Positions 1-64,000 of a stretch of DNA of 64,000 nt are shown here, piece by piece. A program made the translations under genes and the position numbers. This stretch comes from Acidimicrobiaceae bacterium (GTDB lineage: Bacteria; Actinomycetota; Acidimicrobiia; Acidimicrobiales; UBA8190), in NCBI GenBank assembly GCA_003151475.1, contig PLXQ01000034.1:183537-247536 (forward strand), given 5' to 3'. Each line of letters opens with the position of its first letter. Position 1 is the first letter of the stretch. Below the pieces are notes generated by a model. That model made no database searches, had not been told where the DNA came from, and saw only the letters and a list, made by a program, of their open reading frames with translations.

Positions 1-270
1 TTGTATGTCGACCGGGATGCACTGATGAGACGGGTACTCAGCTCGCTCGGAAGAAATGACCAAGTGGGACTCACCGACGTGGTCAGTAGCGACCCCCTAG
101 AGCAAGGTCTGGCCGAACTAGTCGGGTACCTGTCACTGCAGGAACCCGGCCTTGCTGTTGTGTTCGACGAGGAGCGCCGCGACCAGATCCGGTGGAGTGC
201 CGGGGAAGTCGAACGTGTGGCCGATCTACCCGCAGTTTCGTTCAGTCGAGACCGTTCGGAGTCGAGATGA
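1..270 (+). CDS. jetA: Wadjet subunit JetA, C-terminal end (partial)
   Basis: The reading frame is open from base 1 to a TGA at 268-270 and is cut by the window edge, so the TTG at base 1 is not the true start. The 89 visible residues look like the C-terminal end of a JetA/DUF3375 protein, the MukF-like kleisin subunit of Wadjet. They include an LAELVGYLSL segment followed by an acidic and aromatic strand region ending in AVSFSRDR. In the Wadjet complex JetA bridges the JetC SMC heads and binds JetB. The stop overlaps the jetB start by four bases (ATGA), which indicates translational coupling. The call rests mainly on the three following genes. Confidence 0.8.
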   Translation: MYVDRDALMRRVLSSLGRNDQVGLTDVVSSDPLEQGLAELVGYLSLQEPGLAVVFDEERRDQIRWSAGEVERVADLPAVSFSRDRSESR

Positions 271-878
271 CCGAGAACCTTAGCGGCGCGCTGAACGAAC
301 CTACAGAACTGTCACAGGTGCTGGTCCACCTGATGAAGGGTCCCCTTTATCGGGACACGCACGAAAAGCTGTGGAGTCTCCTCCTCGGCTTACGGAGCCA
401 CGTAAGTGACTTTGTGTCGGTCCTCGGACTGAACGTCGTCGTCGATGAAGCCGAGGGGTATGCCTACGTACGCAGTCAGTTCACCGACCGCGACGCACCC
501 GAGTTTCCACGACTCGTGGCCAGACACACCCTTTCCTTCAAGGTGAGTGTGCTCCTGGCCCTGTTACGCAAGCGCCTGGCGGAGTTCGATGCCAGCAGCT
601 CCGATGTCCGGCTTGTGCTCAGTCGCGACCAGATCATCGAGATGCTCCGCTTATTCATGCCCGACTCCACAAACGAAGCGCTCCTGGTGGACAGCATCGA
701 CGCCACCATCAAGAAGGTGTGCGATCTGGGCTTCCTGCACCAGCTCCGAGGCGAGCAGGGAAAGTTCGAGGTCCGTCGGATTCTGAAGGCCTACATCGAC
801 GGGCAGTGGCTCTCGGAATTCGACGCAAGACTGGACGAGTACCTGGCCGACCTGGATCCGGCGGAGGAGTCTGCGTGA
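267..878 (+). CDS. jetB: Wadjet subunit JetB (MukE-like, DUF4194)
   Basis: This 203-residue protein matches the JetB/DUF4194 family in size and position, immediately after jetA and before the SMC-like jetC. JetB is the winged-helix MukE-like partner of the kleisin in the Wadjet condensin complex. The sequence shows a helical first half and a C-terminal winged-helix-like stretch (IIEMLRLF, then GFLHQLRGEQGKFEVRRILK), followed by an acidic tail. The ATG at 267 is chosen because it forms an ATGA overlap with the jetA stop; the same frame is open upstream from 192, but that part is the jetA shadow. Its own stop overlaps the GTG of jetC. Confidence 0.85.
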   Translation: MTENLSGALNEPTELSQVLVHLMKGPLYRDTHEKLWSLLLGLRSHVSDFVSVLGLNVVVDEAEGYAYVRSQFTDRDAPEFPRLVARHTLSFKVSVLLALLRKRLAEFDASSSDVRLVLSRDQIIEMLRLFMPDSTNEALLVDSIDATIKKVCDLGFLHQLRGEQGKFEVRRILKAYIDGQWLSEFDARLDEYLADLDPAEESA

Positions 879-3800
879 CGCCTTCGCTGTTCAGTCCAAT
901 CGAGCTCGAGGATCCACACTCCGACCGTCTTCCCGGGTGCCGCTTGCAACGCCTTGAAGTCTACAACTGGGGAACCTTCGACGGGAAAATCTGGTCATTC
1001 GAGCTCGCAGGTCGCAACGCTCTCCTCACTGGCGACATCGGCTCGGGTAAGTCGACCCTGGTCGATGCTGTCACCACACTGTTATTGCCAGCGAACAGGA
1101 TCTCCTACAACAACGCGGCTGGGGCAGAGATTCGAGAGCGAGATCTACGTTCGTACGTGCAGGGTCATTACAAGTCGGAACGTAACGAGACGACCGGGGC
1201 TTCGCGACCGGTCGGACTGCGCGACGACCGCCAGTTCTCCGTGATCCTCGGTGTTTTCGCCAACGCCGATTTCGCTACGACCGTCACGCTGGCCCAAGTG
1301 TTCCGCACCAGGGATGTCGGCCAGCCCGAGCGGTTCTTCGTTGTCGCCGACACCGAGCTGTCGATCCTTAAGGAGTTCACCGAATTCGGCTCCGAGTTCT
1401 CCGTCCTGAAGCGACGACTACGAGATCTCGGGGGGCGTCTCTACGACACCTTCCCCGAGTATGGGCGGGATTTTCGACGACATCTCGGCATCGAATCTGA
1501 GCAGGCTATGGAGCTCTTCCATCAGACCGTGTCGATGAAGGCGGTTGACAATCTGAACGATTTCGTTCGCAGCCACATGCTCGAACCATTTGACACGAAC
1601 GCCAAGATCTCCGAGCTGATCGAACACTTCGACAACCTCACGCGGGCCCACGACGCAGTGGTGCAAGCCCGCGCCCAGCTGGAACTCCTCGAACCACTGG
1701 TGATCGATATCGACATCTATGACCAGCTTTCGGAGCAACGATCTGCACTCGAGCACCAACAGGAGGCGTTGCCCTTCTACTTCGCCGACAGGATGCGGAA
1801 TGTACTGGAGAACGAGCTCGAAGAGCTGGTCAGCGATATCCACGAGCTGGATGAGTCCCTCGATTCGGTCGAGAGAAACATCAGAACCTTGCGCCAAGCA
1901 GAAAGCCAGTTGAGCGTCCAGATCGCCGGGAGCGGGGGGGATCGGCTTGCGGCCATCGCGGCCGAGATCGGGCGTCACCAGCGCGACAAGCCCATTCGCC
2001 AAGGCAAGTTCGACCGCTTCAACAAGCGCTTGGCAGAGGTGGGAATGGCGATGGTTTCGGAGGTGGAGCAGTTCCTCTCCAGCCGTGAGCGGGCCGAAGT
2101 TCGAAGGGTCGAGCTGGAGGGGGAACACGCCGGCATCCAAAACGAAATGAACGAACGACGGTTCGACCTACGCTCGATCGAAGAGGAGTCGAGCCAGGTC
2201 AATGACGAGCTGCATAGTCTTCAGTCTCGTCGGAGCAACGTTCCTCGTGTGAGTCTTGAGTTACGTCAGCGCTTGGGCGAAGACCTCGGTATCGATCCCG
2301 ATGATCTTCCCTTCGCCGGCGAGTTGATCCAGGTTCACGAAGATGCGAGCGAGTGGGAGGGCGTGGCCGAGCGGGTGCTCCACTCGTTCGCGCTGTCCTT
2401 GCTGGTCCCAGACGTTCACTACGAAGCCGTCGCCAGTTGGATCAACGACCATCACCTCGGTGCACGGATCGTCTACTACCGGGTACCGGCCCGTCTTGCG
2501 CCGATGAATCCTCCCGAGCGGCGATCAGCCCAACCCCTCCTCGTGGACGTGCTCGAGCTCAAGCCCGATTCGGGGTTCCAGCAATGGTTGGGGAATGAGC
2601 TTGGACGTCGCGCCGACCATGTGTGCGTGGACTCCGTAGCCGAGTTCCGGTCCGCTCAGAAGGCGGTGACTCGGACGGGGCAGATCAAGGACAGGGAGCG
2701 GCATGAGAAGGACGATCGCAAACGGATCGACGATCGTCGGGAGTACGTCCTGGGCTGGACCAATCAGGCCAAGGTCGATGCGCTCGTGGCTCACGCCGCC
2801 TCTCTTCAGCAGCGACTGTCCTCAGCCTCGAATATCATCGCCGGTCTTGTCGAGCGCGTCGGGGCGACCTCATCCCAGCTCCGATCGCTGGCTGGGTTGG
2901 CCGAATATGTGCGCTGGGACGAACTGGACTGGAAATCGCTGGTCAAGGAGATCGCCTCCCTTCAGGCCGAGCGGGATCGCATAACAGCGTCGTCGGACAC
3001 GCTGACCCATCTGACCGGCGAACTCGAGCGGGTCCGAGGGCAAATCGAAACGGACGAGGGGAAACGGAGCGGGCTTCAGCGAGAGCGAGGTGCGGTCGAA
3101 GGGCGCCAACGGACCGTGGAGACGGAGCGAGATCGTTTGGCGCAGATCCTGTCTGACGGCGAGGCGCTCGGGGCCGCCTCTCTATCGTTCGAGTCGATCG
3201 ACCAGTTGGTGACCACCCATCTCGAGGGGCGTGCGCCGGACGTCGTGACACTCTCTTCGGCACAGCGAGACGTTGGGACCTCCCTCAGCCACCAACTCAA
3301 CGATATCGGCAGGCAGCGTGAGACTCTCACCCAGCGCATCGTCCGGTCGATGAGCGCATTCCGTACGAAGTACCCGACAGAGACGTCGGAGTTCGACGAC
3401 TCCATGGGTTCCGCCCGAGAATATCGTGAACTCCATCTGAGGGTGGCGACAGATGATCTGCCTCGTTTCGAGCGTGAGTTCAAGAACTATCTGAATCAGA
3501 ACACGATCCGAGACATTGCCGGATTCTCCGCCCAGTTGAACAAGCACGAGCGGGTCATTCGCGACCGCGTCGAGACTATTAACGAATCATTGACGTCCAT
3601 CGATTACAACGACCGACGATATATCCGGCTCGTGCCCGACCAGACACCGAATACCGATGTGCGGGAATTTCGGGCTGAGTTGCGGGCGTGCACGGACAAC
3701 GTGGTCGGTGCGGTGACCACTGACCAGTACTCGGAAGAGAAATTCCTTCAGGTCAGGAGAATCATCGAGCGGTTCAAGGGCCGTGAGGGCACGACCGATC

Positions 3801-4306
3801 AGGACCGGGCGTGGACCCGCAGGGTGACTGACGTCCGCCAGTGGTTCGTATTTTCTGCGTCCGAACGTTGGCGGGCGGACGATTCCGAATACGAGAACTA
3901 CGCAGACTCAGGTGGCAAGTCCGGAGGGCAGAAGGAGAAGTTGGCGTACACGGTTCTGGCCGCTTCGCTGGCATACCAGTTCAAACTCGACTGGGGCGCC
4001 GCACGATCGAAGGCGTTCAGGTTCGTCGTGATCGATGAGGCCTTCAACCGGGGATCCGAGGTTTCAACCAGGTACGCCCTCAATCTGTTCACCCGACTCG
4101 GGCTCCAATTGTTGATTGTCACTCCTCTCCAGAAGATCCACGTGATCGAGCCGCACGTTTCCGCCGTCGGCTTCGTCGACAATCCGACTGGCAATTGCTC
4201 GCGACTCCAGGGCCTCACCATTGCCGAGTTCCGTCAGCGCCGCAGCGAGCACGGCGACCGAACTGACATCCAGGGACCCGACGCCTCGGTGATGATCGAG
4301 ACCTGA
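875..4306 (+). CDS. jetC: Wadjet SMC-like ATPase JetC
   Basis: This 1143-residue MukB/SbcC-like ATPase is the motor of Wadjet, which extrudes DNA loops and delivers small circular DNA for cleavage. A Walker A motif GDIGSGKST is near residues 54-62. It is followed by long charged coiled-coil stretches around residues 260-480 and 600-850, with a hinge-like globular region near 490-590. The C-terminal head has the signature SGGKSGGQKEKLAY near residue 1011 and the Walker B VVIDEAF near residue 1050. The GTG at 875 overlaps the jetB stop (GTGA) and leaves about 30 residues before the first ATPase strand. An in-frame start at 719 would lie inside jetB and is rejected. All key ATPase motifs are intact. 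Confidence 0.93.
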   Translation: MTPSLFSPIELEDPHSDRLPGCRLQRLEVYNWGTFDGKIWSFELAGRNALLTGDIGSGKSTLVDAVTTLLLPANRISYNNAAGAEIRERDLRSYVQGHYKSERNETTGASRPVGLRDDRQFSVILGVFANADFATTVTLAQVFRTRDVGQPERFFVVADTELSILKEFTEFGSEFSVLKRRLRDLGGRLYDTFPEYGRDFRRHLGIESEQAMELFHQTVSMKAVDNLNDFVRSHMLEPFDTNAKISELIEHFDNLTRAHDAVVQARAQLELLEPLVIDIDIYDQLSEQRSALEHQQEALPFYFADRMRNVLENELEELVSDIHELDESLDSVERNIRTLRQAESQLSVQIAGSGGDRLAAIAAEIGRHQRDKPIRQGKFDRFNKRLAEVGMAMVSEVEQFLSSRERAEVRRVELEGEHAGIQNEMNERRFDLRSIEEESSQVNDELHSLQSRRSNVPRVSLELRQRLGEDLGIDPDDLPFAGELIQVHEDASEWEGVAERVLHSFALSLLVPDVHYEAVASWINDHHLGARIVYYRVPARLAPMNPPERRSAQPLLVDVLELKPDSGFQQWLGNELGRRADHVCVDSVAEFRSAQKAVTRTGQIKDRERHEKDDRKRIDDRREYVLGWTNQAKVDALVAHAASLQQRLSSASNIIAGLVERVGATSSQLRSLAGLAEYVRWDELDWKSLVKEIASLQAERDRITASSDTLTHLTGELERVRGQIETDEGKRSGLQRERGAVEGRQRTVETERDRLAQILSDGEALGAASLSFESIDQLVTTHLEGRAPDVVTLSSAQRDVGTSLSHQLNDIGRQRETLTQRIVRSMSAFRTKYPTETSEFDDSMGSAREYRELHLRVATDDLPRFEREFKNYLNQNTIRDIAGFSAQLNKHERVIRDRVETINESLTSIDYNDRRYIRLVPDQTPNTDVREFRAELRACTDNVVGAVTTDQYSEEKFLQVRRIIERFKGREGTTDQDRAWTRRVTDVRQWFVFSASERWRADDSEYENYADSGGKSGGQKEKLAYTVLAASLAYQFKLDWGAARSKAFRFVVIDEAFNRGSEVSTRYALNLFTRLGLQLLIVTPLQKIHVIEPHVSAVGFVDNPTGNCSRLQGLTIAEFRQRRSEHGDRTDIQGPDASVMIET

Positions 4307-5499
4307 TGGGACCGTGGACGAACGTGGCTGACCTGGTCGCCACGTTGCGGAAGCGATGGCGATCGGGTCGCTACTTGATTGACTATGGCAGAGACGTAAA
4401 GTGGGTCCCGATCGAATTACCCATCAAGGCGCCGTCGGCCGGCGAGTTACTTGATCGATTCGATGACGTGGTGAAGTGGGTCGAACGCTTCCAACATGAG
4501 AGTCGCACCTCGGGTGGCTCACCGTGCTTCGCTGTGGAGTACCGGACCATCAAGGGGAGAAGCCTCGGATCGAATTCGGTGCCTGTACGGGTTCGGATCG
4601 AGAGCTTCGATCACCTACGCACGCTTTTGGGAACGACCAACGAGGTGCAGAGCCTCGATCGGATTCTCGAGCAGACGACTGAGGCGATGCCCGAACTCAC
4701 CCCCTGGGTGGTGGCGCATCCTCTGAAGGCAATTGAGCACGCCGAGATATGGAGCGAGCTGTTGGCGACCGTCGTCTGGATCTCGGCGACGCCCACCGAG
4801 GGTCTGTACCTGCGTCAGATTGACATCCAGGGAGTCGACACCAAGTTTGTGGACCGCCATAGGAGGCTCCTCGACGAGCTTCTCGTTACGGTCCTTCCGG
4901 AGGGCCGCATCGATACTCGATACACCGCCGGCGATTTCGCTCGGCGTTATCACTTTCGACCAAAGCCCGAATACACGCGCCTCCGCATACTTGAGTCTGA
5001 ACCGGCATTGCCCGAAGTGCTCAGTGAGTTCACCCTGCGCACAGAGGAGCTTGCTTCCCTCAAGATTACTTCCCGGACCCTGTTCATCATCGAGAATGAA
5101 ATTACCTTTCTGGCATTTCCTCGCGTATGTAGTGCGATCGCCGTGTTTGGATCGGGATTCGGCCTTGCTTCCTTGCGTCCATTTCCCTGGCTGGATGACA
5201 AAGAGATCGTGTACTGGGGTGACATCGACACACATGGCTTCGACATCCTCAGTCGACTGCGGGCGCGGTTCGACGGGGTGCGCTCGGTGCTTATGGACCG
5301 CGCAACTCTGCTGGCCCACCGCGGACAATGGGTTACCGAGCCCAGCCCGACCAATCGTGCGCTTTCGAACCTCACGAAGGCCGAGGAGGCTCTCTACGGC
5401 GATCTCATCGAGGGCCGGTTTGGTCCTGCGATTCGGCTCGAGCAGGAAAGGGTTCGCTTTTCGGTACTGCAACAGGCGCTACAGCCCTGGAAGACTTGA
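4306..5499 (+). CDS. jetD: Wadjet nuclease subunit JetD (Toprim, DUF3322/DUF2220)
   Basis: This 397-residue protein is the nuclease of Wadjet, related to topoisomerase VI/Spo11 Toprim proteins. The N-terminal half fits DUF3322. The C-terminal half carries a Toprim fold with the acidic residue in FIIENEITF near residue 262 and the metal-binding acidic pair in YWGDIDTHGF near residues 303-311. In characterised Wadjet this subunit cuts circular plasmids captured by JetABC. The ATG at 4306 shares one base with the jetC stop (TGATG), so all four jet genes are translationally linked in A-B-C-D order. No missing catalytic residue was seen. Confidence 0.93.
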   Translation: MGPWTNVADLVATLRKRWRSGRYLIDYGRDVKWVPIELPIKAPSAGELLDRFDDVVKWVERFQHESRTSGGSPCFAVEYRTIKGRSLGSNSVPVRVRIESFDHLRTLLGTTNEVQSLDRILEQTTEAMPELTPWVVAHPLKAIEHAEIWSELLATVVWISATPTEGLYLRQIDIQGVDTKFVDRHRRLLDELLVTVLPEGRIDTRYTAGDFARRYHFRPKPEYTRLRILESEPALPEVLSEFTLRTEELASLKITSRTLFIIENEITFLAFPRVCSAIAVFGSGFGLASLRPFPWLDDKEIVYWGDIDTHGFDILSRLRARFDGVRSVLMDRATLLAHRGQWVTEPSPTNRALSNLTKAEEALYGDLIEGRFGPAIRLEQERVRFSVLQQALQPWKT

Positions 5500-5605
5500 C
5501 CTGGTCGGCTCCCGGTGTCGCAGAGAGTGGTGACGCCGACGATGCGCTCCTTCCGAATGGTCCAGGTTCATCCCGGCAGACACGGCAATCTGGCAGGCTC
5601 TCCCC

Positions 5606-6514
5606 GTGGATCATCTGCGGGAGCTTGCGATCCGGGAAGCCATGTTCGAGTATCTCGATGAGATGGTGGCCCAGTCCAACGATGGGAATCTCTCGTGGGA
5701 ACAGACTGCTCACTTCTCCGTCGCCGGCGAGTTGATCGCTCTACGACAGACCCGAGGCCGAGGGATTCACAAGCCCCGACAGCTCGATGCTGCTTTGTCG
5801 ATCAGCACGGCCTTCACGGGCTTCGGAAGACAGCCGCCCTATGAAGATTCCATCGGGGAAGACGGGTACCCTCGCTACAAGTACGAGGGGACCGACCCAA
5901 ATCTCTCGACAAATCGCGCCTTGCGAATGGCGATGGAGTGTGAACTGCCGTTGGCCTATTTCATCGGGGTGCGACGCGGGGTCTACCGGCCGGTCTACCG
6001 CGTGTACATCGCGGGCGAGGACCCGCTACGTAACGAGTTCATCTTGAGCTTCGCCCGAAGTGAGGTCGGTCTCGACTTCACCACACTGACAGCGCCCGAA
6101 AAGGTCTATGCGGGAAGAATGACAAAGCAAAGACTGCACCAGCCGCTGTTCCGGGAGCAGGTCCTTCATGCTTACTCCTCGAGCTGTGCAGTCTGCCGCT
6201 TGAGGCATACCGAGCTACTCGACGCCGCTCATATCATCGGGGACGCGGAGGACGGAGGTGAGCCAGTGCTACCTAATGGCGTGGCACTGTGCAAGATCCA
6301 CCATGCCGCCTTCGACCGAAACTTCCTCGGAATCACGCCGAATCTGGTTGTCCAGATCAATCAGAGGCTGTTGGATGAGATCGACGGTCCGATGCTGAAA
6401 CATGGCCTGCAGGAGATGCACGGTGGGACGATTTCCGTGCCGCGTCGGATGGATGCGAAGCCAGACCCCTATCGTCTTGAGCAGCGTTACGAGGCCTTCC
6501 TCGCCGCCTCATAG
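5606..6514 (+). CDS. HNH restriction endonuclease-like protein (COG3440-like)
   Basis: This 302-residue protein has a C-terminal HNH nuclease domain. CAVCRLRHTELLDAAHII (about residues 193-210) gives two zinc-type cysteines and the AAH catalytic histidine. LCKIHHAAFDRNF (about residues 227-239) gives the second CxxH pair and the metal-binding His. The N-terminal 150 residues contain DGYPRYKYEGTDP and a YRVYIAGEDP motif found in predicted restriction endonucleases of this family; that part probably recognises DNA, perhaps modified DNA, which is inference. The GTG at 5606 follows jetD by about 105 bases, so it may belong to the defence operon or be an independent island gene. Confidence 0.82.
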   Translation: MDHLRELAIREAMFEYLDEMVAQSNDGNLSWEQTAHFSVAGELIALRQTRGRGIHKPRQLDAALSISTAFTGFGRQPPYEDSIGEDGYPRYKYEGTDPNLSTNRALRMAMECELPLAYFIGVRRGVYRPVYRVYIAGEDPLRNEFILSFARSEVGLDFTTLTAPEKVYAGRMTKQRLHQPLFREQVLHAYSSSCAVCRLRHTELLDAAHIIGDAEDGGEPVLPNGVALCKIHHAAFDRNFLGITPNLVVQINQRLLDEIDGPMLKHGLQEMHGGTISVPRRMDAKPDPYRLEQRYEAFLAAS

Positions 6515-7164
6515 GACCCAATCCCGGTGCTCTTCTCCAAGGTGCCATGTACACCGAGTTCAATAAAGTGGATAGAGAAGGCCCCGAATAAGGGCAACAG
6601 GCGAGCTGGCGATCGTTGCTGGCGCTTCGTCGGGGCCGGCCGAACGGACAGCCATACGGACACCTCGGAGGGTGTGGACCCAAAGAGCAATGACAACTGG
6701 TCGATCGCCTCGGCGGTCACGCGGGAGGACACCGACGTCGCGCCAAGCAGCGACAGGCGATCAGCCAGGAAGTCGGTGTCGACGGCGCGGGGCAGTCGGA
6801 GCACGTCGAGTGCATCCTTGTCGCGGACCCTGTCGACAGCACCGACTCGTTCGGCGATCTTGTGGACCTTGGCCACAAGAAGCGCCCCGGGCCCATCCAC
6901 CCAGATTTCAGTCTCGCGCCTGTCCGTCGGTTCGAGCGCGGCGACGACGGACCGGTCACGGTCAACAGCGGCGCCTTCGAGACCCTTCGCCCGCCGGGCG
7001 GCTCGTTTGCCGTGGGTGCCCAGCCGTGCTCGCCTGGTCCCTGGACCGACGAGGGCTTTCGGGACCGTCAGGCCGATGCCGGGTGGGCAGACCCGGAGAA
7101 CGCGTGGCGCTGTCGCCGCGCGGAGATAAATCAACTCGTCAAACCCGATAAACCTACCAATCAT
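6487..7164 (-). pseudogene. Remnant of an actinobacterial nucleotidyltransferase-fold protein
   Basis: The middle of this minus-strand frame looks like the C-terminal half of a family of actinobacterial nucleotidyltransferase-like (AbiEii-type) proteins. Recognisable parts are GTHGKRAARRAKGLEGA, then GPGALLVAKVHKIAERVG, RVRDKDALDVLRLPRAVDT and a final helix ending LSLLFG. The expected N-terminal GS..D catalytic core is absent; the frame begins with unrelated sequence just before the Fic gene. The last 50 or so residues do not look native and run into the HNH gene end. I read it as a 5'- and 3'-truncated relic, possibly a degraded toxin/antitoxin component. Family recognition is from memory and is moderate. 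Confidence 0.42.
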
Positions 7165-7182
7165 CCTCCATATTGGTATGAT
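7157..7182 (+). promoter_or_regulatory. Candidate promoter/operator of the Fic gene
   Basis: CCAAT (7157-7161) and ATTGG (7172-7176) form an inverted pair, and an overlapping ATCAT (7160-7164) mirrors ATGAT (7178-7182). A TATGAT at 7177-7182 resembles a -10 box 11 bases before the Fic ATG, which would give a nearly leaderless transcript. No good -35 box was seen. Confidence 0.3.
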
Positions 7183-7193
7183 TAGGGGATTCT

Positions 7194-8237
7194 ATGAGGA
7201 GCTTTCAACATCCGCAGACCCTCGATCCCGTCCCCGGGGATGTCGTGGCGTCCCTGCGACGGATCGACCGGGCCGCCGGTGCTGAGGGGGGCTACACGGA
7301 CCAGTTGCCTCAGCTCCTCGACGCCTTGCGAGAACAAGCCCGTGTGGAGTCCATCACCGCGTCGAGCGCGATCGAGGGGGTCGTCGTCGACGATGCCCGG
7401 GTCCCCAGACTCGTCTCCGGAGTGCCAGGCGTGTTCCGCAACCGCAGCGAGGCCGAGTTCGCCGGTTACTCCCGCGCCCTCGACTACCTGAATCAACAGG
7501 ACCCAGGCGAGCTGAGCGTCGGGCTCGTTCTGCACCTTCACCGGCTCCTTTTCGCATTCACCGAAGATCGGGGTGGCCACTTCAAGAGGGACGACAATCT
7601 CGTCGTCGATCGCTTGCCCGACGGCTCTCATGAGGTCCGCTTCGAGCCGGTCAGCGCCGCCGAGACCCCGTTCTTCATGGAGGAGCTGGTCGCCCGGAGC
7701 GTCGCTGCTCTCGGGCAAGACGAGGTGCACCCCTTGATCGTCACCGCCGCGTTCGCCTTGGACTTCCTCTGCATCCATCCCTTCGGAGATGGCAACGGAC
7801 GAGTGGCGCGCCTCGCCACGTCGTACCTGATGGGTCGAACCGGCTATGGCGTCGGTCGTTACGTCAGCCTGGAGCAACTGATCTACAACACCAAGGACGA
7901 CTACTACGGAGCACTGGGCGCATCAACCATCGGCTGGTTCGACGACGGGCACCACGATCTGTGGCCGTGGGCGCGCTACCTGCTTGGACGAGTTGGCGAT
8001 GCGTATGGCCGTTTCGGGCAGCGGATTGCCGCCGGCACCTCGGGTGGGACCAAGCAGGACCGAGTCCGCGACTTCGTCCTGCTCCACGCTCCAGCCACGT
8101 TCACGATCGCCGAGATTCGTCGAGCCGTGCCCGGCGTGAGCGACAACACGATTCGCATCGTTCTCGGTGAGCTCAAGGAGAAGGGCAGCATCACCAATGA
8201 CGGTTCCGGTCGTGGCGCCGCCTGGCATCGGCTCTGA
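7194..8237 (+). CDS. Fic domain AMP-transferase-like protein (class II)
   Basis: This 347-residue Fic/DOC protein carries the full catalytic loop HPFGDGNGRVARL near residues 194-206, including the His and the phosphate-binding Arg needed to transfer AMP to a protein hydroxyl. An inhibitory-helix motif of type (S/T)xxxE(G/N), SSAIEG, sits N-terminally near residues 55-60, which defines class II self-inhibited Fic proteins. The C-terminal 80 residues look like a winged helix (FTIAEIRRAVPGVSDNTIR, then GELKEKGSITNDGSGRG), as in stand-alone Fic-HTH proteins. It stands alone between the nucleotidyltransferase relic and the attachment-like site. The target is unknown; a stress or defence role is suggested only by location. 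Confidence 0.9.
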   Translation: MRSFQHPQTLDPVPGDVVASLRRIDRAAGAEGGYTDQLPQLLDALREQARVESITASSAIEGVVVDDARVPRLVSGVPGVFRNRSEAEFAGYSRALDYLNQQDPGELSVGLVLHLHRLLFAFTEDRGGHFKRDDNLVVDRLPDGSHEVRFEPVSAAETPFFMEELVARSVAALGQDEVHPLIVTAAFALDFLCIHPFGDGNGRVARLATSYLMGRTGYGVGRYVSLEQLIYNTKDDYYGALGASTIGWFDDGHHDLWPWARYLLGRVGDAYGRFGQRIAAGTSGGTKQDRVRDFVLLHAPATFTIAEIRRAVPGVSDNTIRIVLGELKEKGSITNDGSGRGAAWHRL

Positions 8238-8274
8238 GTCCTGCAGGAACGCCGGAGTTCTCGCCGGCTCGAAC

Positions 8275-8325
8275 AAGCCAACAGCGTCTCGAGGAGCCTT
8301 CCGAAAGCCAACACGCAAGCCAACA
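8275..8325 (+). repeat. Three direct copies of AAGCCAACA
   Basis: The 9-mer AAGCCAACA occurs at 8275-8283, 8305-8313 and 8317-8325. An inverted copy of its last eight bases (TGTTGGCT) is at 8595-8602, on the other side of the tRNA fragment. The arrangement around the presumed att core resembles integrase arm-type binding sites, but this is inference. Confidence 0.45.
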
Positions 8326-8450
8326 ATTGGGTCCCTCCGTGTCCCGCAGCGTCCCACCTCGTTTCGCGAACTTCCGAAAAGATCGCTGTCTACCGGGACA
8401 ATTGCGACGTGATGAGATTCTCGGCGACGCCACGACACAACCAAGATCGC

Positions 8451-8495
8451 ACTACGGATCAGAAGGTTGGGGGTTCGAGTCCCTCCAAGCGCGCT
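8451..8495 (+). other. 3' part of a tRNA-Arg(ACG) gene; probable att site
   Basis: The 45 bases match the 3' portion of an actinobacterial tRNA-Arg with anticodon ACG. They contain the anticodon loop CTACGGA, the 3' anticodon stem TCAGA, the variable loop, a T-arm with the TTCGAGT loop, and an acceptor strand ending CAAGCGCG. The 5' half is absent: the bases before the loop do not pair with TCAGA, and no D-arm precedes them. It therefore cannot be a working tRNA. A 3' tRNA piece of this length at the edge of a defence island is the usual signature of an integration site. The CCA end is not encoded. Confidence 0.8.
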
Positions 8496-8830
8496 GAAAA
8501 GTCCAGGTCAGGACGTTTTCCTGGTGTCTGTCGATTCGGCGAGCATCGGGATGGCACTCCTAACGACCCAGAAATGGCTCGTCGCAAGCGTCTGTGTTGG
8601 CTGGTGAAGCTCAGGCCGTCGGGACCTGAGTCAAGCCAGATGCGATTTAGCAGGTCAGTCAATGCGTCCTGACAGACCTTGCTCACGTTGATAATGATCC
8701 CCCGAACTCGAGCAAGGCGATGGCCAAGCTCTGGCGGGAGGTAGATATTGACCGGCGCCGAATCAGGTGTTCGTCGCCGGCGCTTCCAGGTTGGAGCATC
8801 CGGGCCCCACTCAGAATTCGGCGTTGACAA
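8459..8830 (-). CDS. Possible small ribbon-helix-helix protein
   Basis: The first 65 or so codons resemble an RHH/CcdA-like DNA-binding protein: a basic lead, then VNIYLPPELGHRLARVRG (the strand and first helix) and NVSKVCQDALTDLL (the second helix). The frame then runs antisense through the tRNA fragment and ends with LEGLEPPTF, a tail commonly produced when a frame is read backwards through a tRNA. The native protein may therefore be shorter or its end replaced by the insertion. No toxin partner is adjacent. It may be a regulator left at the chromosome/island junction. Confidence 0.4.
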   Translation of the reverse strand: MSTPNSEWGPDAPTWKRRRRTPDSAPVNIYLPPELGHRLARVRGIIINVSKVCQDALTDLLNRIWLDSGPDGLSFTSQHRRLRRAISGSLGVPSRCSPNRQTPGKRPDLDFSARLEGLEPPTF

Positions 8831-9144
8831 AGCCTCGGATCACCACCGGAACCGTCGCATCCAAGCCACCGCACTGCGGTGTCAATGGATCTCGGGGATC
8901 CCTTATGGAATGACCTGTCGATGCCATGGTCGCCACGACATCGCGGACTGGTTTCCCGACCTGCGAGCGGTACAGCGCCATCGCCTCGGCACGATGTGTG
9001 CGCCCCGCCCAAGTCTGATTGTCGGTGAGCGTTACAACCGCGTAAACCCGCTACGGCCATTCTCGTTAAGTCTCCCGGGCTATGGTGGCGTCGTTGGAGC
9101 CCCAGCCCCCGGCCCTGAGACGAGTACCCGTCACGGAGGCAAGC
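8831..9144. other. No gene recognised
   Basis: About 310 bases between the possible RHH gene and the zinc-ribbon gene. Frames in both directions are open for up to 125 codons but have no recognisable domain and no ribosome binding site. I see no RNA gene or clear hairpin. Confidence 0.5.
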
Positions 9145-9522
9145 GTGAAGCTGGAACTAGACCAACAAGGACACATACGTCCTGACCCCCGGTTTATGCC
9201 GGTTGCAGAGTTGGGCGACACCGCCAGTGATCGAGCACGGAAATATCGGCTCGCTCAGGCAGCGACGTTGATTCAAGCCGCCGAAGGCGGTGACCCGCTG
9301 GCAGAGGACTACGGCGCCCGGCTGGAGCAGGGAACTTCAGTAATGGACCTCTTGAGTACCGCCAGTCGGTGCCCCAAATGCAGTGGGGACGCCTCCTTCC
9401 GATTCCACCAGATCGGCTTGAACTGTTCCGGCATGACCGGACCGCACACACACCACAAATGCGAGGACTGTGGCTTCAGTTGGGGTGAGCCCGCCAATGG
9501 GCGTAACACAGAGCCGGTCTAG
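9145..9522 (+). CDS. Small zinc-ribbon protein of unknown function
   Basis: This 125-residue protein is not recognised as a named family. The C-terminal half carries a zinc-ribbon pattern, CPKC near residue 75 and CEDC near residue 107, separated by about 30 residues. The N-terminal half is helical with an alanine-rich segment (YRLAQAATLIQAAEGGDP). The GTG at 9145 is preferred because GGAGG lies seven bases upstream, whereas the longer frame from 9082 has no such site. It lies 200 bases upstream of phosphoketolase on the same strand, so it could be a small regulator or accessory protein of that cluster, which is inference. Confidence 0.6.
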   Translation: MKLELDQQGHIRPDPRFMPVAELGDTASDRARKYRLAQAATLIQAAEGGDPLAEDYGARLEQGTSVMDLLSTASRCPKCSGDASFRFHQIGLNCSGMTGPHTHHKCEDCGFSWGEPANGRNTEPV

Positions 9523-9721
9523 GCCCCGGTCATGAGTTTCTTCGTGATGACGACGCGACGTAGCGGTGAAGATCTAGAGCACAATTGCCGCTACGCGCCC
9601 GAAAACCTGATTGCGACCGAAGCGCCGCTACCTGAACGAGGAGGGTCTCGTCCCGTTGCTACTGGCGGCGGCAGCTCCGGTGGCAGCAGCCTGTTTCACC
9701 AACCCCGGCAGGAGGCTCACC

Positions 9722-12100
9722 ATGGGTGACACGCTACGACTGAGTGGCCCAGGGCCGCTTGACGTCGATGAGCTCTCGATGATCGACGCTTACTGGCGAG
9801 CGGCGAACTACTGCTCGGTTGGGCAGATCTACCTGCTGGACAACCCGTTGCTTACCGAATCGCTACAGCCCGGACATATCAAACCCCGACTGCTCGGCCA
9901 CTTCGGCACTACGCCAGGGTTGAATCTGATCTACGTCCATCTCAACCGTGTGATCAAGAGCCGAGACCTCAACCTGATCTATGTGATCGGCCCTGGGCAT
10001 GGTGGTCCGGGCATCGTGGCGAACGCCTACCTCGAGGGCACCTATAGCGAGGTCTATCCCCATATCGGTCAAGACGCGGAGGGGCTCCGTCGGCTGTTCC
10101 GTCAGTTCTCGTTTCCCGGTGGGATTCCCAGCCACGTCGCGCCCGAAACTCCTGGGTCGATCCACGAAGGTGGGGAACTCGGCTACTCGCTCGTTCACGC
10201 CTACGGCGCAGCGCTCGACAACCCGGACCTGGTGGTCGCTTGTGTCATCGGCGATGGTGAGGCCGAGACGGGGCCGCTGGCGGCGAGCTGGCACTCGAAC
10301 AAGTTCCTCGACCCCGTGGGTGATGGCGCCGTGCTGCCCATTCTTCATCTCAACGGCTACAAGATCGCCAACCCAACGGTACTGGCTCGGATCGGTGATG
10401 CCGAGCTGACCTGCCTGCTCCAGGGCTACGGGCATCGCCCGATTTTCGTCGTCGGCGACGAGCCCTCGGATGTGCACCGACAGCTGGCCGCCGCGTTCGA
10501 CGACGCCTTCGACGACATCGCCCGGATACAGCAAAAGGCGCGCCGCGATGGCGATCGCTCTCGTCCGGTCTGGCCGATGATCGTGCTGCGGACACCGAAG
10601 GGCTGGACAGGACCGAAGGAGGTGGACGGCGTACCCATCGAGGGGACGTTCCGGGCCCATCAGTTGCCCGTCACCGAAGTAAGGACGAACCCCGGCCACC
10701 TCAAGGTGCTCGATGCATGGATGCGGAGCTACCGACCCGACGAGCTGTTCGACGAATCGGGGCGCCTCCGGGCGGATCTCGCCGCACTGCCACCGACAGG
10801 AGCCCGGCGGATGAGTGCGAACCCCCACGCCAACGGCGGGCTGCTGCTGCACGATTTGGAGCTGCCCGACTTCCGTCGGTACGCCGTGGCGGTTGACACG
10901 CCGGGGGTTGAATCCGTCGAGCCGACGAGAGTGGTCGGCGGTTTCCTTCGTGACGTGATCAGGGCGAATCCCACCTCCTTCCGGATCGTCGGACCCGACG
11001 AGACGCTCTCCAACCGGCTCTCTGCGGTATTCGAGGCGACCAACCGAGTGTGGGAGGCCGAGACACTTCCGGGGGACGAGTTTCTCGCGCACCACGGCCG
11101 GGTCATGGAGGTCCTCAGTGAACATCTCTGTCAGGGCTGGCTCGAGGGCTATCTCCTGACCGGTAGACATGGGATCTTCAACTCCTACGAAGCGTTCATC
11201 CCGATCGTCGACTCCATGGTCAACCAGCACGCTAAGTGGCTCGAGACCACGCGGGAAATCCCTTGGCGTCGTCCCATAGCGTCACTCAACTACTTGCTGT
11301 CCAGCCACGTCTGGCGCCAGGACCACAACGGCTTCTCGCACCAGGATCCTGGGTTCATCGACCATGTCGTGAACAAGAAACCCGAGGTAGTGCGGGTCTA
11401 CCTGCCGCCGGACGCAAACAGTCTCCTGTCCGTCGCCGACCACTGCCTACGAAGTCGGAACTACGTCAACCTGATCGTCGCCGGAAAGCAGCCGGCACTC
11501 AACTACCTGAGCATGGGTGAGGCAATACTGCACTGCACAAGAGGCCTCGGCATCTTCGAGTGGGCGAGCAGCGATGGTGACGATCTACCGGACGTCGTGT
11601 TGGCCTGTGCGGGGGACATCCCGACCCTCGAAACACTCGCTGCCACGGCGATGATCCGCCAGTATTTCCCCGACCTCAAGGTCCGTGTCATCAACGTCGT
11701 CGATTTGATGCGCCTGGAGCCGGATACTGAACATCCCCACGGCCTGCCGGACCTCCAGTTCGACGCGTTGTTCACCAGCGATCGTCCCGTGATCTTCGCC
11801 TATCACGGCTACCCATGGCTCATCCATCGCCTCACCTACCGGCGCGCCAATCACCACAACATTCACGTGCGCGGCTACAAGGAGGAGGGCACCACCACCA
11901 CACCCTTCGACATGGTGATGCTCAACGATATCGACCGCTTCCACCTGGTTATTGACGTGATCGATCGGGTGCCGACACTTGCCGGGCGGTCGGCGCACGT
12001 GCGCCAGGAAATGGAGGATGCACGCATGCGAGCCCGTGCGTACACCCGTGAGCACGGTGACGATCCGCCCGAGATCACCGGCTGGACCTGGCCCCGGTAG
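9722..12100 (+). CDS. xfp: D-xylulose-5-phosphate/fructose-6-phosphate phosphoketolase
   Basis: This 792-residue thiamine-diphosphate enzyme, of normal family length, splits xylulose-5-P or fructose-6-P with phosphate into acetyl phosphate plus glyceraldehyde-3-P or erythrose-4-P. Typical signatures are GPGHGGPG near residue 88, the ThDP/Mg motif [19 protein letters not shown] near residues 177-195, TPKGWTGPK near residue 290, and the C-terminal [13 protein letters not shown] and [18 protein letters not shown] segments. The ATG at 9722 has GGAGG about nine bases upstream. Acetate kinase follows after 10 bases, so acetyl phosphate can be turned directly into acetate and ATP. Confidence 0.95.
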
Positions 12101-12110
12101 GTTTCGGCCA

Positions 12111-13223
12111 ATGCGCGTGCTCGTCGTCAACGTCGGTTCCTCGAACCTGAAGCTTCGACTTCTCGGCGCCGACGACACGGTCTTGTTCGCCGAGGATATT
12201 CAGGCTCACCAGGGGCACTTTGATCCGGATTTGGTCAGAGCGGCGGTCATGGGAATCGCTGACAGGGTCGATGCCGTCGGTCACCGAGTCGTGCATGGAG
12301 GCACGATGTTCACGACTGCGGTAGTGATCGACGACCCCGTAGAGCAGGCCCTCCGTCAGCTGAGCGACCTCGCCCCGCTGCACCAGTCGAAATCGCTGGC
12401 TGGTATCGACGCGGTGGGTGGCCTCCTGCCGGATGCTCCCTCTGTCGCCTGCTTTGACACGGCCTTCCATGCGACGATGCCGGAGGTGGCTGCCACATAC
12501 GCCGTTCCCACAGAGTGGCGGGAGCGACTCGGCGTGCGCCGCTATGGATTCCACGGTCTGAGCCACGCCTATGCGAGCCGCCGAGCAGCAGAATTGCTTG
12601 GCCAACCGCTCGAGCAGTTACGCATTGTGACGTGCCATCTCGGTGCCGGCGCATCGCTCGCCGCGGTGCGGGCCGGGATATCAGTCGAGACAACCATGGG
12701 CTTCACTCCGCTCGAGGGCCTTGTCATGGCCACCCGATCGGGAACCGTCGACCCAGGGGTGGTGACGTGGCTTGTGCAACACGCCGGGATGACCATCGAT
12801 CAGGTGGCCGACGCGCTCGAGCACGCCTCCGGTCTTCTTGCACTGGCGGGAACCTCGGACATGGTGGAAGTCGAAGCGGGTGCCGCACGCGGCGAGGCCG
12901 GTCCTCGGCTGGCAATTGGGCTTTACGTCCACCGGCTGCGCGCCGGAGTCGCGTCAATGGCGAGTGCCATGGACGGCCTCGACGTCCTTGTGTTCACCGG
13001 AGGCGTCGGAGAAAACGCCTCCGCGGTCCGCGCCGAGGCGGTGGATGGGCTCGGCTTCCTCGGGGCAGGGATCGATGGACCCGCCAACGCCTCAGTCGTG
13101 CCCGATGCCGACATCACAGCGTCCGGTTCGAAAGTGCGTACCTTGGTCGTCAAGGCACGTGAGGATTTACAGATCGCCACCGAGGTCCGGTCATTGTTGA
13201 CAGGACGCTCACCTGTTTTCTGA
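12111..13223 (+). CDS. ackA: Acetate kinase
   Basis: This 370-residue kinase interconverts acetyl phosphate plus ADP and acetate plus ATP. It shows the ASKHA features of AckA: VNVGSSNLKLRLL at the N terminus, GHRVVHGG, the substrate loop FDTAFHATMPEVAATYAVP, RRYGFHGLSHAYAS, HLGAGASLAAV, and GFTPLEGLVMATRSG near the middle, then FTGGVGENA towards the end. It is slightly shorter than the usual 390-400 residues. It begins 10 bases after the phosphoketolase stop and forms with it a two-gene phosphoketolase bypass that yields ATP without pyruvate, useful under low oxygen. Confidence 0.95.
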   Translation: MRVLVVNVGSSNLKLRLLGADDTVLFAEDIQAHQGHFDPDLVRAAVMGIADRVDAVGHRVVHGGTMFTTAVVIDDPVEQALRQLSDLAPLHQSKSLAGIDAVGGLLPDAPSVACFDTAFHATMPEVAATYAVPTEWRERLGVRRYGFHGLSHAYASRRAAELLGQPLEQLRIVTCHLGAGASLAAVRAGISVETTMGFTPLEGLVMATRSGTVDPGVVTWLVQHAGMTIDQVADALEHASGLLALAGTSDMVEVEAGAARGEAGPRLAIGLYVHRLRAGVASMASAMDGLDVLVFTGGVGENASAVRAEAVDGLGFLGAGIDGPANASVVPDADITASGSKVRTLVVKAREDLQIATEVRSLLTGRSPVF

Positions 13224-13280
13224 ACAACCGTGAGCTCTCTCCATAGGAGAAACGCCGGCCCCTGTTCACCCACCCCGGTG

Positions 13281-14033
13281 TTAGGTCGCGGCCATGAGCA
13301 GGATCGGGATCGGACTCCTGTCGAGGATCTCGCGGGCCACGGCACCTCGGTTGGGATCGTCCGTCTGAGGCCAGCCCACGGCCACCAGTTCAGCCTGCGT
13401 CGACTCGATAGCGCGGAGCACCTCCACAGCGGGAACCCCTATGCGGAGCTCCAGCCGCATCTGCGGTGCACCGATCAAGTGTCGAGCAAAAAACTCTTGC
13501 GCGTAGGCCTCGGTCTCATGCTGCACCTGGTCCGAGAAACTGGGAATGGAGTCTTCGTCTTGGACGTGGACCACGACGATCTCAAGGCCGGCACGAGCAG
13601 AAATCTCGATACTCCGCCGAAGGACTCGAGCTTTTCCGGGGGTGCCCTTCATGGCCACCAAGGCCGTATGCAATTGTTCCGGAGGATGAGAGCCGGGAGG
13701 GACCACAACAAGAGGTTTGGTGGTTTGACCCGCCAAGATCATGGCCAGATGCCCCGCTGGGTGAGGACCGCTGGAGCTGTCGCGAGCTCCGAGGACGACG
13801 GCGAGGACGTCCTCCTCGGCCGCCACCGATGAGAGCACCTCGATCGGTTCACCGGAAAGCGTGCGCATCGGCGCGTCAGTAGCCTGGGCAACAGCTGGTA
13901 CCTCCTCATTTTCGTCTTCGACGACGTGCAGGACCTCCAGCGATGCGCCCAGGGCGACGGCGACGGCCCGGCCCATGGCCAGCACGGGCCGCATGGCGGC
14001 CGAACTGTCGACAGCAGCGATGACCTTGCTCAT
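13281..14033 (-). CDS. Universal stress protein, two Usp domains
   Basis: This 250-residue protein has two Usp folds. The first starts MSKVIAAVDSSAAM; the second starts near residue 118 (LHTALVAMKGTPGKARVLRRSIEIS) and ends in ILDRSPIPILLM. Usp proteins bind ATP or act as stress effectors in many actinobacteria, and tandem forms are common in hypoxia regulons. The ATG at 14033 overlaps the GH65 stop by four bases (ATGA), so it is the last gene of a minus-strand operon with the HAD, PPOX and GH65 genes. The longer frame upstream lies inside the GH65 gene. It converges with ackA. Confidence 0.85.
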   Translation of the reverse strand: MSKVIAAVDSSAAMRPVLAMGRAVAVALGASLEVLHVVEDENEEVPAVAQATDAPMRTLSGEPIEVLSSVAAEEDVLAVVLGARDSSSGPHPAGHLAMILAGQTTKPLVVVPPGSHPPEQLHTALVAMKGTPGKARVLRRSIEISARAGLEIVVVHVQDEDSIPSFSDQVQHETEAYAQEFFARHLIGAPQMRLELRIGVPAVEVLRAIESTQAELVAVGWPQTDDPNRGAVAREILDRSPIPILLMAAT

Positions 14034-16768
14034 GTGACCGGCTCCCAATGCGGGCCTTGGCGACGAAGCTCCAACGGGCCGGGGCCGGCGCTGAACGGTG
14101 TACCGCCGACCACGACAGCGGTGCTCCGATCGGCGTGGATCGAGAGGTAGGAGTGCTCGACGCGGAGGTGCACCTTGCTGCCACGGAACCGCACACGTAG
14201 CTCGAGGCTCGACCACGAGGGGGGCAGGACCGGGTCTACGTGGAGCATCCCGGCCCGGGGCCGGAGTCCGGCGAAGCCAAAGGCCAGTGCCTGCCAGAGT
14301 CCGCCCATGGTGGCGAGATGAAGGCCGCCGGCGGTGGACCCGGTCAGATCGTCGAGGTCCATGCGGGCGGCGAGACGCAGCGCCTCCAGGGCCTTGTCGA
14401 AGTCCCGCGCCCGCGCTAGGAGCGAGGCGTGCGTCGCCGGGGACAGAGAGCTGCCGTGGGCGGTGCGAGGCTCGTAGAAACGGAGGTTGGGCTCGAGGCT
14501 GCCGGGCACCACCTCGTCGGGGACGAGATGGTGGAGCAGCAGGACATCGGCCTGTTTGATGACTTGCGCCCCCGCCACACGCTCGGCTCCGAGCAGCAGA
14601 TCAGCCGCAATGGGACGGCGCGGTGCCACCTCTTCGATGATCAACGGCTCGAGCCGCCCGAAGCCGGCGAATTGCTCGTAGATGCCCGTGTCGGGGTCGT
14701 AGCCGTCGACCAGGGCGTCGGCGAGTTCGAGCCAGTGCCGTTGCTCGTCGCCGTCCACTCCGTCGATACCGTCGGCTTCCGCGGCGCGTCGTAAGTTCCA
14801 GCGGGCCATCACGTTCGTGTAGGCGTTGTCATCAACCCGCTCGTGGTACTCATCGGGCCCGATGACGCCATTGATGTGGGCGCTGTCGTCAGGCTCGAGG
14901 TGGATCCTCGACGCCCAGTACCGAGCCGTCTCGACCAGGATCCGGCGACCCGGCCCGAGGGCGAATTCGTCGTCGCCGGACCAGTCCACGTAGCAGCACG
15001 CCGCCCAGGACACATCGGCGACGATGTGCTCTTCGAGCTGGCCGGTGAGGATAGGAATGATCCGACCAGACCGGTCCCGGGCGCTCGTCGGTGTGACGTC
15101 GTCACCGGTGCGGGCCGATTCCCAGGGGAATCGAGCCCCTGAGCGACCGGCGGCGCGAGCCGCATTCATGGCGGCCGGAAGCCTGCGCAGGCGGTACTCC
15201 AGCATGGCTCGAGCCGACGCCGGATGAGTGGCGGCCAGGAAGGGAAGGACGAAGACGTCGGCGTCCCAAAAGACGTGTCCGCTATAGCCGGTCCCTGTCA
15301 GGCCCCGGGCCCCCACAGCGGCCTCTCCTGCGTCGGAAGCCGACGCCATCAGGTGGAAGAGAGCGAAGCGGATCGCAAGCTGCAACTCATCATCGCCTTC
15401 CACCACGATATCGGCGTCCTCCCATCGCCGGGCCCAGGCCCGACGGTGCTGTCCCAGCAGTTGATCGAAGCCGGTGCTACCAGCACGATCGAGGGCGTCG
15501 ACGGTCGTGGCGGGATCGGGAAGGGTGTCAGAGTTGGACGCGTAGACGGCGACGCGATCAAGTGTGCTCGTGCCGACGAGACCGCGCCCGCGCCCGCGCG
15601 TGCGTCTCTGTGTGGCGGCGGCTGCGATCCCGCCGGTGGAAGCGGCCACACGAATCCACAAAGCGGTTCCGGACCTCCCCTGGTCGTGGACGGAGTCGTC
15701 AGCGGGCGGCCGCAGCGCGGGCCCGACCCGGAGCCCCGTCGGACAGCGAACCCGCAAGACCGACGTGGTCGGCTGGGCCAACGATGCGAACCGGACGCTC
15801 ACGACGTCACCCCCTTCGCCCTCCGCCAGCTCGCAAAGGACTCCAGTGCGCAGGTCGAGGACTCGTTGCAGTATTCCGGCGCCGGCGCCGGCGCCGGTGT
15901 CGAGCCCGTCAAGCTCGAAGACCCTGGGCCCGGTGAGTAGATGGGTGTCGGCTCCGTCCTCGTCGTAGACGCCTGTGGCGAGCACCCAAGGGTGTTGGCT
16001 TGGATTGGGTGCCAGGGTCGCACCGCTGGTCCCGACGTAGCCGTTGGCCAAAGCCAGCAGCGCCTCGTTGACGCGTTCGTGTTCGACGTCGAAGCCCTTG
16101 ACGACAATGGACCACCCTGACCTGGCCACAACCTCGGGCAGGGAGCGTCGACGCCGCCTTCGCAACTGATCGGCCAACACCTGGCGCAGACGTGCTGATC
16201 CTCCGGTGACGGACACGACGCCAGCCGGGGTTGACTCCCGGCCGGCGTTGAACTGAAGGGTCGTTACGTCGGCGCCGAGCACGGACGCCGACCGGTGGGT
16301 CAGCCCCGACAGCCCGTCGATCAAGAGCAAGACCTCCCGGGAGTCAACCCCGCGACGCCAGAGTTCCTCCAACGTGCCTATCGCGACGTCTCCGACGTCT
16401 CCGACGTCCTCGAGGGTGCGCGTCGAAGAGGTCAGATGGTGGAACCCGGTCTCGTCGATAACAGCAGCCTCGGAGCCGTATCTGTCGGCGAGCAGGAGGT
16501 CGGCCGCACCGGTTGTGGGCCACGCAAGTCGGGTGGAGAGTTCGTCGACGGTGAGCGGAGCAATCACACCGACAAGTGCTCCGACCCGGCCGAGTGCCCT
16601 GAGTGAATCCGCGGCCCTTGTCACAGCCTCCGGGGCGGCGCTCGACACGACGACCGCCTCGAAGCGCCGATCGAGACCCGGCGGCAACTCAGAGTGATGG
16701 CTCGAAGCGGGGGTCGCTGTTCCCGGGGAACTCTCGTCCGATCGGCGGACGGGCGGATGTCCGGTCAC
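14030..16768 (-). CDS. GH65-family glycoside phosphorylase-like protein with extra N-terminal domain
   Basis: This 912-residue protein has a GH65 core from about residue 217 (WSIVVKGFD) to the end. It shows GYSGHVFWDADVFVLPF near residue 497 and the catalytic acid Glu in IGPDEYHERVDDN near residue 636, so it probably phosphorolyses or hydrolyses an alpha-glucobiose such as trehalose, maltose or kojibiose. The N-terminal 200 residues look like a degenerate HAD/trehalose-phosphatase-like domain without a DxD nucleophile. M. tuberculosis OtsB1 (Rv2006) similarly joins HAD and GH65 parts. GC-rich repeats encode GDVGDV and GAGAGAG runs (15877-15898). The following HAD enzyme would use the beta-glucose-1-phosphate product. 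Confidence 0.85.
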   Translation of the reverse strand: MTGHPPVRRSDESSPGTATPASSHHSELPPGLDRRFEAVVVSSAAPEAVTRAADSLRALGRVGALVGVIAPLTVDELSTRLAWPTTGAADLLLADRYGSEAAVIDETGFHHLTSSTRTLEDVGDVGDVAIGTLEELWRRGVDSREVLLLIDGLSGLTHRSASVLGADVTTLQFNAGRESTPAGVVSVTGGSARLRQVLADQLRRRRRRSLPEVVARSGWSIVVKGFDVEHERVNEALLALANGYVGTSGATLAPNPSQHPWVLATGVYDEDGADTHLLTGPRVFELDGLDTGAGAGAGILQRVLDLRTGVLCELAEGEGGDVVSVRFASLAQPTTSVLRVRCPTGLRVGPALRPPADDSVHDQGRSGTALWIRVAASTGGIAAAATQRRTRGRGRGLVGTSTLDRVAVYASNSDTLPDPATTVDALDRAGSTGFDQLLGQHRRAWARRWEDADIVVEGDDELQLAIRFALFHLMASASDAGEAAVGARGLTGTGYSGHVFWDADVFVLPFLAATHPASARAMLEYRLRRLPAAMNAARAAGRSGARFPWESARTGDDVTPTSARDRSGRIIPILTGQLEEHIVADVSWAACCYVDWSGDDEFALGPGRRILVETARYWASRIHLEPDDSAHINGVIGPDEYHERVDDNAYTNVMARWNLRRAAEADGIDGVDGDEQRHWLELADALVDGYDPDTGIYEQFAGFGRLEPLIIEEVAPRRPIAADLLLGAERVAGAQVIKQADVLLLHHLVPDEVVPGSLEPNLRFYEPRTAHGSSLSPATHASLLARARDFDKALEALRLAARMDLDDLTGSTAGGLHLATMGGLWQALAFGFAGLRPRAGMLHVDPVLPPSWSSLELRVRFRGSKVHLRVEHSYLSIHADRSTAVVVGGTPFSAGPGPLELRRQGPHWEPVT

Positions 16769-17232
16769 ACAGGGGGGGCGGCGGATGAAGCTGCTTTGGC
16801 TCCGGGCACGTCTCGGGCGACGAGGCGGAACCGGCGCCCGGTGACTACGTCCGGGCGGATGACGAGTACTTCTTCGCCAGGTTCAGGGACCCAGGGCTGG
16901 GGCATCGCTCCGGCTTCGGGCCCGACGTCATTCGGAGCCACGACGGACGCCAGTCCGCGAACCAGGACACTCCACGCCAGGCCAACGTCAGGCTCCACCC
17001 GGTCGACCTCGAAGGCGACCAACGATCCGGGCGCCAAGTCCGACAGCCGACCCGGACCAATTCGAACCAGCACGCCGTCGTCGTGATACTTGAAGTTCAG
17101 CGGCACCACCAGGGGGGCCTGCCCATCGGCCACCGCCAGCCGACCGATGTGGTCATCCTTGGCCGCGAGCGCCAACAACCGTAAGCACTCAGGAGCCTGG
17201 AGTATTTCGGACCCGCGCTGGTCAATCCACAT
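16765..17232 (-). CDS. PPOX-class flavin/F420-binding split-barrel protein
   Basis: This 155-residue protein looks like the pyridoxamine-phosphate-oxidase-like split barrel. Markers are HIGRLAVADGQAPLVVPLNFKY near residues 30-50, VLVRIGPGRLSDLAPGS, and VAFEVDRVEP in the middle strand. Such proteins use FMN or F420 and are numerous in mycobacterial dormancy regulons. The Met at 17232 gives a family-like N terminus; the frame is open from 17283 and neither start has a strong ribosome binding site. The stop overlaps the GH65 start by four bases. The cofactor cannot be decided from the sequence. Confidence 0.72.
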   Translation of the reverse strand: MWIDQRGSEILQAPECLRLLALAAKDDHIGRLAVADGQAPLVVPLNFKYHDDGVLVRIGPGRLSDLAPGSLVAFEVDRVEPDVGLAWSVLVRGLASVVAPNDVGPEAGAMPQPWVPEPGEEVLVIRPDVVTGRRFRLVARDVPGAKAASSAAPPV

Positions 17233-17298
17233 GACTTCACTATGACGGGCTTGGAACAGGGAGAACAGGGCCTTTCGCCCCAATATGGCTCTGGGACT

Positions 17299-18102
17299 TC
17301 AGGGCGTTATGTAACTCTGCAGTTCGGCCAAGTCTGACACGACAAAGTCGGCCCCCGACCGGAGCAGTTCCGATGGCGTGGCGCCCCTGCTCACACCGAC
17401 GACCAGACCGAAGTTCCCCGCCCGACCGGAGGCGACCCCGGCCGGCGCGTCCTCCACCACGGCGGCGTGGCGAGGCTCGATGCCCAGCTTCTGGGCCGCG
17501 AAGAGGTACGTGTCGGGGGCAGGTTTGCCGGCCAGCTTGTACTCAGCGGTGACGTACCCGTCGACCTGCACGTCGAAAAGACCGGCGATTCCGGCCGCGT
17601 CGAGCACGGCCGCGCAGTTCTCGCTTGCTGAAACCACAGCCAGCTTTCGCCCGGCGGCCCTCAGAGCACGGACGAGCGTCACCGACCCGGGAAAAGCGGC
17701 GATACCGCCCTCCGAAAGCATCCGAAGCACCAACTCGTTCTTGCGCTGCCCAACGCCGTTCACACTCTCTTTCTCTGGCGAGTCGTCAGGTGTCCCTTCG
17801 GCGAAATGGATGCCGCGCGAGGTGAGGAAAGACCGGACACCGTCGAGGCGGGGTTTGCCGTCCACGAATCGCTCGTAGTCGGCAATCAGGTCGAAAGGGG
17901 TGAACGTCGTTCCCACCCCTGCCCGGCGAGCAAGCAGCTCGTCGAAGGTCTCCTTCCAGGCCGCGGCGTGAACGGAGGCGGTGTCGGTCAGCACCCCGTC
18001 GAGGTCGAAGAGCCAGGCCTCAAGCGCAGCCGCCCTGCCTAGTGACGCCGCGCCGGCCGTCACGTGCGCACCGCCGCTCGAACCACCCCAAAGCGCCGCC
18101 AC
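17299..18102 (-). CDS. HAD hydrolase, beta-phosphoglucomutase-like
   Basis: This 267-residue HAD protein has the nucleophile motif WLFDLDGVLTDTA near residues 30-42, a helical cap, the VVSAS motif II near residue 155, the K in KLAGKPAPDTY, and the acidic motif VVEDAPAGV near residue 217. The LDGV and EDAPAGV details fit the beta-PGM subgroup, which converts beta-glucose-1-phosphate to glucose-6-phosphate. It heads a minus-strand run with PPOX, GH65 and Usp genes, consistent with a phosphorolytic disaccharide pathway. The start is uncertain: GTG at 18102 or GTG at 18063, neither with a clear ribosome binding site. Confidence 0.85.
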   Translation of the reverse strand: MAALWGGSSGGAHVTAGAASLGRAAALEAWLFDLDGVLTDTASVHAAAWKETFDELLARRAGVGTTFTPFDLIADYERFVDGKPRLDGVRSFLTSRGIHFAEGTPDDSPEKESVNGVGQRKNELVLRMLSEGGIAAFPGSVTLVRALRAAGRKLAVVSASENCAAVLDAAGIAGLFDVQVDGYVTAEYKLAGKPAPDTYLFAAQKLGIEPRHAAVVEDAPAGVASGRAGNFGLVVGVSRGATPSELLRSGADFVVSDLAELQSYITP

Positions 18103-18182
18103 CCGATCAGCATGCTGCCGATCCTAAACATCCGAACAGAGCGATGTGCATGGATTTTGATCGTCGATTCAGACGAGATGAT

Positions 18183-18201
18183 CAACCGGAGTCGCCGGTT
18201 G
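18183..18201. repeat. Inverted repeat CAACCGG/CCGGTTG
   Basis: A perfect 7-bp inverted repeat with a 5-base loop (AGTCG) lies in the 290-base gap between the divergent HAD and hypothetical genes (18103-18393). It could be an operator. There is no T-run, so a terminator is unlikely. Nothing else was recognised in this gap. Confidence 0.35.
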
Positions 18202-18393
18202 GGCGAACCCAGACACCTGCTCTGAGAGCTCGCCGACAAGCTGACTTCCGCCGAGCTTTGTGAAGAAGGCCGAGCGTTTGAAGAAGTGAGTCCGTCTTTC
18301 AGAGGTAACCTTCCGGGAAAGGCGACCCTCCAACGGAGAGACGCCATCGATCTCGCCCCAGACCCCGGCGACGCTGAGAAAGTGGACGGCGTC

Positions 18394-18882
18394 ATGAACC
18401 GGTTACCTGAGTCAGGTCCTGTTCGCGCTGATGGCGAATTCAGCGCGTGGGTTCCTTCTTCGCTCGACTCCTTCGCCCTGCCCGAAGTAGGTGCCCGGTC
18501 AACCGCGTGGGTCGCGGTGGATAGTGGGGAAGTCGATCCAGCGGCCGTCGCCACACGGGATCTGCTTGACGAAGTCATCTCCCATATCCACCGAGCAGGA
18601 TTATTGATCAATTCGTGTAGCGAAGTAGTCAGGCCGGCCCTTGTGGAACAACTGGTGGATGTCACGCGTGAGTTGGACGCGGTGATCTATCAGCTCCAGG
18701 CCGCGGGCCCCGAAGGTCACGACGCAGTGAGGCTGACCGATTTCCCGTCACCTCACATGCATTGGGCGTGGTCAGAGGGTGGACGCCGGTGGATCAATAT
18801 GACATTCAACGAGAATCAGGCGTGGCTCGCCCGTCCTGATCTGGATCCGGTGGCGTTCGCCTCTCATGAGGTGATGTCATGA
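18394..18882 (+). CDS. Hypothetical protein
   Basis: This protein of 162 residues (from the ATG at 18394) was not recognised. It has a polar N terminus, then an amphipathic helical segment about residues 55-110 (TRDLLDEVISHIHRAGL and VEQLVDVTRELDAVIYQL) and a Trp-rich C-terminal part (MHWAWSEGGRRWINMTF). The frame is open upstream from 18286. Its place between the HAD gene and the P-type ATPase relic suggests it belongs to the stress-related cluster. Codon use looks genuine, with GC-rich third positions. No function is proposed. Confidence 0.45.
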   Translation: MNRLPESGPVRADGEFSAWVPSSLDSFALPEVGARSTAWVAVDSGEVDPAAVATRDLLDEVISHIHRAGLLINSCSEVVRPALVEQLVDVTRELDAVIYQLQAAGPEGHDAVRLTDFPSPHMHWAWSEGGRRWINMTFNENQAWLARPDLDPVAFASHEVMS

Positions 18883-19178
18883 GATGGAACTGCCGCCTAA
18901 CCATCCGGGTTGGTGAACTCACTGAAAGAATTGTGTGAGGGCGTCTCAATGTCTGGGCCGGCGGATACTGAACCACGCGGCATCGAGGGAGACAATCCAT
19001 ACCCTCAACGCTCTAACAAGGGTGCGCGCCGTCCTCCGGCGCGGCGCATTTCCAGCCGATTCGATGAGGCGGGCGTCGTCAGATCTTGGAGATCGCCACT
19101 TGTCGGGTCCAGGAGAATCGGCGACGTCGAGCGCCAGCGTCAAGAAGAACGGAGGATCCGGCGCGCGGGTTGTGAGGT
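18883..19178. other. No gene recognised
   Basis: About 300 bases between the hypothetical gene and the P-type ATPase relic. Short plus-strand frames exist, but none shows a domain or a good ribosome binding site. Confidence 0.4.
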
Positions 19179-19740
19179 GTGGATGATCGCGCTGCGGACC
19201 GAGTTGTGACGGCCATCGAGCAAGATGAGCAGCCGCTGGACGAGTCGGTCGATGTCCCTCAGGAGTTGCTCGAGACACTGTTCCAACATCTGCGATCGTC
19301 GGCGGAGGGTCTCACGGAGCGTGAAGCGGCGCGGCGGTTGGTGGTCTGCGGCCCTAACCAGCTCACCTCTCGAGGCGGCCGCCGATGGCCCGGCGAGCTG
19401 GTCGCACAGTTCACTCATCTGCTGGCGCTCCTCTTAGGCGCCGCCGCCGTCTTGGCGGCGGTCAGTAGTTCTCCGATTCTCGGGGCAGCGATCGTGGGAG
19501 TGATCGTGCTCAACGCTGTCTTTGCATTCCTCCAGGAGCTGCACGCTGCACGCCGTGGAGGCAGTGGCCGCCTATCTACCTTCGAGCGCATCAGTGCTGC
19601 GTGACGGGTCCCGCCAAGAAGTGGACGCCCTAACCCTCGTACCCGGCGACGTGCTGCTGCTGGAGGAAGGGGACCGAATCAGCGCGGACGGGCGTCTGAT
19701 CACCGCAGGTGAGGGCCGATCGCCGTTGATCGCGCAATCG
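19179..19740 (+). pseudogene. P-type cation ATPase, N-terminal remnant (frameshifted, truncated)
   Basis: The frame from GTG 19179 encodes a Cation_ATPase_N domain ([19 protein letters not shown]) and the first membrane helices up to [13 protein letters not shown]. Homology then continues in another frame: [20 protein letters not shown], then DALTLVPGDVLLLEEGDRIS, the start of the actuator domain. A short deletion near 19552-19556 (CGC-CGT where CGC-GCC-GT would be expected) explains the switch. The sequence degenerates after GRLITAG and the whole catalytic part (DKTGT) is missing. It ends against the 3' end of the nitroreductase relic. A CtpF-like pump, typical of hypoxia clusters, is a plausible ancestor. 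Confidence 0.8.
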
Positions 19741-19741
19741 G

Positions 19742-20364
19742 TCAGGCCCACGTGATGACGTCGGAATGGTCCAGGCGCGGCAGCCGGTCGAACCAGGCGT
19801 TCTCGCCGGGATGGCTGATATTGACAACCAGGATCGACTTCCACCGTCCATCGGGGAAGAAGTCGGCGTCCAAGCTGCCGGCGTCGAAGCCACCCATCGG
19901 TCCGGCCGCCAGTCCGTGGGCGCGTACCGCTAGGACGAGTAGCCGGCCTGCATGGCGGCGCTGAACTGGCCCGTGCTGGAGCGCATTTCGTCGTTGGCGG
20001 CGAAGACGTCGCGGAGCTCCGGCTTGAAGGGCAGAACCGTGGGGATGTGCTCATGGAACTGCGTGTCGAGGGCCAGAACAGCGACCGCCGGGGCGGAGGC
20101 TGTCTTGTCTCGATTTCCTTCGCTCATGTGCCCGACGAGCCGCTTGCGTCCTTCATCGGTGCGGACGTAGAGGACCCGGAGGGGCTGGGTATTAGCGGCG
20201 CTCGGACCCCACTTGGCCAGCTCCCACACGTCGGCGAGTTCTTCGTCGCTGACGGGCGTGGGAGCGAAGCCGTTGGCCGTGCGGGCGTCGGTAAAGAGCA
20301 ACGCCCGGCCGGCGTCATCGAGCCGGTCCAGGACGAGCGCGGAGGAGGTGTCGGTCATGGTCAT
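19742..20364 (-). pseudogene. RutE-like nitroreductase (frameshifted)
   Basis: The 5' part (20364 to about 19935) encodes LLFTDARTANGFAPTPVSDE, WELAKWGPSAANTQPLRV and TASAPAVAVLALDTQFHEHIP, typical of the malonic-semialdehyde-reductase/RutE branch of FMN nitroreductases. After QAGY near 19932 the frame meets a stop. Homology resumes one frame over as LVLAVRAHGLAAGPMGGFD and ISHPGENAWFDRLPRL, ending at a TGA at 19744-19742. Adding one C would restore a protein of about 207 residues, the family length. It is either a recent pseudogene or a sequencing error. It diverges from an HxlR regulator. Confidence 0.85.
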
Positions 20365-20394
20365 TGGGCTTCGGTCTCCTGGGGTGCTTCGGAA

Positions 20395-20428
20395 ATGCTA
20401 GTGACATCTACTAACGTAGCCGTAGCAT
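20395..20428. promoter_or_regulatory. Nested inverted repeats, candidate HxlR operator
   Basis: In the divergent promoter region, ATGCTA (20395-20400) is mirrored by TAGCAT (20423-20428). Between them CTAC (20408-20411) is mirrored by GTAG (20416-20419) around TAAC. Nested dyads like this midway between an HxlR regulator and its divergent target are the usual place for the operator. Confidence 0.5.
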
Positions 20429-20481
20429 CTTCTATTCCAGAAGCCCCGCTGGATTTATGAGCACCTCGCTATAATGTGGTG

Positions 20482-20820
20482 ATGGAGGCGACGACAGCGG
20501 TGGGGCACGAACCGCGTACTTGTGACGCCGCCCTGGCGCGCGCCTTCGGCTTCCTCGGGAAACGGTGGAATGGAGTCCTGCTCGGCACGCTCGTACGGGG
20601 GTCCGCCGGTTTCGCCGAGTTGAAACGCGCCGTCAAGGGAATCAGCGATTCCGTTCTGTCCGAGCGACTGAGCGAACTGGCTGCGGCCGGGCTCGTACGG
20701 CGCACCGTTGAGGAAGGTCCGCCGGTCGCTGTGACCTATCACGTGACGGAGGCGGGCCAGGCACTGATGCCGGCGCTCGAGGCCCTGACCACGTGGGCTG
20801 AGCACAACCTGCCCACCTGA
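20482..20820 (+). CDS. HxlR-family transcriptional regulator
   Basis: This 112-residue winged-helix regulator has family signatures CDAALARAFGFLGKRWNGVLLGTL, then FAELKRAVKGISDSVLSERLSEL (the recognition helix region) and GLVRRTVEEGPPVAVTYHVTEAG (the wing), ending in a helix with a Trp. HxlR proteins respond to quinones, aldehydes or redox signals and often control a divergent oxidoreductase, here the RutE-like nitroreductase. The start could be the ATG at 20482 or GTGs at 20479 or 20476; the ATG keeps the family N terminus. Confidence 0.9.
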   Translation: MEATTAVGHEPRTCDAALARAFGFLGKRWNGVLLGTLVRGSAGFAELKRAVKGISDSVLSERLSELAAAGLVRRTVEEGPPVAVTYHVTEAGQALMPALEALTTWAEHNLPT

Positions 20821-20863
20821 CCGGCGCAGCGCCCGGGCCCCGCAGTGCCCTAGCTCGAGAAGG

Positions 20864-22258
20864 TCAACGGGGATAGCCCTTCTCCGACGGCGTCTCGATG
20901 AGACCCTGCGTCGCGCCGCTGGTGTCCCTGTACCACCCCACTGCCACGCAGGTTCCGGGCGTGGGGCAGGTCATGTCGTTGAAAGAGGCGACAGGATTCG
21001 CTCCCTCGGCGTTGGTCGGCAGTGGCGCCCGGGACGTCGTCCAGGTTCCTCCCGACAGCGTCTCGACGAGCCCATGCAGGATGGTGCCGCTCGTATCGAG
21101 GTAGCTCCCGACCGCGATGCACGATGCCGCGGTCACGCACGTGAGGGCATCGTGATGCGCGTCAACGCCCGCCGGCAGCGTCAGCTTCGCCGGTCTCCAG
21201 ATGCTCCCCGACAGTGCATCGATGAGGCCGTCATGGTCGCGTTTCGCATTTGTGTACGCCCCGACGGCAATGCAGGAGCCAACGGCTGGGCAGGTGACAG
21301 CGTCGAGGACGGGGGACCGGTTCGTTGCCGCGTTTGCCGGGAGCGGCGCTTGTCGCCCCGTCCATGTTCCTCTCGAGAGCGTCTCGATGAGGCCGTGGAG
21401 CTGTCCCCGGAGACCATAGACACTTCCGACGGCCACACAGGATCCTGCCGACGGGCAGGTGACGGCGAAGACGGCGGCACGCGCTACCTCCGTGGGAATC
21501 CATGTTCCGTGGGCCAGGGTCTCGATCAGTCCTGGGATGTTCCCGCCGGTGTCGTTGTACGACCCCACGGTGACACAGGCGCCAACCGCCGGGCAGGTCA
21601 CGGTTTGTAGGAACACATCGGGTGCGGAGTTCGCATTGGGCGGCGGCCGCGGTTGTAGGGCAGTCCAGTGGCCCCCCGAGAACGTCTCTATGAGGCCCAG
21701 CGCCGCCGGTCGCGGATCGAAGTAACTGCCGACAGCCACACACGAACGGACAGAGGGGCAGGCGACGGCGGTGAGCGACGCGGCCGAGCCTAGGGTGACG
21801 TTCGCCGGAAGCGGCGCTTGGAGAGGCGTCCACTTTCCTCCCGCCAGAGTTTCCAAGAGGCCGTGTGGGTCACCGCTGACGCTCGTGTACCACCCCACGG
21901 CCACACAGAAACCCGTACCCCGACAGGCGACGCCGCTCAGGTACGAGTCACCCGGGTTCTGCGGAGATGCGTTGGGCGGTAGCGGTGCCAGTGCGGCGGC
22001 CCAGGTGCCGCGTGAAAAGGTGGCCAGGAGACCGTGGAGGTGACCTCCCATCTCGTCGTACGACCCCACGGCCACGCAGGAGCCCGCGCTCGGGCAGGTG
22101 ACGGCCACGACGGCGGCATGGGGCACCTCGACGGGAATCCATGTCGGCGCGTGCCGAGTCGGGGAGAGTACGGGAACGACGCCCGTACCGACCAGCACTT
22201 GTGCCAGGAAGACGGCGGCCTTCACGCCAGCACCCGGAATCTTCAGAGAGCCAAGCAT
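20864..22258 (-). CDS. Secreted eight-repeat protein with paired cysteines
   Basis: This 464-residue protein has a hydrophobic N-terminal signal segment (about residues 12-28) followed by eight repeats of roughly 50-56 residues. Each repeat has a core of the form TCPSAGSCVAVGSY, a Gly-rich turn, GLIETLSGGTW and a Pro-rich spacer. The two cysteines are five residues apart and probably form a disulfide in every repeat. Repeats of this sort with a strand-turn-strand pattern suggest a beta-propeller of seven or eight blades, which is inference. Similar repeats are widespread in Acidimicrobiia-like genomes as extracellular proteins of unknown function. The eighth copy ends shortly before the C terminus. 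Confidence 0.72.
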   Translation of the reverse strand: MLGSLKIPGAGVKAAVFLAQVLVGTGVVPVLSPTRHAPTWIPVEVPHAAVVAVTCPSAGSCVAVGSYDEMGGHLHGLLATFSRGTWAAALAPLPPNASPQNPGDSYLSGVACRGTGFCVAVGWYTSVSGDPHGLLETLAGGKWTPLQAPLPANVTLGSAASLTAVACPSVRSCVAVGSYFDPRPAALGLIETFSGGHWTALQPRPPPNANSAPDVFLQTVTCPAVGACVTVGSYNDTGGNIPGLIETLAHGTWIPTEVARAAVFAVTCPSAGSCVAVGSVYGLRGQLHGLIETLSRGTWTGRQAPLPANAATNRSPVLDAVTCPAVGSCIAVGAYTNAKRDHDGLIDALSGSIWRPAKLTLPAGVDAHHDALTCVTAASCIAVGSYLDTSGTILHGLVETLSGGTWTTSRAPLPTNAEGANPVASFNDMTCPTPGTCVAVGWYRDTSGATQGLIETPSEKGYPR

Positions 22259-22388
22259 CGATTCCCCCAGCCAGAAGGGCTGAGTCGACGGTACCGCACC
22301 CCATACGGTGGTGCCACGGTGATACGTGCCGCCGGCCGGTCGCCGGCCCCGAGGGCCGAAGAATCGGCTGTTTTTCTACCGTGTGCGC

Positions 22389-23861
22389 TCAGGACACCTC
22401 TGCGTCATCGGAGGCGACGCGCAGGCGGCGGAGCTCTGACCGGCGCATCTTTCCGGCATCGTCGCGCAGAGGGGAGCTCACGAACTCGATGGTCCGAGGG
22501 CGCTTGTAGGCGACCAGCCGTTCGGCCGTGAACGCAATCAGTTCGTCGCCACTCACCGCCGAGGCGTCCGCTTCGACGATGGCGTGGACGCGGTTGCCCC
22601 GCTCGTCATCGGGCAGACCGATGACGGCACACGATTGCACCGCCGGGTGCTCGTTCAGAGCCGACTCGATCTCGGCCGGATAGACGTTCGATCCACCCAC
22701 CAGAATCATGTCCTGGGCCCGGTCGCCCAGGTACAGATAGCCGTCCTCATCGAGCCGACCCATGTCGCCCAGGGACTCCCAGCCGCCCGGTCGCACGCGG
22801 GCTTCGGCTCCGACATAACGGTATGCGGGCGTGGTCCGAGAGGAACGCAGCCACACCTCGCCCTCGTGGCCGGCGGGGAGAACGTTGCCGTCGGGATCGC
22901 AGATCTGCACTTCGCCTCCCGTGGGCCGACCAACCGAACCGCGATGCTCGAGCCATTCGTGGCCGGTGATGACCGTGCGCAGCTGGGCCTCGGTCCCGGC
23001 GTAGAGCTCGTAGATGCGCTCGGGTCCGAGCCATTTGATCCACACCTCCTTGAGCCAAGGAGGACAAGGCTCGGCCAGGTGCCACACGACCCGCAGCGCA
23101 GATAGGTCGTACCCCGTGCGTACCTCGGCAGGGAGATTCCAGATGCGCTTCATCATGGTGGGCACGAGATAGACCACGTCCGCCCGGTGCTCGGCCATCG
23201 CTGCCAGCGTCTGTTCGGCATCGAAGCGGGGCAGGACGACAACGTGGCTCCCATGCAGCAGGGCGAAACATGCCCAGACGATCGGACCGTTGTGGAAGAG
23301 CGGGCCCGGCATCACGAGGCATCCGTCGCGGCTGAACAGTAGAGCGGCCTCTGCAGAGGGATCGATGAGACCAGGGTCGCCTGACACGATCAGTTTGGGA
23401 CGACCCGTCGATCCACCTGAGGTCGGGGCCTTCCACGCCGGGCTGACCACGTCGACCAGATCGACTGGTCCGTCGGGATCGGGAGGTCGGTAACCGATCG
23501 GTAAGCACAGCCGATCGGGCAACACATCTGGATCAACACCGAGGACAACCACCGGATCGGCCAACGAGACCACGGCTTCGAGTTCGCGACGGGGCAGTCG
23601 GGCGCTTACGGGCTGAGGAGTGGCGCCCAATTTCCACAGCGCCACCGTCGCCACGAACCACTCGGTGCTATTGGGTAATGCCAAAGTCACCATGTCGCCG
23701 ACACCGACGCCCAGACGGCGGAACTCATGGGCCAGGAGATCGGACTGCCTGTCGAGTTCAGAGCGGCTGAGGGTGGACTCGCCACAGGTGACCGCGGGCG
23801 CGCCAGGTCGTCGGGCGGAAAGATCCCGGAGCTGAGCGGCGAATGAGATCAGGGAGGCCAC
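22389..23861 (-). CDS. Acyl-CoA synthetase/ligase of the ANL superfamily
   Basis: This 490-residue adenylate-forming enzyme has an ATP-binding loop TSGGSTGRPKLIVSGD near residues 148-163, ELYAGTEAQ near residue 289, YLYLGDRAQDMILVGGSNVYPAE (motifs A7-A8) near residues 377-400, and the catalytic Lys in DDAGKMRRSEL near the C terminus. It should activate a carboxylic acid to an acyl-adenylate and then an acyl-CoA. The look is close to bile-acid or crotonobetaine/carnitine CoA ligases, but the substrate cannot be named. A PPOX/F420-type gene lies 12 bases upstream on the same strand and may be in the same operon. Confidence 0.9.
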   Translation of the reverse strand: MASLISFAAQLRDLSARRPGAPAVTCGESTLSRSELDRQSDLLAHEFRRLGVGVGDMVTLALPNSTEWFVATVALWKLGATPQPVSARLPRRELEAVVSLADPVVVLGVDPDVLPDRLCLPIGYRPPDPDGPVDLVDVVSPAWKAPTSGGSTGRPKLIVSGDPGLIDPSAEAALLFSRDGCLVMPGPLFHNGPIVWACFALLHGSHVVVLPRFDAEQTLAAMAEHRADVVYLVPTMMKRIWNLPAEVRTGYDLSALRVVWHLAEPCPPWLKEVWIKWLGPERIYELYAGTEAQLRTVITGHEWLEHRGSVGRPTGGEVQICDPDGNVLPAGHEGEVWLRSSRTTPAYRYVGAEARVRPGGWESLGDMGRLDEDGYLYLGDRAQDMILVGGSNVYPAEIESALNEHPAVQSCAVIGLPDDERGNRVHAIVEADASAVSGDELIAFTAERLVAYKRPRTIEFVSSPLRDDAGKMRRSELRRLRVASDDAEVS

Positions 23862-23873
23862 GAACCCGGTCGG

Positions 23874-24341
23874 TCAGTCGCCGGCCAACCGGGCCGGAAA
23901 TCCGCCCCGGCTTATCGGTCCCCACCTCTCAGGGACCAATCGGATCAGCACCTTGCCCTGGTCGATCATGGCTTGGCGGTACTCCTCCCAGTCGGAATGC
24001 TCCCCGCTGATCGACCGGAAATATGTCACCAGTCCTTCCAGAGCGTCGGGCAGGTCGACGATCCCTGTCGGTCCCGACACCTGAACCCAGTCACCGGTAA
24101 AGCCGTCCGACAAGACGCAGACCTCGGCCCTCGGGCGCCGGCGCAGGTTGAGGACTTTGGCTCGCTCGGGATAGCTCGCGACCAGAATCGTCCCCTCGGG
24201 ATCGACGCCCATGGTCACCGGTGACATCTGGGGCGTCCCGTCCCGGCGCTCGGTACTCAGGATGGCGTGATGCCGGGGTCGGATGAATGCCAGCAATCCG
24301 GTGCGGTCGACGGGGGTGTCCACGGCGATGGGGCGGGCCAT
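23874..24341 (-). CDS. PPOX-class, probably F420-dependent, oxidoreductase
   Basis: This 155-residue split-barrel protein shows LLAFIRPRHHAILSTERRDGTPQMSPVTMGVD near its N terminus, with GTILVASYPERAKVLNLRRRPRAEVCVL in the middle and an EHSDWEEYRQAMIDQGKVLIRLVPERW tail. This layout is typical of the PPOX class of F420-binding enzymes in actinobacteria. The Met at 24341 is preferred over the frame start at 24374 because it gives the usual short lead before the first strand. It is followed after 12 bases by the ANL ligase. It is divergent from the S53 peptidase. Confidence 0.85.
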   Translation of the reverse strand: MARPIAVDTPVDRTGLLAFIRPRHHAILSTERRDGTPQMSPVTMGVDPEGTILVASYPERAKVLNLRRRPRAEVCVLSDGFTGDWVQVSGPTGIVDLPDALEGLVTYFRSISGEHSDWEEYRQAMIDQGKVLIRLVPERWGPISRGGFPARLAGD

Positions 24342-24517
24342 GGTGCGAAGGTATCGGATCCGGTCCATGCCCACGGCGCTTCACGCGCGTCGGGCCGGAT
24401 GGAGGGGGGACCTGGGGGGTCGTCCGGGTCGAAATGGTCGATTCCTTGATCGTCGTTTGGAGCGCTCTGTTGACAGATCCAACCTGGGACTGGATGCTCG
24501 AAGAGACGAATGTCGGG

Positions 24518-26569
24518 ATGTCCATCGAGAAGAAGAGTGGTCAAATGCGCAGTCACACGGTCCGGCGGGGCCGGATTTACGCCAGCTTGGGAACGGTCGG
24601 TGCCCTGATCGCTGGTCTCGGGATCAGCCAGAATGCGGGGGCGGCAACACATGCCACCACCATGCTGGCGAACAGCCAACCCTCCTTTGTCGCCCATGCA
24701 AAGGACCTGGGTGCGGTGAGTTCTTCGCGGGCCGTGGACTTCGAGATCCTGCTCGGCTTGCCCGATGAGTCCGGCGTGGAGGCCGAGGTGCAGGCGCTGT
24801 CCACTCCCGGCAGCGCGTCATTTCGCAAGTTCCTCACGCCGGCCGAGTTCCAGAGCACCTACTCGCCGTCGCCGTCCGCCGTCAGCGCCGTAGAGACGTG
24901 GGTCCGCGGCGGGGGTCTGAAAGTGAAGTCGGTCGCCCCCAGCCGGCTCTACGTGGAGGTCACGGGAATGATGGGTCGCGCCGAGGCTCTCGTCGGCACC
25001 ACGCTCCACACCTATGGCTACCGGGGCCATGAGCTCGCCGAGCCGGTCAGCAACTACACCATCCCCGCCAATTTGAGCGGCGCTGTGGCGGGGGTCGTGA
25101 ACCTTGACGATGCGGCGTTTCTCCAGAAGCCCGCCTCTTCGACCGGCGACCCGTCAACCGCCGGCTCGCCGGCTGCCACCTCGACGACGGGCAAGCCGGA
25201 CAACACCCTCCCCGGTCCGCCCAAGGGTGTGCACTACGGGATCCAACCGTGCTCGGCCTACTACGGACAAACGCTCGCCACCGACAAGCCCCCCGCCTAT
25301 GGCCAGACCTGGCCGTACACGATCTGTGGCTACAACGCCGATCAGTACGAGAAGGCGTTCGGGCTGTACGACAGCATCCAGGCGGGCAATGACGGCACGG
25401 GCGTCACCGTGGCCATCACCGACGCCTATGCGGCGCCCACCATCCTCTCGGACGCCGACACCTGGTCCACTCAGAATGACGTTGCTCCCTTCAAAGATGG
25501 TCAGTTCACCCAGGTCACTCCGGCTGCCGACGGGTACAACAACGAGAGTCGTTGCGGCCCCCAGGGTTGGTACGGCGAGGAGACCCTTGATGTCGAGGCG
25601 GTCCACGCCATGGCGCCGGGAGCGCACATCGTCTTCGTAGCCGGGAAGAACTGCGGGGGCGGCTTGGACAGCGCCTGGGCGTCGACGATCGACAACCATC
25701 TGGCGTCGGTGGTCACTGACTCATGGGACGACAACACCGAGTCGCTCCCGGCAGGTCAGATCGCCTTTTACCACGAGTACCTGCTGGAAGCGGCCACCAC
25801 AGGTATCACGGTGATGTTCTCCTCCGGTGATGATGGTGACGAGGCGACGACGACCGGCACCAAGCAGGTGGGGTTGCCGGCTTCTGATTCCTACGCCACC
25901 GCCGTCGGCGGCACGAGCACTGAGATCGGCCAGGACGGCAGCATCGTGTTCCAGGAAGGCTGGTCGAACTTCTACTCCAACCTGTCGAGTAAGGGTGTCT
26001 GGACGCCTGCGCCGCCGGGGACGTTCTCGAGCGGATCCGGCGGTGGTACCAGCGTCGTGTATGCCCAGCCCTTCTACCAAGTGGGCGTCGTTCCTTCGAA
26101 GATCTCGAAGTACAACGGACATGCAGCGATGCGGGCGGTACCCGATGTGGCTATGCCGGCCGACCCCAACACGGGCCTGGACATCGGTGAAACCCAGCAA
26201 TTCTCGGACGGCACCTACTACTCCACGTACCGCCTCGGTGGGACGAGCCTGTCGTCACCTCTCTTCGCCGGCGTCGTCGCCGACGCCGTGCAGTTCAACG
26301 GTGCGGCCGTCGGATTCATCAATCCGCTGCTGTACCAGAACATCGACACTTCGGCGATCACCGACGTCCTGCAACTCAGCGGTCGACACGCCACGGTGAG
26401 GACCAACCTGACTAAGCCAGGCGATCCGACGAGTCGCCTGAGCTGGGTGCTGCAGACCATCGGTCTTCACACGACGATCTTTGCCGGCCCCGGATACGAC
26501 GACCAGACGGGCGTAGGCACCCCGAACGGCGTGTTCTTCCTGCAGGCTATGAAATATCAGCCTTCCTGA
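24518..26569 (+). CDS. S53-family (sedolisin/kumamolisin-like) secreted peptidase
   Basis: A preproprotein of 683 residues. A basic N terminus and the hydrophobic segment YASLGTVGALIAGLGI give a signal peptide. A pro-domain follows (EILLGLPDESGVEAEVQALS, FLTPAEFQSTYSPS), then a Ser/Thr/Pro-rich linker, then the catalytic domain. The Glu/Asp pair lies in GEETLDVEAVHAMAPGA near residues 353-370, the oxyanion Asp in VVTDSWDDN, the catalytic Ser in GGTSLSSPLFAG near residue 575, and a Ca-site-like GPGYDDQTGVG at the C terminus. S53 enzymes work outside the cell at acidic pH. The start is uncertain: ATG at 24518 or 24545; neither has a strong ribosome binding site. Confidence 0.92.
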   Translation: MSIEKKSGQMRSHTVRRGRIYASLGTVGALIAGLGISQNAGAATHATTMLANSQPSFVAHAKDLGAVSSSRAVDFEILLGLPDESGVEAEVQALSTPGSASFRKFLTPAEFQSTYSPSPSAVSAVETWVRGGGLKVKSVAPSRLYVEVTGMMGRAEALVGTTLHTYGYRGHELAEPVSNYTIPANLSGAVAGVVNLDDAAFLQKPASSTGDPSTAGSPAATSTTGKPDNTLPGPPKGVHYGIQPCSAYYGQTLATDKPPAYGQTWPYTICGYNADQYEKAFGLYDSIQAGNDGTGVTVAITDAYAAPTILSDADTWSTQNDVAPFKDGQFTQVTPAADGYNNESRCGPQGWYGEETLDVEAVHAMAPGAHIVFVAGKNCGGGLDSAWASTIDNHLASVVTDSWDDNTESLPAGQIAFYHEYLLEAATTGITVMFSSGDDGDEATTTGTKQVGLPASDSYATAVGGTSTEIGQDGSIVFQEGWSNFYSNLSSKGVWTPAPPGTFSSGSGGGTSVVYAQPFYQVGVVPSKISKYNGHAAMRAVPDVAMPADPNTGLDIGETQQFSDGTYYSTYRLGGTSLSSPLFAGVVADAVQFNGAAVGFINPLLYQNIDTSAITDVLQLSGRHATVRTNLTKPGDPTSRLSWVLQTIGLHTTIFAGPGYDDQTGVGTPNGVFFLQAMKYQPS

Positions 26570-26636
26570 CGTCGACGGAGTCTGCCACCTAGAGACGACG
26601 GAGCCTTCAAGAGGTAGCTTGCTTCCAGATAGCCGG

Positions 26637-26933
26637 TCAGTGCAGCGCCGTCGACATCGTCGAGACGGACAACACGGCTCCATGGCCCTCGTAATGGGGG
26701 GTGCTGAACAGCGAGCCGCCGCCCATCTCGATCAGCAGAGGCTTCTCGTCGACATCGCAGAAGACGACCAGAACCTCGGAGTCGTGGACGCCGTAGCGCT
26801 CGTACTCACGATCGCCCCACATCCGGCAGAAGCTCTTGCCCCGGACCTTGAGCGAGGGAGTGCCGTAGGAGGTCGACTCGATGACCTCGGGGAGGTGGGC
26901 GGCCGCCCGCTTGACGTCTTCGAAGAGGGACAT
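26637..26933 (-). CDS. MmcQ/YjbR family protein
   Basis: This 98-residue protein of the MmcQ/YjbR (CyaY-like fold) family has FEDVKRAAAHLPEVIESTSYGTPSLKVRGKSFCRMW at the N terminus and LVVFCDVDEKPLLIE in the centre. The fold resembles a small DNA-binding or ligand-binding domain, and the molecular role in actinobacteria is not established. The Met at 26933 gives the family N terminus; the longer frame to 26987 adds unrelated residues. It converges with the S53 peptidase and diverges from the GlxA-type regulator. Confidence 0.82.
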   Translation of the reverse strand: MSLFEDVKRAAAHLPEVIESTSYGTPSLKVRGKSFCRMWGDREYERYGVHDSEVLVVFCDVDEKPLLIEMGGGSLFSTPHYEGHGAVLSVSTMSTALH

Positions 26934-27028
26934 GGCTGGACCTCGTCGGGCGACTGCTCCGGTCCGATGGCCTAATTTGTGGGTCACGTGTCATTGACGC
27001 TATCGGCGGGGCAATGCACGCTGGACCT

Positions 27029-28021
27029 ATGAATCAGCGCCACGTGGTCATCGTCGCTTATTCCGGCCTGCAGCCGCTCGATACCGTCGGGCCCTTCGAG
27101 GTTTTCGCCGGCGCTACTCGGGTGGCCCGGATGCTCGGCCGCCCCGGCGGCTACCACCTCACGCTGGCCTCGACCACGGGTGAGCCGGTGTTCGCCGAGA
27201 GCGGCCTGGGCCTGTGCACGGTGCCACTTCCTATCGTGGGCGAACGCATCGACACCCTGGTGATTCCCGGCGGTGATCAGGCACAGGCAGCGCGCCGTGA
27301 TGAGGCCTTGATGTCGTGGATCAGGGCCGTCGCCCCCCGGTGCCGTCGGGTGGCCACGGTGTGTACAGGCGCCTTCGTGGGCGCCGAGGCCGGTCTTCTC
27401 GATGGCCGCCGGGTGACGACCCACTGGGCCAGTGCGGAGCAGCTGGCCTCCGAGTTCCCCGCCCTCGACGTCGACGCGGATCCCATCTACATCCACGACG
27501 GGAAGTTCTGGACCAGCGCTGGTGTGACGGCCGGTATCGACCTGGCCCTGGCTCTGGTGCAGGACGATCTGGGCACGGAGGTCGCTCAGACGGTGGCGCG
27601 CTGGTTGGTGATGTTCCTGCATCGCCCGGGCGGCCAGACCCAGTTCGCCTCACCGGTCTGGGTTCCGCGCGCCGAGCGCTCGACCGTGCGGGCCGTGCAG
27701 ACGTTGGTGGAGGCGGCACCCAGAGGTGATCACCGCCTCCCCGCCCTGGCGGCGGCGGCGGCCATGAGCGTGCGCCATTTCACCCGGGTGTTCACGGCCG
27801 AGGTGGGAGAGACCCCCGGCCGGTTTGTTGAACGGGTGCGTCTGGAGGCCGCTCGACGCGACCTGGAGACGACGAACGACACCCTTGACGTCATCGCCAC
27901 CAACAACGGCTTCGGCACCGCCGAGACATTGCGGCGTGTCTTCCAGAGGCGACTCAGTGTCGCCCCCGACTCTTACCGACGCCGTTTCCGCGTCGTCGCC
28001 GACGAAAGGACTACGGCGTGA
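27029..28021 (+). CDS. GlxA-family AraC-type transcriptional regulator with DJ-1/PfpI domain
   Basis: This 330-residue regulator has an N-terminal DJ-1/PfpI domain (VVIVAYSGLQPLDTVGPFEVF, VCTGAFVGAEAGLLDGRRVTTHW) to about residue 180 and a C-terminal AraC double helix-turn-helix from about residue 235 (LAAAAAMSVRHFTRVF, then VIATNNGFGTAETLRRVFQRRL). The DJ-1 part probably senses a small ligand. The ATG at 27029 fits the family start. It ends overlapping (GTGA) the following DJ-1 gene, which is therefore its co-transcribed partner and probable target. Confidence 0.92.
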   Translation: MNQRHVVIVAYSGLQPLDTVGPFEVFAGATRVARMLGRPGGYHLTLASTTGEPVFAESGLGLCTVPLPIVGERIDTLVIPGGDQAQAARRDEALMSWIRAVAPRCRRVATVCTGAFVGAEAGLLDGRRVTTHWASAEQLASEFPALDVDADPIYIHDGKFWTSAGVTAGIDLALALVQDDLGTEVAQTVARWLVMFLHRPGGQTQFASPVWVPRAERSTVRAVQTLVEAAPRGDHRLPALAAAAAMSVRHFTRVFTAEVGETPGRFVERVRLEAARRDLETTNDTLDVIATNNGFGTAETLRRVFQRRLSVAPDSYRRRFRVVADERTTA

Positions 28022-28668
28022 CCGATCGACTGCAGGTTGCCATTCCGCTGTTTCCCAAGTTCACCGCCCTCGACGGCGTGGGTCCATATGAAGTCCTTCA
28101 ACGGATCCCCCAGATCGACGTCACCTTCATCGGCCACCAGCGCGGTGAGATCCGCAGTGAGAACGGCATGCTCGGCATCACCGCTGACGCCACTTTCGAG
28201 GAACTCCCCGAGCCTTCTGTCATCGTGTTCCCCGGCGGGGTGGGTACCCGCCCACTCGAACACGACGAGCGCGTGCTCAAGTGGGTCCGCCACGCTCATG
28301 CCGGCACGGTGTTCACCACATCGGTGTGCACCGGCTCTCTCGTCCTTGGTGCCGCCGGACTTCTCAAAGGTCTGACGGCCACGACGCACTGGGCGTGTTA
28401 CGACGAGTTGGCGGAGCATGGAGCCGAGCCCACCGCCCAACGTGTCGTGGAACATCTGGAGCAGCGGATCATCACGGCCGCCGGTGTGTCGAGCGGCATC
28501 GACATGGCTCTGCGGCTGGTGGAGTTGTTGGTCGACCGCACCGCGGCTGAGGCGGCACAGTTGATGATCGAATACGACCCCCAGCCTCCGTTCGACTCGG
28601 GATCTCGGGCCAAGAGCAACGACACCATTCTCACCCGGGTCATCGAGTACGCCCAGGTGCGACAGTGA
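28018..28668 (+). CDS. DJ-1/PfpI family protein (isonitrile hydratase-like)
   Basis: This 216-residue DJ-1/PfpI protein has the nucleophilic-elbow cysteine in TSVCTGSLVLGAAGLL near residue 105 and the conserved ATTHWACYDEL and GVSSGIDMALRLVE segments of the isonitrile hydratase (InhA)/ThiJ-like group. The early Glu of the active site is in GVGPYEVLQR. Likely chemistry is hydration of an isonitrile or detoxification of reactive carbonyls, but this is inference. The GTG at 28018 overlaps the regulator's stop (GTGA), showing translational coupling. Confidence 0.85.
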   Translation: MTDRLQVAIPLFPKFTALDGVGPYEVLQRIPQIDVTFIGHQRGEIRSENGMLGITADATFEELPEPSVIVFPGGVGTRPLEHDERVLKWVRHAHAGTVFTTSVCTGSLVLGAAGLLKGLTATTHWACYDELAEHGAEPTAQRVVEHLEQRIITAAGVSSGIDMALRLVELLVDRTAAEAAQLMIEYDPQPPFDSGSRAKSNDTILTRVIEYAQVRQ

Positions 28669-28703
28669 CAGCTCCTTTCTCACCGTGGCGCCGAGATTTC
28701 GGA

Positions 28704-29516
28704 CTAGGCGGCCAACACCTGTTCCGCATCGAAGGACCGCAGGATGATCGAGGCTGCCTTTTGGATCCGCCCGCATGAGCTCTTGATGTTGGCGATGGCC
28801 GTTTCCCCCCCGCCGGCCCAACTCGCTACATAGCCGAAGCTGTAGTCGCCGGTGTCCATACCCATGGCCCGACAGACGATGTAGGCAGTCGACTCAGCCT
28901 CCAACTCGGCGAGGGGCCGGTCGGTGACACGCTCGTGGAGCAGCGCGTGCGCCAGCTCGTGAACGAGGGTCTTGATCCGCTGGGCGGGGCTGTTGCGCGC
29001 CTCAACGCGGATGTGGTGCTCGGAAACATTGCAGTCGCCGTTCGTGGTGTCGCCGAACGCGTAGTCCGCCACGCCGAAACCGAAACAACGGGCCACCTCG
29101 ACGAAGCGGACGTAGAAGCGAGAAGGATCGTCACCGGACAGTTTGGTGCAGACGGCGGGCGGTACCTCGCCGACGGTCTGGCCGATATCGAATACGGCGA
29201 CGTACTTGAAGCCGCGGACGAACTGATCGGCATCGGGATCGTCGTTCGCCGATCGCTTGCCGACCATGGGAGCGAGGATCCAGATCGCCTTCTCCCCCTT
29301 GCGGACGGATCGCTGGAGCTTGCGCCACGTCGTGAAGCCGGCGACGTGGGTCGCTGCCGGACATTGGGCGGCGATGAGGAGGGCGTTGCCGTAGCTGTAG
29401 TGGTGAAATCGGCTCTGGAAGGCGAGGTAGTCGCACCATGCTTCGGATGACGTCAGCCTCGCTATTCCGTCTTTCAGTTGGGTGAGAAGGTCTGAACGGG
29501 TGTTCTTTGTGGTCAT
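28704..29516 (-). CDS. ArdC-like protein with ssDNA-binding and zinc metallopeptidase domains
   Basis: This 270-residue protein has an N-terminal ArdC-like domain (WCDYLAFQSRFHHYSYGNALLIAAQ, then GFTTWRKLQRSVRKGEKAIWILAP) and a C-terminal metallopeptidase core HELAHALLH near residues 184-192, followed by an ELEAESTAYIVCRAMGMD segment that would supply the third zinc ligand. ArdC-type proteins protect incoming plasmid DNA from restriction and are usually on mobile elements. Here it is isolated on the minus strand between a DJ-1 gene and a pseudogene, without transfer genes. That suggests a relic of a past insertion or a chromosomal housekeeping variant. Confidence 0.85.
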   Translation of the reverse strand: MTTKNTRSDLLTQLKDGIARLTSSEAWCDYLAFQSRFHHYSYGNALLIAAQCPAATHVAGFTTWRKLQRSVRKGEKAIWILAPMVGKRSANDDPDADQFVRGFKYVAVFDIGQTVGEVPPAVCTKLSGDDPSRFYVRFVEVARCFGFGVADYAFGDTTNGDCNVSEHHIRVEARNSPAQRIKTLVHELAHALLHERVTDRPLAELEAESTAYIVCRAMGMDTGDYSFGYVASWAGGGETAIANIKSSCGRIQKAASIILRSFDAEQVLAA

Positions 29517-29702
29517 CGGGGATCCTGTGCACTGGAGACGCTGCCCTGTGTGGCTCAGTGCCAGGGCAGAGACGAGGCTCGAGAGACCCTTCGGGGGCGA
29601 TGGGCGGCGACGGGCCCTGAACGCGAAATCAGGCCGCCAGCGGAAAGGGGATCACCGAATGATCGCGATGGCCGGACCGTAGCTCGACCCTGTGACGCTC
29701 TC

Positions 29703-29756
29703 GGAGACGGAGACGGCGACGGAGACGGCGATGGCGATGGCGACAGCGACGGCGGC
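29703..29756. repeat. GA(C/T)GGN hexanucleotide microsatellite
   Basis: About nine degenerate copies of a 6-bp unit (GAGACG, GCGACG or GCGATG) run through the 245-base gap between the ArdC-like gene and the glyoxalase-like pseudogene (29517-29761). No gene was recognised in this gap. Confidence 0.5.
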
Positions 29757-29761
29757 GTTCG

Positions 29762-30344
29762 TCACTCGACAGGGATTTCGCCCGCCGGAGAGGACAGGAG
29801 AGGGCCCCGGATTCGGGGTTGGGGTCCCTCTTCGAGAACGACGCCCCGGGGTTCGTGACCGCCCAGCCCCACCAACGCCACCGGCCGGTTCGGGACTACC
29901 ACGTCGAGCCGGGCGAAGCCGGTCGCTCCGTCCGGGTGGGCGACGACCGACCGCGCCGGGTGAAGCCCGGGATCGTCCCAGTTCATGAAGGCGCAGCGCC
30001 AGGGTTCGGCCCAGGCTCTGTCGACCACCACCGAACGCCAGCTGATCGTCGTCCCGTCGGGCGCGTCGCTGACGGCCGGACCGGGCCTGGCCCGGTGGTC
30101 GAACCGACCGACATCAACGCCACGGCAGCGCGAGTGGGGGATCCGATCGAGCGCCGCCTCGACTTCGTCGACGACGGCGGGGAGTTCCAGATACTGCTCA
30201 CCGAAGGGCACGATCAGGTTGGCGGTCCCACGTCCGGGGTGTCGCCCCTCCCTCGAGAACGGTGAACCCCAGGCTTTCAAGCCGGCGCCGGGCTCTACAG
30301 AGGTCCTCGACGAGAACGATCGCCTGCACGAGCCGGTCGGTCAC
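29762..30344 (-). pseudogene. Glyoxalase-like (VOC) domain gene, frameshifted
   Basis: The 5' part from GTG 30344 reads VTDRLVQAIVLVEDLCRARRRLESLGFTVLEGG, a typical first strand-helix of a glyoxalase-like domain. The next part continues in another frame as GRHPGRGTANLIVPFGEQYLELP and VGLGGHEPRGVVLEEGPQP. The switch lies at a G-run (about 30247-30252); removing one base would restore a single frame of about 193 codons. It may be a real pseudogene or a homopolymer error. The substrate is unknown. Confidence 0.7.
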
Positions 30345-30554
30345 GACCAGATTCTGCCCAAGAGTCGTTTCAGGGTACTTCGGTATGCGGAGTTGTCCGA
30401 TATTTGGCCCGGTCGAGGGACTGGGTTGGAGTGCGACCTTCACCCTGGCTCGGGGGATTGCGGTCCACCCGTCAAACGTCGCACCGTCCCAGGCACCGGG
30501 CAAGACATGACCGGCAATTTCGGGGAAGAGGCAGTGCCAACCAGAAGGAGCGAA

Positions 30555-31913
30555 ATGAAGTTCAAGCGAGCCACCATGACATTGGTGAGCGCGTCGGTCG
30601 TCGTCCTGGGAGGACTTGCCGTCCTGCCCGCCGCGGCCTTTGCGTCGTCACCGAGTTCTCTGTGGGTCAATGCGACGGGAGCTGTTGCGCCCAGCGCCAC
30701 CACGGGCACAAGCTGCGCCAACCCGGGTTTCACCACCATCCAGGCTGCGCTCGACGCCGCCCCGGCTAATGCCACGGTCCACGTCTGCTCCGGCACATAC
30801 GCCGAACAGCTCTCGATCATCAGCCCCGTCTCCATCGTGAGCGCCGGTTCTTCGATCACCGTTGAGCTTCCGGCTGTACCGGCGGTCACCACGTCAGCCT
30901 GTACGCCTGCGATCGGCGACCCTGTGGCCCAATACCAGGACGAAATCACCATCTGCACGACGGGTACGGTCGGCATCAAGGGCATCACCGTGCAGGCGCT
31001 CTGGCCCACCGACACCTGCAACGACGGCCTGTACGGCATCTTCGTCGGTGGCGGAGCAACCTTGAACATGAAGGACTCGGAGATGGACGGCGCTGGCGCC
31101 TTCCCGCTCAACGGGTGCCAGGGCGGAGTCGGTATCCAGGTTGGTCGCAACCTGACAACTCAGGTCGGACACGCCTCGTTGAACAATGTGAAGGTCATCA
31201 ACTACCAGAAGGGCGGGATCACGGTTGACGGTCCTGGATCGACGGCGAAGATCATCGGGTCCACGGTCACCGGGGCCGGCCCGTCACCGATCGCGCAGAA
31301 TGGCATCCAGATCAGCCGCGGGGCCAAGGGGACGATCAAGAGCACGACCGTCTCCGGGAACGAGTGCAACTACGACGCTCCCACCTGTGGGCCTGATGGG
31401 TTGACCGCCGCTCAGTCGGCCGGCGTTCTCTTGTATGGCGCCGCCTCCGGATCCAGCGTGACCAACTCGTCCATCGACAACAACGACCTCGGCGTCTATG
31501 CCGGTGCCGTCACCCCGAACGCGTCGACCGTGTCGATCACGCACGACGTTTTCGGAACCATCGCCCTTCCCGCCAACCGCTACGAGGCTATTCAGGTCGA
31601 TGGGGCCACGGCCACCGTTTCGCACGACTCCGTGCGAGGGGGCAATGTTGGACTGCAGCTGCTTCAATACGGCGGCCAGCCCTTCGGCTCGGTAGCAGTG
31701 GCCAGGGACGACACCTTCAACGGGTTGAGCGTGGCCGCGGCGCAGATCGACTCGGACGAGGCCGGCGCTGTTGGCGGTGACTTGTCGGGCTCGCTTTCCA
31801 TCACGAAGAGCAAGGTGAGTGAGAACCCGGCGCCGAACGGCGTCTTGGGATCGGTACAGGACGACAGTCCGCCCACCGCTGCCTACGTGGTGACGTTGAA
31901 GAACGACACCTGA
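30555..31913 (+). CDS. Secreted right-handed parallel beta-helix protein
   Basis: This 452-residue exported protein has a Sec signal peptide (MTLVSASVVVLGGLAVLPAAAFA) and then a pectate-lyase-like beta-helix. FTTIQAALDAAPANATVHVCSGTY is the usual opening of such repeats, followed by many short strand-turn units such as GITVDGPGSTAKIIGSTVTG and SSIDNNDLGVYAG. There are paired cysteines in the first half. Polysaccharide lyase activity is possible, but no catalytic residues can be assigned; many such proteins are adhesins. AAGGAG lies before the ATG at 30555. A strong terminator follows (31941-31981), so the gene is monocistronic. Confidence 0.8.
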   Translation: MKFKRATMTLVSASVVVLGGLAVLPAAAFASSPSSLWVNATGAVAPSATTGTSCANPGFTTIQAALDAAPANATVHVCSGTYAEQLSIISPVSIVSAGSSITVELPAVPAVTTSACTPAIGDPVAQYQDEITICTTGTVGIKGITVQALWPTDTCNDGLYGIFVGGGATLNMKDSEMDGAGAFPLNGCQGGVGIQVGRNLTTQVGHASLNNVKVINYQKGGITVDGPGSTAKIIGSTVTGAGPSPIAQNGIQISRGAKGTIKSTTVSGNECNYDAPTCGPDGLTAAQSAGVLLYGAASGSSVTNSSIDNNDLGVYAGAVTPNASTVSITHDVFGTIALPANRYEAIQVDGATATVSHDSVRGGNVGLQLLQYGGQPFGSVAVARDDTFNGLSVAAAQIDSDEAGAVGGDLSGSLSITKSKVSENPAPNGVLGSVQDDSPPTAAYVVTLKNDT

Positions 31914-31940
31914 TTCTTCAACCTGTGATGTGAGTTTTGT

Positions 31941-31981
31941 CCTACGGGGCCGGGCCGTCAGGTCCGGCCCCGTAGGCTTTT
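31941..31981 (+). terminator. Strong rho-independent terminator
   Basis: A perfect 13-bp GC-rich stem (CCTACGGGGCCGG at 31941-31953 pairing with CCGGCCCCGTAGG at 31964-31976), a 10-base loop and a CTTTT tail lie 28 bases after the beta-helix gene stop. Confidence 0.93.
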
Positions 31982-32036
31982 GCCGGTCGCCGGTCCATCC
32001 GGTTTGGTACGGTCCCGTCGTGGAGCTACGCAGCCG

Positions 32037-34805
32037 GTGAGTGGCAGGGCGCCCTTGGCCGTGCTCCTGGAGGCGACGGCATGTTGTCTCCTTGTGCTGT
32101 GCTCGACCGGCGTCGTTTCGGGGGAGGCAGGCGCAGTCTCTTCGGGCGGTGCCGCCTCGCCCGCATTGGTCGGCAGTCCCAGTCGGCTGGTGAATCCCTT
32201 CGCCGGTACGGGTGCCGCTCCCGTGGCCCCCGGCAATGTCGGTGAGTTCCCCGGCGCCGACCTGCCTTTCGGGATGATCCAGTGGAGCCCGGACACCGCG
32301 CCCGACCGTGTCACCGGCAGCGGCTATTCCTACGCCGACTCCCAGATCTCCGGCTTCAGCCTGACCCACATGAGCGGCAACGGCTGCGCCAGCTACGGCG
32401 ACGTCCCCGTGCTCCCCACGGTGGGGCCCATCGGGAATGACCCCGAAAATGCCGCTGCTGCGTTCTCGCATTCCCAGGAGCAGGCGTCGCCCGGTCGCTA
32501 CCGGGTGGCTCTCGGAGCTTCGAAGGTCACGACCGAGCTCACGGTGACGACGAGAACGGGTTTGTCCCGCTTCCTCTTTCCGAAGACCGACCAAGCCAAC
32601 GTGCTCCTCAAGGTGGCGGGAAGTGCTAACGGCGTCAGTCACTCGAGCTTCCGTCTCATCGGTCACGATGAGATCACCGGACAGGTGACGAGCGGTCAGT
32701 TCTGTGACACGGGAACGCCCTACACCTTGTACTTCGCGGCCGTCTTCAACCGACCCTTTTCGTCCGAAGGGGCCTGGAGCGGTTCCGTCGTCACCCCCGG
32801 GAGCAGGTCGTGTGATGGGGCAGCCTGTGGGGCGTATGTCTCGTTCAACGCCGCTTCGGATCGGGCCGTGATGATGAAGGTGGGTGTCTCCTTCGTGTCC
32901 GTGCGGAACGCCGCCCGGAACCTGTCGGTCGAGGATCCCGGATGGTCGCTCCACAAACTCGAGGCTGCCGCCACCCAGAGGTGGAACGCACTTCTCGGTC
33001 GGGCCCGAATCGGCGGCGGCACCCGTGAGCAGCAGCGCACCTTTTACAGCGCTCTGTACCACTCGCTGCTGCACCCGAACGTCGCCAGCGATGACAACGG
33101 CCAGTACGTGGGGCCCGATCACCGGGTGCACCGCTCGGATCGCGTGCAGTACGCCAACTTCTCCGAATGGGACATCTACCGCTCTGAGATCCAATTGGTC
33201 GCCCTTCTGGCGCCCCACCAGACCGGCGACATGGTCCAGTCCCTGGTGAACGACGCCACCGAGGGAGGCTGGCTGCCGAAGTGGGAGATCGTCGGGGGCG
33301 ACGCCTCGCAGATGAACGGGGACTCGGCGGATCCGATCATCGCCGACGCCTACGCATTCGGCGTCCGAGACTTCGACACCAAAGCGGCGCTCGAAGCCAT
33401 GGTGAAGGGGGCCGACGAAACCGAGACAGCCCATGGTCTGCAGATCGAAAGGCAGTATCTCAGTCAGTACCTGGCCCAGCACTATGTCAATGCCGGCTCC
33501 CTCGATCTCACCTCGATCGACTATTCCATCGGGGGATCGGTGACCCTGGAATACGCCATCGACGACTTCTCGATCGCCCAGCTGGCTCGGGCGGAAGGGA
33601 AGGGCGCTCTCGCCGCCACGATGATGCAGCGCGCCCACAACTGGGAGTACCTGGTAAATCCCGCGACCGGTTACATCCAGGCCCGGAACGCCGACGGGAG
33701 CTTTCCCGCGGGACCCGCCTTCCAGCCCTCGATGTTCGAAGCCGGCGGTCAGCTGGGATTCGAAGAGGGCAACGCCATCCAGTACACGTGGTCGGTCCCG
33801 CAGGACCTCGCTGCCCTGAGCGCGCTGATCGGCGGAAACGCCAGTGCCGTGGGCAAGCTGAACACATTCTTCACCCAGCTGAATGCGGGTCGCTACAGCC
33901 CCTACGACTGGGCCGGAAACGAACCCAGCCTGTGGACGCCGTGGGAGTACGACTACTTCGGGGCACCGTCGCGCACCCAGGGAGTTGTCCGGAAGATCGC
34001 CACCACGCTCTATTCCGATCATCCGGCCGACGAGCCCGGGAACGACGATCTGGGTGCCCTGTCGTCGTGGTACGTGTGGGCGGCCATCGGCATGTATCCG
34101 GTGACGCCGGGTAGCGCCGACCTGGCACTGGCCAGCCCGCTCTTCCCGGACATCGTGCTCACGCTTCCCGACAACCGGAGGCTCGTCCTCGACGCACCGC
34201 AGGCGTCGGCCACCGCGGCGTACATCCATGCGCTCACGATCACCGGTGCCCGGCCCGAAACGCCAGCACCCTCACGTCTGTCCGGCGCCAAGACATCACC
34301 TCCGGGGCCGGCCGGGAGTTGGAGCCGGCCCTGGTTGCCGTCCTCGATCATCACGACGGGCGGCACCCTCACCTACCGGCTCTCGACCGCGGCCGACACC
34401 TCGTGGGGGGCGGCACCGGCTGACAGCCCCCCATCGTTCGGAACCGGCCGGCTGCCCGCAGTCGGCTACTCCGTGCCGAGTGGAGCAATGTCGTTGCGGG
34501 TCGGCCAGCCGGCGACATTCCAACTCGGCGTCAGGGAGATCGCGGCCCCGGGTGTCTCTGTTCGGTGGAGCGTCGAAAGCATCGGTGGGCTGGCGTTGTC
34601 GCAGCAGAGCGGGGTGTTCGCCGTGGGTGCCCCCGGATCGTCCGGTGGCGCCGGGAGCGGGAGCTGTCCGTCCCCTGGCTCAAAAGCTCAGTCCCTCACG
34701 GTCGACGCCGCTACGGCGGGTTCGTTCACACTCGTCGTGCATATGCAGACGATCACGGGGACGGCACTTCCTCCGGTGGTGCTCGACCTCACGGCCTCGA
34801 ACTGA
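32037..34805 (+). CDS. GH92 family alpha-mannosidase, secreted
   Basis: This 922-residue GH92 protein contains LVNPFAGTGAAP and GADLPFGMIQWSPDT near the N terminus, SGFSLTHMSGNGCASYGD, and the catalytic-domain segment GGWLPKWEIVGGDASQMNGD near residue 415 with ADAYAFGVRDFD. GH92 enzymes are calcium-dependent exo-alpha-mannosidases. A hydrophobic N-terminal stretch (LLEATACCLLVLCSTGVVSG) acts as a signal peptide. About 180 C-terminal residues after the GH92 core look like an added beta-sandwich. The GTG at 32037 is chosen because an earlier in-frame TTG (31980) lies inside the terminator. Its neighbours suggest secreted polysaccharide or glycoprotein turnover. Confidence 0.9.
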   Translation: MSGRAPLAVLLEATACCLLVLCSTGVVSGEAGAVSSGGAASPALVGSPSRLVNPFAGTGAAPVAPGNVGEFPGADLPFGMIQWSPDTAPDRVTGSGYSYADSQISGFSLTHMSGNGCASYGDVPVLPTVGPIGNDPENAAAAFSHSQEQASPGRYRVALGASKVTTELTVTTRTGLSRFLFPKTDQANVLLKVAGSANGVSHSSFRLIGHDEITGQVTSGQFCDTGTPYTLYFAAVFNRPFSSEGAWSGSVVTPGSRSCDGAACGAYVSFNAASDRAVMMKVGVSFVSVRNAARNLSVEDPGWSLHKLEAAATQRWNALLGRARIGGGTREQQRTFYSALYHSLLHPNVASDDNGQYVGPDHRVHRSDRVQYANFSEWDIYRSEIQLVALLAPHQTGDMVQSLVNDATEGGWLPKWEIVGGDASQMNGDSADPIIADAYAFGVRDFDTKAALEAMVKGADETETAHGLQIERQYLSQYLAQHYVNAGSLDLTSIDYSIGGSVTLEYAIDDFSIAQLARAEGKGALAATMMQRAHNWEYLVNPATGYIQARNADGSFPAGPAFQPSMFEAGGQLGFEEGNAIQYTWSVPQDLAALSALIGGNASAVGKLNTFFTQLNAGRYSPYDWAGNEPSLWTPWEYDYFGAPSRTQGVVRKIATTLYSDHPADEPGNDDLGALSSWYVWAAIGMYPVTPGSADLALASPLFPDIVLTLPDNRRLVLDAPQASATAAYIHALTITGARPETPAPSRLSGAKTSPPGPAGSWSRPWLPSSIITTGGTLTYRLSTAADTSWGAAPADSPPSFGTGRLPAVGYSVPSGAMSLRVGQPATFQLGVREIAAPGVSVRWSVESIGGLALSQQSGVFAVGAPGSSGGAGSGSCPSPGSKAQSLTVDAATAGSFTLVVHMQTITGTALPPVVLDLTASN

Positions 34806-34838
34806 CCGCTCGTCGTTCCGGATCAAACCCTTTGACAG

Positions 34839-35672
34839 TCAGGCGCCGACACCGACCGGGCTCTCGCCATGAAGCGCCACCCGGTTCATGCGTCGCGGAC
34901 CGCTGAACTCGAGAAGCGCGTAGTGCATGGTGCAGCGGTTGTCCCAGAAAGCAAGGTCCCCTTCCCGCCAGTGCCACCTCACCAGACGTTCGGGGGCAAT
35001 GGCGAGTCGTTGGATGACCTCGAGCAGCGCGTCGCTCTCGCCCCGGCGGAGCCCGTCGATCTTGTCGGTGAAGAGCGGGTTCACGAACACGCTGCGCGTG
35101 CCCGTCTCGGGGTGCACCCGCACCACCGGGTGATGCGTGGGCTCGGCCGCCGCCGTCCGACTGGATTTGTCACCTTCGGGATCTCGCTGGGAGAAATAGC
35201 CGCCCGCCTTGGATGGAGAGTGGGTGGCAGTGAGACCGTCGAGGAAGCGCCGGAGCGTCGGTGACAGCGCCTCATAGGTGGCCGACATGTCCGCCCAGAT
35301 GGTGTCTCCGCCCACGGCGGGAACGACCTTGGCATGCAACAGAGCGCCCATGGGTGGTCGATCCTGGAAGGTGAGGTCACTGTGCCAGATGTCGGCGCGG
35401 GCCCCCTCGTCTGAGTCAAGGGCCAGGACTTCGGGGTGACCTTCGACGCTCGGTTCGACCGGATGGGCTTCCGTCGGTTCCCCGAAGAGCCGAGCTAGAT
35501 CGGTGAGGGCACTGGGACTCAACGACTGATCACGGACGAACAGGACCTTGTGACGAAGAAGCGCCTGGCGCAGCGCTTTGACCGAGTCGGCGTCGAGCTC
35601 GGGGGAGAGTGAGACGCCGGAAACCTCGGCACCCAGCACGGTCGTGAGCGGGGTCACCTCGAGATCAGCCAT
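34839..35672 (-). CDS. TauD/TfdA family Fe(II)/2-oxoglutarate dioxygenase
   Basis: This 277-residue dioxygenase has the iron-binding HxD in IWHSDLTFQDRPP near residue 99, GGDTIWADMSATYEAL, the 2-oxoglutarate-binding Arg near HPETGTRSVFVN, and the distal His in WDNRCTMHYAL near residue 255. Enzymes of this family hydroxylate taurine, alkylsulfates or aryloxyacids; the substrate is unknown. The Met at 35672 begins the family-like MADLEVTPLTTVLGAEVSGV; the longer frame to 35933 is not homologous. A paralogue is at 60738-61607. It is convergent with the GH92 gene and has no partner gene. Confidence 0.9.
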   Translation of the reverse strand: MADLEVTPLTTVLGAEVSGVSLSPELDADSVKALRQALLRHKVLFVRDQSLSPSALTDLARLFGEPTEAHPVEPSVEGHPEVLALDSDEGARADIWHSDLTFQDRPPMGALLHAKVVPAVGGDTIWADMSATYEALSPTLRRFLDGLTATHSPSKAGGYFSQRDPEGDKSSRTAAAEPTHHPVVRVHPETGTRSVFVNPLFTDKIDGLRRGESDALLEVIQRLAIAPERLVRWHWREGDLAFWDNRCTMHYALLEFSGPRRMNRVALHGESPVGVGA

Positions 35673-35908
35673 CACCCGAGGATAGGACTCCGGTCGCCGC
35701 TCACCCACTTCGAAGAGGTTTCGGGGACAGGGCTCGCCCCGGGGACCGCCCATATGACCCATCTCATATCCGAGGGTCACAGGCGGTCGCCAGCGGGGCC
35801 ATGACTGGCCGGTGTCGAGGGAGCCTGACCCAAAGTCCGGTGTGGGGCTCGGTATCCTCACCGCATCCACTGTCCGCTGTCGTGGCCGGCCATGACCGGC
35901 ACGGTCAG

Positions 35909-36709
35909 ATGTTGTCCCAAGGCAGAAATCCACTGACTCTCACCGACTCATCTCGTCGAGGCGGCCGACCCCCGGGCCCACCCACGTCGGATTCCTCCGG
36001 CGCGCGGCACGGGCGACCCCCACGGCGAATTCCCCGCCTTGTGGCGACGGCGGCAGTCGTGGCCGCTGTCCTCGTGGTGGGCTTCGCCTTATCCGTGGTG
36101 GGTGGGAAATCGACGAAGTCCCCGGCCAGCGACTCTGACCCGACGAATGCCGCAGCGGCGGCATCGTTGACGCCACTGCAGGCGCGGATCGTCTCCATCG
36201 CCGAGGGCCAGGTCGGCTACGTCACCGATCCTGCGGGCACGTACTGCAACAAATACAGCGCCTACTGGTCCTCGGGGACAGCCGACTGTGGCAACAACAA
36301 CCTCGAAGAAGAGTGGTGCGCTGATTTCGCTGCCTGGGTGTGGAAGACCGCCGGGGCGAGCGTCGACTACCAGTTCATCAACGGGGATCTCAACTCGTCG
36401 GCCGCCAGCTTCTACGAGTGGGGCATGGGCCACGGCACCTGGCACCCGGTGGGCGATAGGTACACCCCGCAGCCGGGTGACGTCGCCGTCTACGGACTCG
36501 ACGCCTCTGCCCTCGTGGCCCAGCATGTCGCGGTCGTGACGAGCTACACGCCGGGTGACCGGGGTCCCGACGTCGTGAACGGCGACGGCGACCACAGCGG
36601 ATTCTCTGTGGTCGAGACTGGTTCCGACGAGCTGGTGGCCGACATCGCCAACAGCACAGTCGCCCACCTCTCGGGCTACGTTTCGCCCCTGCCGGCAGCC
36701 TCCTCCTGA
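35909..36709 (+). CDS. Membrane-anchored CHAP-domain (NlpC/P60-type) protein
   Basis: This 266-residue protein has a Pro/Arg-rich cytoplasmic lead, one membrane helix (VVAAVLVVGFALSVVGG, near residues 53-69) and a C-terminal CHAP domain. The nucleophile Cys lies in EEEWCADFAAWVWKTAG near residue 155 and the catalytic His in AQHVAVVTSY near residue 208. CHAP domains cut peptidoglycan peptides or amide bonds. The start is weakly supported: the ATG at 35909 is in frame but has no clear ribosome binding site. An earlier in-frame ATG at 35801 would start inside the promoter region. A weak hairpin follows the stop. Confidence 0.8.
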   Translation: MLSQGRNPLTLTDSSRRGGRPPGPPTSDSSGARHGRPPRRIPRLVATAAVVAAVLVVGFALSVVGGKSTKSPASDSDPTNAAAAASLTPLQARIVSIAEGQVGYVTDPAGTYCNKYSAYWSSGTADCGNNNLEEEWCADFAAWVWKTAGASVDYQFINGDLNSSAASFYEWGMGHGTWHPVGDRYTPQPGDVAVYGLDASALVAQHVAVVTSYTPGDRGPDVVNGDGDHSGFSVVETGSDELVADIANSTVAHLSGYVSPLPAASS

Positions 36710-36724
36710 GCCCCGGAGCGGGGC
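36710..36724 (+). terminator. Possible weak terminator
   Basis: GCCCCG (36710-36715) pairs with CGGGGC (36719-36724) across a 3-base loop just after the CHAP gene stop. No T-run follows, so efficiency is doubtful. The rest of the 260-base gap to 36970 shows no gene. Confidence 0.3.
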
Positions 36725-36970
36725 GGGCTTCTCCTCCGCCGCCCACGCGCTGGAGGTCTTTGACGGTGATTTCGGGCCCGCCCGATCGGACCAGGTCAGA
36801 CCGGGCCAGAAGCGCCCGAGATGACCAGGGCCGCCTCCCCGTATAGTTCGGCCCATAGGCGGGTGGGTCCTTTCTCCAGGCGGAGGAGCAGGTGGACTCG
36901 CATCCGGCTTGAGGGGGGCCCGGGTCATGCCTGGAGCCAGGCGGCGATTCCACGGCAATAAGAAGGTCAG

Positions 36971-37981
36971 ATGACAAAAGGCGATGATGTGATCGTGCCT
37001 ACCCCTGGTGAGGGGGAGGCGACGTCGTCGGCCGATCCGGCTGACGGGTCGGCGGGCGCGAAGTCACCGGCTTCGAGACGCTCAGTGCGCAGCGGCGCCA
37101 AGAAGCAGTCGAGCGCCGCCCACGAGTCGGCCTCCGAGCAGACGCCGGTCGACGACGTCGCCGACTCCGGTGACGACGGCGCCCCGTCGTCACGTCCGGG
37201 GATTCGGGCCACCGGGGCGACGGAATGGGCGTCGCTGGCCGACCCCAATGCCGATGCCCCCGGAGGGACGTACAGCACCGGGATCATCGGCCATGGTGCC
37301 GACATCGGTGTGCTCGGGACGGACAGTGGCACGGGCACGGGGGTCGGGGTTCTCGGGACGGTGACGAATCCCGAGAACAGCCAGCCCGCCATCTACGGAT
37401 TCACACAGGGCACGGGCCCGGGGGTCCAGGGCGAGAGCGACGGTCCCGGTCCCGGCGTGCTCGGCACCGACAACGGGACGGGCACCGGATTCGGGGTGTT
37501 CGGCGAGCTCACCAACCCCCTCAACACCAGAGCCGCCATCTACGGCACCACCGCCGGCACCGGTGCCGGTGTCGAGGGTGACAGTCGTGGCGCCGGCCCC
37601 GGTGTCTTCGGGTTCAGCGAAGGCACGGGACCCGGTGTGCGGGGCGCGAGCGTGGGCTCGAAGGCCGGTGTGGAAGGCCAGAGCTCGGGCACCGGAGCCG
37701 GGGTGCTGGCTCTCAATGACGGCAGCGGTCCGGCACTCGAGGTCCAGGGTCCGGCCACCTTCTCCCGCAGTGGTCTGGCCACCGTCGTGGCCAAGAAGAC
37801 GACGGTGTCCGTCTCCTTTCCGGGTGTGACCCCCACCTCCATGGTCCTGGCCACCGTGCAGACGCTGGCCAAAGGCGTTGCCGTCGCTGCCGCCGTTCCC
37901 GACACCGACTCGTTCGTCATCAAGTTGACCAAAGCGCCCAAGAAGGACGTGGTGGTCGCCTGGTTCGTTCTCGGGACCTGA
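36971..37981 (+). CDS. Gly-rich fibre-like repeat protein
   Basis: This 336-residue protein has a polar, disordered N-terminal 80 residues without a signal peptide and then a Gly-rich repeat region (about 100-255) built from short GVxG units. Two longer copies of about 62 residues are visible, one starting GVLGTDSGTGTGVGVLGTV and the other GVLGTDNGTGTGFGVFGEL, each followed by AIYG. The C-terminal 85 residues (SGLATVVAKKTTVSVSFPGV, then VKLTKAPKKDVVVAWFVLGT) form a compact beta-rich cap. It resembles tail-fibre or spore-surface-like collagenous repeat proteins. The function is unknown; a surface or particle fibre is my inference. Confidence 0.6.
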   Translation: MTKGDDVIVPTPGEGEATSSADPADGSAGAKSPASRRSVRSGAKKQSSAAHESASEQTPVDDVADSGDDGAPSSRPGIRATGATEWASLADPNADAPGGTYSTGIIGHGADIGVLGTDSGTGTGVGVLGTVTNPENSQPAIYGFTQGTGPGVQGESDGPGPGVLGTDNGTGTGFGVFGELTNPLNTRAAIYGTTAGTGAGVEGDSRGAGPGVFGFSEGTGPGVRGASVGSKAGVEGQSSGTGAGVLALNDGSGPALEVQGPATFSRSGLATVVAKKTTVSVSFPGVTPTSMVLATVQTLAKGVAVAAAVPDTDSFVIKLTKAPKKDVVVAWFVLGT

Positions 37982-38007
37982 CGCCCCCGGGACGGGCCGG
38001 TGGTTCC

Positions 38008-38490
38008 TCAGACGTCGATCATCGACGTCTCGTCGATGCCGAGGGTACGCAGAAGACGGCCCAACCCGAGGAAGGCGGCCAGGCAGATCGTGAGATCGAG
38101 GATCTCCGGATCGGTGAAGGCGCTGCGCAGTTCCACGAAGAAGGCGTCATCGATGGCCAGGTGGTCGACGGCGAATCGCTCGGCATAGGCGATGGCGAGA
38201 CGCTCCTGTTCGGAGTACTGCGGCGACGTGGCGTGATCGGCGACGTGGGCGTAGAAGCCCTCCTCCACGCCTTGCTCCTTCACCGAGGCGGCGCGGAAGG
38301 TGAGGCAGACCGGGCATTCGTTCAGCTGGGCAATGCGCATCCGTGCCGCTTCGCGGACCCGAACGGGGAGGATGCTCTTGTTGTAGGCGGCGTCCACCAG
38401 CCGGTTGATGGCGCTGCCCATCTCGGGGCGAAGCGTCCAGAGCTGGACGGCGTCGCCGCCCTCGCCGGCCGGGATAGCGATACGTGCCAT
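38008..38490 (-). CDS. Carboxymuconolactone decarboxylase/AhpD-like protein
   Basis: This 160-residue CMD-family protein has the redox or catalytic pair in NECPVCLTFRAASVKEQG near residues 57-74 and SILPVRVREAARMRIAQ before it. The CxxC plus downstream His region is typical of AhpD-like peroxidase partners. The physiological substrate is unknown. It lies on the minus strand downstream of pxpA and pxpBC, separated from pxpBC by a 74-base tandem-repeat block. Confidence 0.85.
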   Translation of the reverse strand: MARIAIPAGEGGDAVQLWTLRPEMGSAINRLVDAAYNKSILPVRVREAARMRIAQLNECPVCLTFRAASVKEQGVEEGFYAHVADHATSPQYSEQERLAIAYAERFAVDHLAIDDAFFVELRSAFTDPEILDLTICLAAFLGLGRLLRTLGIDETSMIDV

Positions 38491-38532
38491 CGCACCAGGC
38501 TAATGGGCATCCTCGGCGTGGACCATGCGGCA

Positions 38533-38606
38533 ACTAGTCAATCGGCGACTAGTCAATCGGCCCTAGTCAATCGGCGACTAGTCAATCCGCGACTAGTCAA
38601 TCGGTG
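38533..38606 (-). repeat. Five 14-15-bp tandem repeats at the pxpBC stop
   Basis: Units starting at 38533, 38548, 38563, 38577 and 38592, with a consensus of ACTAGTCAATCGGCG. Read on the minus strand, each copy contains GATTGA, so the pxpBC stop codon (38599-38597) is repeated along the array. The CMD gene starts 43 bases beyond the last unit. Confidence 0.9.
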
Positions 38607-40234
38607 CGGACGGGATACCAGCCGACGACCCCGTCGCTGATCTCGCGTTCACGCTCGGCTCTCGCCCGGACCGCCTCGACGAGGTCGACGCGATGGAACC
38701 GTACGGCGTCACCGGGGCGGAGTTGGCCGAGGAGCCCGAGGTCGGCGCTCACGACGGTGGCGATTACCGGATACCCCCCGACGGTGGCGTGGTCGCAGAG
38801 CAATACGATGGGTTGGCCGTCGGGCGGAAGTTGGATGGCGCCCGACACCATGCCGCGCGAGTCGATACCTGCGCCCAGGATCTCCAGAGGGGACTCCGCC
38901 CGGAGCCGGACACCGATCCGGTTGCTCGTGGGGTCGACCTCCCAGATGGTCGAAAGCAGACGCTTCACCGTCGATGGCGGAAAGGTGTCGGGGCCCGCCA
39001 TGACACGCAGTGGGGCAGCGGCCCCCGACAGCGGCGTGCGCAGGCTCCGTCCGCGGGGACGTCCCGGGGGGCCGAGACCGAGCGCGTCCCCGCCGACGAG
39101 GGGGCCGGCCCCGAGACCGCACAGGACGTCTGATGACCGGCTGCCGATGACGGGAGGGATATCGATGCCGCCGCTCACGGCGATATAGGCGCGCAGGCCT
39201 TGGTGGAGAGTCCCCATAGACACTGTCTGGCCCGCTGCGACGGGCACGACGGCGTCGGTCGGGACGCCCCGCCCGTCGAGGCGCACGGTGGCCGCTCCCA
39301 CCACGGCCACGTGGACCGAGGCGGAGAAGCGCAGGGCTGGACCCCTGACCGTGGCCTCGAGGGCGGCGGCTCGTTCGTGGTTTCCCACCAGGCGGTTGGC
39401 CGTCCGCAGCGCGAAGGGATCGGCGGCGCCGGCCCGGGGTACCCCCAGTCGAGCCACCCCCAGCCGACCGCCGTCCTGGACAAAGGTCAAAAGACCGGGG
39501 TCCTCGACCACCATGGTGCGCCCCGCGTCCGACCGCAACGGCGGGCGCGCTGCTGACGGAGAGGTCCGTCCCAGCTCTCCGACGTCGGCATCACCGGCGG
39601 CCTCAGCCAGGCGCAGTCGAACCACGTCCCCGGCCTGCAGGACCGAATACGGCGCCGTGCCCGGATCGAACAGCCGGGTGCCCGTCCGGCCGACCAGGTG
39701 CCAGCCGCCGGGCGAGGTCTGGGGATAGATGCCGGCGAAGCCGCCGGCCAGGGCCACCGATCCGGCGGGGACCGCCGGCCGCGGTGTCGGCCGCCTGGGT
39801 ACGGCGGCGAGGTCGGGATCGAGTCCCACCAGATAGGCGAATCCCGGGGCGAATCCGACGAAGGCGACCTGTAGGTCGGTCCCGGTGAGGAGGTCGACCA
39901 CCCGCCGCGGGCTCATGCCGGCGAGTCGGGCCACCTCGTCGAGATCGCTTCCGTCGAGGTTGACGGGGATCTCTACGAGTTTGCCGGCGGAGAGGCGCGC
40001 CACTCCGGGGGCCAAGGAGGCCACGGAGGCCAACGTCTCGGCCAGCCGGGTGAGGTCGGTGACGGTGGGATCGGCCACCACGGTCACCGACCGGTAACCG
40101 ACGATGACATCTTCGAGACCGGCGGAGGCGGTGCCGTCGATGGAGGCGGCCACGGCGTGGGCCTCTTCCATGCTGGTCACGTCGATGACGACGGCGCTGT
40201 CACCGAAATGCCGCACCGGACGTGCCGGCGTCAT
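38597..40234 (-). CDS. pxpBC: Fused 5-oxoprolinase subunits PxpB-PxpC
   Basis: This 545-residue fusion has a PxpB (KipI-like) half with FVGFAPGFAYLVGLDPDLA near residue 127 and a PxpC (KipA-like) half starting about residue 243, with LTFVQDGGRLGVARLGVPRAGAADP and GGIDIPPVIGSRSSDVLCGLG. With PxpA it hydrolyses 5-oxoproline to glutamate using ATP. The start at 40234 overlaps the pxpA stop by four bases. Fusion of B and C is common in actinobacteria. The stop falls inside the tandem-repeat array. Confidence 0.93.
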   Translation of the reverse strand: MTPARPVRHFGDSAVVIDVTSMEEAHAVAASIDGTASAGLEDVIVGYRSVTVVADPTVTDLTRLAETLASVASLAPGVARLSAGKLVEIPVNLDGSDLDEVARLAGMSPRRVVDLLTGTDLQVAFVGFAPGFAYLVGLDPDLAAVPRRPTPRPAVPAGSVALAGGFAGIYPQTSPGGWHLVGRTGTRLFDPGTAPYSVLQAGDVVRLRLAEAAGDADVGELGRTSPSAARPPLRSDAGRTMVVEDPGLLTFVQDGGRLGVARLGVPRAGAADPFALRTANRLVGNHERAAALEATVRGPALRFSASVHVAVVGAATVRLDGRGVPTDAVVPVAAGQTVSMGTLHQGLRAYIAVSGGIDIPPVIGSRSSDVLCGLGAGPLVGGDALGLGPPGRPRGRSLRTPLSGAAAPLRVMAGPDTFPPSTVKRLLSTIWEVDPTSNRIGVRLRAESPLEILGAGIDSRGMVSGAIQLPPDGQPIVLLCDHATVGGYPVIATVVSADLGLLGQLRPGDAVRFHRVDLVEAVRARAEREREISDGVVGWYPVRTD

Positions 40235-40983
40235 GTCACAAAGGGTGCGAGCCCGACGCCGGCGTCGGTCAGAGCGCCACGTACCCGACGGGCCAGAGCG
40301 GCGGACCCGGGTGTGTCGCCATGGATGCAGATCGACGAGGCGGCCACGGGGATCCAACTCCCGTCGAAGGCGGCCACCCGGTGATCGAGGGCCAGGGTGA
40401 CGGCGCGCGCCGCCACCTCGTCGGCGTCGGTCACGACGGCCCCGGCGTCAGTTCTCGGAGTCAGGCGGCCGTCGGGCCGATAGGCGCGGTCGGCGAAGGC
40501 CTCGGTGGCCACCTCGACTCCGAGCTGTTCGGCGACGGCAATGGCTACGGAACCGTAGGGAGCGAGGAGCGCGAGGTTTCCGTAGGCGCGCAGCGCGTCG
40601 CAGACGGCCCGGGCACAGGCGTCGTCCTCACCCATCCGGTGGTACAGCGCACCGTGGGGCTTCACGTAGCGAACCCGGGTCGAATACGAACGGGCCAGAC
40701 CATCGAGCGCGCCGATCTGGTAGAGCAGGTCGTCGGTCAGTCGCGACGGAGAGATCGCCATATCGCGACGCCCGAATCCGGCGCGATCGGGATACGAAGG
40801 ATGCGCGCCCACCACCACATGGCGCGCCACGGCATCTTCGAGCGTCCGTCGCATGACACCCGGGTCACCGGCATGGAAGCCGCAGGCCACGCTGGCGCTG
40901 GTGACGACATCGAGAAGCGGACCGTCTCCGTCGGGGCCGCTTGCCTCTTCGCCGACGTCGGCATTGAGGTCTATGACGGACAC
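40231..40983 (-). CDS. pxpA: 5-oxoprolinase subunit PxpA (LamB/YcsF)
   Basis: This 250-residue protein begins with the family signature VIDLNADVGEEASGPDGDGPLLDVVTSASVACGFHAGDP, then VGAHPSYPDRAGFGRRDMA and VKPHGALYHRM. PxpA works with PxpB and PxpC to open the 5-oxoproline ring, salvaging glutamate from pyroglutamate. The stop overlaps the pxpBC start. Minus-strand order is pxpA, pxpBC, CMD. It is preceded on the same strand by the RDD protein gene, 22 bases upstream. Confidence 0.93.
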   Translation of the reverse strand: MSVIDLNADVGEEASGPDGDGPLLDVVTSASVACGFHAGDPGVMRRTLEDAVARHVVVGAHPSYPDRAGFGRRDMAISPSRLTDDLLYQIGALDGLARSYSTRVRYVKPHGALYHRMGEDDACARAVCDALRAYGNLALLAPYGSVAIAVAEQLGVEVATEAFADRAYRPDGRLTPRTDAGAVVTDADEVAARAVTLALDHRVAAFDGSWIPVAASSICIHGDTPGSAALARRVRGALTDAGVGLAPFVT

Positions 40984-41005
40984 GCTGCCAGTATCCCAGC
41001 GTCGA

Positions 41006-41767
41006 TCAGCGCATGCTCACGACGCAGGAGCCCACAATCTTGTCGTGCCAGGCCTGCCGCCTCGGGTCCCACAGTGGTGAGAGGCCGTTCACCAGGAACA
41101 GAACGCCGAAACCGAGGTACATAGCGAAAAAGATCAACCGTCGTGCCAGCGCCCGACCGGCACCCACGGGACCGCCGGTGTCGATGTCCCGCACGGCGAT
41201 GCCGAGCACCCGCTTGCCCACCGTCTGCCCACCGACGCTGCCGTCGAGGAACGAGAAGTAGCCGAGGCTGACCACCAGGGCCAGACCGATCGCCTCCCAG
41301 ACCCGCGGGTCCACCGCGGCCAGGTTGGTGGCGCGCGTCGAGGCGGAGGCGCTGCCGGCGATGGCACTGGCGATGACCGAATTGGGTATGGCCAGGACGG
41401 CCAGGTCGATGCCGAATGCCACCAGACGTCGCCACCACTCGGCCATGGGACGACCGAGGGAATCGACCGGACCACCTCGTCCCGCACGGTATCTCCCGGC
41501 TGGCGGCGACAAACCCACCGGACTATGCGCCGGTCCCGGGGTCGGCGTCGTCTGCGCTCCCGGCGCCGGGTGTTCCGATGGCGGGTACCGAGGCGGCGGA
41601 TACCCAGGCGACGGGGGAGAGAGTGGCGACTCCGGCGGTGGTGGCGGCGGATAGGCCGGTGGTGGCATATAAAGAGGCGCCGGAGACGGGTTCGGGAGCG
41701 ACGGAGACACCGGCGGTGGTGTCGCGGTGCCCGAATTGTCCCCGTCAGCAGGTGCGTCGTCGGACAT
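41006..41767 (-). CDS. RDD-family membrane protein with Pro-rich N terminus
   Basis: This 253-residue protein has about 90 N-terminal residues very rich in Pro, with PPPPPPESPLSPPSP and YPPPRYPPSE blocks. It is followed by an RDD domain: WWRRLVAFGIDLAVLAIPNSVI, a second helix near residue 170 (ALVVSLGYFSFLDGSVGGQTVGKRVLGIAV), and a third (FFAMYLGFGVLFLVNGLS). RDD proteins have three or so transmembrane helices and a poorly known transport or sensing role. The Met at 41767 is preferred over the longer frame. It is divergent from the MarP-like protease. Confidence 0.85.
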   Translation of the reverse strand: MSDDAPADGDNSGTATPPPVSPSLPNPSPAPLYMPPPAYPPPPPPESPLSPPSPGYPPPRYPPSEHPAPGAQTTPTPGPAHSPVGLSPPAGRYRAGRGGPVDSLGRPMAEWWRRLVAFGIDLAVLAIPNSVIASAIAGSASASTRATNLAAVDPRVWEAIGLALVVSLGYFSFLDGSVGGQTVGKRVLGIAVRDIDTGGPVGAGRALARRLIFFAMYLGFGVLFLVNGLSPLWDPRRQAWHDKIVGSCVVSMR

Positions 41768-41864
41768 GGGCCTGCTTTCGGTCAGAATGGTCGGCCGTCG
41801 GCGCACCGTTCAGGCCGGGCAATCTTGGCACGGGACCTTCACAAGTGCGGAAGGATCTCCTTCG

Positions 41865-43061
41865 ATGAACTGGGTGGACTACCTGCTGCTGGTTCTGGTG
41901 GCGGCGTCGGCCATCCACGGACTGCGACTCGGCGCCGCGTCGCAGGTGCTGTCGTTCGGCGGTTTCTGGCTCGGCCTCTTCCTCGGTGCCTTGGTGGCTC
42001 CGCCGCTCGTGGGACTGGCCAAGAACAGAGACACGCGCAGCATCATCGCCATGGGCGTCGTCTTCGGCGCCGCCTTCGTCCTCGGCGGGGTGGGACGGTT
42101 ACTCGGGGCGCGGTCGGCCACCGCGCTGCGACGCGTGCGCCTGGGTGCTGTCGACGCCGCCGCCGGGGTGGCGGTGGCCGTGGTGGCCACTCTGGTGGCC
42201 GCCTGGCTGGTTGGCAGCTTCCTGGCCAACAGTCGCTTCACCGTGCTCGACACCGCGCTGCAGCAATCGCGCGTGCTGCACGTTCTCGATGACGCCCTGC
42301 CCCCGGTCCCTTCGGTCTTCTCCCGGGTCGAGACGTTCCTTGACTCCGAAGGATTCCCCATAGTGTTCGCCGGGCTCCCCCCCGAGGCCGCTCCACCGGT
42401 ATCTCTCCCCCGAGACGTCGCCGTGCGGACGGCGGTGTTGAAGGCCGAACACTCGATCGTCCAGATCGCCGGGGCGGGTTGTGGCGTCATCCAGGAAGGT
42501 TCGGGTTTCGTGGTGGCACCCGGGTTGGTGGTCACCAACGCCCACGTCGTGGCGGGCGTAGCGGGGCCGTACGTCGTCGACGGGACCGGGCGCCATGCCG
42601 CCACCGCCGTGCTCTTCGATCCCCGTCTCGACCTCGCCGTTCTGCGGGTCCCGGGACTGACGGACCCGGCACTCACCATCGACCCCCAGGTCGTCGGGCG
42701 CGGGGCCTTGGGGGTCGTCCTCGGATATCCCGAAGGCGGTCCCTTCAACTACAAGCCCGCCGCCGTCGCTGCTTCGTTCATGGCCACCGGTCTCGACATC
42801 TATGGAAAGACCCAGACGCTGCGGCAGGTGTACCAGATCGACGCCGTCGTGCAACCCGGTAATTCGGGAGGCCCACTCATCGCGTCCGGTGACGCCGCCC
42901 ACGACATCCCCGACGGCACCGTCATCGGCGTCGTCTTCGCCCGGTCGACGATCAACCCCAGGGTCGGTTACGCGCTGGCCATGGGGGCCGTGCAGAGCGA
43001 TGTGAGTCGTGTCGGTTCGTCCTCGAGACCGGTGGGTACGGGAAAATGCATCTCCGATTGA
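41865..43061 (+). CDS. MarP-like membrane serine protease (CvpA-like + trypsin-like)
   Basis: This 398-residue protein has four predicted membrane helices of CvpA type in the first 130 residues and a periplasmic chymotrypsin-like domain. The catalytic triad is visible: His in VVTNAHVVAG near residue 226, Asp in FDPRLDLAVLRV near residue 254 and Ser in QPGNSGGPLIAS near residue 332. The paired cysteines fit the redox-regulated MarP of M. tuberculosis, needed for pH homeostasis in acid. A ribosome binding site (GAAGGAT) lies 11 bases before the ATG at 41865. It is divergent from the RDD gene and may relate to acid survival, in line with the S53 peptidase. Confidence 0.9.
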   Translation: MNWVDYLLLVLVAASAIHGLRLGAASQVLSFGGFWLGLFLGALVAPPLVGLAKNRDTRSIIAMGVVFGAAFVLGGVGRLLGARSATALRRVRLGAVDAAAGVAVAVVATLVAAWLVGSFLANSRFTVLDTALQQSRVLHVLDDALPPVPSVFSRVETFLDSEGFPIVFAGLPPEAAPPVSLPRDVAVRTAVLKAEHSIVQIAGAGCGVIQEGSGFVVAPGLVVTNAHVVAGVAGPYVVDGTGRHAATAVLFDPRLDLAVLRVPGLTDPALTIDPQVVGRGALGVVLGYPEGGPFNYKPAAVAASFMATGLDIYGKTQTLRQVYQIDAVVQPGNSGGPLIASGDAAHDIPDGTVIGVVFARSTINPRVGYALAMGAVQSDVSRVGSSSRPVGTGKCISD

Positions 43062-43139
43062 GATCCCGGGCCGAGAATCGATACCTAATCCGACGGCGTG
43101 GGCCACGTCGTCGGGTGACCTCGGAGTAAGAATGAGGGG

Positions 43140-45059
43140 GTGAGCCTGCGCATCGAGGAATACGGCCTGATCGGCGACACCCATACGGCCGCCCTCGTCG
43201 GCAGCAACGGATCCATCGACTGGCTGTGCCTACCCCGATTCGACTCCGAAGCGTGCTTCTCCCAGCTGCTCGGCAACGAGGGGCACGGGTTCTGGCGGAT
43301 TGCGCCGACCGACAGCCGGTGCGAGACGAAAAGGCGTTACCGGGGCGACACCCTTGTGCTCGAGACAGAATTCGAAACGCCCACGGGTGTCGTCCGGCTC
43401 ATCGACTGTATGCCCATCCGCGAGGACAATCCCCAGGTGGTCCGCGTCGTGGAGGGGGTGAGCGGCCAGGTCGACATGCGAATGGATCTGGCCATGCGCT
43501 TCGGCTACGGCTCGGTGATCCCCTGGGTGCGACAGGTGGCCGGCTTGGTCACGGCGATCGCCGGTCCCGATGCGTTGGCTCTGTGGACGCCGATCGAGAC
43601 GCTGGGCCAGGACATGACCACCGTGGCCGAGTTCACGGTGAGGGAGGGCGACGAGGTGCCCTTCGTCCTCAGCTGGTTCCCCTCCCACGAAGAGGCACCG
43701 CGTCCCGTCGACGCCCGCTTCGCCATCGAGGACACCGAAGCGTGGTGGGTGTCGTGGTCGGCTATCTGCACTTTGGAGGGGCCCTGGCGCGATGCGGTGA
43801 TGCGCTCGCTCATCACCTTGAAGGCACTCACCTACAACCCCACCGGAGGGATCGTCGCCGCCCCCACCACGTCGCTGCCCGAGACGCTCGGGGGAAGCCG
43901 CAATTGGGACTATCGGTACTGCTGGTTGCGCGATGCCACCTTGACCCTCGAATCGTTGATGCGCGGCGGCTATTTCGAAGAAGCCATGGCCTGGCGGAAC
44001 TGGCTCCTGCGGGCCGTCGCCGGGGATCCCGCCGATATGCAGATCATGTACGGAGCCGGCGGCGAGCGGCGCCTCGACGAGTGGGAGGTCGACTGGCTCC
44101 CGGGCTACGAGAACTCGGCACCAGTGCGGATCGGGAACGCGGCGGCCGGCCAGTTCCAACTCGATGTCTACGGCGAGGTGATGTCGGCGCTGTACGTGGC
44201 CAGCAAAGTCGGGGGCAACCTGAACGAAACGGCCTGGGATCTGCAGCGTGTCCTCGTCGGCTTCGTGGAGACCAACTGGTCCAAGCCCGACGACGGCATC
44301 TGGGAGGTACGGGGTCCGCGCCGGCACTTCACCCACTCGAAGATGATGGCCTGGGTGGCCGTCGACCGCGCCATCAAGATGGTGGACGAGTGCGGAGAGC
44401 AAGGTCCCGTCGAGGATTGGAAGATCCTGCGCGACACCATCCACGAGCAGGTCTGCACCGAGGGGTTCAACGGCCATGTGGGGGCCTTCACGCAGTACTA
44501 CGGGTCCGATGCCTTGGACGCCAGCCTTCTCATGATGCCCCTGGTGGGATTCCTCCCCGCCACCGACGCCCGGGTGCGGTCGACCATCGAGGCCATCGAG
44601 CGGGACCTGACCGAGGACGGCTTCGTTTTGCGCTACCGGGCCACCGATGCCCACGACGTGGACGGCCTGAGCGGCCACGAAGGCGCCTTCTTGGCTTGCT
44701 CGTTCTGGCTAGCCGACTGCCTCCATCTCATCGGCCGTCACGACGATGCCCGGGCCCTGCTCAATCGTCTCATCGGCCTCTCCAACGAAATCGGGCTCTT
44801 GGCCGAGGAGTACGACGCCGTGGCCAAACGCCAGCTGGGGAACTTCCCTCAGGCCTTCTCGCACGTGTCGTTGGTGAACGCCGCCTACAAACTGAGCGGC
44901 CATCCGGAAGTCGATGACGGGGCCGTGATCACCCCGCTGCACGCACGGCTCGGGTATCCCAATCTCCGGCAGTGGCGCTACGGCCGTGAAAAGGGTCGCA
45001 ACAAGGTGAGTGCCAATCGCGTCAAGTCGGGCGTCAGCCGGAGGAAGACCCAGAAATGA
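43140..45059 (+). CDS. GH15 family glucoamylase/trehalase
   Basis: This 639-residue GH15 protein has an N-terminal beta-sandwich (IEEYGLIGDTHTAALVGSNGSIDWLCLPRFDSEACF) and a C-terminal alpha/alpha-barrel with GSRNWDYRYCWLRDATLTLESL near residue 250 and LPGYENSAPVRIGNAA near residue 320, the region of the catalytic Glu. It resembles mycobacterial-type trehalases, so the likely product is glucose. There is no signal peptide. The GTG at 43140 starts a long plus-strand run. The stop lies within a 14-bp tandem duplication that also carries the next start codon. Confidence 0.9.
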   Translation: MSLRIEEYGLIGDTHTAALVGSNGSIDWLCLPRFDSEACFSQLLGNEGHGFWRIAPTDSRCETKRRYRGDTLVLETEFETPTGVVRLIDCMPIREDNPQVVRVVEGVSGQVDMRMDLAMRFGYGSVIPWVRQVAGLVTAIAGPDALALWTPIETLGQDMTTVAEFTVREGDEVPFVLSWFPSHEEAPRPVDARFAIEDTEAWWVSWSAICTLEGPWRDAVMRSLITLKALTYNPTGGIVAAPTTSLPETLGGSRNWDYRYCWLRDATLTLESLMRGGYFEEAMAWRNWLLRAVAGDPADMQIMYGAGGERRLDEWEVDWLPGYENSAPVRIGNAAAGQFQLDVYGEVMSALYVASKVGGNLNETAWDLQRVLVGFVETNWSKPDDGIWEVRGPRRHFTHSKMMAWVAVDRAIKMVDECGEQGPVEDWKILRDTIHEQVCTEGFNGHVGAFTQYYGSDALDASLLMMPLVGFLPATDARVRSTIEAIERDLTEDGFVLRYRATDAHDVDGLSGHEGAFLACSFWLADCLHLIGRHDDARALLNRLIGLSNEIGLLAEEYDAVAKRQLGNFPQAFSHVSLVNAAYKLSGHPEVDDGAVITPLHARLGYPNLRQWRYGREKGRNKVSANRVKSGVSRRKTQK

Positions 45060-45090
45060 AGGCCCAGAAATGAAGGCCCAGACATGAAGG
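45050..45090 (+). repeat. 14-bp tandem duplication at the GH15/dehydrogenase junction
   Basis: ATG codons at 45056, 45070 and 45084 each begin ATGAAGGC, spaced by 14 bases. The first overlaps the GH15 stop (ATGA). The first two open only five-codon frames; the third is the real start of the dehydrogenase. Confidence 0.9.
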
Positions 45091-46130
45091 CACTCACCGT
45101 TCTGCCCCTGACGGCCGGTTCGGCCCGTCTCGACGACATCGACGAACCGCCCGTCGCCGACGGGCCCGTGTTGGTGGAGACCCTGGCCGTCGGCGTGTGC
45201 GGAACCGATATCGAGATCACCTCCGGTGCCTACGGATGGCCGCCCCCGGGACGACAGCGCTTGGTGCTCGGCCATGAATCGCTCGGCCGCGTCCTCGAGG
45301 CTCCCGCCGGGGCGTCGGTGGCCGCCGGCGACCTGGTGGTGGGCATCGTCCGTCGGCCCGACCCGGTGCCCTGCGGTAACTGCGCCGTGGGCGAGTGGGA
45401 TTTCTGCCGCAACGGCCAGTACACCGAGCGGGGGATCAAGCAACGCGACGGCTACTGCTCTGAGCGATACCGGATCGAGCCCGACTTCCTGATCAAGATC
45501 GACCCTGCGCTCGGGCGCTGTGGTGTTCTCCTCGAACCGACGAGCGTGGTGGCCAAAGCCTGGGAGCAGGTGGACCGTATCGGCGGCCGCGCCCACTGGG
45601 CTCCGACCACGGCCGTGATCACCGGAGCGGGACCCATCGGACTCCTGGCCGCCCTGATCGGTGTGCAGCGGGGCATGGAGGTCCACGTGCTCGACCAGGT
45701 GACGAGCGGGCTCAAGCCCGACCTGGTCGCCGCCCTCGGGGCGACTTATCACACGGGGAAGGTCGAGGACATCGGCATCGCCCCCGACGTGGTCATCGAG
45801 TGCACCGGGGTGAGCTCGCTCGTGTTCGACGCCATGGAGCACTTGGGTCCGAACGGCGTGCTCTGTCTCACCGGTGTCTCGTCGGGCGGGCGCAGCATCG
45901 ACGTGGACGCCGGGTTGCTCAACCGTTCGCTCGTCCTCTCCAACGAAGCCATCGTCGGATCGGTGAACGCCAACCGCCGGCACTACGAAGCGGCCGCCGC
46001 TGCTCTGGCCAACGCCGACCATGGCTGGTTGGAACGCGTTATCAGCCGGACGGTGCCGCTGGCGAACTTCGCCGACGCGCTCGTCCGTCAACCCGACGAC
46101 GTCAAGGTGGTCATCGAGATCAACACATGA
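45084..46130 (+). CDS. Glucose 1-dehydrogenase-like zinc alcohol dehydrogenase
   Basis: This 348-residue MDR enzyme has the catalytic zinc ligands Cys in VGVCGTDIE near residue 39, His-Glu in VLGHESLG near residue 66 and Glu in LLEPTSVVAKA near residue 150. The structural zinc region CGNCAVGEWDFCRNGQYTERG follows near residues 93-113. The Rossmann motif is GAGPIGLL near residue 183. The YTERGIKQRDGYCSERY segment is typical of archaeal-type glucose 1-dehydrogenases. It would oxidise glucose or another aldose to the lactone, which fits its place after GH15. The start is the third of three duplicated ATGs. Confidence 0.85.
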   Translation: MKALTVLPLTAGSARLDDIDEPPVADGPVLVETLAVGVCGTDIEITSGAYGWPPPGRQRLVLGHESLGRVLEAPAGASVAAGDLVVGIVRRPDPVPCGNCAVGEWDFCRNGQYTERGIKQRDGYCSERYRIEPDFLIKIDPALGRCGVLLEPTSVVAKAWEQVDRIGGRAHWAPTTAVITGAGPIGLLAALIGVQRGMEVHVLDQVTSGLKPDLVAALGATYHTGKVEDIGIAPDVVIECTGVSSLVFDAMEHLGPNGVLCLTGVSSGGRSIDVDAGLLNRSLVLSNEAIVGSVNANRRHYEAAAAALANADHGWLERVISRTVPLANFADALVRQPDDVKVVIEINT

Positions 46131-46166
46131 GCACCGAGACAGATGAGCACGGAGACTCATGAGCAC
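46127..46166 (+). repeat. 16-bp tandem duplication at the dehydrogenase/MBL junction
   Basis: ATGAGCAC occurs at 46127, 46143 and 46159, spaced 16 bases. The first ATG overlaps the dehydrogenase stop (46128-46130), the second opens only a short frame, and the third starts the MBL gene. Confidence 0.9.
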
Positions 46167-47097
46167 TGAGATCGCGCCCGGCGTCATCGAGATCGACACT
46201 CTTCTCGGGGGCTGGGAACGGGTGACGGCCGGGTACCTGCTGACCGGGCCGGCGCCGGTGCTGATAGAGACGGGCAGCCAGAGCTCGGTGCCGGCGCTGC
46301 TCGAGGCCCTGGCCGCGCTCGGCGTCGGGGCCGACGATCTGGCCGGGGTGGCCGTCACCCACATCCACCTCGACCACGCCGGTGGGGTGGGCGATGTGGC
46401 CCGGGCCTTTCCCTCGGCCAGCGTCTACGTCCACGGCAAGGGGGCGCGGCACCTGGTCGACCCCAGCCGGCTCGTCGATTCCGCCGCGCGCGTCTACGGG
46501 CCGCTGCTCGACTCGCTCTACGGCCGTCTCGACCCCACCCCGGCCGAGAGGATCCATGTCCTCGAAGACGGCGAGGAGATCCGGGTGGGTCCCGACCGCG
46601 TCCTCGTCACCGTCGACTCCCCCGGACACGCCAAGCACCACCTGGCCCTGCACGACTCGGCCAGCGGTGTCCTGTTCGCCGGCGACGCCGTCGGTGTCCG
46701 GCTGCCCGATGCCGGGGTGCTCCGGCCGTCGACGCCGCCGCCGGACTTCGATCTGGAGCAGGCCATTCATTCGCTCGGGCGCTTCGCCGAGCGCCGCCCG
46801 GCCGGACTGGCCCTCGCTCATTACGGCCTGGTCCCCGATCCGATCAGCCTGCTCGATGAGGCCCGGGAGACGCTGACGCGCTGGGCCGAGGTGGCCGAGA
46901 AGGCCTGGAAAGAGGGCGCCGACATCGCCGATGCTCTCGACGACGCCTTCGCCGGCGACATGGGCGGCGTCGACCCGGCGCAACGGGAGAAGCTCGAGAC
47001 CCTGAACGGCGTCCACTCGAACGCGGCCGGATTCCGCCGCTGGCTCGAGACGCGCGCCGGCTCCGGAGGGGAAGCGCAGGGCCCGGGCCTGGCATGA
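46159..47097 (+). CDS. Metallo-beta-lactamase-fold hydrolase
   Basis: This 312-residue MBL-fold protein has the metal motif THIHLDHAGGVG near residues 68-79, PGHAKHHLALHD for the later His, FAGDAVGV for the bridging Asp, and ALAHYGLVPDP for the last His. Many such proteins hydrolyse lactones, thioesters or phosphoesters. Its place after a glucose dehydrogenase suggests a gluconolactonase-like role, but this is inference. The start is the third of three duplicated ATGs. A gap of 73 bases separates it from the GH4 gene. Confidence 0.82.
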   Translation: MSTEIAPGVIEIDTLLGGWERVTAGYLLTGPAPVLIETGSQSSVPALLEALAALGVGADDLAGVAVTHIHLDHAGGVGDVARAFPSASVYVHGKGARHLVDPSRLVDSAARVYGPLLDSLYGRLDPTPAERIHVLEDGEEIRVGPDRVLVTVDSPGHAKHHLALHDSASGVLFAGDAVGVRLPDAGVLRPSTPPPDFDLEQAIHSLGRFAERRPAGLALAHYGLVPDPISLLDEARETLTRWAEVAEKAWKEGADIADALDDAFAGDMGGVDPAQREKLETLNGVHSNAAGFRRWLETRAGSGGEAQGPGLA

Positions 47098-47170
47098 TGG
47101 CCCCGTCTCTCGCCACGTCTCGGCGAGGGGTGCGAAGCGCGGAGCAGATACGAGCGGGGAGCTGACGGCC

Positions 47171-48595
47171 ATGCAGGTCACCATCATCGGCGGCGGGAGC
47201 TACCAGTGGTCGCCCAAGCTGATCACCGACCTGCTGGCGGTGGCGCCGCTGGCCGACATGCACCTGGTGCTCGAGGACATCGACCCGGCGCCGCTCGTCA
47301 AGATGGAGGCCTACGCCCGTCTGGCCAACGAGAAGATGGGCACCAAGATGACGGTGGAGACGACCACCGACCAACGGCGCGCCGTCGACGGGGCCGACTT
47401 CGTGATCGTGACCATCTCCACCGGCGGCTTCGAGTCCATGGGCATCGACATCGACATCCCCGCCCGCTACGGCATCCGGCAGTCGGTGGGAGACAGTGTC
47501 GGTCCCGGGGGGATCAGCCGCTCCCTGCGCAACATCCCCATCTTGGTGAGCATCGGCCGGGACATGGAGCAGGGCTGCCCCGACGCCTGGATGCTGAACA
47601 TCACCAACCCCATGACCTGCCTGACCCGGTCGGTCTGCCGGGAGACGACCATCAAGACGGTGGGGCTCTGCCACGAGGTGGGCCACTTCTGCATGGACCT
47701 GGCCATCGCCTTCGGCCGGCCCCACACCGCCGTCCGGCCCACCGTGGTGGGGGTGAACCACTTCCCGGTGATCACCGTCCTCGACATCGACGGAGCCGAC
47801 GGCTTCGCCATGCTGCACGACATGCTCGATGAGCTCGGCGGTCTCGAAGCCCTGCGGCCGGGGCCGGACCGGACCGAGGCGGAGCCCTACAGCCGGGCCG
47901 ACTTCGCCCAGCGGCATGCTCTCAAGCTGACCATGCTGGAGCGCTACGGGGCTCTGCCCGGCGCCGGCGACCGCCATGTGGCGGAGTTCATCCCGTCGGC
48001 GCTGACCGAAGAATCGGGGTGGGGCGAGACATGGGGTTTCGAGCTCACCCCCATGTCGCGCCGGTTGGAGCACCAGGACGAGTTCATCGCCGAGGTCGAT
48101 GCCGTCTTGGCCGGGACGGCCGAGATGCAGACCTGGGACTCGGGCGAGATCGTGGCGCCCGTGATCGACTCGCTCCTGACCGGAACCCCCCGGGAACTGC
48201 CGGTGAACCTGCCCAACAAGGGCCAGTGCCCCGACCTGCCCGACGATGTGGTGGTGGAGTCGATCTGCGTGGTGGACGGCGACGGCATGCGCGGTCGCGA
48301 CGCCGCGCACGCCCCGGCGGCCATCACCGAGTGGGTCCGCCGGCAGGTGGCGGTGCAGGAGCTGACGGTCGAGGCCGCCGTCAGTGGCGACCGGCGGATC
48401 GCCCTGCAGGCCTTCGCCCTCGACCCCCTGGCCGGACGGGGCGATCTGCGGGTCAGCGAACAGATGGCCGACGAGCTGCTGGCCGCCACCGCCCGCTGGC
48501 TGCCGCAATTCCCGCCGGCCCCGTCCTCGTCGGCCCCGTTCGGATCGGCCCCGTCCCGCCGAGCATCGTCAGCGGCGCCGGGTACCTCGTCATGA
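47171..48595 (+). CDS. GH4-family NAD-dependent glycosidase (alpha-glucosidase/galactosidase type)
   Basis: This 474-residue GH4 enzyme has the Rossmann motif IIGGGSYQWSPKLITDLL at the N terminus, a substrate loop VSIGRDMEQGCPDAWMLNITNPMTCLTRSV near residues 122-155 and the metal ligand region GLCHEVGHFCM near residues 164-174. GVNHFPVITVLDIDG is near residue 197. GH4 enzymes use NAD and Mn to cleave glycosides through a 3-keto intermediate. The sugar cannot be fixed from the sequence. It is followed by a dehydrogenase whose start is in a duplicated block. Confidence 0.9.
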   Translation: MQVTIIGGGSYQWSPKLITDLLAVAPLADMHLVLEDIDPAPLVKMEAYARLANEKMGTKMTVETTTDQRRAVDGADFVIVTISTGGFESMGIDIDIPARYGIRQSVGDSVGPGGISRSLRNIPILVSIGRDMEQGCPDAWMLNITNPMTCLTRSVCRETTIKTVGLCHEVGHFCMDLAIAFGRPHTAVRPTVVGVNHFPVITVLDIDGADGFAMLHDMLDELGGLEALRPGPDRTEAEPYSRADFAQRHALKLTMLERYGALPGAGDRHVAEFIPSALTEESGWGETWGFELTPMSRRLEHQDEFIAEVDAVLAGTAEMQTWDSGEIVAPVIDSLLTGTPRELPVNLPNKGQCPDLPDDVVVESICVVDGDGMRGRDAAHAPAAITEWVRRQVAVQELTVEAAVSGDRRIALQAFALDPLAGRGDLRVSEQMADELLAATARWLPQFPPAPSSSAPFGSAPSRRASSAAPGTSS

Positions 48596-48616
48596 AGATC
48601 GGGTCATGAAGATCGG
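48591..48616 (+). repeat. 14-bp tandem duplication at the GH4/dehydrogenase junction
   Basis: ATGAAGATCGG occurs at 48592 and 48606. The first ATG overlaps the GH4 stop (48593-48595) and opens only a five-codon frame; the second starts the dehydrogenase. Confidence 0.9.
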
Positions 48617-49493
48617 ATTCATCGGCCTGGGGGCCATGGGACTGCCCATGACCCGGAACCTGCTGGCCGCCGGCCACGACGTGACGGTCGCCTCCCGGAG
48701 CCGTCCCCCCGTCGACGCCGCTGTCGCCTTGGGCGCCATCGATGCAGGCACTGCCGCGGAGGTGGCCACGGCCGGCGAGGTCATTATCCTCTGTGTCCCC
48801 AACTCCCCCGAGGTGGTCGAGGTGGTCGACGCCATGCTCCCCGCCCTCGGCGCCGGCACCATCGTCGTCGACTGCTCCACCATCGACCCCGATGTGGAGC
48901 GGGCCCAGCACGAGAAGGTGAGCGCCACCGGGGCCCGTTATCTCGACGGCCCCCTCTCGGGGGGAACGGTGGGGGCAGAGAAGGGGACCCTGACGGTGAT
49001 GGTGGGGGGAGACGCCGCCACCTTGGAGGACGCGGGTCCCGCCCTCGACGCCGTGGCCGGACTGGTCGTCCATGTCGGCGGCCCGGGGATGGGCCAGGTG
49101 GTGAAGCTCTGCAACAACCTGATCTACGCCGCGCAGATGGTGGCCACGGCCGAGGCCACCGCCCTGGCTTTGCGCTCCGGAGTGGACATGGCCAAGCTGC
49201 TCGAGGTTCTGCTGCACTCGACCGGCGACTGCACGGCGGTGCGGACCCGGCTGCCTGTGGCCGGCGTGGTGGCCGACAGCCCGGCGTCCAACGGTTGGAA
49301 GCCCGGCTTCATGACCGACCTGATGGCCAAGGATCTCGACCTGGCCCTCGCCTACGGGGCCCGGGCCGGCGTGCCGCTCGTGACCACGGCCACCTCCCGG
49401 CAGGTGCTCACGGCCGCCTCGACCGCCGGTTACGGCCGGGAGGACTTCTCCGCGCTGGCCAAGATCGTCCTGCGCAACGCCGGCGTGGAGTGA
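48606..49493 (+). CDS. Beta-hydroxyacid dehydrogenase (3-hydroxyisobutyrate/tartronate-semialdehyde family)
   Basis: This 295-residue protein has the NAD(P)-binding GFIGLGAMGLPMTRNL start, VDCSTIDPD, the substrate motif LDGPLSGGTVGAEKGTLTVMVGG, and a conserved Lys region GQVVKLCNNLIYAAQ near residue 168. The family reduces tartronate, methylmalonate or succinate semialdehydes and sulfolactaldehyde. In this sugar cluster a semialdehyde reductase role downstream of an aldolase is likely. The following gene starts in its stop (GTGA). Confidence 0.9.
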   Translation: MKIGFIGLGAMGLPMTRNLLAAGHDVTVASRSRPPVDAAVALGAIDAGTAAEVATAGEVIILCVPNSPEVVEVVDAMLPALGAGTIVVDCSTIDPDVERAQHEKVSATGARYLDGPLSGGTVGAEKGTLTVMVGGDAATLEDAGPALDAVAGLVVHVGGPGMGQVVKLCNNLIYAAQMVATAEATALALRSGVDMAKLLEVLLHSTGDCTAVRTRLPVAGVVADSPASNGWKPGFMTDLMAKDLDLALAYGARAGVPLVTTATSRQVLTAASTAGYGREDFSALAKIVLRNAGVE

Positions 49494-50287
49494 CCGGACC
49501 GGCTCCCGACGGCCGGCACCGGCCGTCACTGGCGCGGCTCGCCCCCCCGGCTCTGATCCTGGCCGCCGACCACCGGCCCCGGGCCGTGATGACCATCGAG
49601 GCCTACGGGCCCTATCTCGGCGCCCTCGGCGCCGCGATGGCGCACTGCGACGGCATCCTGGCCAGCCGGCAACCCTTGGAGGACCTGGTGGACTCGGGCG
49701 CCGTCGGCCCCGGGCAGCGGACCTATCTGTCCATCAACCGGACCGGTCTGGCCGGCTCCGCCTTCGAGCTCGACGACCGTCTGGTGACGAGCGTGGCCGC
49801 CGCCGCCGGCGAGGGTTTTACGGGCATCAAGCACATGACCCGGATCGATCTCGGCGACCGCCTGACCGCCCCGGCGCTGGAGCTGCTCGGCCAGGTCATC
49901 GACGATGCCCGGTCGGCCGGGATGGAGGCGATGATCGAGGCGCTCTCGTGGAGCGACGGGACCATGGCCCGGGAGACCGACGCCATCGTGGCCGCCGCCG
50001 TCATCGCCCACGACCTCGGGGCGCCGCTGCTGAAGGTCCCCGTCCCCGACGTCGCCCCCGGCCGGGAGCGGATCGCGGCGGTGGCCCGGGTGGTCGGCTC
50101 CGTCGGCGTGCCCGTGCTCTTTCTCGGCGGTCCCCGCGGTGTTTCGTCGCGTCAGGCGGTGCTCGACGAGGTCCACGACGCCATGGCCGGGGGGGCGGCG
50201 GGGATGGCCATGGGCCGGCTCGTCTTCCAGGACCCCGAGCCGGCCGAGATGGCCCGGCTGGTGGCCGACGCCGTGCACGGCCGCTGA
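49490..50287 (+). CDS. Class I aldolase-like protein (DeoC/LacD/FbaB type)
   Basis: This 265-residue TIM-barrel protein has LARLAPPALILAADHRPRAVM near the N terminus, GFTGIKHMTRIDLGDR near residue 110, IEALSW near residue 151, and the likely Schiff-base Lys in GAPLLKVPVPDVAP near residue 182, followed by VPVLFLGGPRG, the phosphate-binding loop. It fits the FbaB/LacD/DeoC class of lysine aldolases. The substrate is probably a phosphorylated ketose, made by the next gene, a kinase. The GTG at 49490 overlaps the dehydrogenase stop. It lies before a five-fold start-codon repeat. Confidence 0.75.
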   Translation: MTGPAPDGRHRPSLARLAPPALILAADHRPRAVMTIEAYGPYLGALGAAMAHCDGILASRQPLEDLVDSGAVGPGQRTYLSINRTGLAGSAFELDDRLVTSVAAAAGEGFTGIKHMTRIDLGDRLTAPALELLGQVIDDARSAGMEAMIEALSWSDGTMARETDAIVAAAVIAHDLGAPLLKVPVPDVAPGRERIAAVARVVGSVGVPVLFLGGPRGVSSRQAVLDEVHDAMAGGAAGMAMGRLVFQDPEPAEMARLVADAVHGR

Positions 50288-50290
50288 CCG

Positions 50291-50336
50291 CGGGTGACGA
50301 CGGGTGACGACGGGTGACGACGGGTGACGACGGGTG
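50291..50336 (+). repeat. 10-bp tandem repeat (five copies) at the aldolase/kinase junction
   Basis: CGGGTGACGA occurs with GTG codons at 50294, 50304, 50314, 50324 and 50334. The last is the start of the kinase. The aldolase stop is at 50285-50287. Confidence 0.9.
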
Positions 50337-51767
50337 ATCCTCACCCTCGATCTCGGTAGCTCCACCACCAAGGCCGTCGTCTGGGACCCGGGCGGCATCG
50401 GGGCCCGGGGAGAAGCGCCGCTCGAGACGTCGTTCCCGGCCGGCGGGCGCGCCGAGCAGGATCCCGGCCGCTGGTGGCCGGCGGTGGTGGCGGCCTGTGC
50501 CGGGGCCCGGGCCGAGAATCCCGAGGCCTTCGCCGCCGTCGAGGCCGTCGGCTTCGCCGCCGCCCGGCAGACCATCGTGGCTGTGTCGGGCGGCGGGGAG
50601 CCCCTCGGGCCGGCGCTGCTCTGGTCCGACCGGCGGGCCTCGGCCGAGGCCGCCCGCCTGGCCGAGAGCCTCGGGGGTGCCGAATCGGTCCACCGGCTGA
50701 CCGGCGGGGTGCTCGACGGGGCGGCGGTGGCGGCCAAAGCGGCCTGGCTGGCGGCGCACGAGCCCGATCGGCTGGCCGCCAGCCGCTGGCTGCTCACCCC
50801 CCGCGATCTGGCCGTCCTGCAGATGACGGGAAGGCCGGTGACGGACTCGAGCATGGTCTCGGCCGCCGGCCTCAGCGACCGCTCGGGGAAGCTCGTGCCC
50901 GCGCTGGTCGAGGCTCTCGGGCCCCGGCTCCCGGAGATCCTGGCCCCCGGGGCAGTGGCCGGCCCCCTCTTAGCCGGGGCCGCCGCTCAACTGGGCCTCC
51001 GTGGCGGAGTGCCGGTGGTGGTGGGGGCCGGGGACAGGGCGTGTGAGGTTCTCGGCACCGGGGCGCGACCCGAGCGGCCCATGGTCTCGTGGGGGACCAC
51101 GGCCAATTTCTCTGTCCCCGTCGGGGCATTTCCCGATCCCGTGCCCGACGGCCTCATCGTCAGCCGGGCCGCCGTCGAGGGATTTCTCTTGGAGGGCGGT
51201 CTCTCGGCCGCCGGTTCCCTGTTCAGCTGGCTGTCGGGGCTGACCGGGCTCGACCCCGAGACGCTGATGGCCCGGGCCGCGCTTTGCCCCCCCGGCGCCG
51301 GCGGGGTGATCGCCCTGCCCTGGTTCGGCGGGGCCCGGGCCCCCTGGTGGCGCGACGGGGCCCGGGGCGGCTTCGTGGGGCTGAGCTTCGATCACGACGC
51401 CGGCCATCTGGCCCGGGCCGTTCTGGAAGCGGTGGCCCGGGAGGTTCTCCGTTGCCTGCGGATCTCGGCTGCGCCGGCCGCCTCCCTCGCCCTTACCGGC
51501 GCCGATGGCACGAGAGCGCCATGGGCCGAGGTCGTCGGGGCCGTGACCGGGCTTCCCGTTGTCCGGCGCCGCTCCGGTCAGGCCGCCTCGGCCGGGGCCG
51601 CTCTCCTGGCCGCCGCTGCCATCGGCGCCGACTACGAGCTCGACGCAATGGACCCCGTCCTCGACACCGTCGTCCCCGACCGGTCGACCGTCGAGCGCTA
51701 CGCCGAGCTGACCGACGCGGCCGACGCCGCCGCCCGGGCCGTGCTCCCTCTCGGCGACGGCTCGTGA
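50334..51767 (+). CDS. FGGY-family sugar kinase (xylulokinase-like)
   Basis: This 477-residue ASKHA kinase begins LTLDLGSSTTKAVVWDPGG (phosphate-1) and contains VGFAAARQTIVAVSGGG, LWSDRRASAEAARL, GAGDRACEVLGTG (phosphate-2), MVSWGTTANF, and a C-terminal adenosine region LALTGADGTRAPWAEV. The FGGY kinases act on xylulose, gluconate, glycerol, erythritol or similar. No residue reveals the sugar. The GTG at 50334 is the last of five repeated GTGs, so earlier ones would only give short, out-of-frame peptides. It overlaps larA-like by four bases. Confidence 0.87.
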   Translation: MILTLDLGSSTTKAVVWDPGGIGARGEAPLETSFPAGGRAEQDPGRWWPAVVAACAGARAENPEAFAAVEAVGFAAARQTIVAVSGGGEPLGPALLWSDRRASAEAARLAESLGGAESVHRLTGGVLDGAAVAAKAAWLAAHEPDRLAASRWLLTPRDLAVLQMTGRPVTDSSMVSAAGLSDRSGKLVPALVEALGPRLPEILAPGAVAGPLLAGAAAQLGLRGGVPVVVGAGDRACEVLGTGARPERPMVSWGTTANFSVPVGAFPDPVPDGLIVSRAAVEGFLLEGGLSAAGSLFSWLSGLTGLDPETLMARAALCPPGAGGVIALPWFGGARAPWWRDGARGGFVGLSFDHDAGHLARAVLEAVAREVLRCLRISAAPAASLALTGADGTRAPWAEVVGAVTGLPVVRRRSGQAASAGAALLAAAAIGADYELDAMDPVLDTVVPDRSTVERYAELTDAADAAARAVLPLGDGS

Positions 51768-53023
51768 AGGAGGTCCGGCTGGCCTACGGGCGCCAGGGCC
51801 TCGTAGTGCGGGTCCCCGACGACGCCGCGGTGATCAGCCCCACCGATCTGCCGGGGCTCCCCGACGAGGCCGCCGCCGTCCTCGACGCGCTGCGGGCGCC
51901 GATCGCCGGGCCCCCGCTCGGAGATCTGATCCGCAGCGGCGGCCGGGTGGCCGTCGTCTTCCCCGACCTCACCCGACCCATGCCCAACCGGACCGTCTTA
52001 CCGCCGCTGCTGGCCGAGCTCGAGAGACTGGGGGCGGGGCCCGACCGTGTGGCACTGCTCTGTGCCACCGGGACCCACCGCCAAGCCACGGCGCCGGAGA
52101 TGGCCGAGCTGGTGGGCGAGGAGATCGTGCGCCGTTACGGCGTGCATGACCACCGGTCCGACGACGGGGCCCACGTCGAGGTGGGTGTGGTCGACGGCAG
52201 CCGGGTCCTGATCGACCCCCGCTACCTCGAGGCCGAGGTCCGGATCCTGACCGGCTTCGTCGAACCGCACTTCTTCGCCGGCTTCAGCGGCGGACCCAAA
52301 GGGGTCTGTCCCGGCCTGGCCGCCACCGAGACCATCCTGGAGGCGCACTCCCCGGCCCGGATCGCCCACGAGAAGGCCACCTGGCTCGAGACGGTGGGGA
52401 ATCCCGTCCACGACTTCGTCCGCGCCGCCGTGGCCCTGGCCCCGCCCACGCTGTCGGTCGACGTGGCCATCAACAGCCGTCGACAACTGACCGCCGTCTT
52501 CGCCGGGCCTCTGCCCGACGGCCATCGCGCCGCCTGTGCCTTCGTCGAACGGACGGCGGTGCAGCGGGTGGAGGGCCGTTTCGAGGTGGTGCTGTCCACC
52601 AACGCCGGCTTTCCCCTCGACCGGAACCTCTACCAGGCGGTGAAGGGGATGGCGGCGGCCGAGCGGGTGGTGACCGACGGCGGCACCGTGGTGATGGCCG
52701 CCGCCTGTCTCGACGGTCTGCCTGCCGGCGGTGCCTTCGCCCGCCTGCTTGCCGCCGCCGCCGACCGTGACGAGCTGGCCGACGGGACCGGCGCGTCAGA
52801 AGCCGACCGCTGGCAGGTCCAGGTCCTCGGCCGGGTCCTGCGACGCGCGGAGGTCTGGCTGCATACCGACGGCCTCGACGACGACGAGGTGAGCGCCGCC
52901 CACCTACGGCCGGTGGCCGATGTCACCGACGCCGTGGCCGAGGCACTGGCGGCGGCGGGAACGCGGGCCCGGCTCGGCGTTCTGCCTCAGGGCCCGCTCA
53001 CCGTCGTCACCGCCGCGCCCTGA
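51764..53023 (+). CDS. LarA-like nickel-dependent racemase/epimerase
   Basis: This 419-residue LarA/DUF2088 protein has DLTRPMP near residue 68 (the Asp and Arg of the cofactor site), CATGTHRQATAPEM near residue 105 with the catalytic His, and EPHFFAGFSGGPKG near residues 167-180, where the His and the Lys ten residues later match LarA H174 and K184, the lysine that holds the nickel-pincer cofactor. It could epimerise a 2-hydroxyacid or sugar acid. The larB, larC and larE cofactor genes are not in this window. The GTG at 51764 overlaps the kinase stop. Confidence 0.85.
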   Translation: MKEVRLAYGRQGLVVRVPDDAAVISPTDLPGLPDEAAAVLDALRAPIAGPPLGDLIRSGGRVAVVFPDLTRPMPNRTVLPPLLAELERLGAGPDRVALLCATGTHRQATAPEMAELVGEEIVRRYGVHDHRSDDGAHVEVGVVDGSRVLIDPRYLEAEVRILTGFVEPHFFAGFSGGPKGVCPGLAATETILEAHSPARIAHEKATWLETVGNPVHDFVRAAVALAPPTLSVDVAINSRRQLTAVFAGPLPDGHRAACAFVERTAVQRVEGRFEVVLSTNAGFPLDRNLYQAVKGMAAAERVVTDGGTVVMAAACLDGLPAGGAFARLLAAAADRDELADGTGASEADRWQVQVLGRVLRRAEVWLHTDGLDDDEVSAAHLRPVADVTDAVAEALAAAGTRARLGVLPQGPLTVVTAAP

Positions 53024-53073
53024 CGGATCTCGACTGCCCTGACACCCGTGTCAGGGATTACGGTGGTCAAGCT

Positions 53074-55302
53074 ATGAGGGACCCGCTTGTAGGGGAACAG
53101 GCGATGTTCGAGGGGGGGACGCCCCTCTTCGATTTCATCGTCCCCGACGAGTTGCTGGCGGAGGCGGTCAGCAAGAGCCGGGTCAAAGAAGACGTGGCCG
53201 ACGTGGCCATGATGCCCGGGACAGGTGAGGGCAAACCCCCGCCGCTCATGGGGATCCTGCGCCAAGGCGGTTTCTCCCCCCTCGTCCTGCTGACGGCGGC
53301 GACCCTCGTGACCGGCACCATCACCAACGGGCTGGGCATCTTAGGACCGGAGATCAAGAGCTCGTTCCATCTATCGGACGCCTCCCTCGGGGCCGTGTTC
53401 TTCGTGGGCGCCGTGGCCCAGATCGCCTGGGGGATGCCGGTGGCGGTCTTCGCCGACCGCGGCAGCCGCAAGAACGTGGCCGCCATCACCCTGCTCATCT
53501 TCTCGGTAACGGTGCCGTTCATGGCCCTGGTCCACAACGTCTGGCCTTTCGTCTTCCTCTACCTGTTGGCCGCCGTCGGGCTGGGGACGAGCGACACCGT
53601 GCACAACGCCTACCTGGCCGACGCCTATCCCACCCAGGGCCGGGCCCGCGTCTTCACCTGGCACCAGATGGGCGACCCCGTCTCGCAGACGGTGGGGATC
53701 CTCCTGGTGGGCTACATCGCCGCCGCCACCCACAACTGGCGCTGGGCCCTCGGGCTGTCTGTCGTCGGGGTACCGATCGCCATCGCCACCTTCTTCCTCC
53801 GGGAGCCCGACAAGGGCGCCAACGAGTCGAGTCACATTTTGAAGGCGGCCGGCATGGACATCGGCACCGAGCAGGAGAAGGCGCCCAAGGTCCTGATCGG
53901 CTCGGCCGTGACCCGGCTGCTGCGGATCCGGTCGCTTTACTACGAGCTCGTCGCCGTGGCCATCCTCGGCTTCGCCGGCACCGGCATCCCGCTGTTCGGC
54001 TCGTTGTACTTCCAGCGCCGCTGGCACCTGGGCGTGGCCCACCGGGCCGACGTCTTCTCGATCATCGGACTGTCCGCCTTCCTCGGGCTCCCCGTCGTCT
54101 ACCTGGTGGGCGACAGGCTCTTCCGGCGTGCCCCCGAGAAGCCGCTCGTGGTGGCCAGCGTCTGCATCGCCGTCTTCGGTGGCTTCTACAGCATCTCGCT
54201 GTACATGCCCCACCTGTGGATGGTGGTGGTCTTCCAGTTCCTGGCCCAGGCGGCGGTGGCGCCGTTGTCCATCTGCATTTTCCAGACGCTGGCGGCCACC
54301 GCCCCGCCGGAGATGCGGGCCATCTGCTTCGGGCTGTTCGGCGTCTACGCCCTCGTCTTCGGCGGTTTCGCCGGCGGCATCCTGCTCGGTGCCATCAGCG
54401 ACTCCACCAACGTGACCACCGCGCTCACCTTGATCGGCCCCGTCTGTGCCGTGGGAGGTGTGCTTCTCTACATCGGGTCACGCTACGTCCGGCGCGACAT
54501 CACCCTGGTCATCGAGGACGTCCTCGAGCGCTACGCCGAAGGCAAGAGACGCAAGGCGGGCGGCGCCATCCCGGCGCTGCAGATCCACAACCTCGACTTC
54601 TTCTACGGGACCCAGCAGGTGCTCTTCGACGTGAACCTCGAGGTGCCCGAGGGTGAGATCGTGGCTCTGCTCGGGACGAACGGTGCCGGCAAGAGCACAC
54701 TGCTGCGGGCGGTGTCGGGGCTCGACCATCCGCACCGGGGGGTGATCCGGATCTTCGGGGCCAACTGCACCTACCTCGAGCCGGAACAGATCATCGACCA
54801 ACACGTGGCCCTGCTGGTGGGCGGGAAGATGACCTTTCCCGGCCTGAGCGTGCGCGACAACCTGCGGGTGGGGGAGTTCTCGTTCCGACGCGAGAGCGCG
54901 CGGTCGCGCGCCGCGCTCGACGAGGCCGTCGCCACCTTCCCTGAGCTCGCGGCCCGCCTCGACCAACCGGCCGGCACCCTGTCCGGCGGCGAGCAGCAGA
55001 TGCTGGCGCTGGCCCGGGTCATGATGACCACCCCCAAGCTGCTCATGATCGACGAGCTCGCTCTCGGGCTGGCGCCGCTCACCGTCGACCGCCTCATGGC
55101 CATCGTCCGCCGGGTGAACGCCGACGGCGCCACCGTCATCTTGGTGGAGCAGAGCGTCAACCGGGCCATGAGCCTGGCCCGGCACGCCTTCTTCATCGAA
55201 CGCGGGGAGATCCGATTCGACGGTCCCACGGCCGAGCTGCTCGACCGGGACGATCTGCTGCGGCCCGTCTTCCTGACCGGTGCCGCGGCGGCGACGGACT
55301 GA
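53074..55302 (+). CDS. MFS permease fused to LivF-like ABC ATPase
   Basis: This 742-residue fusion has an N-terminal major-facilitator domain (about residues 60-475) with twelve predicted helices, FADRGSRKNVA (loop 2-3) and LGTSDTVHNAYLADAYP. A C-terminal LivF-type ABC ATPase runs from about residue 505. Walker A is GTNGAGKST near residue 534, the signature LSGGEQQMLALARVM near residue 635, Walker B LLMIDELALGL near residue 654, and then the switch VEQSVNRA. It would supply the LivF ATPase for the LivHM-LivG transporter downstream, with an MFS domain joined to it. The stop is nine bases before the LivHM start. Confidence 0.9.
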   Translation: MRDPLVGEQAMFEGGTPLFDFIVPDELLAEAVSKSRVKEDVADVAMMPGTGEGKPPPLMGILRQGGFSPLVLLTAATLVTGTITNGLGILGPEIKSSFHLSDASLGAVFFVGAVAQIAWGMPVAVFADRGSRKNVAAITLLIFSVTVPFMALVHNVWPFVFLYLLAAVGLGTSDTVHNAYLADAYPTQGRARVFTWHQMGDPVSQTVGILLVGYIAAATHNWRWALGLSVVGVPIAIATFFLREPDKGANESSHILKAAGMDIGTEQEKAPKVLIGSAVTRLLRIRSLYYELVAVAILGFAGTGIPLFGSLYFQRRWHLGVAHRADVFSIIGLSAFLGLPVVYLVGDRLFRRAPEKPLVVASVCIAVFGGFYSISLYMPHLWMVVVFQFLAQAAVAPLSICIFQTLAATAPPEMRAICFGLFGVYALVFGGFAGGILLGAISDSTNVTTALTLIGPVCAVGGVLLYIGSRYVRRDITLVIEDVLERYAEGKRRKAGGAIPALQIHNLDFFYGTQQVLFDVNLEVPEGEIVALLGTNGAGKSTLLRAVSGLDHPHRGVIRIFGANCTYLEPEQIIDQHVALLVGGKMTFPGLSVRDNLRVGEFSFRRESARSRAALDEAVATFPELAARLDQPAGTLSGGEQQMLALARVMMTTPKLLMIDELALGLAPLTVDRLMAIVRRVNADGATVILVEQSVNRAMSLARHAFFIERGEIRFDGPTAELLDRDDLLRPVFLTGAAAATD

Positions 55303-55311
55303 GCCGGGTCC

Positions 55312-57348
55312 GTGTCGCTGCCCCCGTCCATAATCCTCGAGGGCGCCATCCTCGGTCTCGACTACGGGCTGTTGGCCGTGGGCCTGGTCCTCATCTACCG
55401 CACCAGCCGGGTGGTGAACTTCGCCCAGGGCCAACTGGGCGTGGTGGCGGCCGTCTTCTTGGTGAAGCTCTACTACGACTTCGGCTTCAACTACTGGGTG
55501 GCGCTCGTCATCTCGGTGGCTCTGGCCGCGGCGGTGGGTGCGTTGTCCGAACTCGTCCTGCGCCGCTTGTTCAACCGGCCCCGGGTGATGGTGATGGTGG
55601 CCACCATCGGTCTGTCACAGGTGCTCTTCCTCTTCACCGTGTTCCCTTTCATCAGGCCCAAGAAGCTGTACCGGGCCTTTCCCGTGCCCATCCACTGGAC
55701 GTTCCACGTGGGCACCTTTCTCTTCTCCTCCGGTGATGTCCTCACCCTGATCGTGGCACCCGTCGTGGTGCTCGCCCTGGCCGCCTTCATCCGCTTCTCG
55801 TCGTGGGGACTGGCCATGCGGGCCATGGCGGAGAACGCCGAGTCGGCCCGGCTGTCGGGGGTGTGGGTGCGCCGGACCTCGACGGTGGCCTGGACCCTGG
55901 CCGGCGCCCTGTCCGCCGTCACCGCCGTCCTGGCGTCGCCCAGCCAGACGAGTGCGCTCACCCAGGTGCTCAGCCCCGACCTGCTCCTGCTGGCTCTGCT
56001 GGCGGCACTGATCGGGGGAATGGTCAGCCTTCCCGTGGCTTTCATCGCCGGCGTCGGCGTCGGCGTGGTGCTCGACGCGCTGCAGTGGAACATCACCAAT
56101 CCTTCGACGGGCCCCGCCACCGTTGAGCTCATCCTCTTCCTTCTCTTGCAAGGAGCGTTGCTCCTGCGGGCCGCCTCTCTGCAGAAAGGAGCCCGGATCG
56201 GCGAGAGGTCGTCGTGGGCCATGGGCACGGCCGCCTTCCGAAGAACGACCCAGGGGTTGCGCAAGAAGGTGGGGACCACGGGGGTGGGGATCAGCCTGGT
56301 GGTGGTGGCGCTGCTGCCGTTCGTGGTGGGCGTGGGGCATTCGTTTCTCATGTCGCAGATCTGCATCTACGGCGTGATCGCGCTGTCGCTGACCGTGCTC
56401 ACGGGATGGTCGGGCCAGGTGTCGCTGGGCCAGTTCGGCTTCGTGGCCGTGGGCGGCGATATCGCCTCCCACATCGGATCGGGCTTGCCGCTGATCGTGC
56501 TCCTGCCCGTCGCCGGCCTGGCCACCGCGCTGGTCTCGGTGCTGGTGGGGCTGACGGCGCTGCGCATCCGCGGTCTCTACCTGGCGGTGAGCACCCTGGG
56601 CTTCGCGCTGTTCATGCAGACGTCGGTACTGGCCACCCCGTGCTTCACCCTCCCGCTGATCCACAAGCAGATCTGCTCCGGCCTGCCCAACCCGCAGTCG
56701 ACGCTTCTGACCCGTCCGTCGCTGTTCGGCCTGAGCCTCACCTCCGAACGCGGCTTCGCCTGGTTCTCACTCGGTGTCCTCGTCGTCTCCGTGCTCATGG
56801 TGCGGGTCTGGCGCGACCGGGGTATCGCCCGCCGGCTGATCGCCGTGCGCGACAACGAGATCGCCGCCGGATCGGCCGGGATCCCCGTGGTGCGGACGAA
56901 GTTGCTCGCCTTCGCCCTCTCGGGTTTCATGGCCGGCTACGCCGGCGTCTGTCTCGCCTTCGCCACCGAGCGGATCAGCACCAGCACCTTCGATCCCACC
57001 TTCTCGATCCTGGTCGTCTCCATGGTGGTGATCGGTGGCCTCGACTCGATCCCCGGCGCGCTGCTCGGCGCGCTCTACCTGGAAGGCCTGCCCGCCATCT
57101 TCGGTTCCACGCCCACCGTCGAGTTCCTCACGAGCGGTGTCGGGCTGCTGGCCTTCATCCTCTATCTTCCGGGCGGTCTGGCCCAGTTGCTGCACAGCTT
57201 CGGTGACATCGTCTCCGACGCCGTGGCCCACCTGCGCACGCGGAACGGATCGCCACCGGTCGACGCCGGCGAGGCGGCGGCCGCCGACGCGCCCCAAGGG
57301 CACCGGAGCCCGGCCGGAGCAGGCGCTCTCTCCATGGTGGAGCCGTGA
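55312..57348 (+). CDS. Fused LivH-LivM branched-chain-type ABC permease
   Basis: This 678-residue fusion of two permeases has a LivH half (about 1-295: ILGLDYGLLAVGLVLIYRTSRVVNFAQGQLG, AMRAMAENAESARLSGV). A LivM half follows (about 330-640: CIYGVIALSLTVLTGWSGQVSLGQFGFVAVG, RLIAVRDNEIAAGSAGIPVV, then FDPTFSILVVSMVVIGGLDSIPGALLGAL). Both contain the cytoplasmic coupling loops with conserved NE/NA motifs. Such fused permeases import amino acids, small acids or amides. The GTG at 55312 follows the MFS-LivF stop by nine bases, and the stop overlaps LivG. Confidence 0.93.
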   Translation: MSLPPSIILEGAILGLDYGLLAVGLVLIYRTSRVVNFAQGQLGVVAAVFLVKLYYDFGFNYWVALVISVALAAAVGALSELVLRRLFNRPRVMVMVATIGLSQVLFLFTVFPFIRPKKLYRAFPVPIHWTFHVGTFLFSSGDVLTLIVAPVVVLALAAFIRFSSWGLAMRAMAENAESARLSGVWVRRTSTVAWTLAGALSAVTAVLASPSQTSALTQVLSPDLLLLALLAALIGGMVSLPVAFIAGVGVGVVLDALQWNITNPSTGPATVELILFLLLQGALLLRAASLQKGARIGERSSWAMGTAAFRRTTQGLRKKVGTTGVGISLVVVALLPFVVGVGHSFLMSQICIYGVIALSLTVLTGWSGQVSLGQFGFVAVGGDIASHIGSGLPLIVLLPVAGLATALVSVLVGLTALRIRGLYLAVSTLGFALFMQTSVLATPCFTLPLIHKQICSGLPNPQSTLLTRPSLFGLSLTSERGFAWFSLGVLVVSVLMVRVWRDRGIARRLIAVRDNEIAAGSAGIPVVRTKLLAFALSGFMAGYAGVCLAFATERISTSTFDPTFSILVVSMVVIGGLDSIPGALLGALYLEGLPAIFGSTPTVEFLTSGVGLLAFILYLPGGLAQLLHSFGDIVSDAVAHLRTRNGSPPVDAGEAAAADAPQGHRSPAGAGALSMVEP

Positions 57349-58247
57349 GCGAGGCCGGGCACGCATCGGGCGGCGCCCCGTCCGACGTCGCCACCGTGGC
57401 CCGCGACGATCCGGACACGACGAAGAGCGGACCCGCCCGGCTCGATATCGAGGAGGTGGTGGTGGCCTTCGGCGGTCTGCGGGCGGTGGCCGGGGTGAGC
57501 CTGGCCGTCGACGCCGGTTCGATCGTCGGGCTCATCGGGGCCAACGGGTCGGGCAAGACGACCTTGCTCGACGCCGTCTCGGGTCTGGTCTCGCCCGCGG
57601 CCGGACGGCTCCTTCTCGACCAACAGGACCTGGCCGACTACATCCCCGAGGAGCGGGCCCGTCTCGGCATGGTCCGGTCGTTCCAGGACTGCCGGCTCTA
57701 CCCCGAGTTGTCGGTGGAGGACACGCTGTTGCTGTGCGAAGACGCGCGGCACCGGATCGACGTGTTGTCCACCACCTTGCAATTGCCGTGGGCCCGGCGG
57801 GCCGAGCGGGCCAAGCGCGCCGCCGTCGACCGCGTGATCGGCTCCTTCGGGCTCGAGAGGTTCCGTCACCACTCGACGGCGCACCTGTCGACGGGTACCC
57901 GCCGGGTGGTCGACCTGGCCTCCATCGTGTTGGCCAACCCCCGCCTGCTGTTGCTCGACGAGCCCACGGCCGGGATCGCCCAGCGCGAGGCCGAGGCCTT
58001 CATCCCGCTGCTGCGCCGGCTGCACCAGGTGACCAATTCCACCATCCTCCTCGTCGAGCACGACGTCCCGCTCGTCTTCGAGCTGTGCTCGACCGTGGTC
58101 GTCATGCAGACCGGGGAGATCGTGGCCGCCGGCACGCCCGACGAGGTGCGCCGTGACCCCCGGGCCCTGTCGGCCTATCTGGGGGCGAGCGACGAGGCCA
58201 TCAACGTGTCCGGTCCGCTGGCGCCGTCGTCGGACCCGGGCGGGTGA
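57345..58247 (+). CDS. LivG-like ABC ATPase
   Basis: This 300-residue ABC ATPase has Walker A GANGSGKTTLLDAVSG near residue 64, SFQDCRLYPELSVEDT (Q-loop region), a variant signature HLSTGTRRVVDLASI near residue 182, and Walker B LLLLDEPTAGIAQREAEAF near residue 201. The STGTRR form replaces the standard SGGQ/SxGQ, a variant I associate with this transporter subtype. It pairs with LivF (fused to MFS) to drive LivHM. The GTG at 57345 overlaps the LivHM stop (GTGA), and its stop overlaps the CoA-transferase start. Confidence 0.92.
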   Translation: MSEAGHASGGAPSDVATVARDDPDTTKSGPARLDIEEVVVAFGGLRAVAGVSLAVDAGSIVGLIGANGSGKTTLLDAVSGLVSPAAGRLLLDQQDLADYIPEERARLGMVRSFQDCRLYPELSVEDTLLLCEDARHRIDVLSTTLQLPWARRAERAKRAAVDRVIGSFGLERFRHHSTAHLSTGTRRVVDLASIVLANPRLLLLDEPTAGIAQREAEAFIPLLRRLHQVTNSTILLVEHDVPLVFELCSTVVVMQTGEIVAAGTPDEVRRDPRALSAYLGASDEAINVSGPLAPSSDPGG

Positions 58248-60685
58248 CGGCGCCCGTGACCACCGGTGCGCTCGACGGCATCCGCGTGCTCGATCTGTCC
58301 CAGGGGATCGCCGGCCCCCTCGGGGTCCTGTTCCTGGCCGAACACGGGGCCGATGTCATCAAGGTCGAACCCCCCGGCGGCGACCCCTTGCGGTCCTATG
58401 AGGGAGCGCGGACCTGGAACCGCAGCCGGCGCTCGGTGATCGTCGACCTCACCACGGACGAGGGACAGACCCGGTTCCGGCGCCTGGCGGCCGGCGCCGA
58501 CGTGGTCGTCGAGAGCTTCCGCCCCGAGGTGGCCGGCCGTCTCGGCTTCGCCTACGACGACCTGCGCGCCATCGACGACCGCATCATCTTGGTGTCGTGC
58601 CCCGCCTATCCACCCGGGCACCCCTTGGCGGCGCGCCCCGCCTACGACGCCCTGGTGCAGGCCACGAGCGGCCAGATGTGGGCCCAGCCCGGCTGGCGCC
58701 CGGGCCCCATTTTCCTGCACATGCCCGTCCCCTCCATGGGGGCGGCCTTTCTCGTGAGCGCCGGAGCACTGGCGGCGCTGTCGGCGCGCCAGCGCACCGG
58801 GCGCGGGCAACACGTGCAGACGTCGCTGCTGCAAGGAGCGCTCCTCTACACGACCCAGCTCTACCAGGACGTGGAGAAAGCCCAGCCCGGCTACCACGAG
58901 CTCATGGCCAAGACGTATCCGCCCGGTATCCACCAGACCATGCTCTTCGAGTGCGCGGCGGGCGGATGGATCCACATCTCGGTCATGTCCGGGCTCACGC
59001 CGCTCAAGACCCTCGACGAGGTCATCGCCCTCGACGACGCGCCCGACGTCCTCACCTTGATGGGCCTGTCCCCGACCGAGCGCGCCGAGCTGGATGTCCG
59101 GCGCCGGCAGAAAATGCGGTCATGGGACCGCGACGAGCTGGTGGAGGAGCTACGGCGGGCCAACCATGCGGCCGAGGCGGTGGTCCCGGCGCACGAGGTG
59201 CTCCGTCATGTCCAGACCGTGGCCAACCACACGGTGGCCACCGTGCACGATCCGGACATCGGCGACCTCCGGCAGATGGGCGTCCCTATCCACCTCCTCG
59301 GCACCCCGGGGGAGGTCCGGGGCCCCCAACCGCGTCCCGGTGAGCACACCGACGATGTGATGGGGTCGCTCGATGGCCCCGCACCGGAAGGTGCCACCGA
59401 TGCCGGCGCCGGCGCCGGCGCCGGCGCCGGACCGGCGGTGGCGGGGGCGTCGGGGGGTTCGTCTTCTGCGTTCGCCCTCGGCGGCATCCGTGTGATCGAT
59501 TTCGGCCAGTACCTGGCCGGACCCTTCGGTCCCATGATCCTCTCCGACCTCGGTGCCGATGTCATCAAGATCGAGCCGGTGAAGGGTGACTCGATGCGCT
59601 TCAGCGCCAAGCCGTTCATCGGCTGCCAGCGCGGCAAGCGCTCGCTGGCGCTCGACCTCAAACATCCGTTGGGCCTGGAGGCGGCCACGCGGCTGGTGGC
59701 CGGGGCCGATGTCGTGCACCACAACATGACCCGCGGCGTGGCCACCCGTCTCGGCATCGACTACGCCGCCTGCCGGGGAGTGCGGCCGGAAATCATCTAC
59801 TGCAACACCTACGCCTACGGTCTGGAGGACCCGCTCGGGCGCTTCGGCGGGCTCGACCCTCTCTACCAGGCGTCGTCGGGCATCGAGTACGAAGCGGGCG
59901 CCGTCCACGCCGGCAACGATCCTCTGTACCTGCGCTTCGGGATGTGTGACACGGCCAACGCCATGCTGTCGGTGGTCGGCGTCTTACTGGCTCTCGTCCA
60001 CCGGGCCCGCACCGGGGAAGGCCAGGAATTGTGGACGTCGCTGCACGACGGGGGCATCGTCTTCACCTCCGACGCGTGGACGGGGCCCGACGGCGCCGTG
60101 TGGGACCGGCCGCATCTCGACGCCGGCCTGCACGGAACCGACGCCCTCTACCGGCTGTACCGCGCGGCGGAGGAGGGGTGGATCTGCGTGGCGGCCGTGA
60201 CCGACGACCAGTGGCGAGGGCTGTGCGCAGCGCTGGATCTCGACGAACTCGCAGATGACGAGCGCTTCTCCTCTCCGGCAACCCGGCGCCAGGGGCGCCA
60301 GGTGTTGGAGCAACGGCTGCAGGAGGCGTTCATGACGAAGCCGGCCGCCCGGTGGTCGGCCATCCTCGACGACGCCGGTGTCCCCAACGAAGTACCCGTC
60401 GACACCGACGACGGCCGGACGTTTCTGCGCGACGAGGTCAACGCGTCGCTCGGACTCGTCGCCGACTACGAGCACCCGATCCTCGGCCGCCTGCGCCAGT
60501 TCGGCCAGCTCATCCAGATGTCGGACACGCCCGGTCGGATCGCCGGTCCGCCTCCCCTCGTAGGGCAGCACACACGCCTACTGCTGCGCGACGTCGGCTA
60601 CCGCGACGGCGACATCGATGCCCTCATCGCCGACGGCGTCGCCTACGAGCCCGACGACACCTACGGCGAGCGTTTCGTCACCTGA
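58244..60685 (+). CDS. Tandem-domain CaiB/BaiF CoA-transferase
   Basis: This 813-residue protein has two family III CoA-transferase domains. The first, about 1-370, contains ADVIKVEPPGGDPLRSY and the active-site Asp in RPAYDALVQATSG near residue 133. The second, about 405-800, contains GADVIKIEPVKGDS and the Asp in FGGLDPLYQASSG near residue 537. Both keep the Asp that forms the acyl intermediate. A GC-rich linker encodes alternating Ala-Gly (59402-59430). It overlaps livG by four bases, so its product activation is tied to the transporter. Family enzymes move CoA between acids such as carnitine derivatives, oxalate or bile acids. Confidence 0.92.
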   Translation: MTAPVTTGALDGIRVLDLSQGIAGPLGVLFLAEHGADVIKVEPPGGDPLRSYEGARTWNRSRRSVIVDLTTDEGQTRFRRLAAGADVVVESFRPEVAGRLGFAYDDLRAIDDRIILVSCPAYPPGHPLAARPAYDALVQATSGQMWAQPGWRPGPIFLHMPVPSMGAAFLVSAGALAALSARQRTGRGQHVQTSLLQGALLYTTQLYQDVEKAQPGYHELMAKTYPPGIHQTMLFECAAGGWIHISVMSGLTPLKTLDEVIALDDAPDVLTLMGLSPTERAELDVRRRQKMRSWDRDELVEELRRANHAAEAVVPAHEVLRHVQTVANHTVATVHDPDIGDLRQMGVPIHLLGTPGEVRGPQPRPGEHTDDVMGSLDGPAPEGATDAGAGAGAGAGPAVAGASGGSSSAFALGGIRVIDFGQYLAGPFGPMILSDLGADVIKIEPVKGDSMRFSAKPFIGCQRGKRSLALDLKHPLGLEAATRLVAGADVVHHNMTRGVATRLGIDYAACRGVRPEIIYCNTYAYGLEDPLGRFGGLDPLYQASSGIEYEAGAVHAGNDPLYLRFGMCDTANAMLSVVGVLLALVHRARTGEGQELWTSLHDGGIVFTSDAWTGPDGAVWDRPHLDAGLHGTDALYRLYRAAEEGWICVAAVTDDQWRGLCAALDLDELADDERFSSPATRRQGRQVLEQRLQEAFMTKPAARWSAILDDAGVPNEVPVDTDDGRTFLRDEVNASLGLVADYEHPILGRLRQFGQLIQMSDTPGRIAGPPPLVGQHTRLLLRDVGYRDGDIDALIADGVAYEPDDTYGERFVT

Positions 60686-60713
60686 GACGCCCCGGTGTAT
60701 CGCTGCTCAGGGC

Positions 60714-60730
60714 CGCCCCTGTTCAGGGCG
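60714..60730. terminator. Possible bidirectional terminator hairpin
   Basis: CGCCCCTG (60714-60721) pairs with CAGGGCG (60724-60730) across a two-base loop, with one bulged C, between the convergent CoA-transferase and TauD-type genes. No T-run is seen. Confidence 0.35.
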
Positions 60731-60737
60731 GGGGTGC

Positions 60738-61607
60738 TCAGGCCGACGGGGTGAGCGGGCGGGCGGGGCCGTAGGGACGGGGACCGCGCAGCGTCACCCG
60801 GTGGGCGATGCGCAGGGCGTCGCCGTAGTCGTCGAGGGCGTAATGCATGGTGGCCCGGTTATCCCAGAAAGCGACGGCGCCCACCGTCCAGCGGAAGCGG
60901 CAGGCGAATTCGGGACGTTGGCAGTGGCGGTAGAGCAGGTCGAGCAGGGCGGTGCTCTCGAGAGGAGAGAAGCCCTCGACGAAACGCGTGAACTGCGAGT
61001 TGACGAAGAGGCCGTTGCGGCCCGTCTCGGGATGGGTACGCACCACCGGATGCGAGGTGGGTAGCAATTTCTCGTGCCGCTTGCCGTCCCATTCGTAGCC
61101 GCCGTTGGCCTCGACGTCGGCGGCGAACCAGGGATCGTGGTGCCAGGCGATGAGTCCGTCGCAGAACGTGCGCATGGGTTCGGACAGGGCGTCGTAGGCG
61201 GCCTGCAGGCTCACCCACATGGTGTCGCCTCCGACGGTGGGTGCTTCGCGCATGTGGAGGATCGAGCCGAGCGGAGGCGTGGCCAGGAAGGTGACGTCGG
61301 TGTGCCACCACGAGGCGCGGTCCTCGCGTCCGTCGATGGGGAGCACCTCGGGATGGCCCTCGAGGGAGGCGATCACCGGATGCGCCGGCGTGACCTCACC
61401 GAATTGGCGGGCGAAGTCGGTCTGGACCTCGGGGCTCAGGTCCTGATCGGGAAAGAACAGAACGAGATGGTGCGCCAGGGCGGCCCGGACCTGGGCCACC
61501 ACCGCCTCTCCCAGTGGCCGCGCCAGATCGAGGCCGTGGATCTCGGCCCCGATGACTGGGGATATCGGTCTGATGTCCAGTTCGGTCACGATAACCACGT
61601 CGACCAT
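60738..61607 (-). CDS. TauD/TfdA family Fe(II)/2-oxoglutarate dioxygenase (second copy)
   Basis: This 289-residue paralogue of the protein at 34839 has the iron-binding HxD in WWHTDVTFLATPP near residue 101, GGDTMWVSLQAAYDAL, HPETGRNGLFVNSQF and the distal His in WDNRATMHYALDDYG. It lies opposite and convergent to the CoA-transferase and is divergent from the LivJ-like gene, in the middle of the transport cluster. That suggests it may act on the imported compound, perhaps a sulfonate, sulfate ester or aryloxy compound, which is inference. The start is at 61607, or at the GTG at 61589. Confidence 0.9.
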   Translation of the reverse strand: MVDVVIVTELDIRPISPVIGAEIHGLDLARPLGEAVVAQVRAALAHHLVLFFPDQDLSPEVQTDFARQFGEVTPAHPVIASLEGHPEVLPIDGREDRASWWHTDVTFLATPPLGSILHMREAPTVGGDTMWVSLQAAYDALSEPMRTFCDGLIAWHHDPWFAADVEANGGYEWDGKRHEKLLPTSHPVVRTHPETGRNGLFVNSQFTRFVEGFSPLESTALLDLLYRHCQRPEFACRFRWTVGAVAFWDNRATMHYALDDYGDALRIAHRVTLRGPRPYGPARPLTPSA

Positions 61608-61747
61608 GGTGCCTTAGTCGCCCTCCGGCCACAACCCGTTGGGTGTGTCGGAGCGGGGCCGCCTATCGTGTGCGACCGGCGAAGCGCTCGCCGCTTGTTG
61701 ACTGGGCTCGACAGCGGTGGGTGCCCGGCGACCAGGGAGTGTGGGCG

Positions 61748-63244
61748 ATGGCGAGGTCGGGATCCGATGGTGTGACCGGTGCGGGGCGAGGCCGGGGACG
61801 TCGACGGAAGAGTCACCGGATCGGTGTCCTCGCCACCGCCGTCATCGTGGCCGGAGTCGCCGTGCCCGTGACATCGGCGACGGCGGCGACATCGGCAGCC
61901 GTCCGGACGCTCGACAACGCCAGCCGCAGTAGCCGAGGGGTCACCGCCACCAAGATCAACGTCGTCTTCCCCGTGTCGAACCTCACCACCTTGTCGTCGA
62001 ACTTCGGATTCGCCGGCGATGCCGAGTTCGCCGCCCAGAACAAGGCCATCCACACCTACGTGAACGCCGTCAACGCCCACGGCGGCATTAACGGGCGCAA
62101 GATCAACCCCATCATCGTCAGCTTCGACCCCACCAACGAAGCGGGCATGCGGGCCCTGTGCAAGCAGTGGACCGAGGGAAGTCCAGCGGTCTTCGCCGTG
62201 GTGGACGGACTCGGGTCGTGGACGGGCGACAACGAGCTGTGCATCACCCAGGAAGGCCACACCCCCTTCATCGGGCAGTGGACCACGACCACCAACTGGA
62301 CCAAGTTGGGCGCTCCCTACCTGTGGTGGACCGGCCCCGACCAGGCGTCGATCCTCGCCACCCTGGTGGCCTGGGCCAAAGGGGCGCACTTGATAGGCGG
62401 AAACCGGAAGCTGGGCATCGTGGCCGGGGACCGCGCCAGCGACCAGAAGGCCCTGAAGTCCTATCTGCTGCCCGATCTCAAGCGGGCCGGTATCAGCGCA
62501 GCGATGGTCGAGACCATCCCCGCCAATCCCTCGGACACGGCCTCGACCGGTTCGGCCGCACCTCTGATCGTGCAGCACCTGCAGGCGGCCGGCATCAATT
62601 CCGTGATCCCCCTGATGCCGTTCAATGCGCTGTTCCCCTACCTTCAGGCCGAGGCCCAGCAGAATTACTACCCCAAGCTGCTTCTGTCGGATTACGAGGG
62701 TTCCATCAATGTCACCCTCGGGCTCATCCCGACGCCCTACGAGAAGGAGCTGAACGGGCAGGAGGGCATCACGGCTGAGACATTGGGTGGCGTAGACGGG
62801 CCGCCGTCGTTGGTGGGCAAGGGCGGCTACGACGCCGGTGTGGCGAACTGCGACAAGATCTGGCACGCGGCGAATCCCAAGCCTATTTCAGGACAGACCC
62901 TCATCCACGGTGAGGCGCCGTCGCCTTATATAGAGGAGCAGGGGCCCACCGCCGGATGGTGCCAAGGGATCGACCTGTTCGCCACGGCGGCGAAGAAGGC
63001 CGGGCGCAACCTGACGCGGCGCAGTTTCGTCGAGGCCATGGCCGGCATCAAGAACTACACGGGCACGTACTCACCGACCTTGAGCTACGGGCCGGGCAAG
63101 TTCGCCGGACCCGACGACTATCAGGTCGTCCAGCTACACAACAACGTCCCGCCGTCCTCGGCGTGCGCGCTCACGTACCAGAAGATCACGCAGGGAACCT
63201 GCTGGCGCGTGATCCAGAGCTGGAAGCCCCTTGTCACCTCCTGA
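61748..63244 (+). CDS. LivJ-like periplasmic substrate-binding protein
   Basis: This 498-residue extracytoplasmic protein has an Arg-rich N terminus and a signal segment (GVLATAVIVAGVAVPVTSATA), then a type I periplasmic-binding fold: TKINVVFPVSNLTTL, GGINGRKINPIIVSFDPTNEAGMRALCKQW, LGIVAGDRASDQKALKSYLLP. It pairs with the MFS-LivF, LivHM and LivG proteins upstream. It is longer than typical LivJ (about 380). Several cysteines may form disulfides. The ATG at 61748 is chosen because AGGGAG lies eight bases before it; a GTG at 61739 is an alternative. Confidence 0.9.
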   Translation: MARSGSDGVTGAGRGRGRRRKSHRIGVLATAVIVAGVAVPVTSATAATSAAVRTLDNASRSSRGVTATKINVVFPVSNLTTLSSNFGFAGDAEFAAQNKAIHTYVNAVNAHGGINGRKINPIIVSFDPTNEAGMRALCKQWTEGSPAVFAVVDGLGSWTGDNELCITQEGHTPFIGQWTTTTNWTKLGAPYLWWTGPDQASILATLVAWAKGAHLIGGNRKLGIVAGDRASDQKALKSYLLPDLKRAGISAAMVETIPANPSDTASTGSAAPLIVQHLQAAGINSVIPLMPFNALFPYLQAEAQQNYYPKLLLSDYEGSINVTLGLIPTPYEKELNGQEGITAETLGGVDGPPSLVGKGGYDAGVANCDKIWHAANPKPISGQTLIHGEAPSPYIEEQGPTAGWCQGIDLFATAAKKAGRNLTRRSFVEAMAGIKNYTGTYSPTLSYGPGKFAGPDDYQVVQLHNNVPPSSACALTYQKITQGTCWRVIQSWKPLVTS

Positions 63245-63269
63245 CACGTCGTCATCTCCTCACATCGGG

Positions 63270-64000
63270 GTGCGGCCGCGTAACTTCTCGCCCTGGTACT
63301 CGTGGATGGTGCGCCTGCAGGAGCAACGACTGACCGACCCGCTACCGCCGGCCGGTGACCCGGGGATCGAGCAGTGGCGGATCCGCTGCCGGGCCCGACT
63401 GGGGGAGCTGCTCGGTCCCTTTCCCGGCGCCGTCGCCCTGGAGCTCGAGACGACCGAGACGGTCGACTGCGACGGGTACACGCGCCACACGATCGTCTTC
63501 GACACCGAGAAGACGATGTCGGTTCCGGCCTATCTGCTCGTGCCCGACGGCCGGGTGGCACCGGGCCCCGCCGTCCTGGCCGCCCACGGTCACGGTCCGG
63601 GGAAGTCACTGGTGTGTGGCCTGGTCGAGACCGAAGCGCCCAACGGTGACTACGCCGTGCAACTCGTCCGGCGGGGCTACGTGGTGCTCGCCCCCGATCT
63701 GCGGTGCTTCGGGGACCGGGCCGACTGGACCCCGGCCGACCACTACATCTGCGACACCAATCTGGTCCATGCCGTCATGGCGGGCGAGAATCCGCTGGCC
63801 CAGAATCTGTGGGACCTGGCCCGCTGTCTCGACGTCCTCGAGGCCCATCCCCTGGTCGACCCCCGACGTATCGGGATGGTGGGCCTCTCTTACGGCGGCA
63901 CGGTGACGCTCTTCCTGGCCGCCTGCGATGAGCGGGTGGCCGCCTGCGTGGTGAGCGGCTACTTCTCGTCATGGGCCGAGGCCCACAAGATGCCCTGGAA
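63270..64000 (+). CDS. Alpha/beta hydrolase (dienelactone hydrolase/abhydrolase type), partial
   Basis: Open from a GTG at 63270 to the window edge (243 codons visible). It shows PAVLAAHGHGPGKS near residue 95 (the oxyanion strand and HGHG), GYVVLAPDLRCFGDRADW, and the nucleophile elbow MVGLSYGGTVTLFLAACDERV near residue 206. The catalytic Asp and His would lie beyond the edge. It probably hydrolyses an ester or lactone and follows the LivJ-like gene by 25 bases on the same strand, so it may be in the uptake module. The start is not certain; an in-frame ATG at 63306 is possible. Confidence 0.8.
   Translation, partial: MRPRNFSPWYSWMVRLQEQRLTDPLPPAGDPGIEQWRIRCRARLGELLGPFPGAVALELETTETVDCDGYTRHTIVFDTEKTMSVPAYLLVPDGRVAPGPAVLAAHGHGPGKSLVCGLVETEAPNGDYAVQLVRRGYVVLAPDLRCFGDRADWTPADHYICDTNLVHAVMAGENPLAQNLWDLARCLDVLEAHPLVDPRRIGMVGLSYGGTVTLFLAACDERVAACVVSGYFSSWAEAHKMPW

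Follow-up and report, generated by a model that had tools for sequence, protein, structure and literature searches.

ABC and MFS proteins are among the largest superfamilies of transporters, and they draw on different sources of energy. In the window, by which we mean the whole analysed stretch of 64,000 nucleotides from an Acidimicrobiaceae bacterium (contig PLXQ01000034.1), one reading frame holds a major facilitator superfamily (MFS) permease followed by the ATPase LivF. The question raised by this locus is whether such a gene is real and, if it is, what its MFS half does beside the importer genes that follow it.

The fusion gene and its importer partners

The 742-codon frame of the fusion, located at 53074-55302 on the forward strand, is open throughout, with no internal stop in its translation. 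The parts of the gene and the genes downstream of it are the following:

53074..55302, +, MFS-LivF fusion ORF (P0001), 742 aa (ORF list, translation, Pfam, NCBIfam)
53074..53253, +, N-terminal stretch ahead of the MFS domain, residues 1-60 (alignment consensus)
53254..54540, +, Spinster-like MFS domain, residues 61-489 (Pfam, profile comparison)
54541..54576, +, short MFS-LivF linker (distances between domain-model ends)
54577..55275, +, LivF ATPase, residues 502-734 (Pfam, NCBIfam; high pLDDT in the model)
55312..57348, +, LivH-LivM permeases fused in one protein (BPD_transp_2, PF02653, twice)
57345..58247, +, LivG ATPase, 4-base overlap with LivHM (Pfam, NCBIfam)
58244..60685, +, double CaiB-type CoA-transferase, 4-base overlap with LivG (Pfam, NCBIfam)
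60738..61607, -, TauD-type dioxygenase (homology)
61643..63244, +, Peripla_BP_6 binding protein (Pfam)

In regard to the fusion itself, Pfam matched MFS_1 to residues 75-424 (E 1e-33) and ABC_tran to residues 518-661 (E 4e-28). The MFS_1 profile covers the MFS domain and motif A is present, which places this half in the major facilitator superfamily. Among the NCBIfam models, the ATPase part is nearest to UrtE/LivF (residues 502-734), with scores under the equivalog cut-offs, and Walker A (GTNGAGKS), the signature (LSGGEQQ) and Walker B with the catalytic Glu (MIDE) can all be read directly in it. A weakly conserved P-G-x-G...LR motif in the alignment consensus closes the N-terminal stretch. 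A preliminary description of this DNA had proposed a complete MFS domain and an intact LivF in one ORF, which the Pfam matches, the ATPase motifs and the open frame bear out; a stop or frameshift between the two domains was looked for in the 742-codon frame, and none was found.

The protein at 55312-57348 is matched by the LivM and LivH models of NCBIfam, with scores under the cut-off. As in known HAAT importers (LivFGHMJ/K, UrtABCDE), two BPD_transp_2 permease domains are combined with LivG and LivF, both with Walker and signature motifs, and with a nearby Peripla_BP_6 protein (61643-63244), the likely receptor of the importer. The locus differs from those systems in the N-terminal MFS domain borne by its LivF, and in that the permeases, and sometimes LivG, are also fused; once, a single 1728-aa chain encoded by one frame unites all five modules, LivH, LivM, MFS, LivF and LivG, and thereby a complete importer core together with MFS (L204:4374-9560). 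Judged from gene order and domain content, the fusion's LivF belongs with the adjacent LivHM-LivG, a predicted HAAT-type importer. The earlier expectation that LivF serves this importer agrees with the tight operon and with the neighbourhood of other fusions. LivH, LivM and LivG lie within 6 kb and on the same strand in 81 of 84 MFS-LivF ORFs, a count that describes fusions and not all Liv operons, the fusion having served as query in the search for these loci; the three exceptions (L153, L154, L219) are truncated by the end of the contig or stretch. Three layouts recurred in the first 20 loci opened and in later ones: type A, that of the window, with MFS-LivF / LivH-LivM / LivG; type B, with MFS-LivF / LivH-LivM-LivG; and type C, with LivH-LivM / MFS-LivF-LivG.

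Distribution and descent of the fusion

The same domain order was sought in other genomes. Among 395 genomes of the class, 115 had a match to the fusion protein at E<=1e-60, and near-full-length places (query about 1-680, open frame) numbered at least 140 in at least 100 genomes, with the MFS part conserved. The gene thus genuinely joins a secondary transporter to the ATPase of an ABC importer; it is intact, and the arrangement is widely conserved. An artefact of assembly or gene calling that joined two genes might be suspected in a genome as fragmented as that of the window (81 contigs), but such an explanation is extremely improbable, since the open-frame fusion recurs in so many genomes of the class and the named isolate Embleya sp. 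NBC_00888 carries two fusions on one complete replicon. A chance or artefactual origin was ruled out by this conservation, and an insertion unique to the window's genome by the presence of the same fusion at other loci. Within the window's own genome (4.55 Mb), 67 places match, but the fusion alone matches in the MFS part, all remaining matches beginning at query residue 455 or beyond.

At E<=1e-35, the MFS profile was matched in 22 of 396 genomes of the phylum sample, some of these matches being free-standing MFS genes, and in 36 of 151 genomes of the Chloroflexota sample. Of 17 Chloroflexota loci opened, 14 had a free-standing MFS gene and showed no Liv gene over the stretch retrieved; the other three, all from a single genome (G803), were fusions with LivH/M/G alongside. 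The viral collection searched held no relatives of the fusion; among 821 phage records, the best five match the ATPase part only, and none has a single place covering 80% of the query. The best 80 loci in a whole-protein search of genome contigs match the LivF part only, hence the small number of named relatives. In the open-access literature searched, there was no report of an MFS-LivF or MFS-ABC fusion, although an earlier notice is possible.

All 88 fused MFS domains fall into a single clade (support 0.991) in a FastTree phylogeny of MFS domains, for which a Chloroflexota sequence was chosen manually as the root, and the nearest outgroup of this clade is a free-standing MFS of the window's phylum (L216, support 1.0). 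Another free-standing MFS (L209:6644-9559) nests within the fused clade, with local support of 0.631 and support of 0.994 and 0.962 at higher nodes; no Liv genes are present in the surrounding 17 kb, and it is likely to be a domain set free from a fusion. The tree of the LivH+M+F+G core, in which L218 forms a long branch, groups operons without MFS (L210, L212-L215) with the type-C clade (support 0.903). Taken together, the single MFS clade and the position of these operons suggest one gain of MFS followed by later loss, while the core tree alone would also allow two gains. The operons without MFS include single-chain LivH-LivM-LivF-LivG importers of 1309-1322 aa (L212:6414-10364, L213:6956-10882, L214:6643-10608), and as these cousins retain the whole LivHMFG importer, the ABC part can function without MFS.

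Distances between MFS domains and between LivHM proteins are related with r=0.87 over 81 operons. Values of dN/dS for the MFS part ranged from 0.007 to 0.40 in every listed pair that could be computed, with some pairs saturated, and the fused MFS is under purifying selection. The replacement of DEP by DEL after Walker B was considered as a mark of the fusion and rejected, as several MFS-free LivF proteins near the clade share DEL. Two adjacent MFS-LivF / LivHMG operons occur in a single genome (L129:1907-16113), and in Pseudomonas sp. CFBP 13711 a free-standing MFS (L055:3252-4607), which scores 198 bits against the fused-MFS profile, lies some 2-5 kb away from a Liv operon encoded on the opposite strand.

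Coupling residues and the possible role of the MFS half

Among solved structures, the profile comparison puts the Spinster protein HnSpns (6e8j, E 5.4e-41) nearest to the MFS part, followed by other Spinster proteins and the D-galactonate transporter DgoT; the single-sequence match to the Spns structure (E 5.2e-7) covers query residues 27-157 only. In HnSpns, according to its published account (PMC9440201), the proton switch is Glu129 in TM4, Asp41 in TM1 is a second proton site and Arg42, also in TM1, a putative substrate site, Arg122 in TM4 is a buried charge, and the relay of motif A consists of Asp87-Arg91-Asp142. By visual mapping onto the profile alignment, Glu129, Asp41, Arg42 and Arg122 correspond to L170, I83, T84 and Y163 of the fusion, and the relay to D128-R132-D183:

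53320..53325, +, I83-T84, places of HnSpns Asp41/Arg42 (TM1), charges lost (profile alignment, residue counts)
53455..53469, +, D128-R132 of motif A, kept, with D183 at 53620-53622 (alignment, residue counts)
53560..53583, +, Y163 to L170, places of HnSpns Arg122/Glu129 (TM4), charges lost (profile alignment, residue counts)

The window's protein lacks all four coupling residues, so the Spinster network is absent from it. At the place of Glu129, an acid is found in three of the 88 fused copies, 66 having K, Q or R, and in 16 of 18 free-standing relatives; these residue counts are not independent events, as the sequences share descent. The MFS half appears to have lost the proton switch used by its free-standing relatives. 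The motif A relay is retained in the fused copies (D128 in 81, R132 in 88 and D183 in 87 of 88), as in HnSpns. The fused MFS differs from the Spinster protein in being joined to an ATPase, in the lack of an acid where HnSpns has Glu129 (85 of 88 copies) and, in type A, in the changed places of Asp41, Arg42 and Arg122. In types B and C, position 80 is acidic (as it is in 77 of the 88 fused copies taken together) and position 163 is mostly Arg (62 of 88), whereas the six type-A proteins, the window's included, have neither. Charged residues in the TM cores average 1.8 per protein in type A, 6.4 in B, 7.8 in C and 6.4 in free-standing relatives, with core limits set by hand from a low-confidence model and hydropathy.

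Measured between domain-model ends, the MFS-LivF linker has 9-12 residues in 80 of 81 homologues and 27 in the remaining one. With ends corrected, the standard deviation of its length is 2.4 residues (n=88), compared with 16.9 for LivF-LivG (n=36), 9.4 for LivM-LivG (n=53) and 2.8 for LivH-LivM (n=92). In the predicted structure (mean pLDDT 61.9), LivF is modelled with high confidence and the MFS half mostly under 60. TM12 runs there as one continuous, low-confidence helix to residue 494, which makes a helical linker no more than tentative. Foldseek matches were set aside as evidence for MFS, the model being good for LivF only.

According to the mechanism proposed here, a Spinster-like MFS would have been built once, early in the lineage, into a subunit of a HAAT-type (LivHMGF) importer, and then kept. 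LivHM-LivG would import a sugar-derived or carboxylate solute received from the adjacent binding protein, with LivF and LivG providing the power. The MFS bundle would be placed beside LivHM, its last helix passing through the short linker into LivF, so that its rocker-switch state would be mechanically linked to the ATPase and could serve a sensory or regulatory role; in the window's subfamily, it would not pump by means of protons. The MFS would then be a built-in sensor or regulatory module tied to LivF, at most a passive path, a proposal that we hold to be the most likely one and to which we give an even chance of being right. It is consistent with the presence of the fusion in at least 100 of 395 genomes, the near-constant linker, the importer genes alongside, purifying selection on the MFS, the kept motif A, the switch acid replaced in 85 of 88 copies and the MFS-free LivHMFG cousins. 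On the other hand, the freed L209 copy, devoid of Liv genes in the surrounding 17 kb, looks as if such a domain had a use by itself, as one would expect of a transporter more than of a regulator, and the acid at position 80, within the dense TM1/TM4 charge network of types B and C, could be a relocated proton site. The constancy of the linker could also come partly from shared descent, and LivH-LivM linkers are constant as well.

The preliminary description had envisaged two coupled transport modes, or export during import. The fusion, the intact LivF and the association with the importer are borne out, but no result shows a second, active mode, and a coupling of two modes is only partly supported, as 85 of 88 copies have no acid at the proton-switch place and the window's subfamily lacks the other coupling residues; export during import found no support in any result. 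A related explanation, which we regard as realistic though probably not the correct one, is that two working transporters are tethered, the ABC part importing with high affinity and the MFS part carrying that solute or a similar one, by proton coupling in types B and C and as a uniporter in type A. Purifying selection, the kept motif A, the many membrane charges in types B and C, the persistence of a freed copy without Liv genes and the presence of the sugar-acid symporter DgoT among the next-best solved relatives would all fit such a pair, whereas the missing switch acid, the lack of all four coupling residues in the window's protein and a constant linker length, which a mere tether does not need, speak against it. 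Coupling residues have been lost, most of all in type A, and the LivHMFG core exists without MFS; both could also indicate an inert anchor that merely holds LivF at the membrane, with no conformational role. We consider this unlikely, as the gate residues of motif A, whose function lies in conformational change, hardly vary, and a domain of 12 helices would be a costly way to hold an ATPase that docks on LivHM in any case. Finally, the MFS could have switched its energy source, its rocker-switch being driven by ATP at LivF/LivG through the short fixed linker. This is a variant that overlaps both the regulatory-module and the two-transporter readings, and a very improbable one; if true, an ATP-powered MFS transporter would operate beside LivHM in one complex.

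The use of an MFS fold for sensing instead of transport is known from transceptors such as Snf3/Rgt2 and UhpC; these are not known to carry an ATPase fusion, and the resemblance to the proposed regulatory module is by analogy only. Fusions of MFS proteins to CBS, CNBD, PAS and UspA domains are described in PMC10710835, where Willson et al. 2019 is cited. An MFS protein has gained an extra domain there as well, but in our case this domain is an ATPase subunit that belongs to a different transporter. An old and stable ABC-MFS fusion beside a full importer, with a changed MFS proton switch, makes it testable whether one transporter can become the regulator, or the driven part, of another. In annotation, such genes could be named as MFS transporter or as LivF alone.

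Neighbouring genes and the possible solute

Upstream of the fusion, five genes in a row (47171-53023) resemble a pathway for a sugar or sugar acid:

47171..48595, +, GH4 glycosidase, nearest solved relative LplD alpha-galacturonidase (homology)
48594..49493, +, beta-hydroxyacid dehydrogenase, 3-hydroxyisobutyrate/tartronate semialdehyde type (homology)
49295..50287, +, Cgl0159/DeoC-type aldolase ORF, homology from near 49556 (Pfam, homology)
50334..51767, +, FGGY carbohydrate kinase (homology)
51089..53023, +, LarA-type racemase ORF, homology from near 51773 (Pfam, NCBIfam)

The LarA gene is probably shorter than its ORF, given where its homology begins. Neighbours were counted over 79 operon loci, the window's own operon being one of the six of type A. 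Homologues of the GH4 glycosidase, the FGGY kinase and the beta-hydroxyacid dehydrogenase adjoin five of the six type-A operons, compared with one, one and two, respectively, of the 73 others; the type-A locus without these three is L120. LarA and TauD homologues adjoin three of six type-A operons and none of the 73 others, and a Peripla_BP_6 homologue adjoins all six.

With such neighbours (GH4, FGGY kinase and beta-hydroxyacid dehydrogenase), "branched-chain amino acid" is a doubtful, probably wrong, name for the substrate of the window's subfamily. Our best guess from the neighbouring genes is that the type-A solute is sugar-derived, for instance a uronide or other glycoside. Sulfoquinovose was weighed on account of the GH4 enzyme, the DeoC/LacD-type aldolase, the reductase and TauD, and was dropped as unproven; the GH4 protein is nearest to a galacturonidase, and the reductase to 3-hydroxyisobutyrate dehydrogenase rather than sulfolactaldehyde reductase. 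On the other side of the importer genes, the protein encoded at 58244-60685, whose gene overlaps the stop of LivG, has 813 aa and two CaiB-type CoA-transferase domains.
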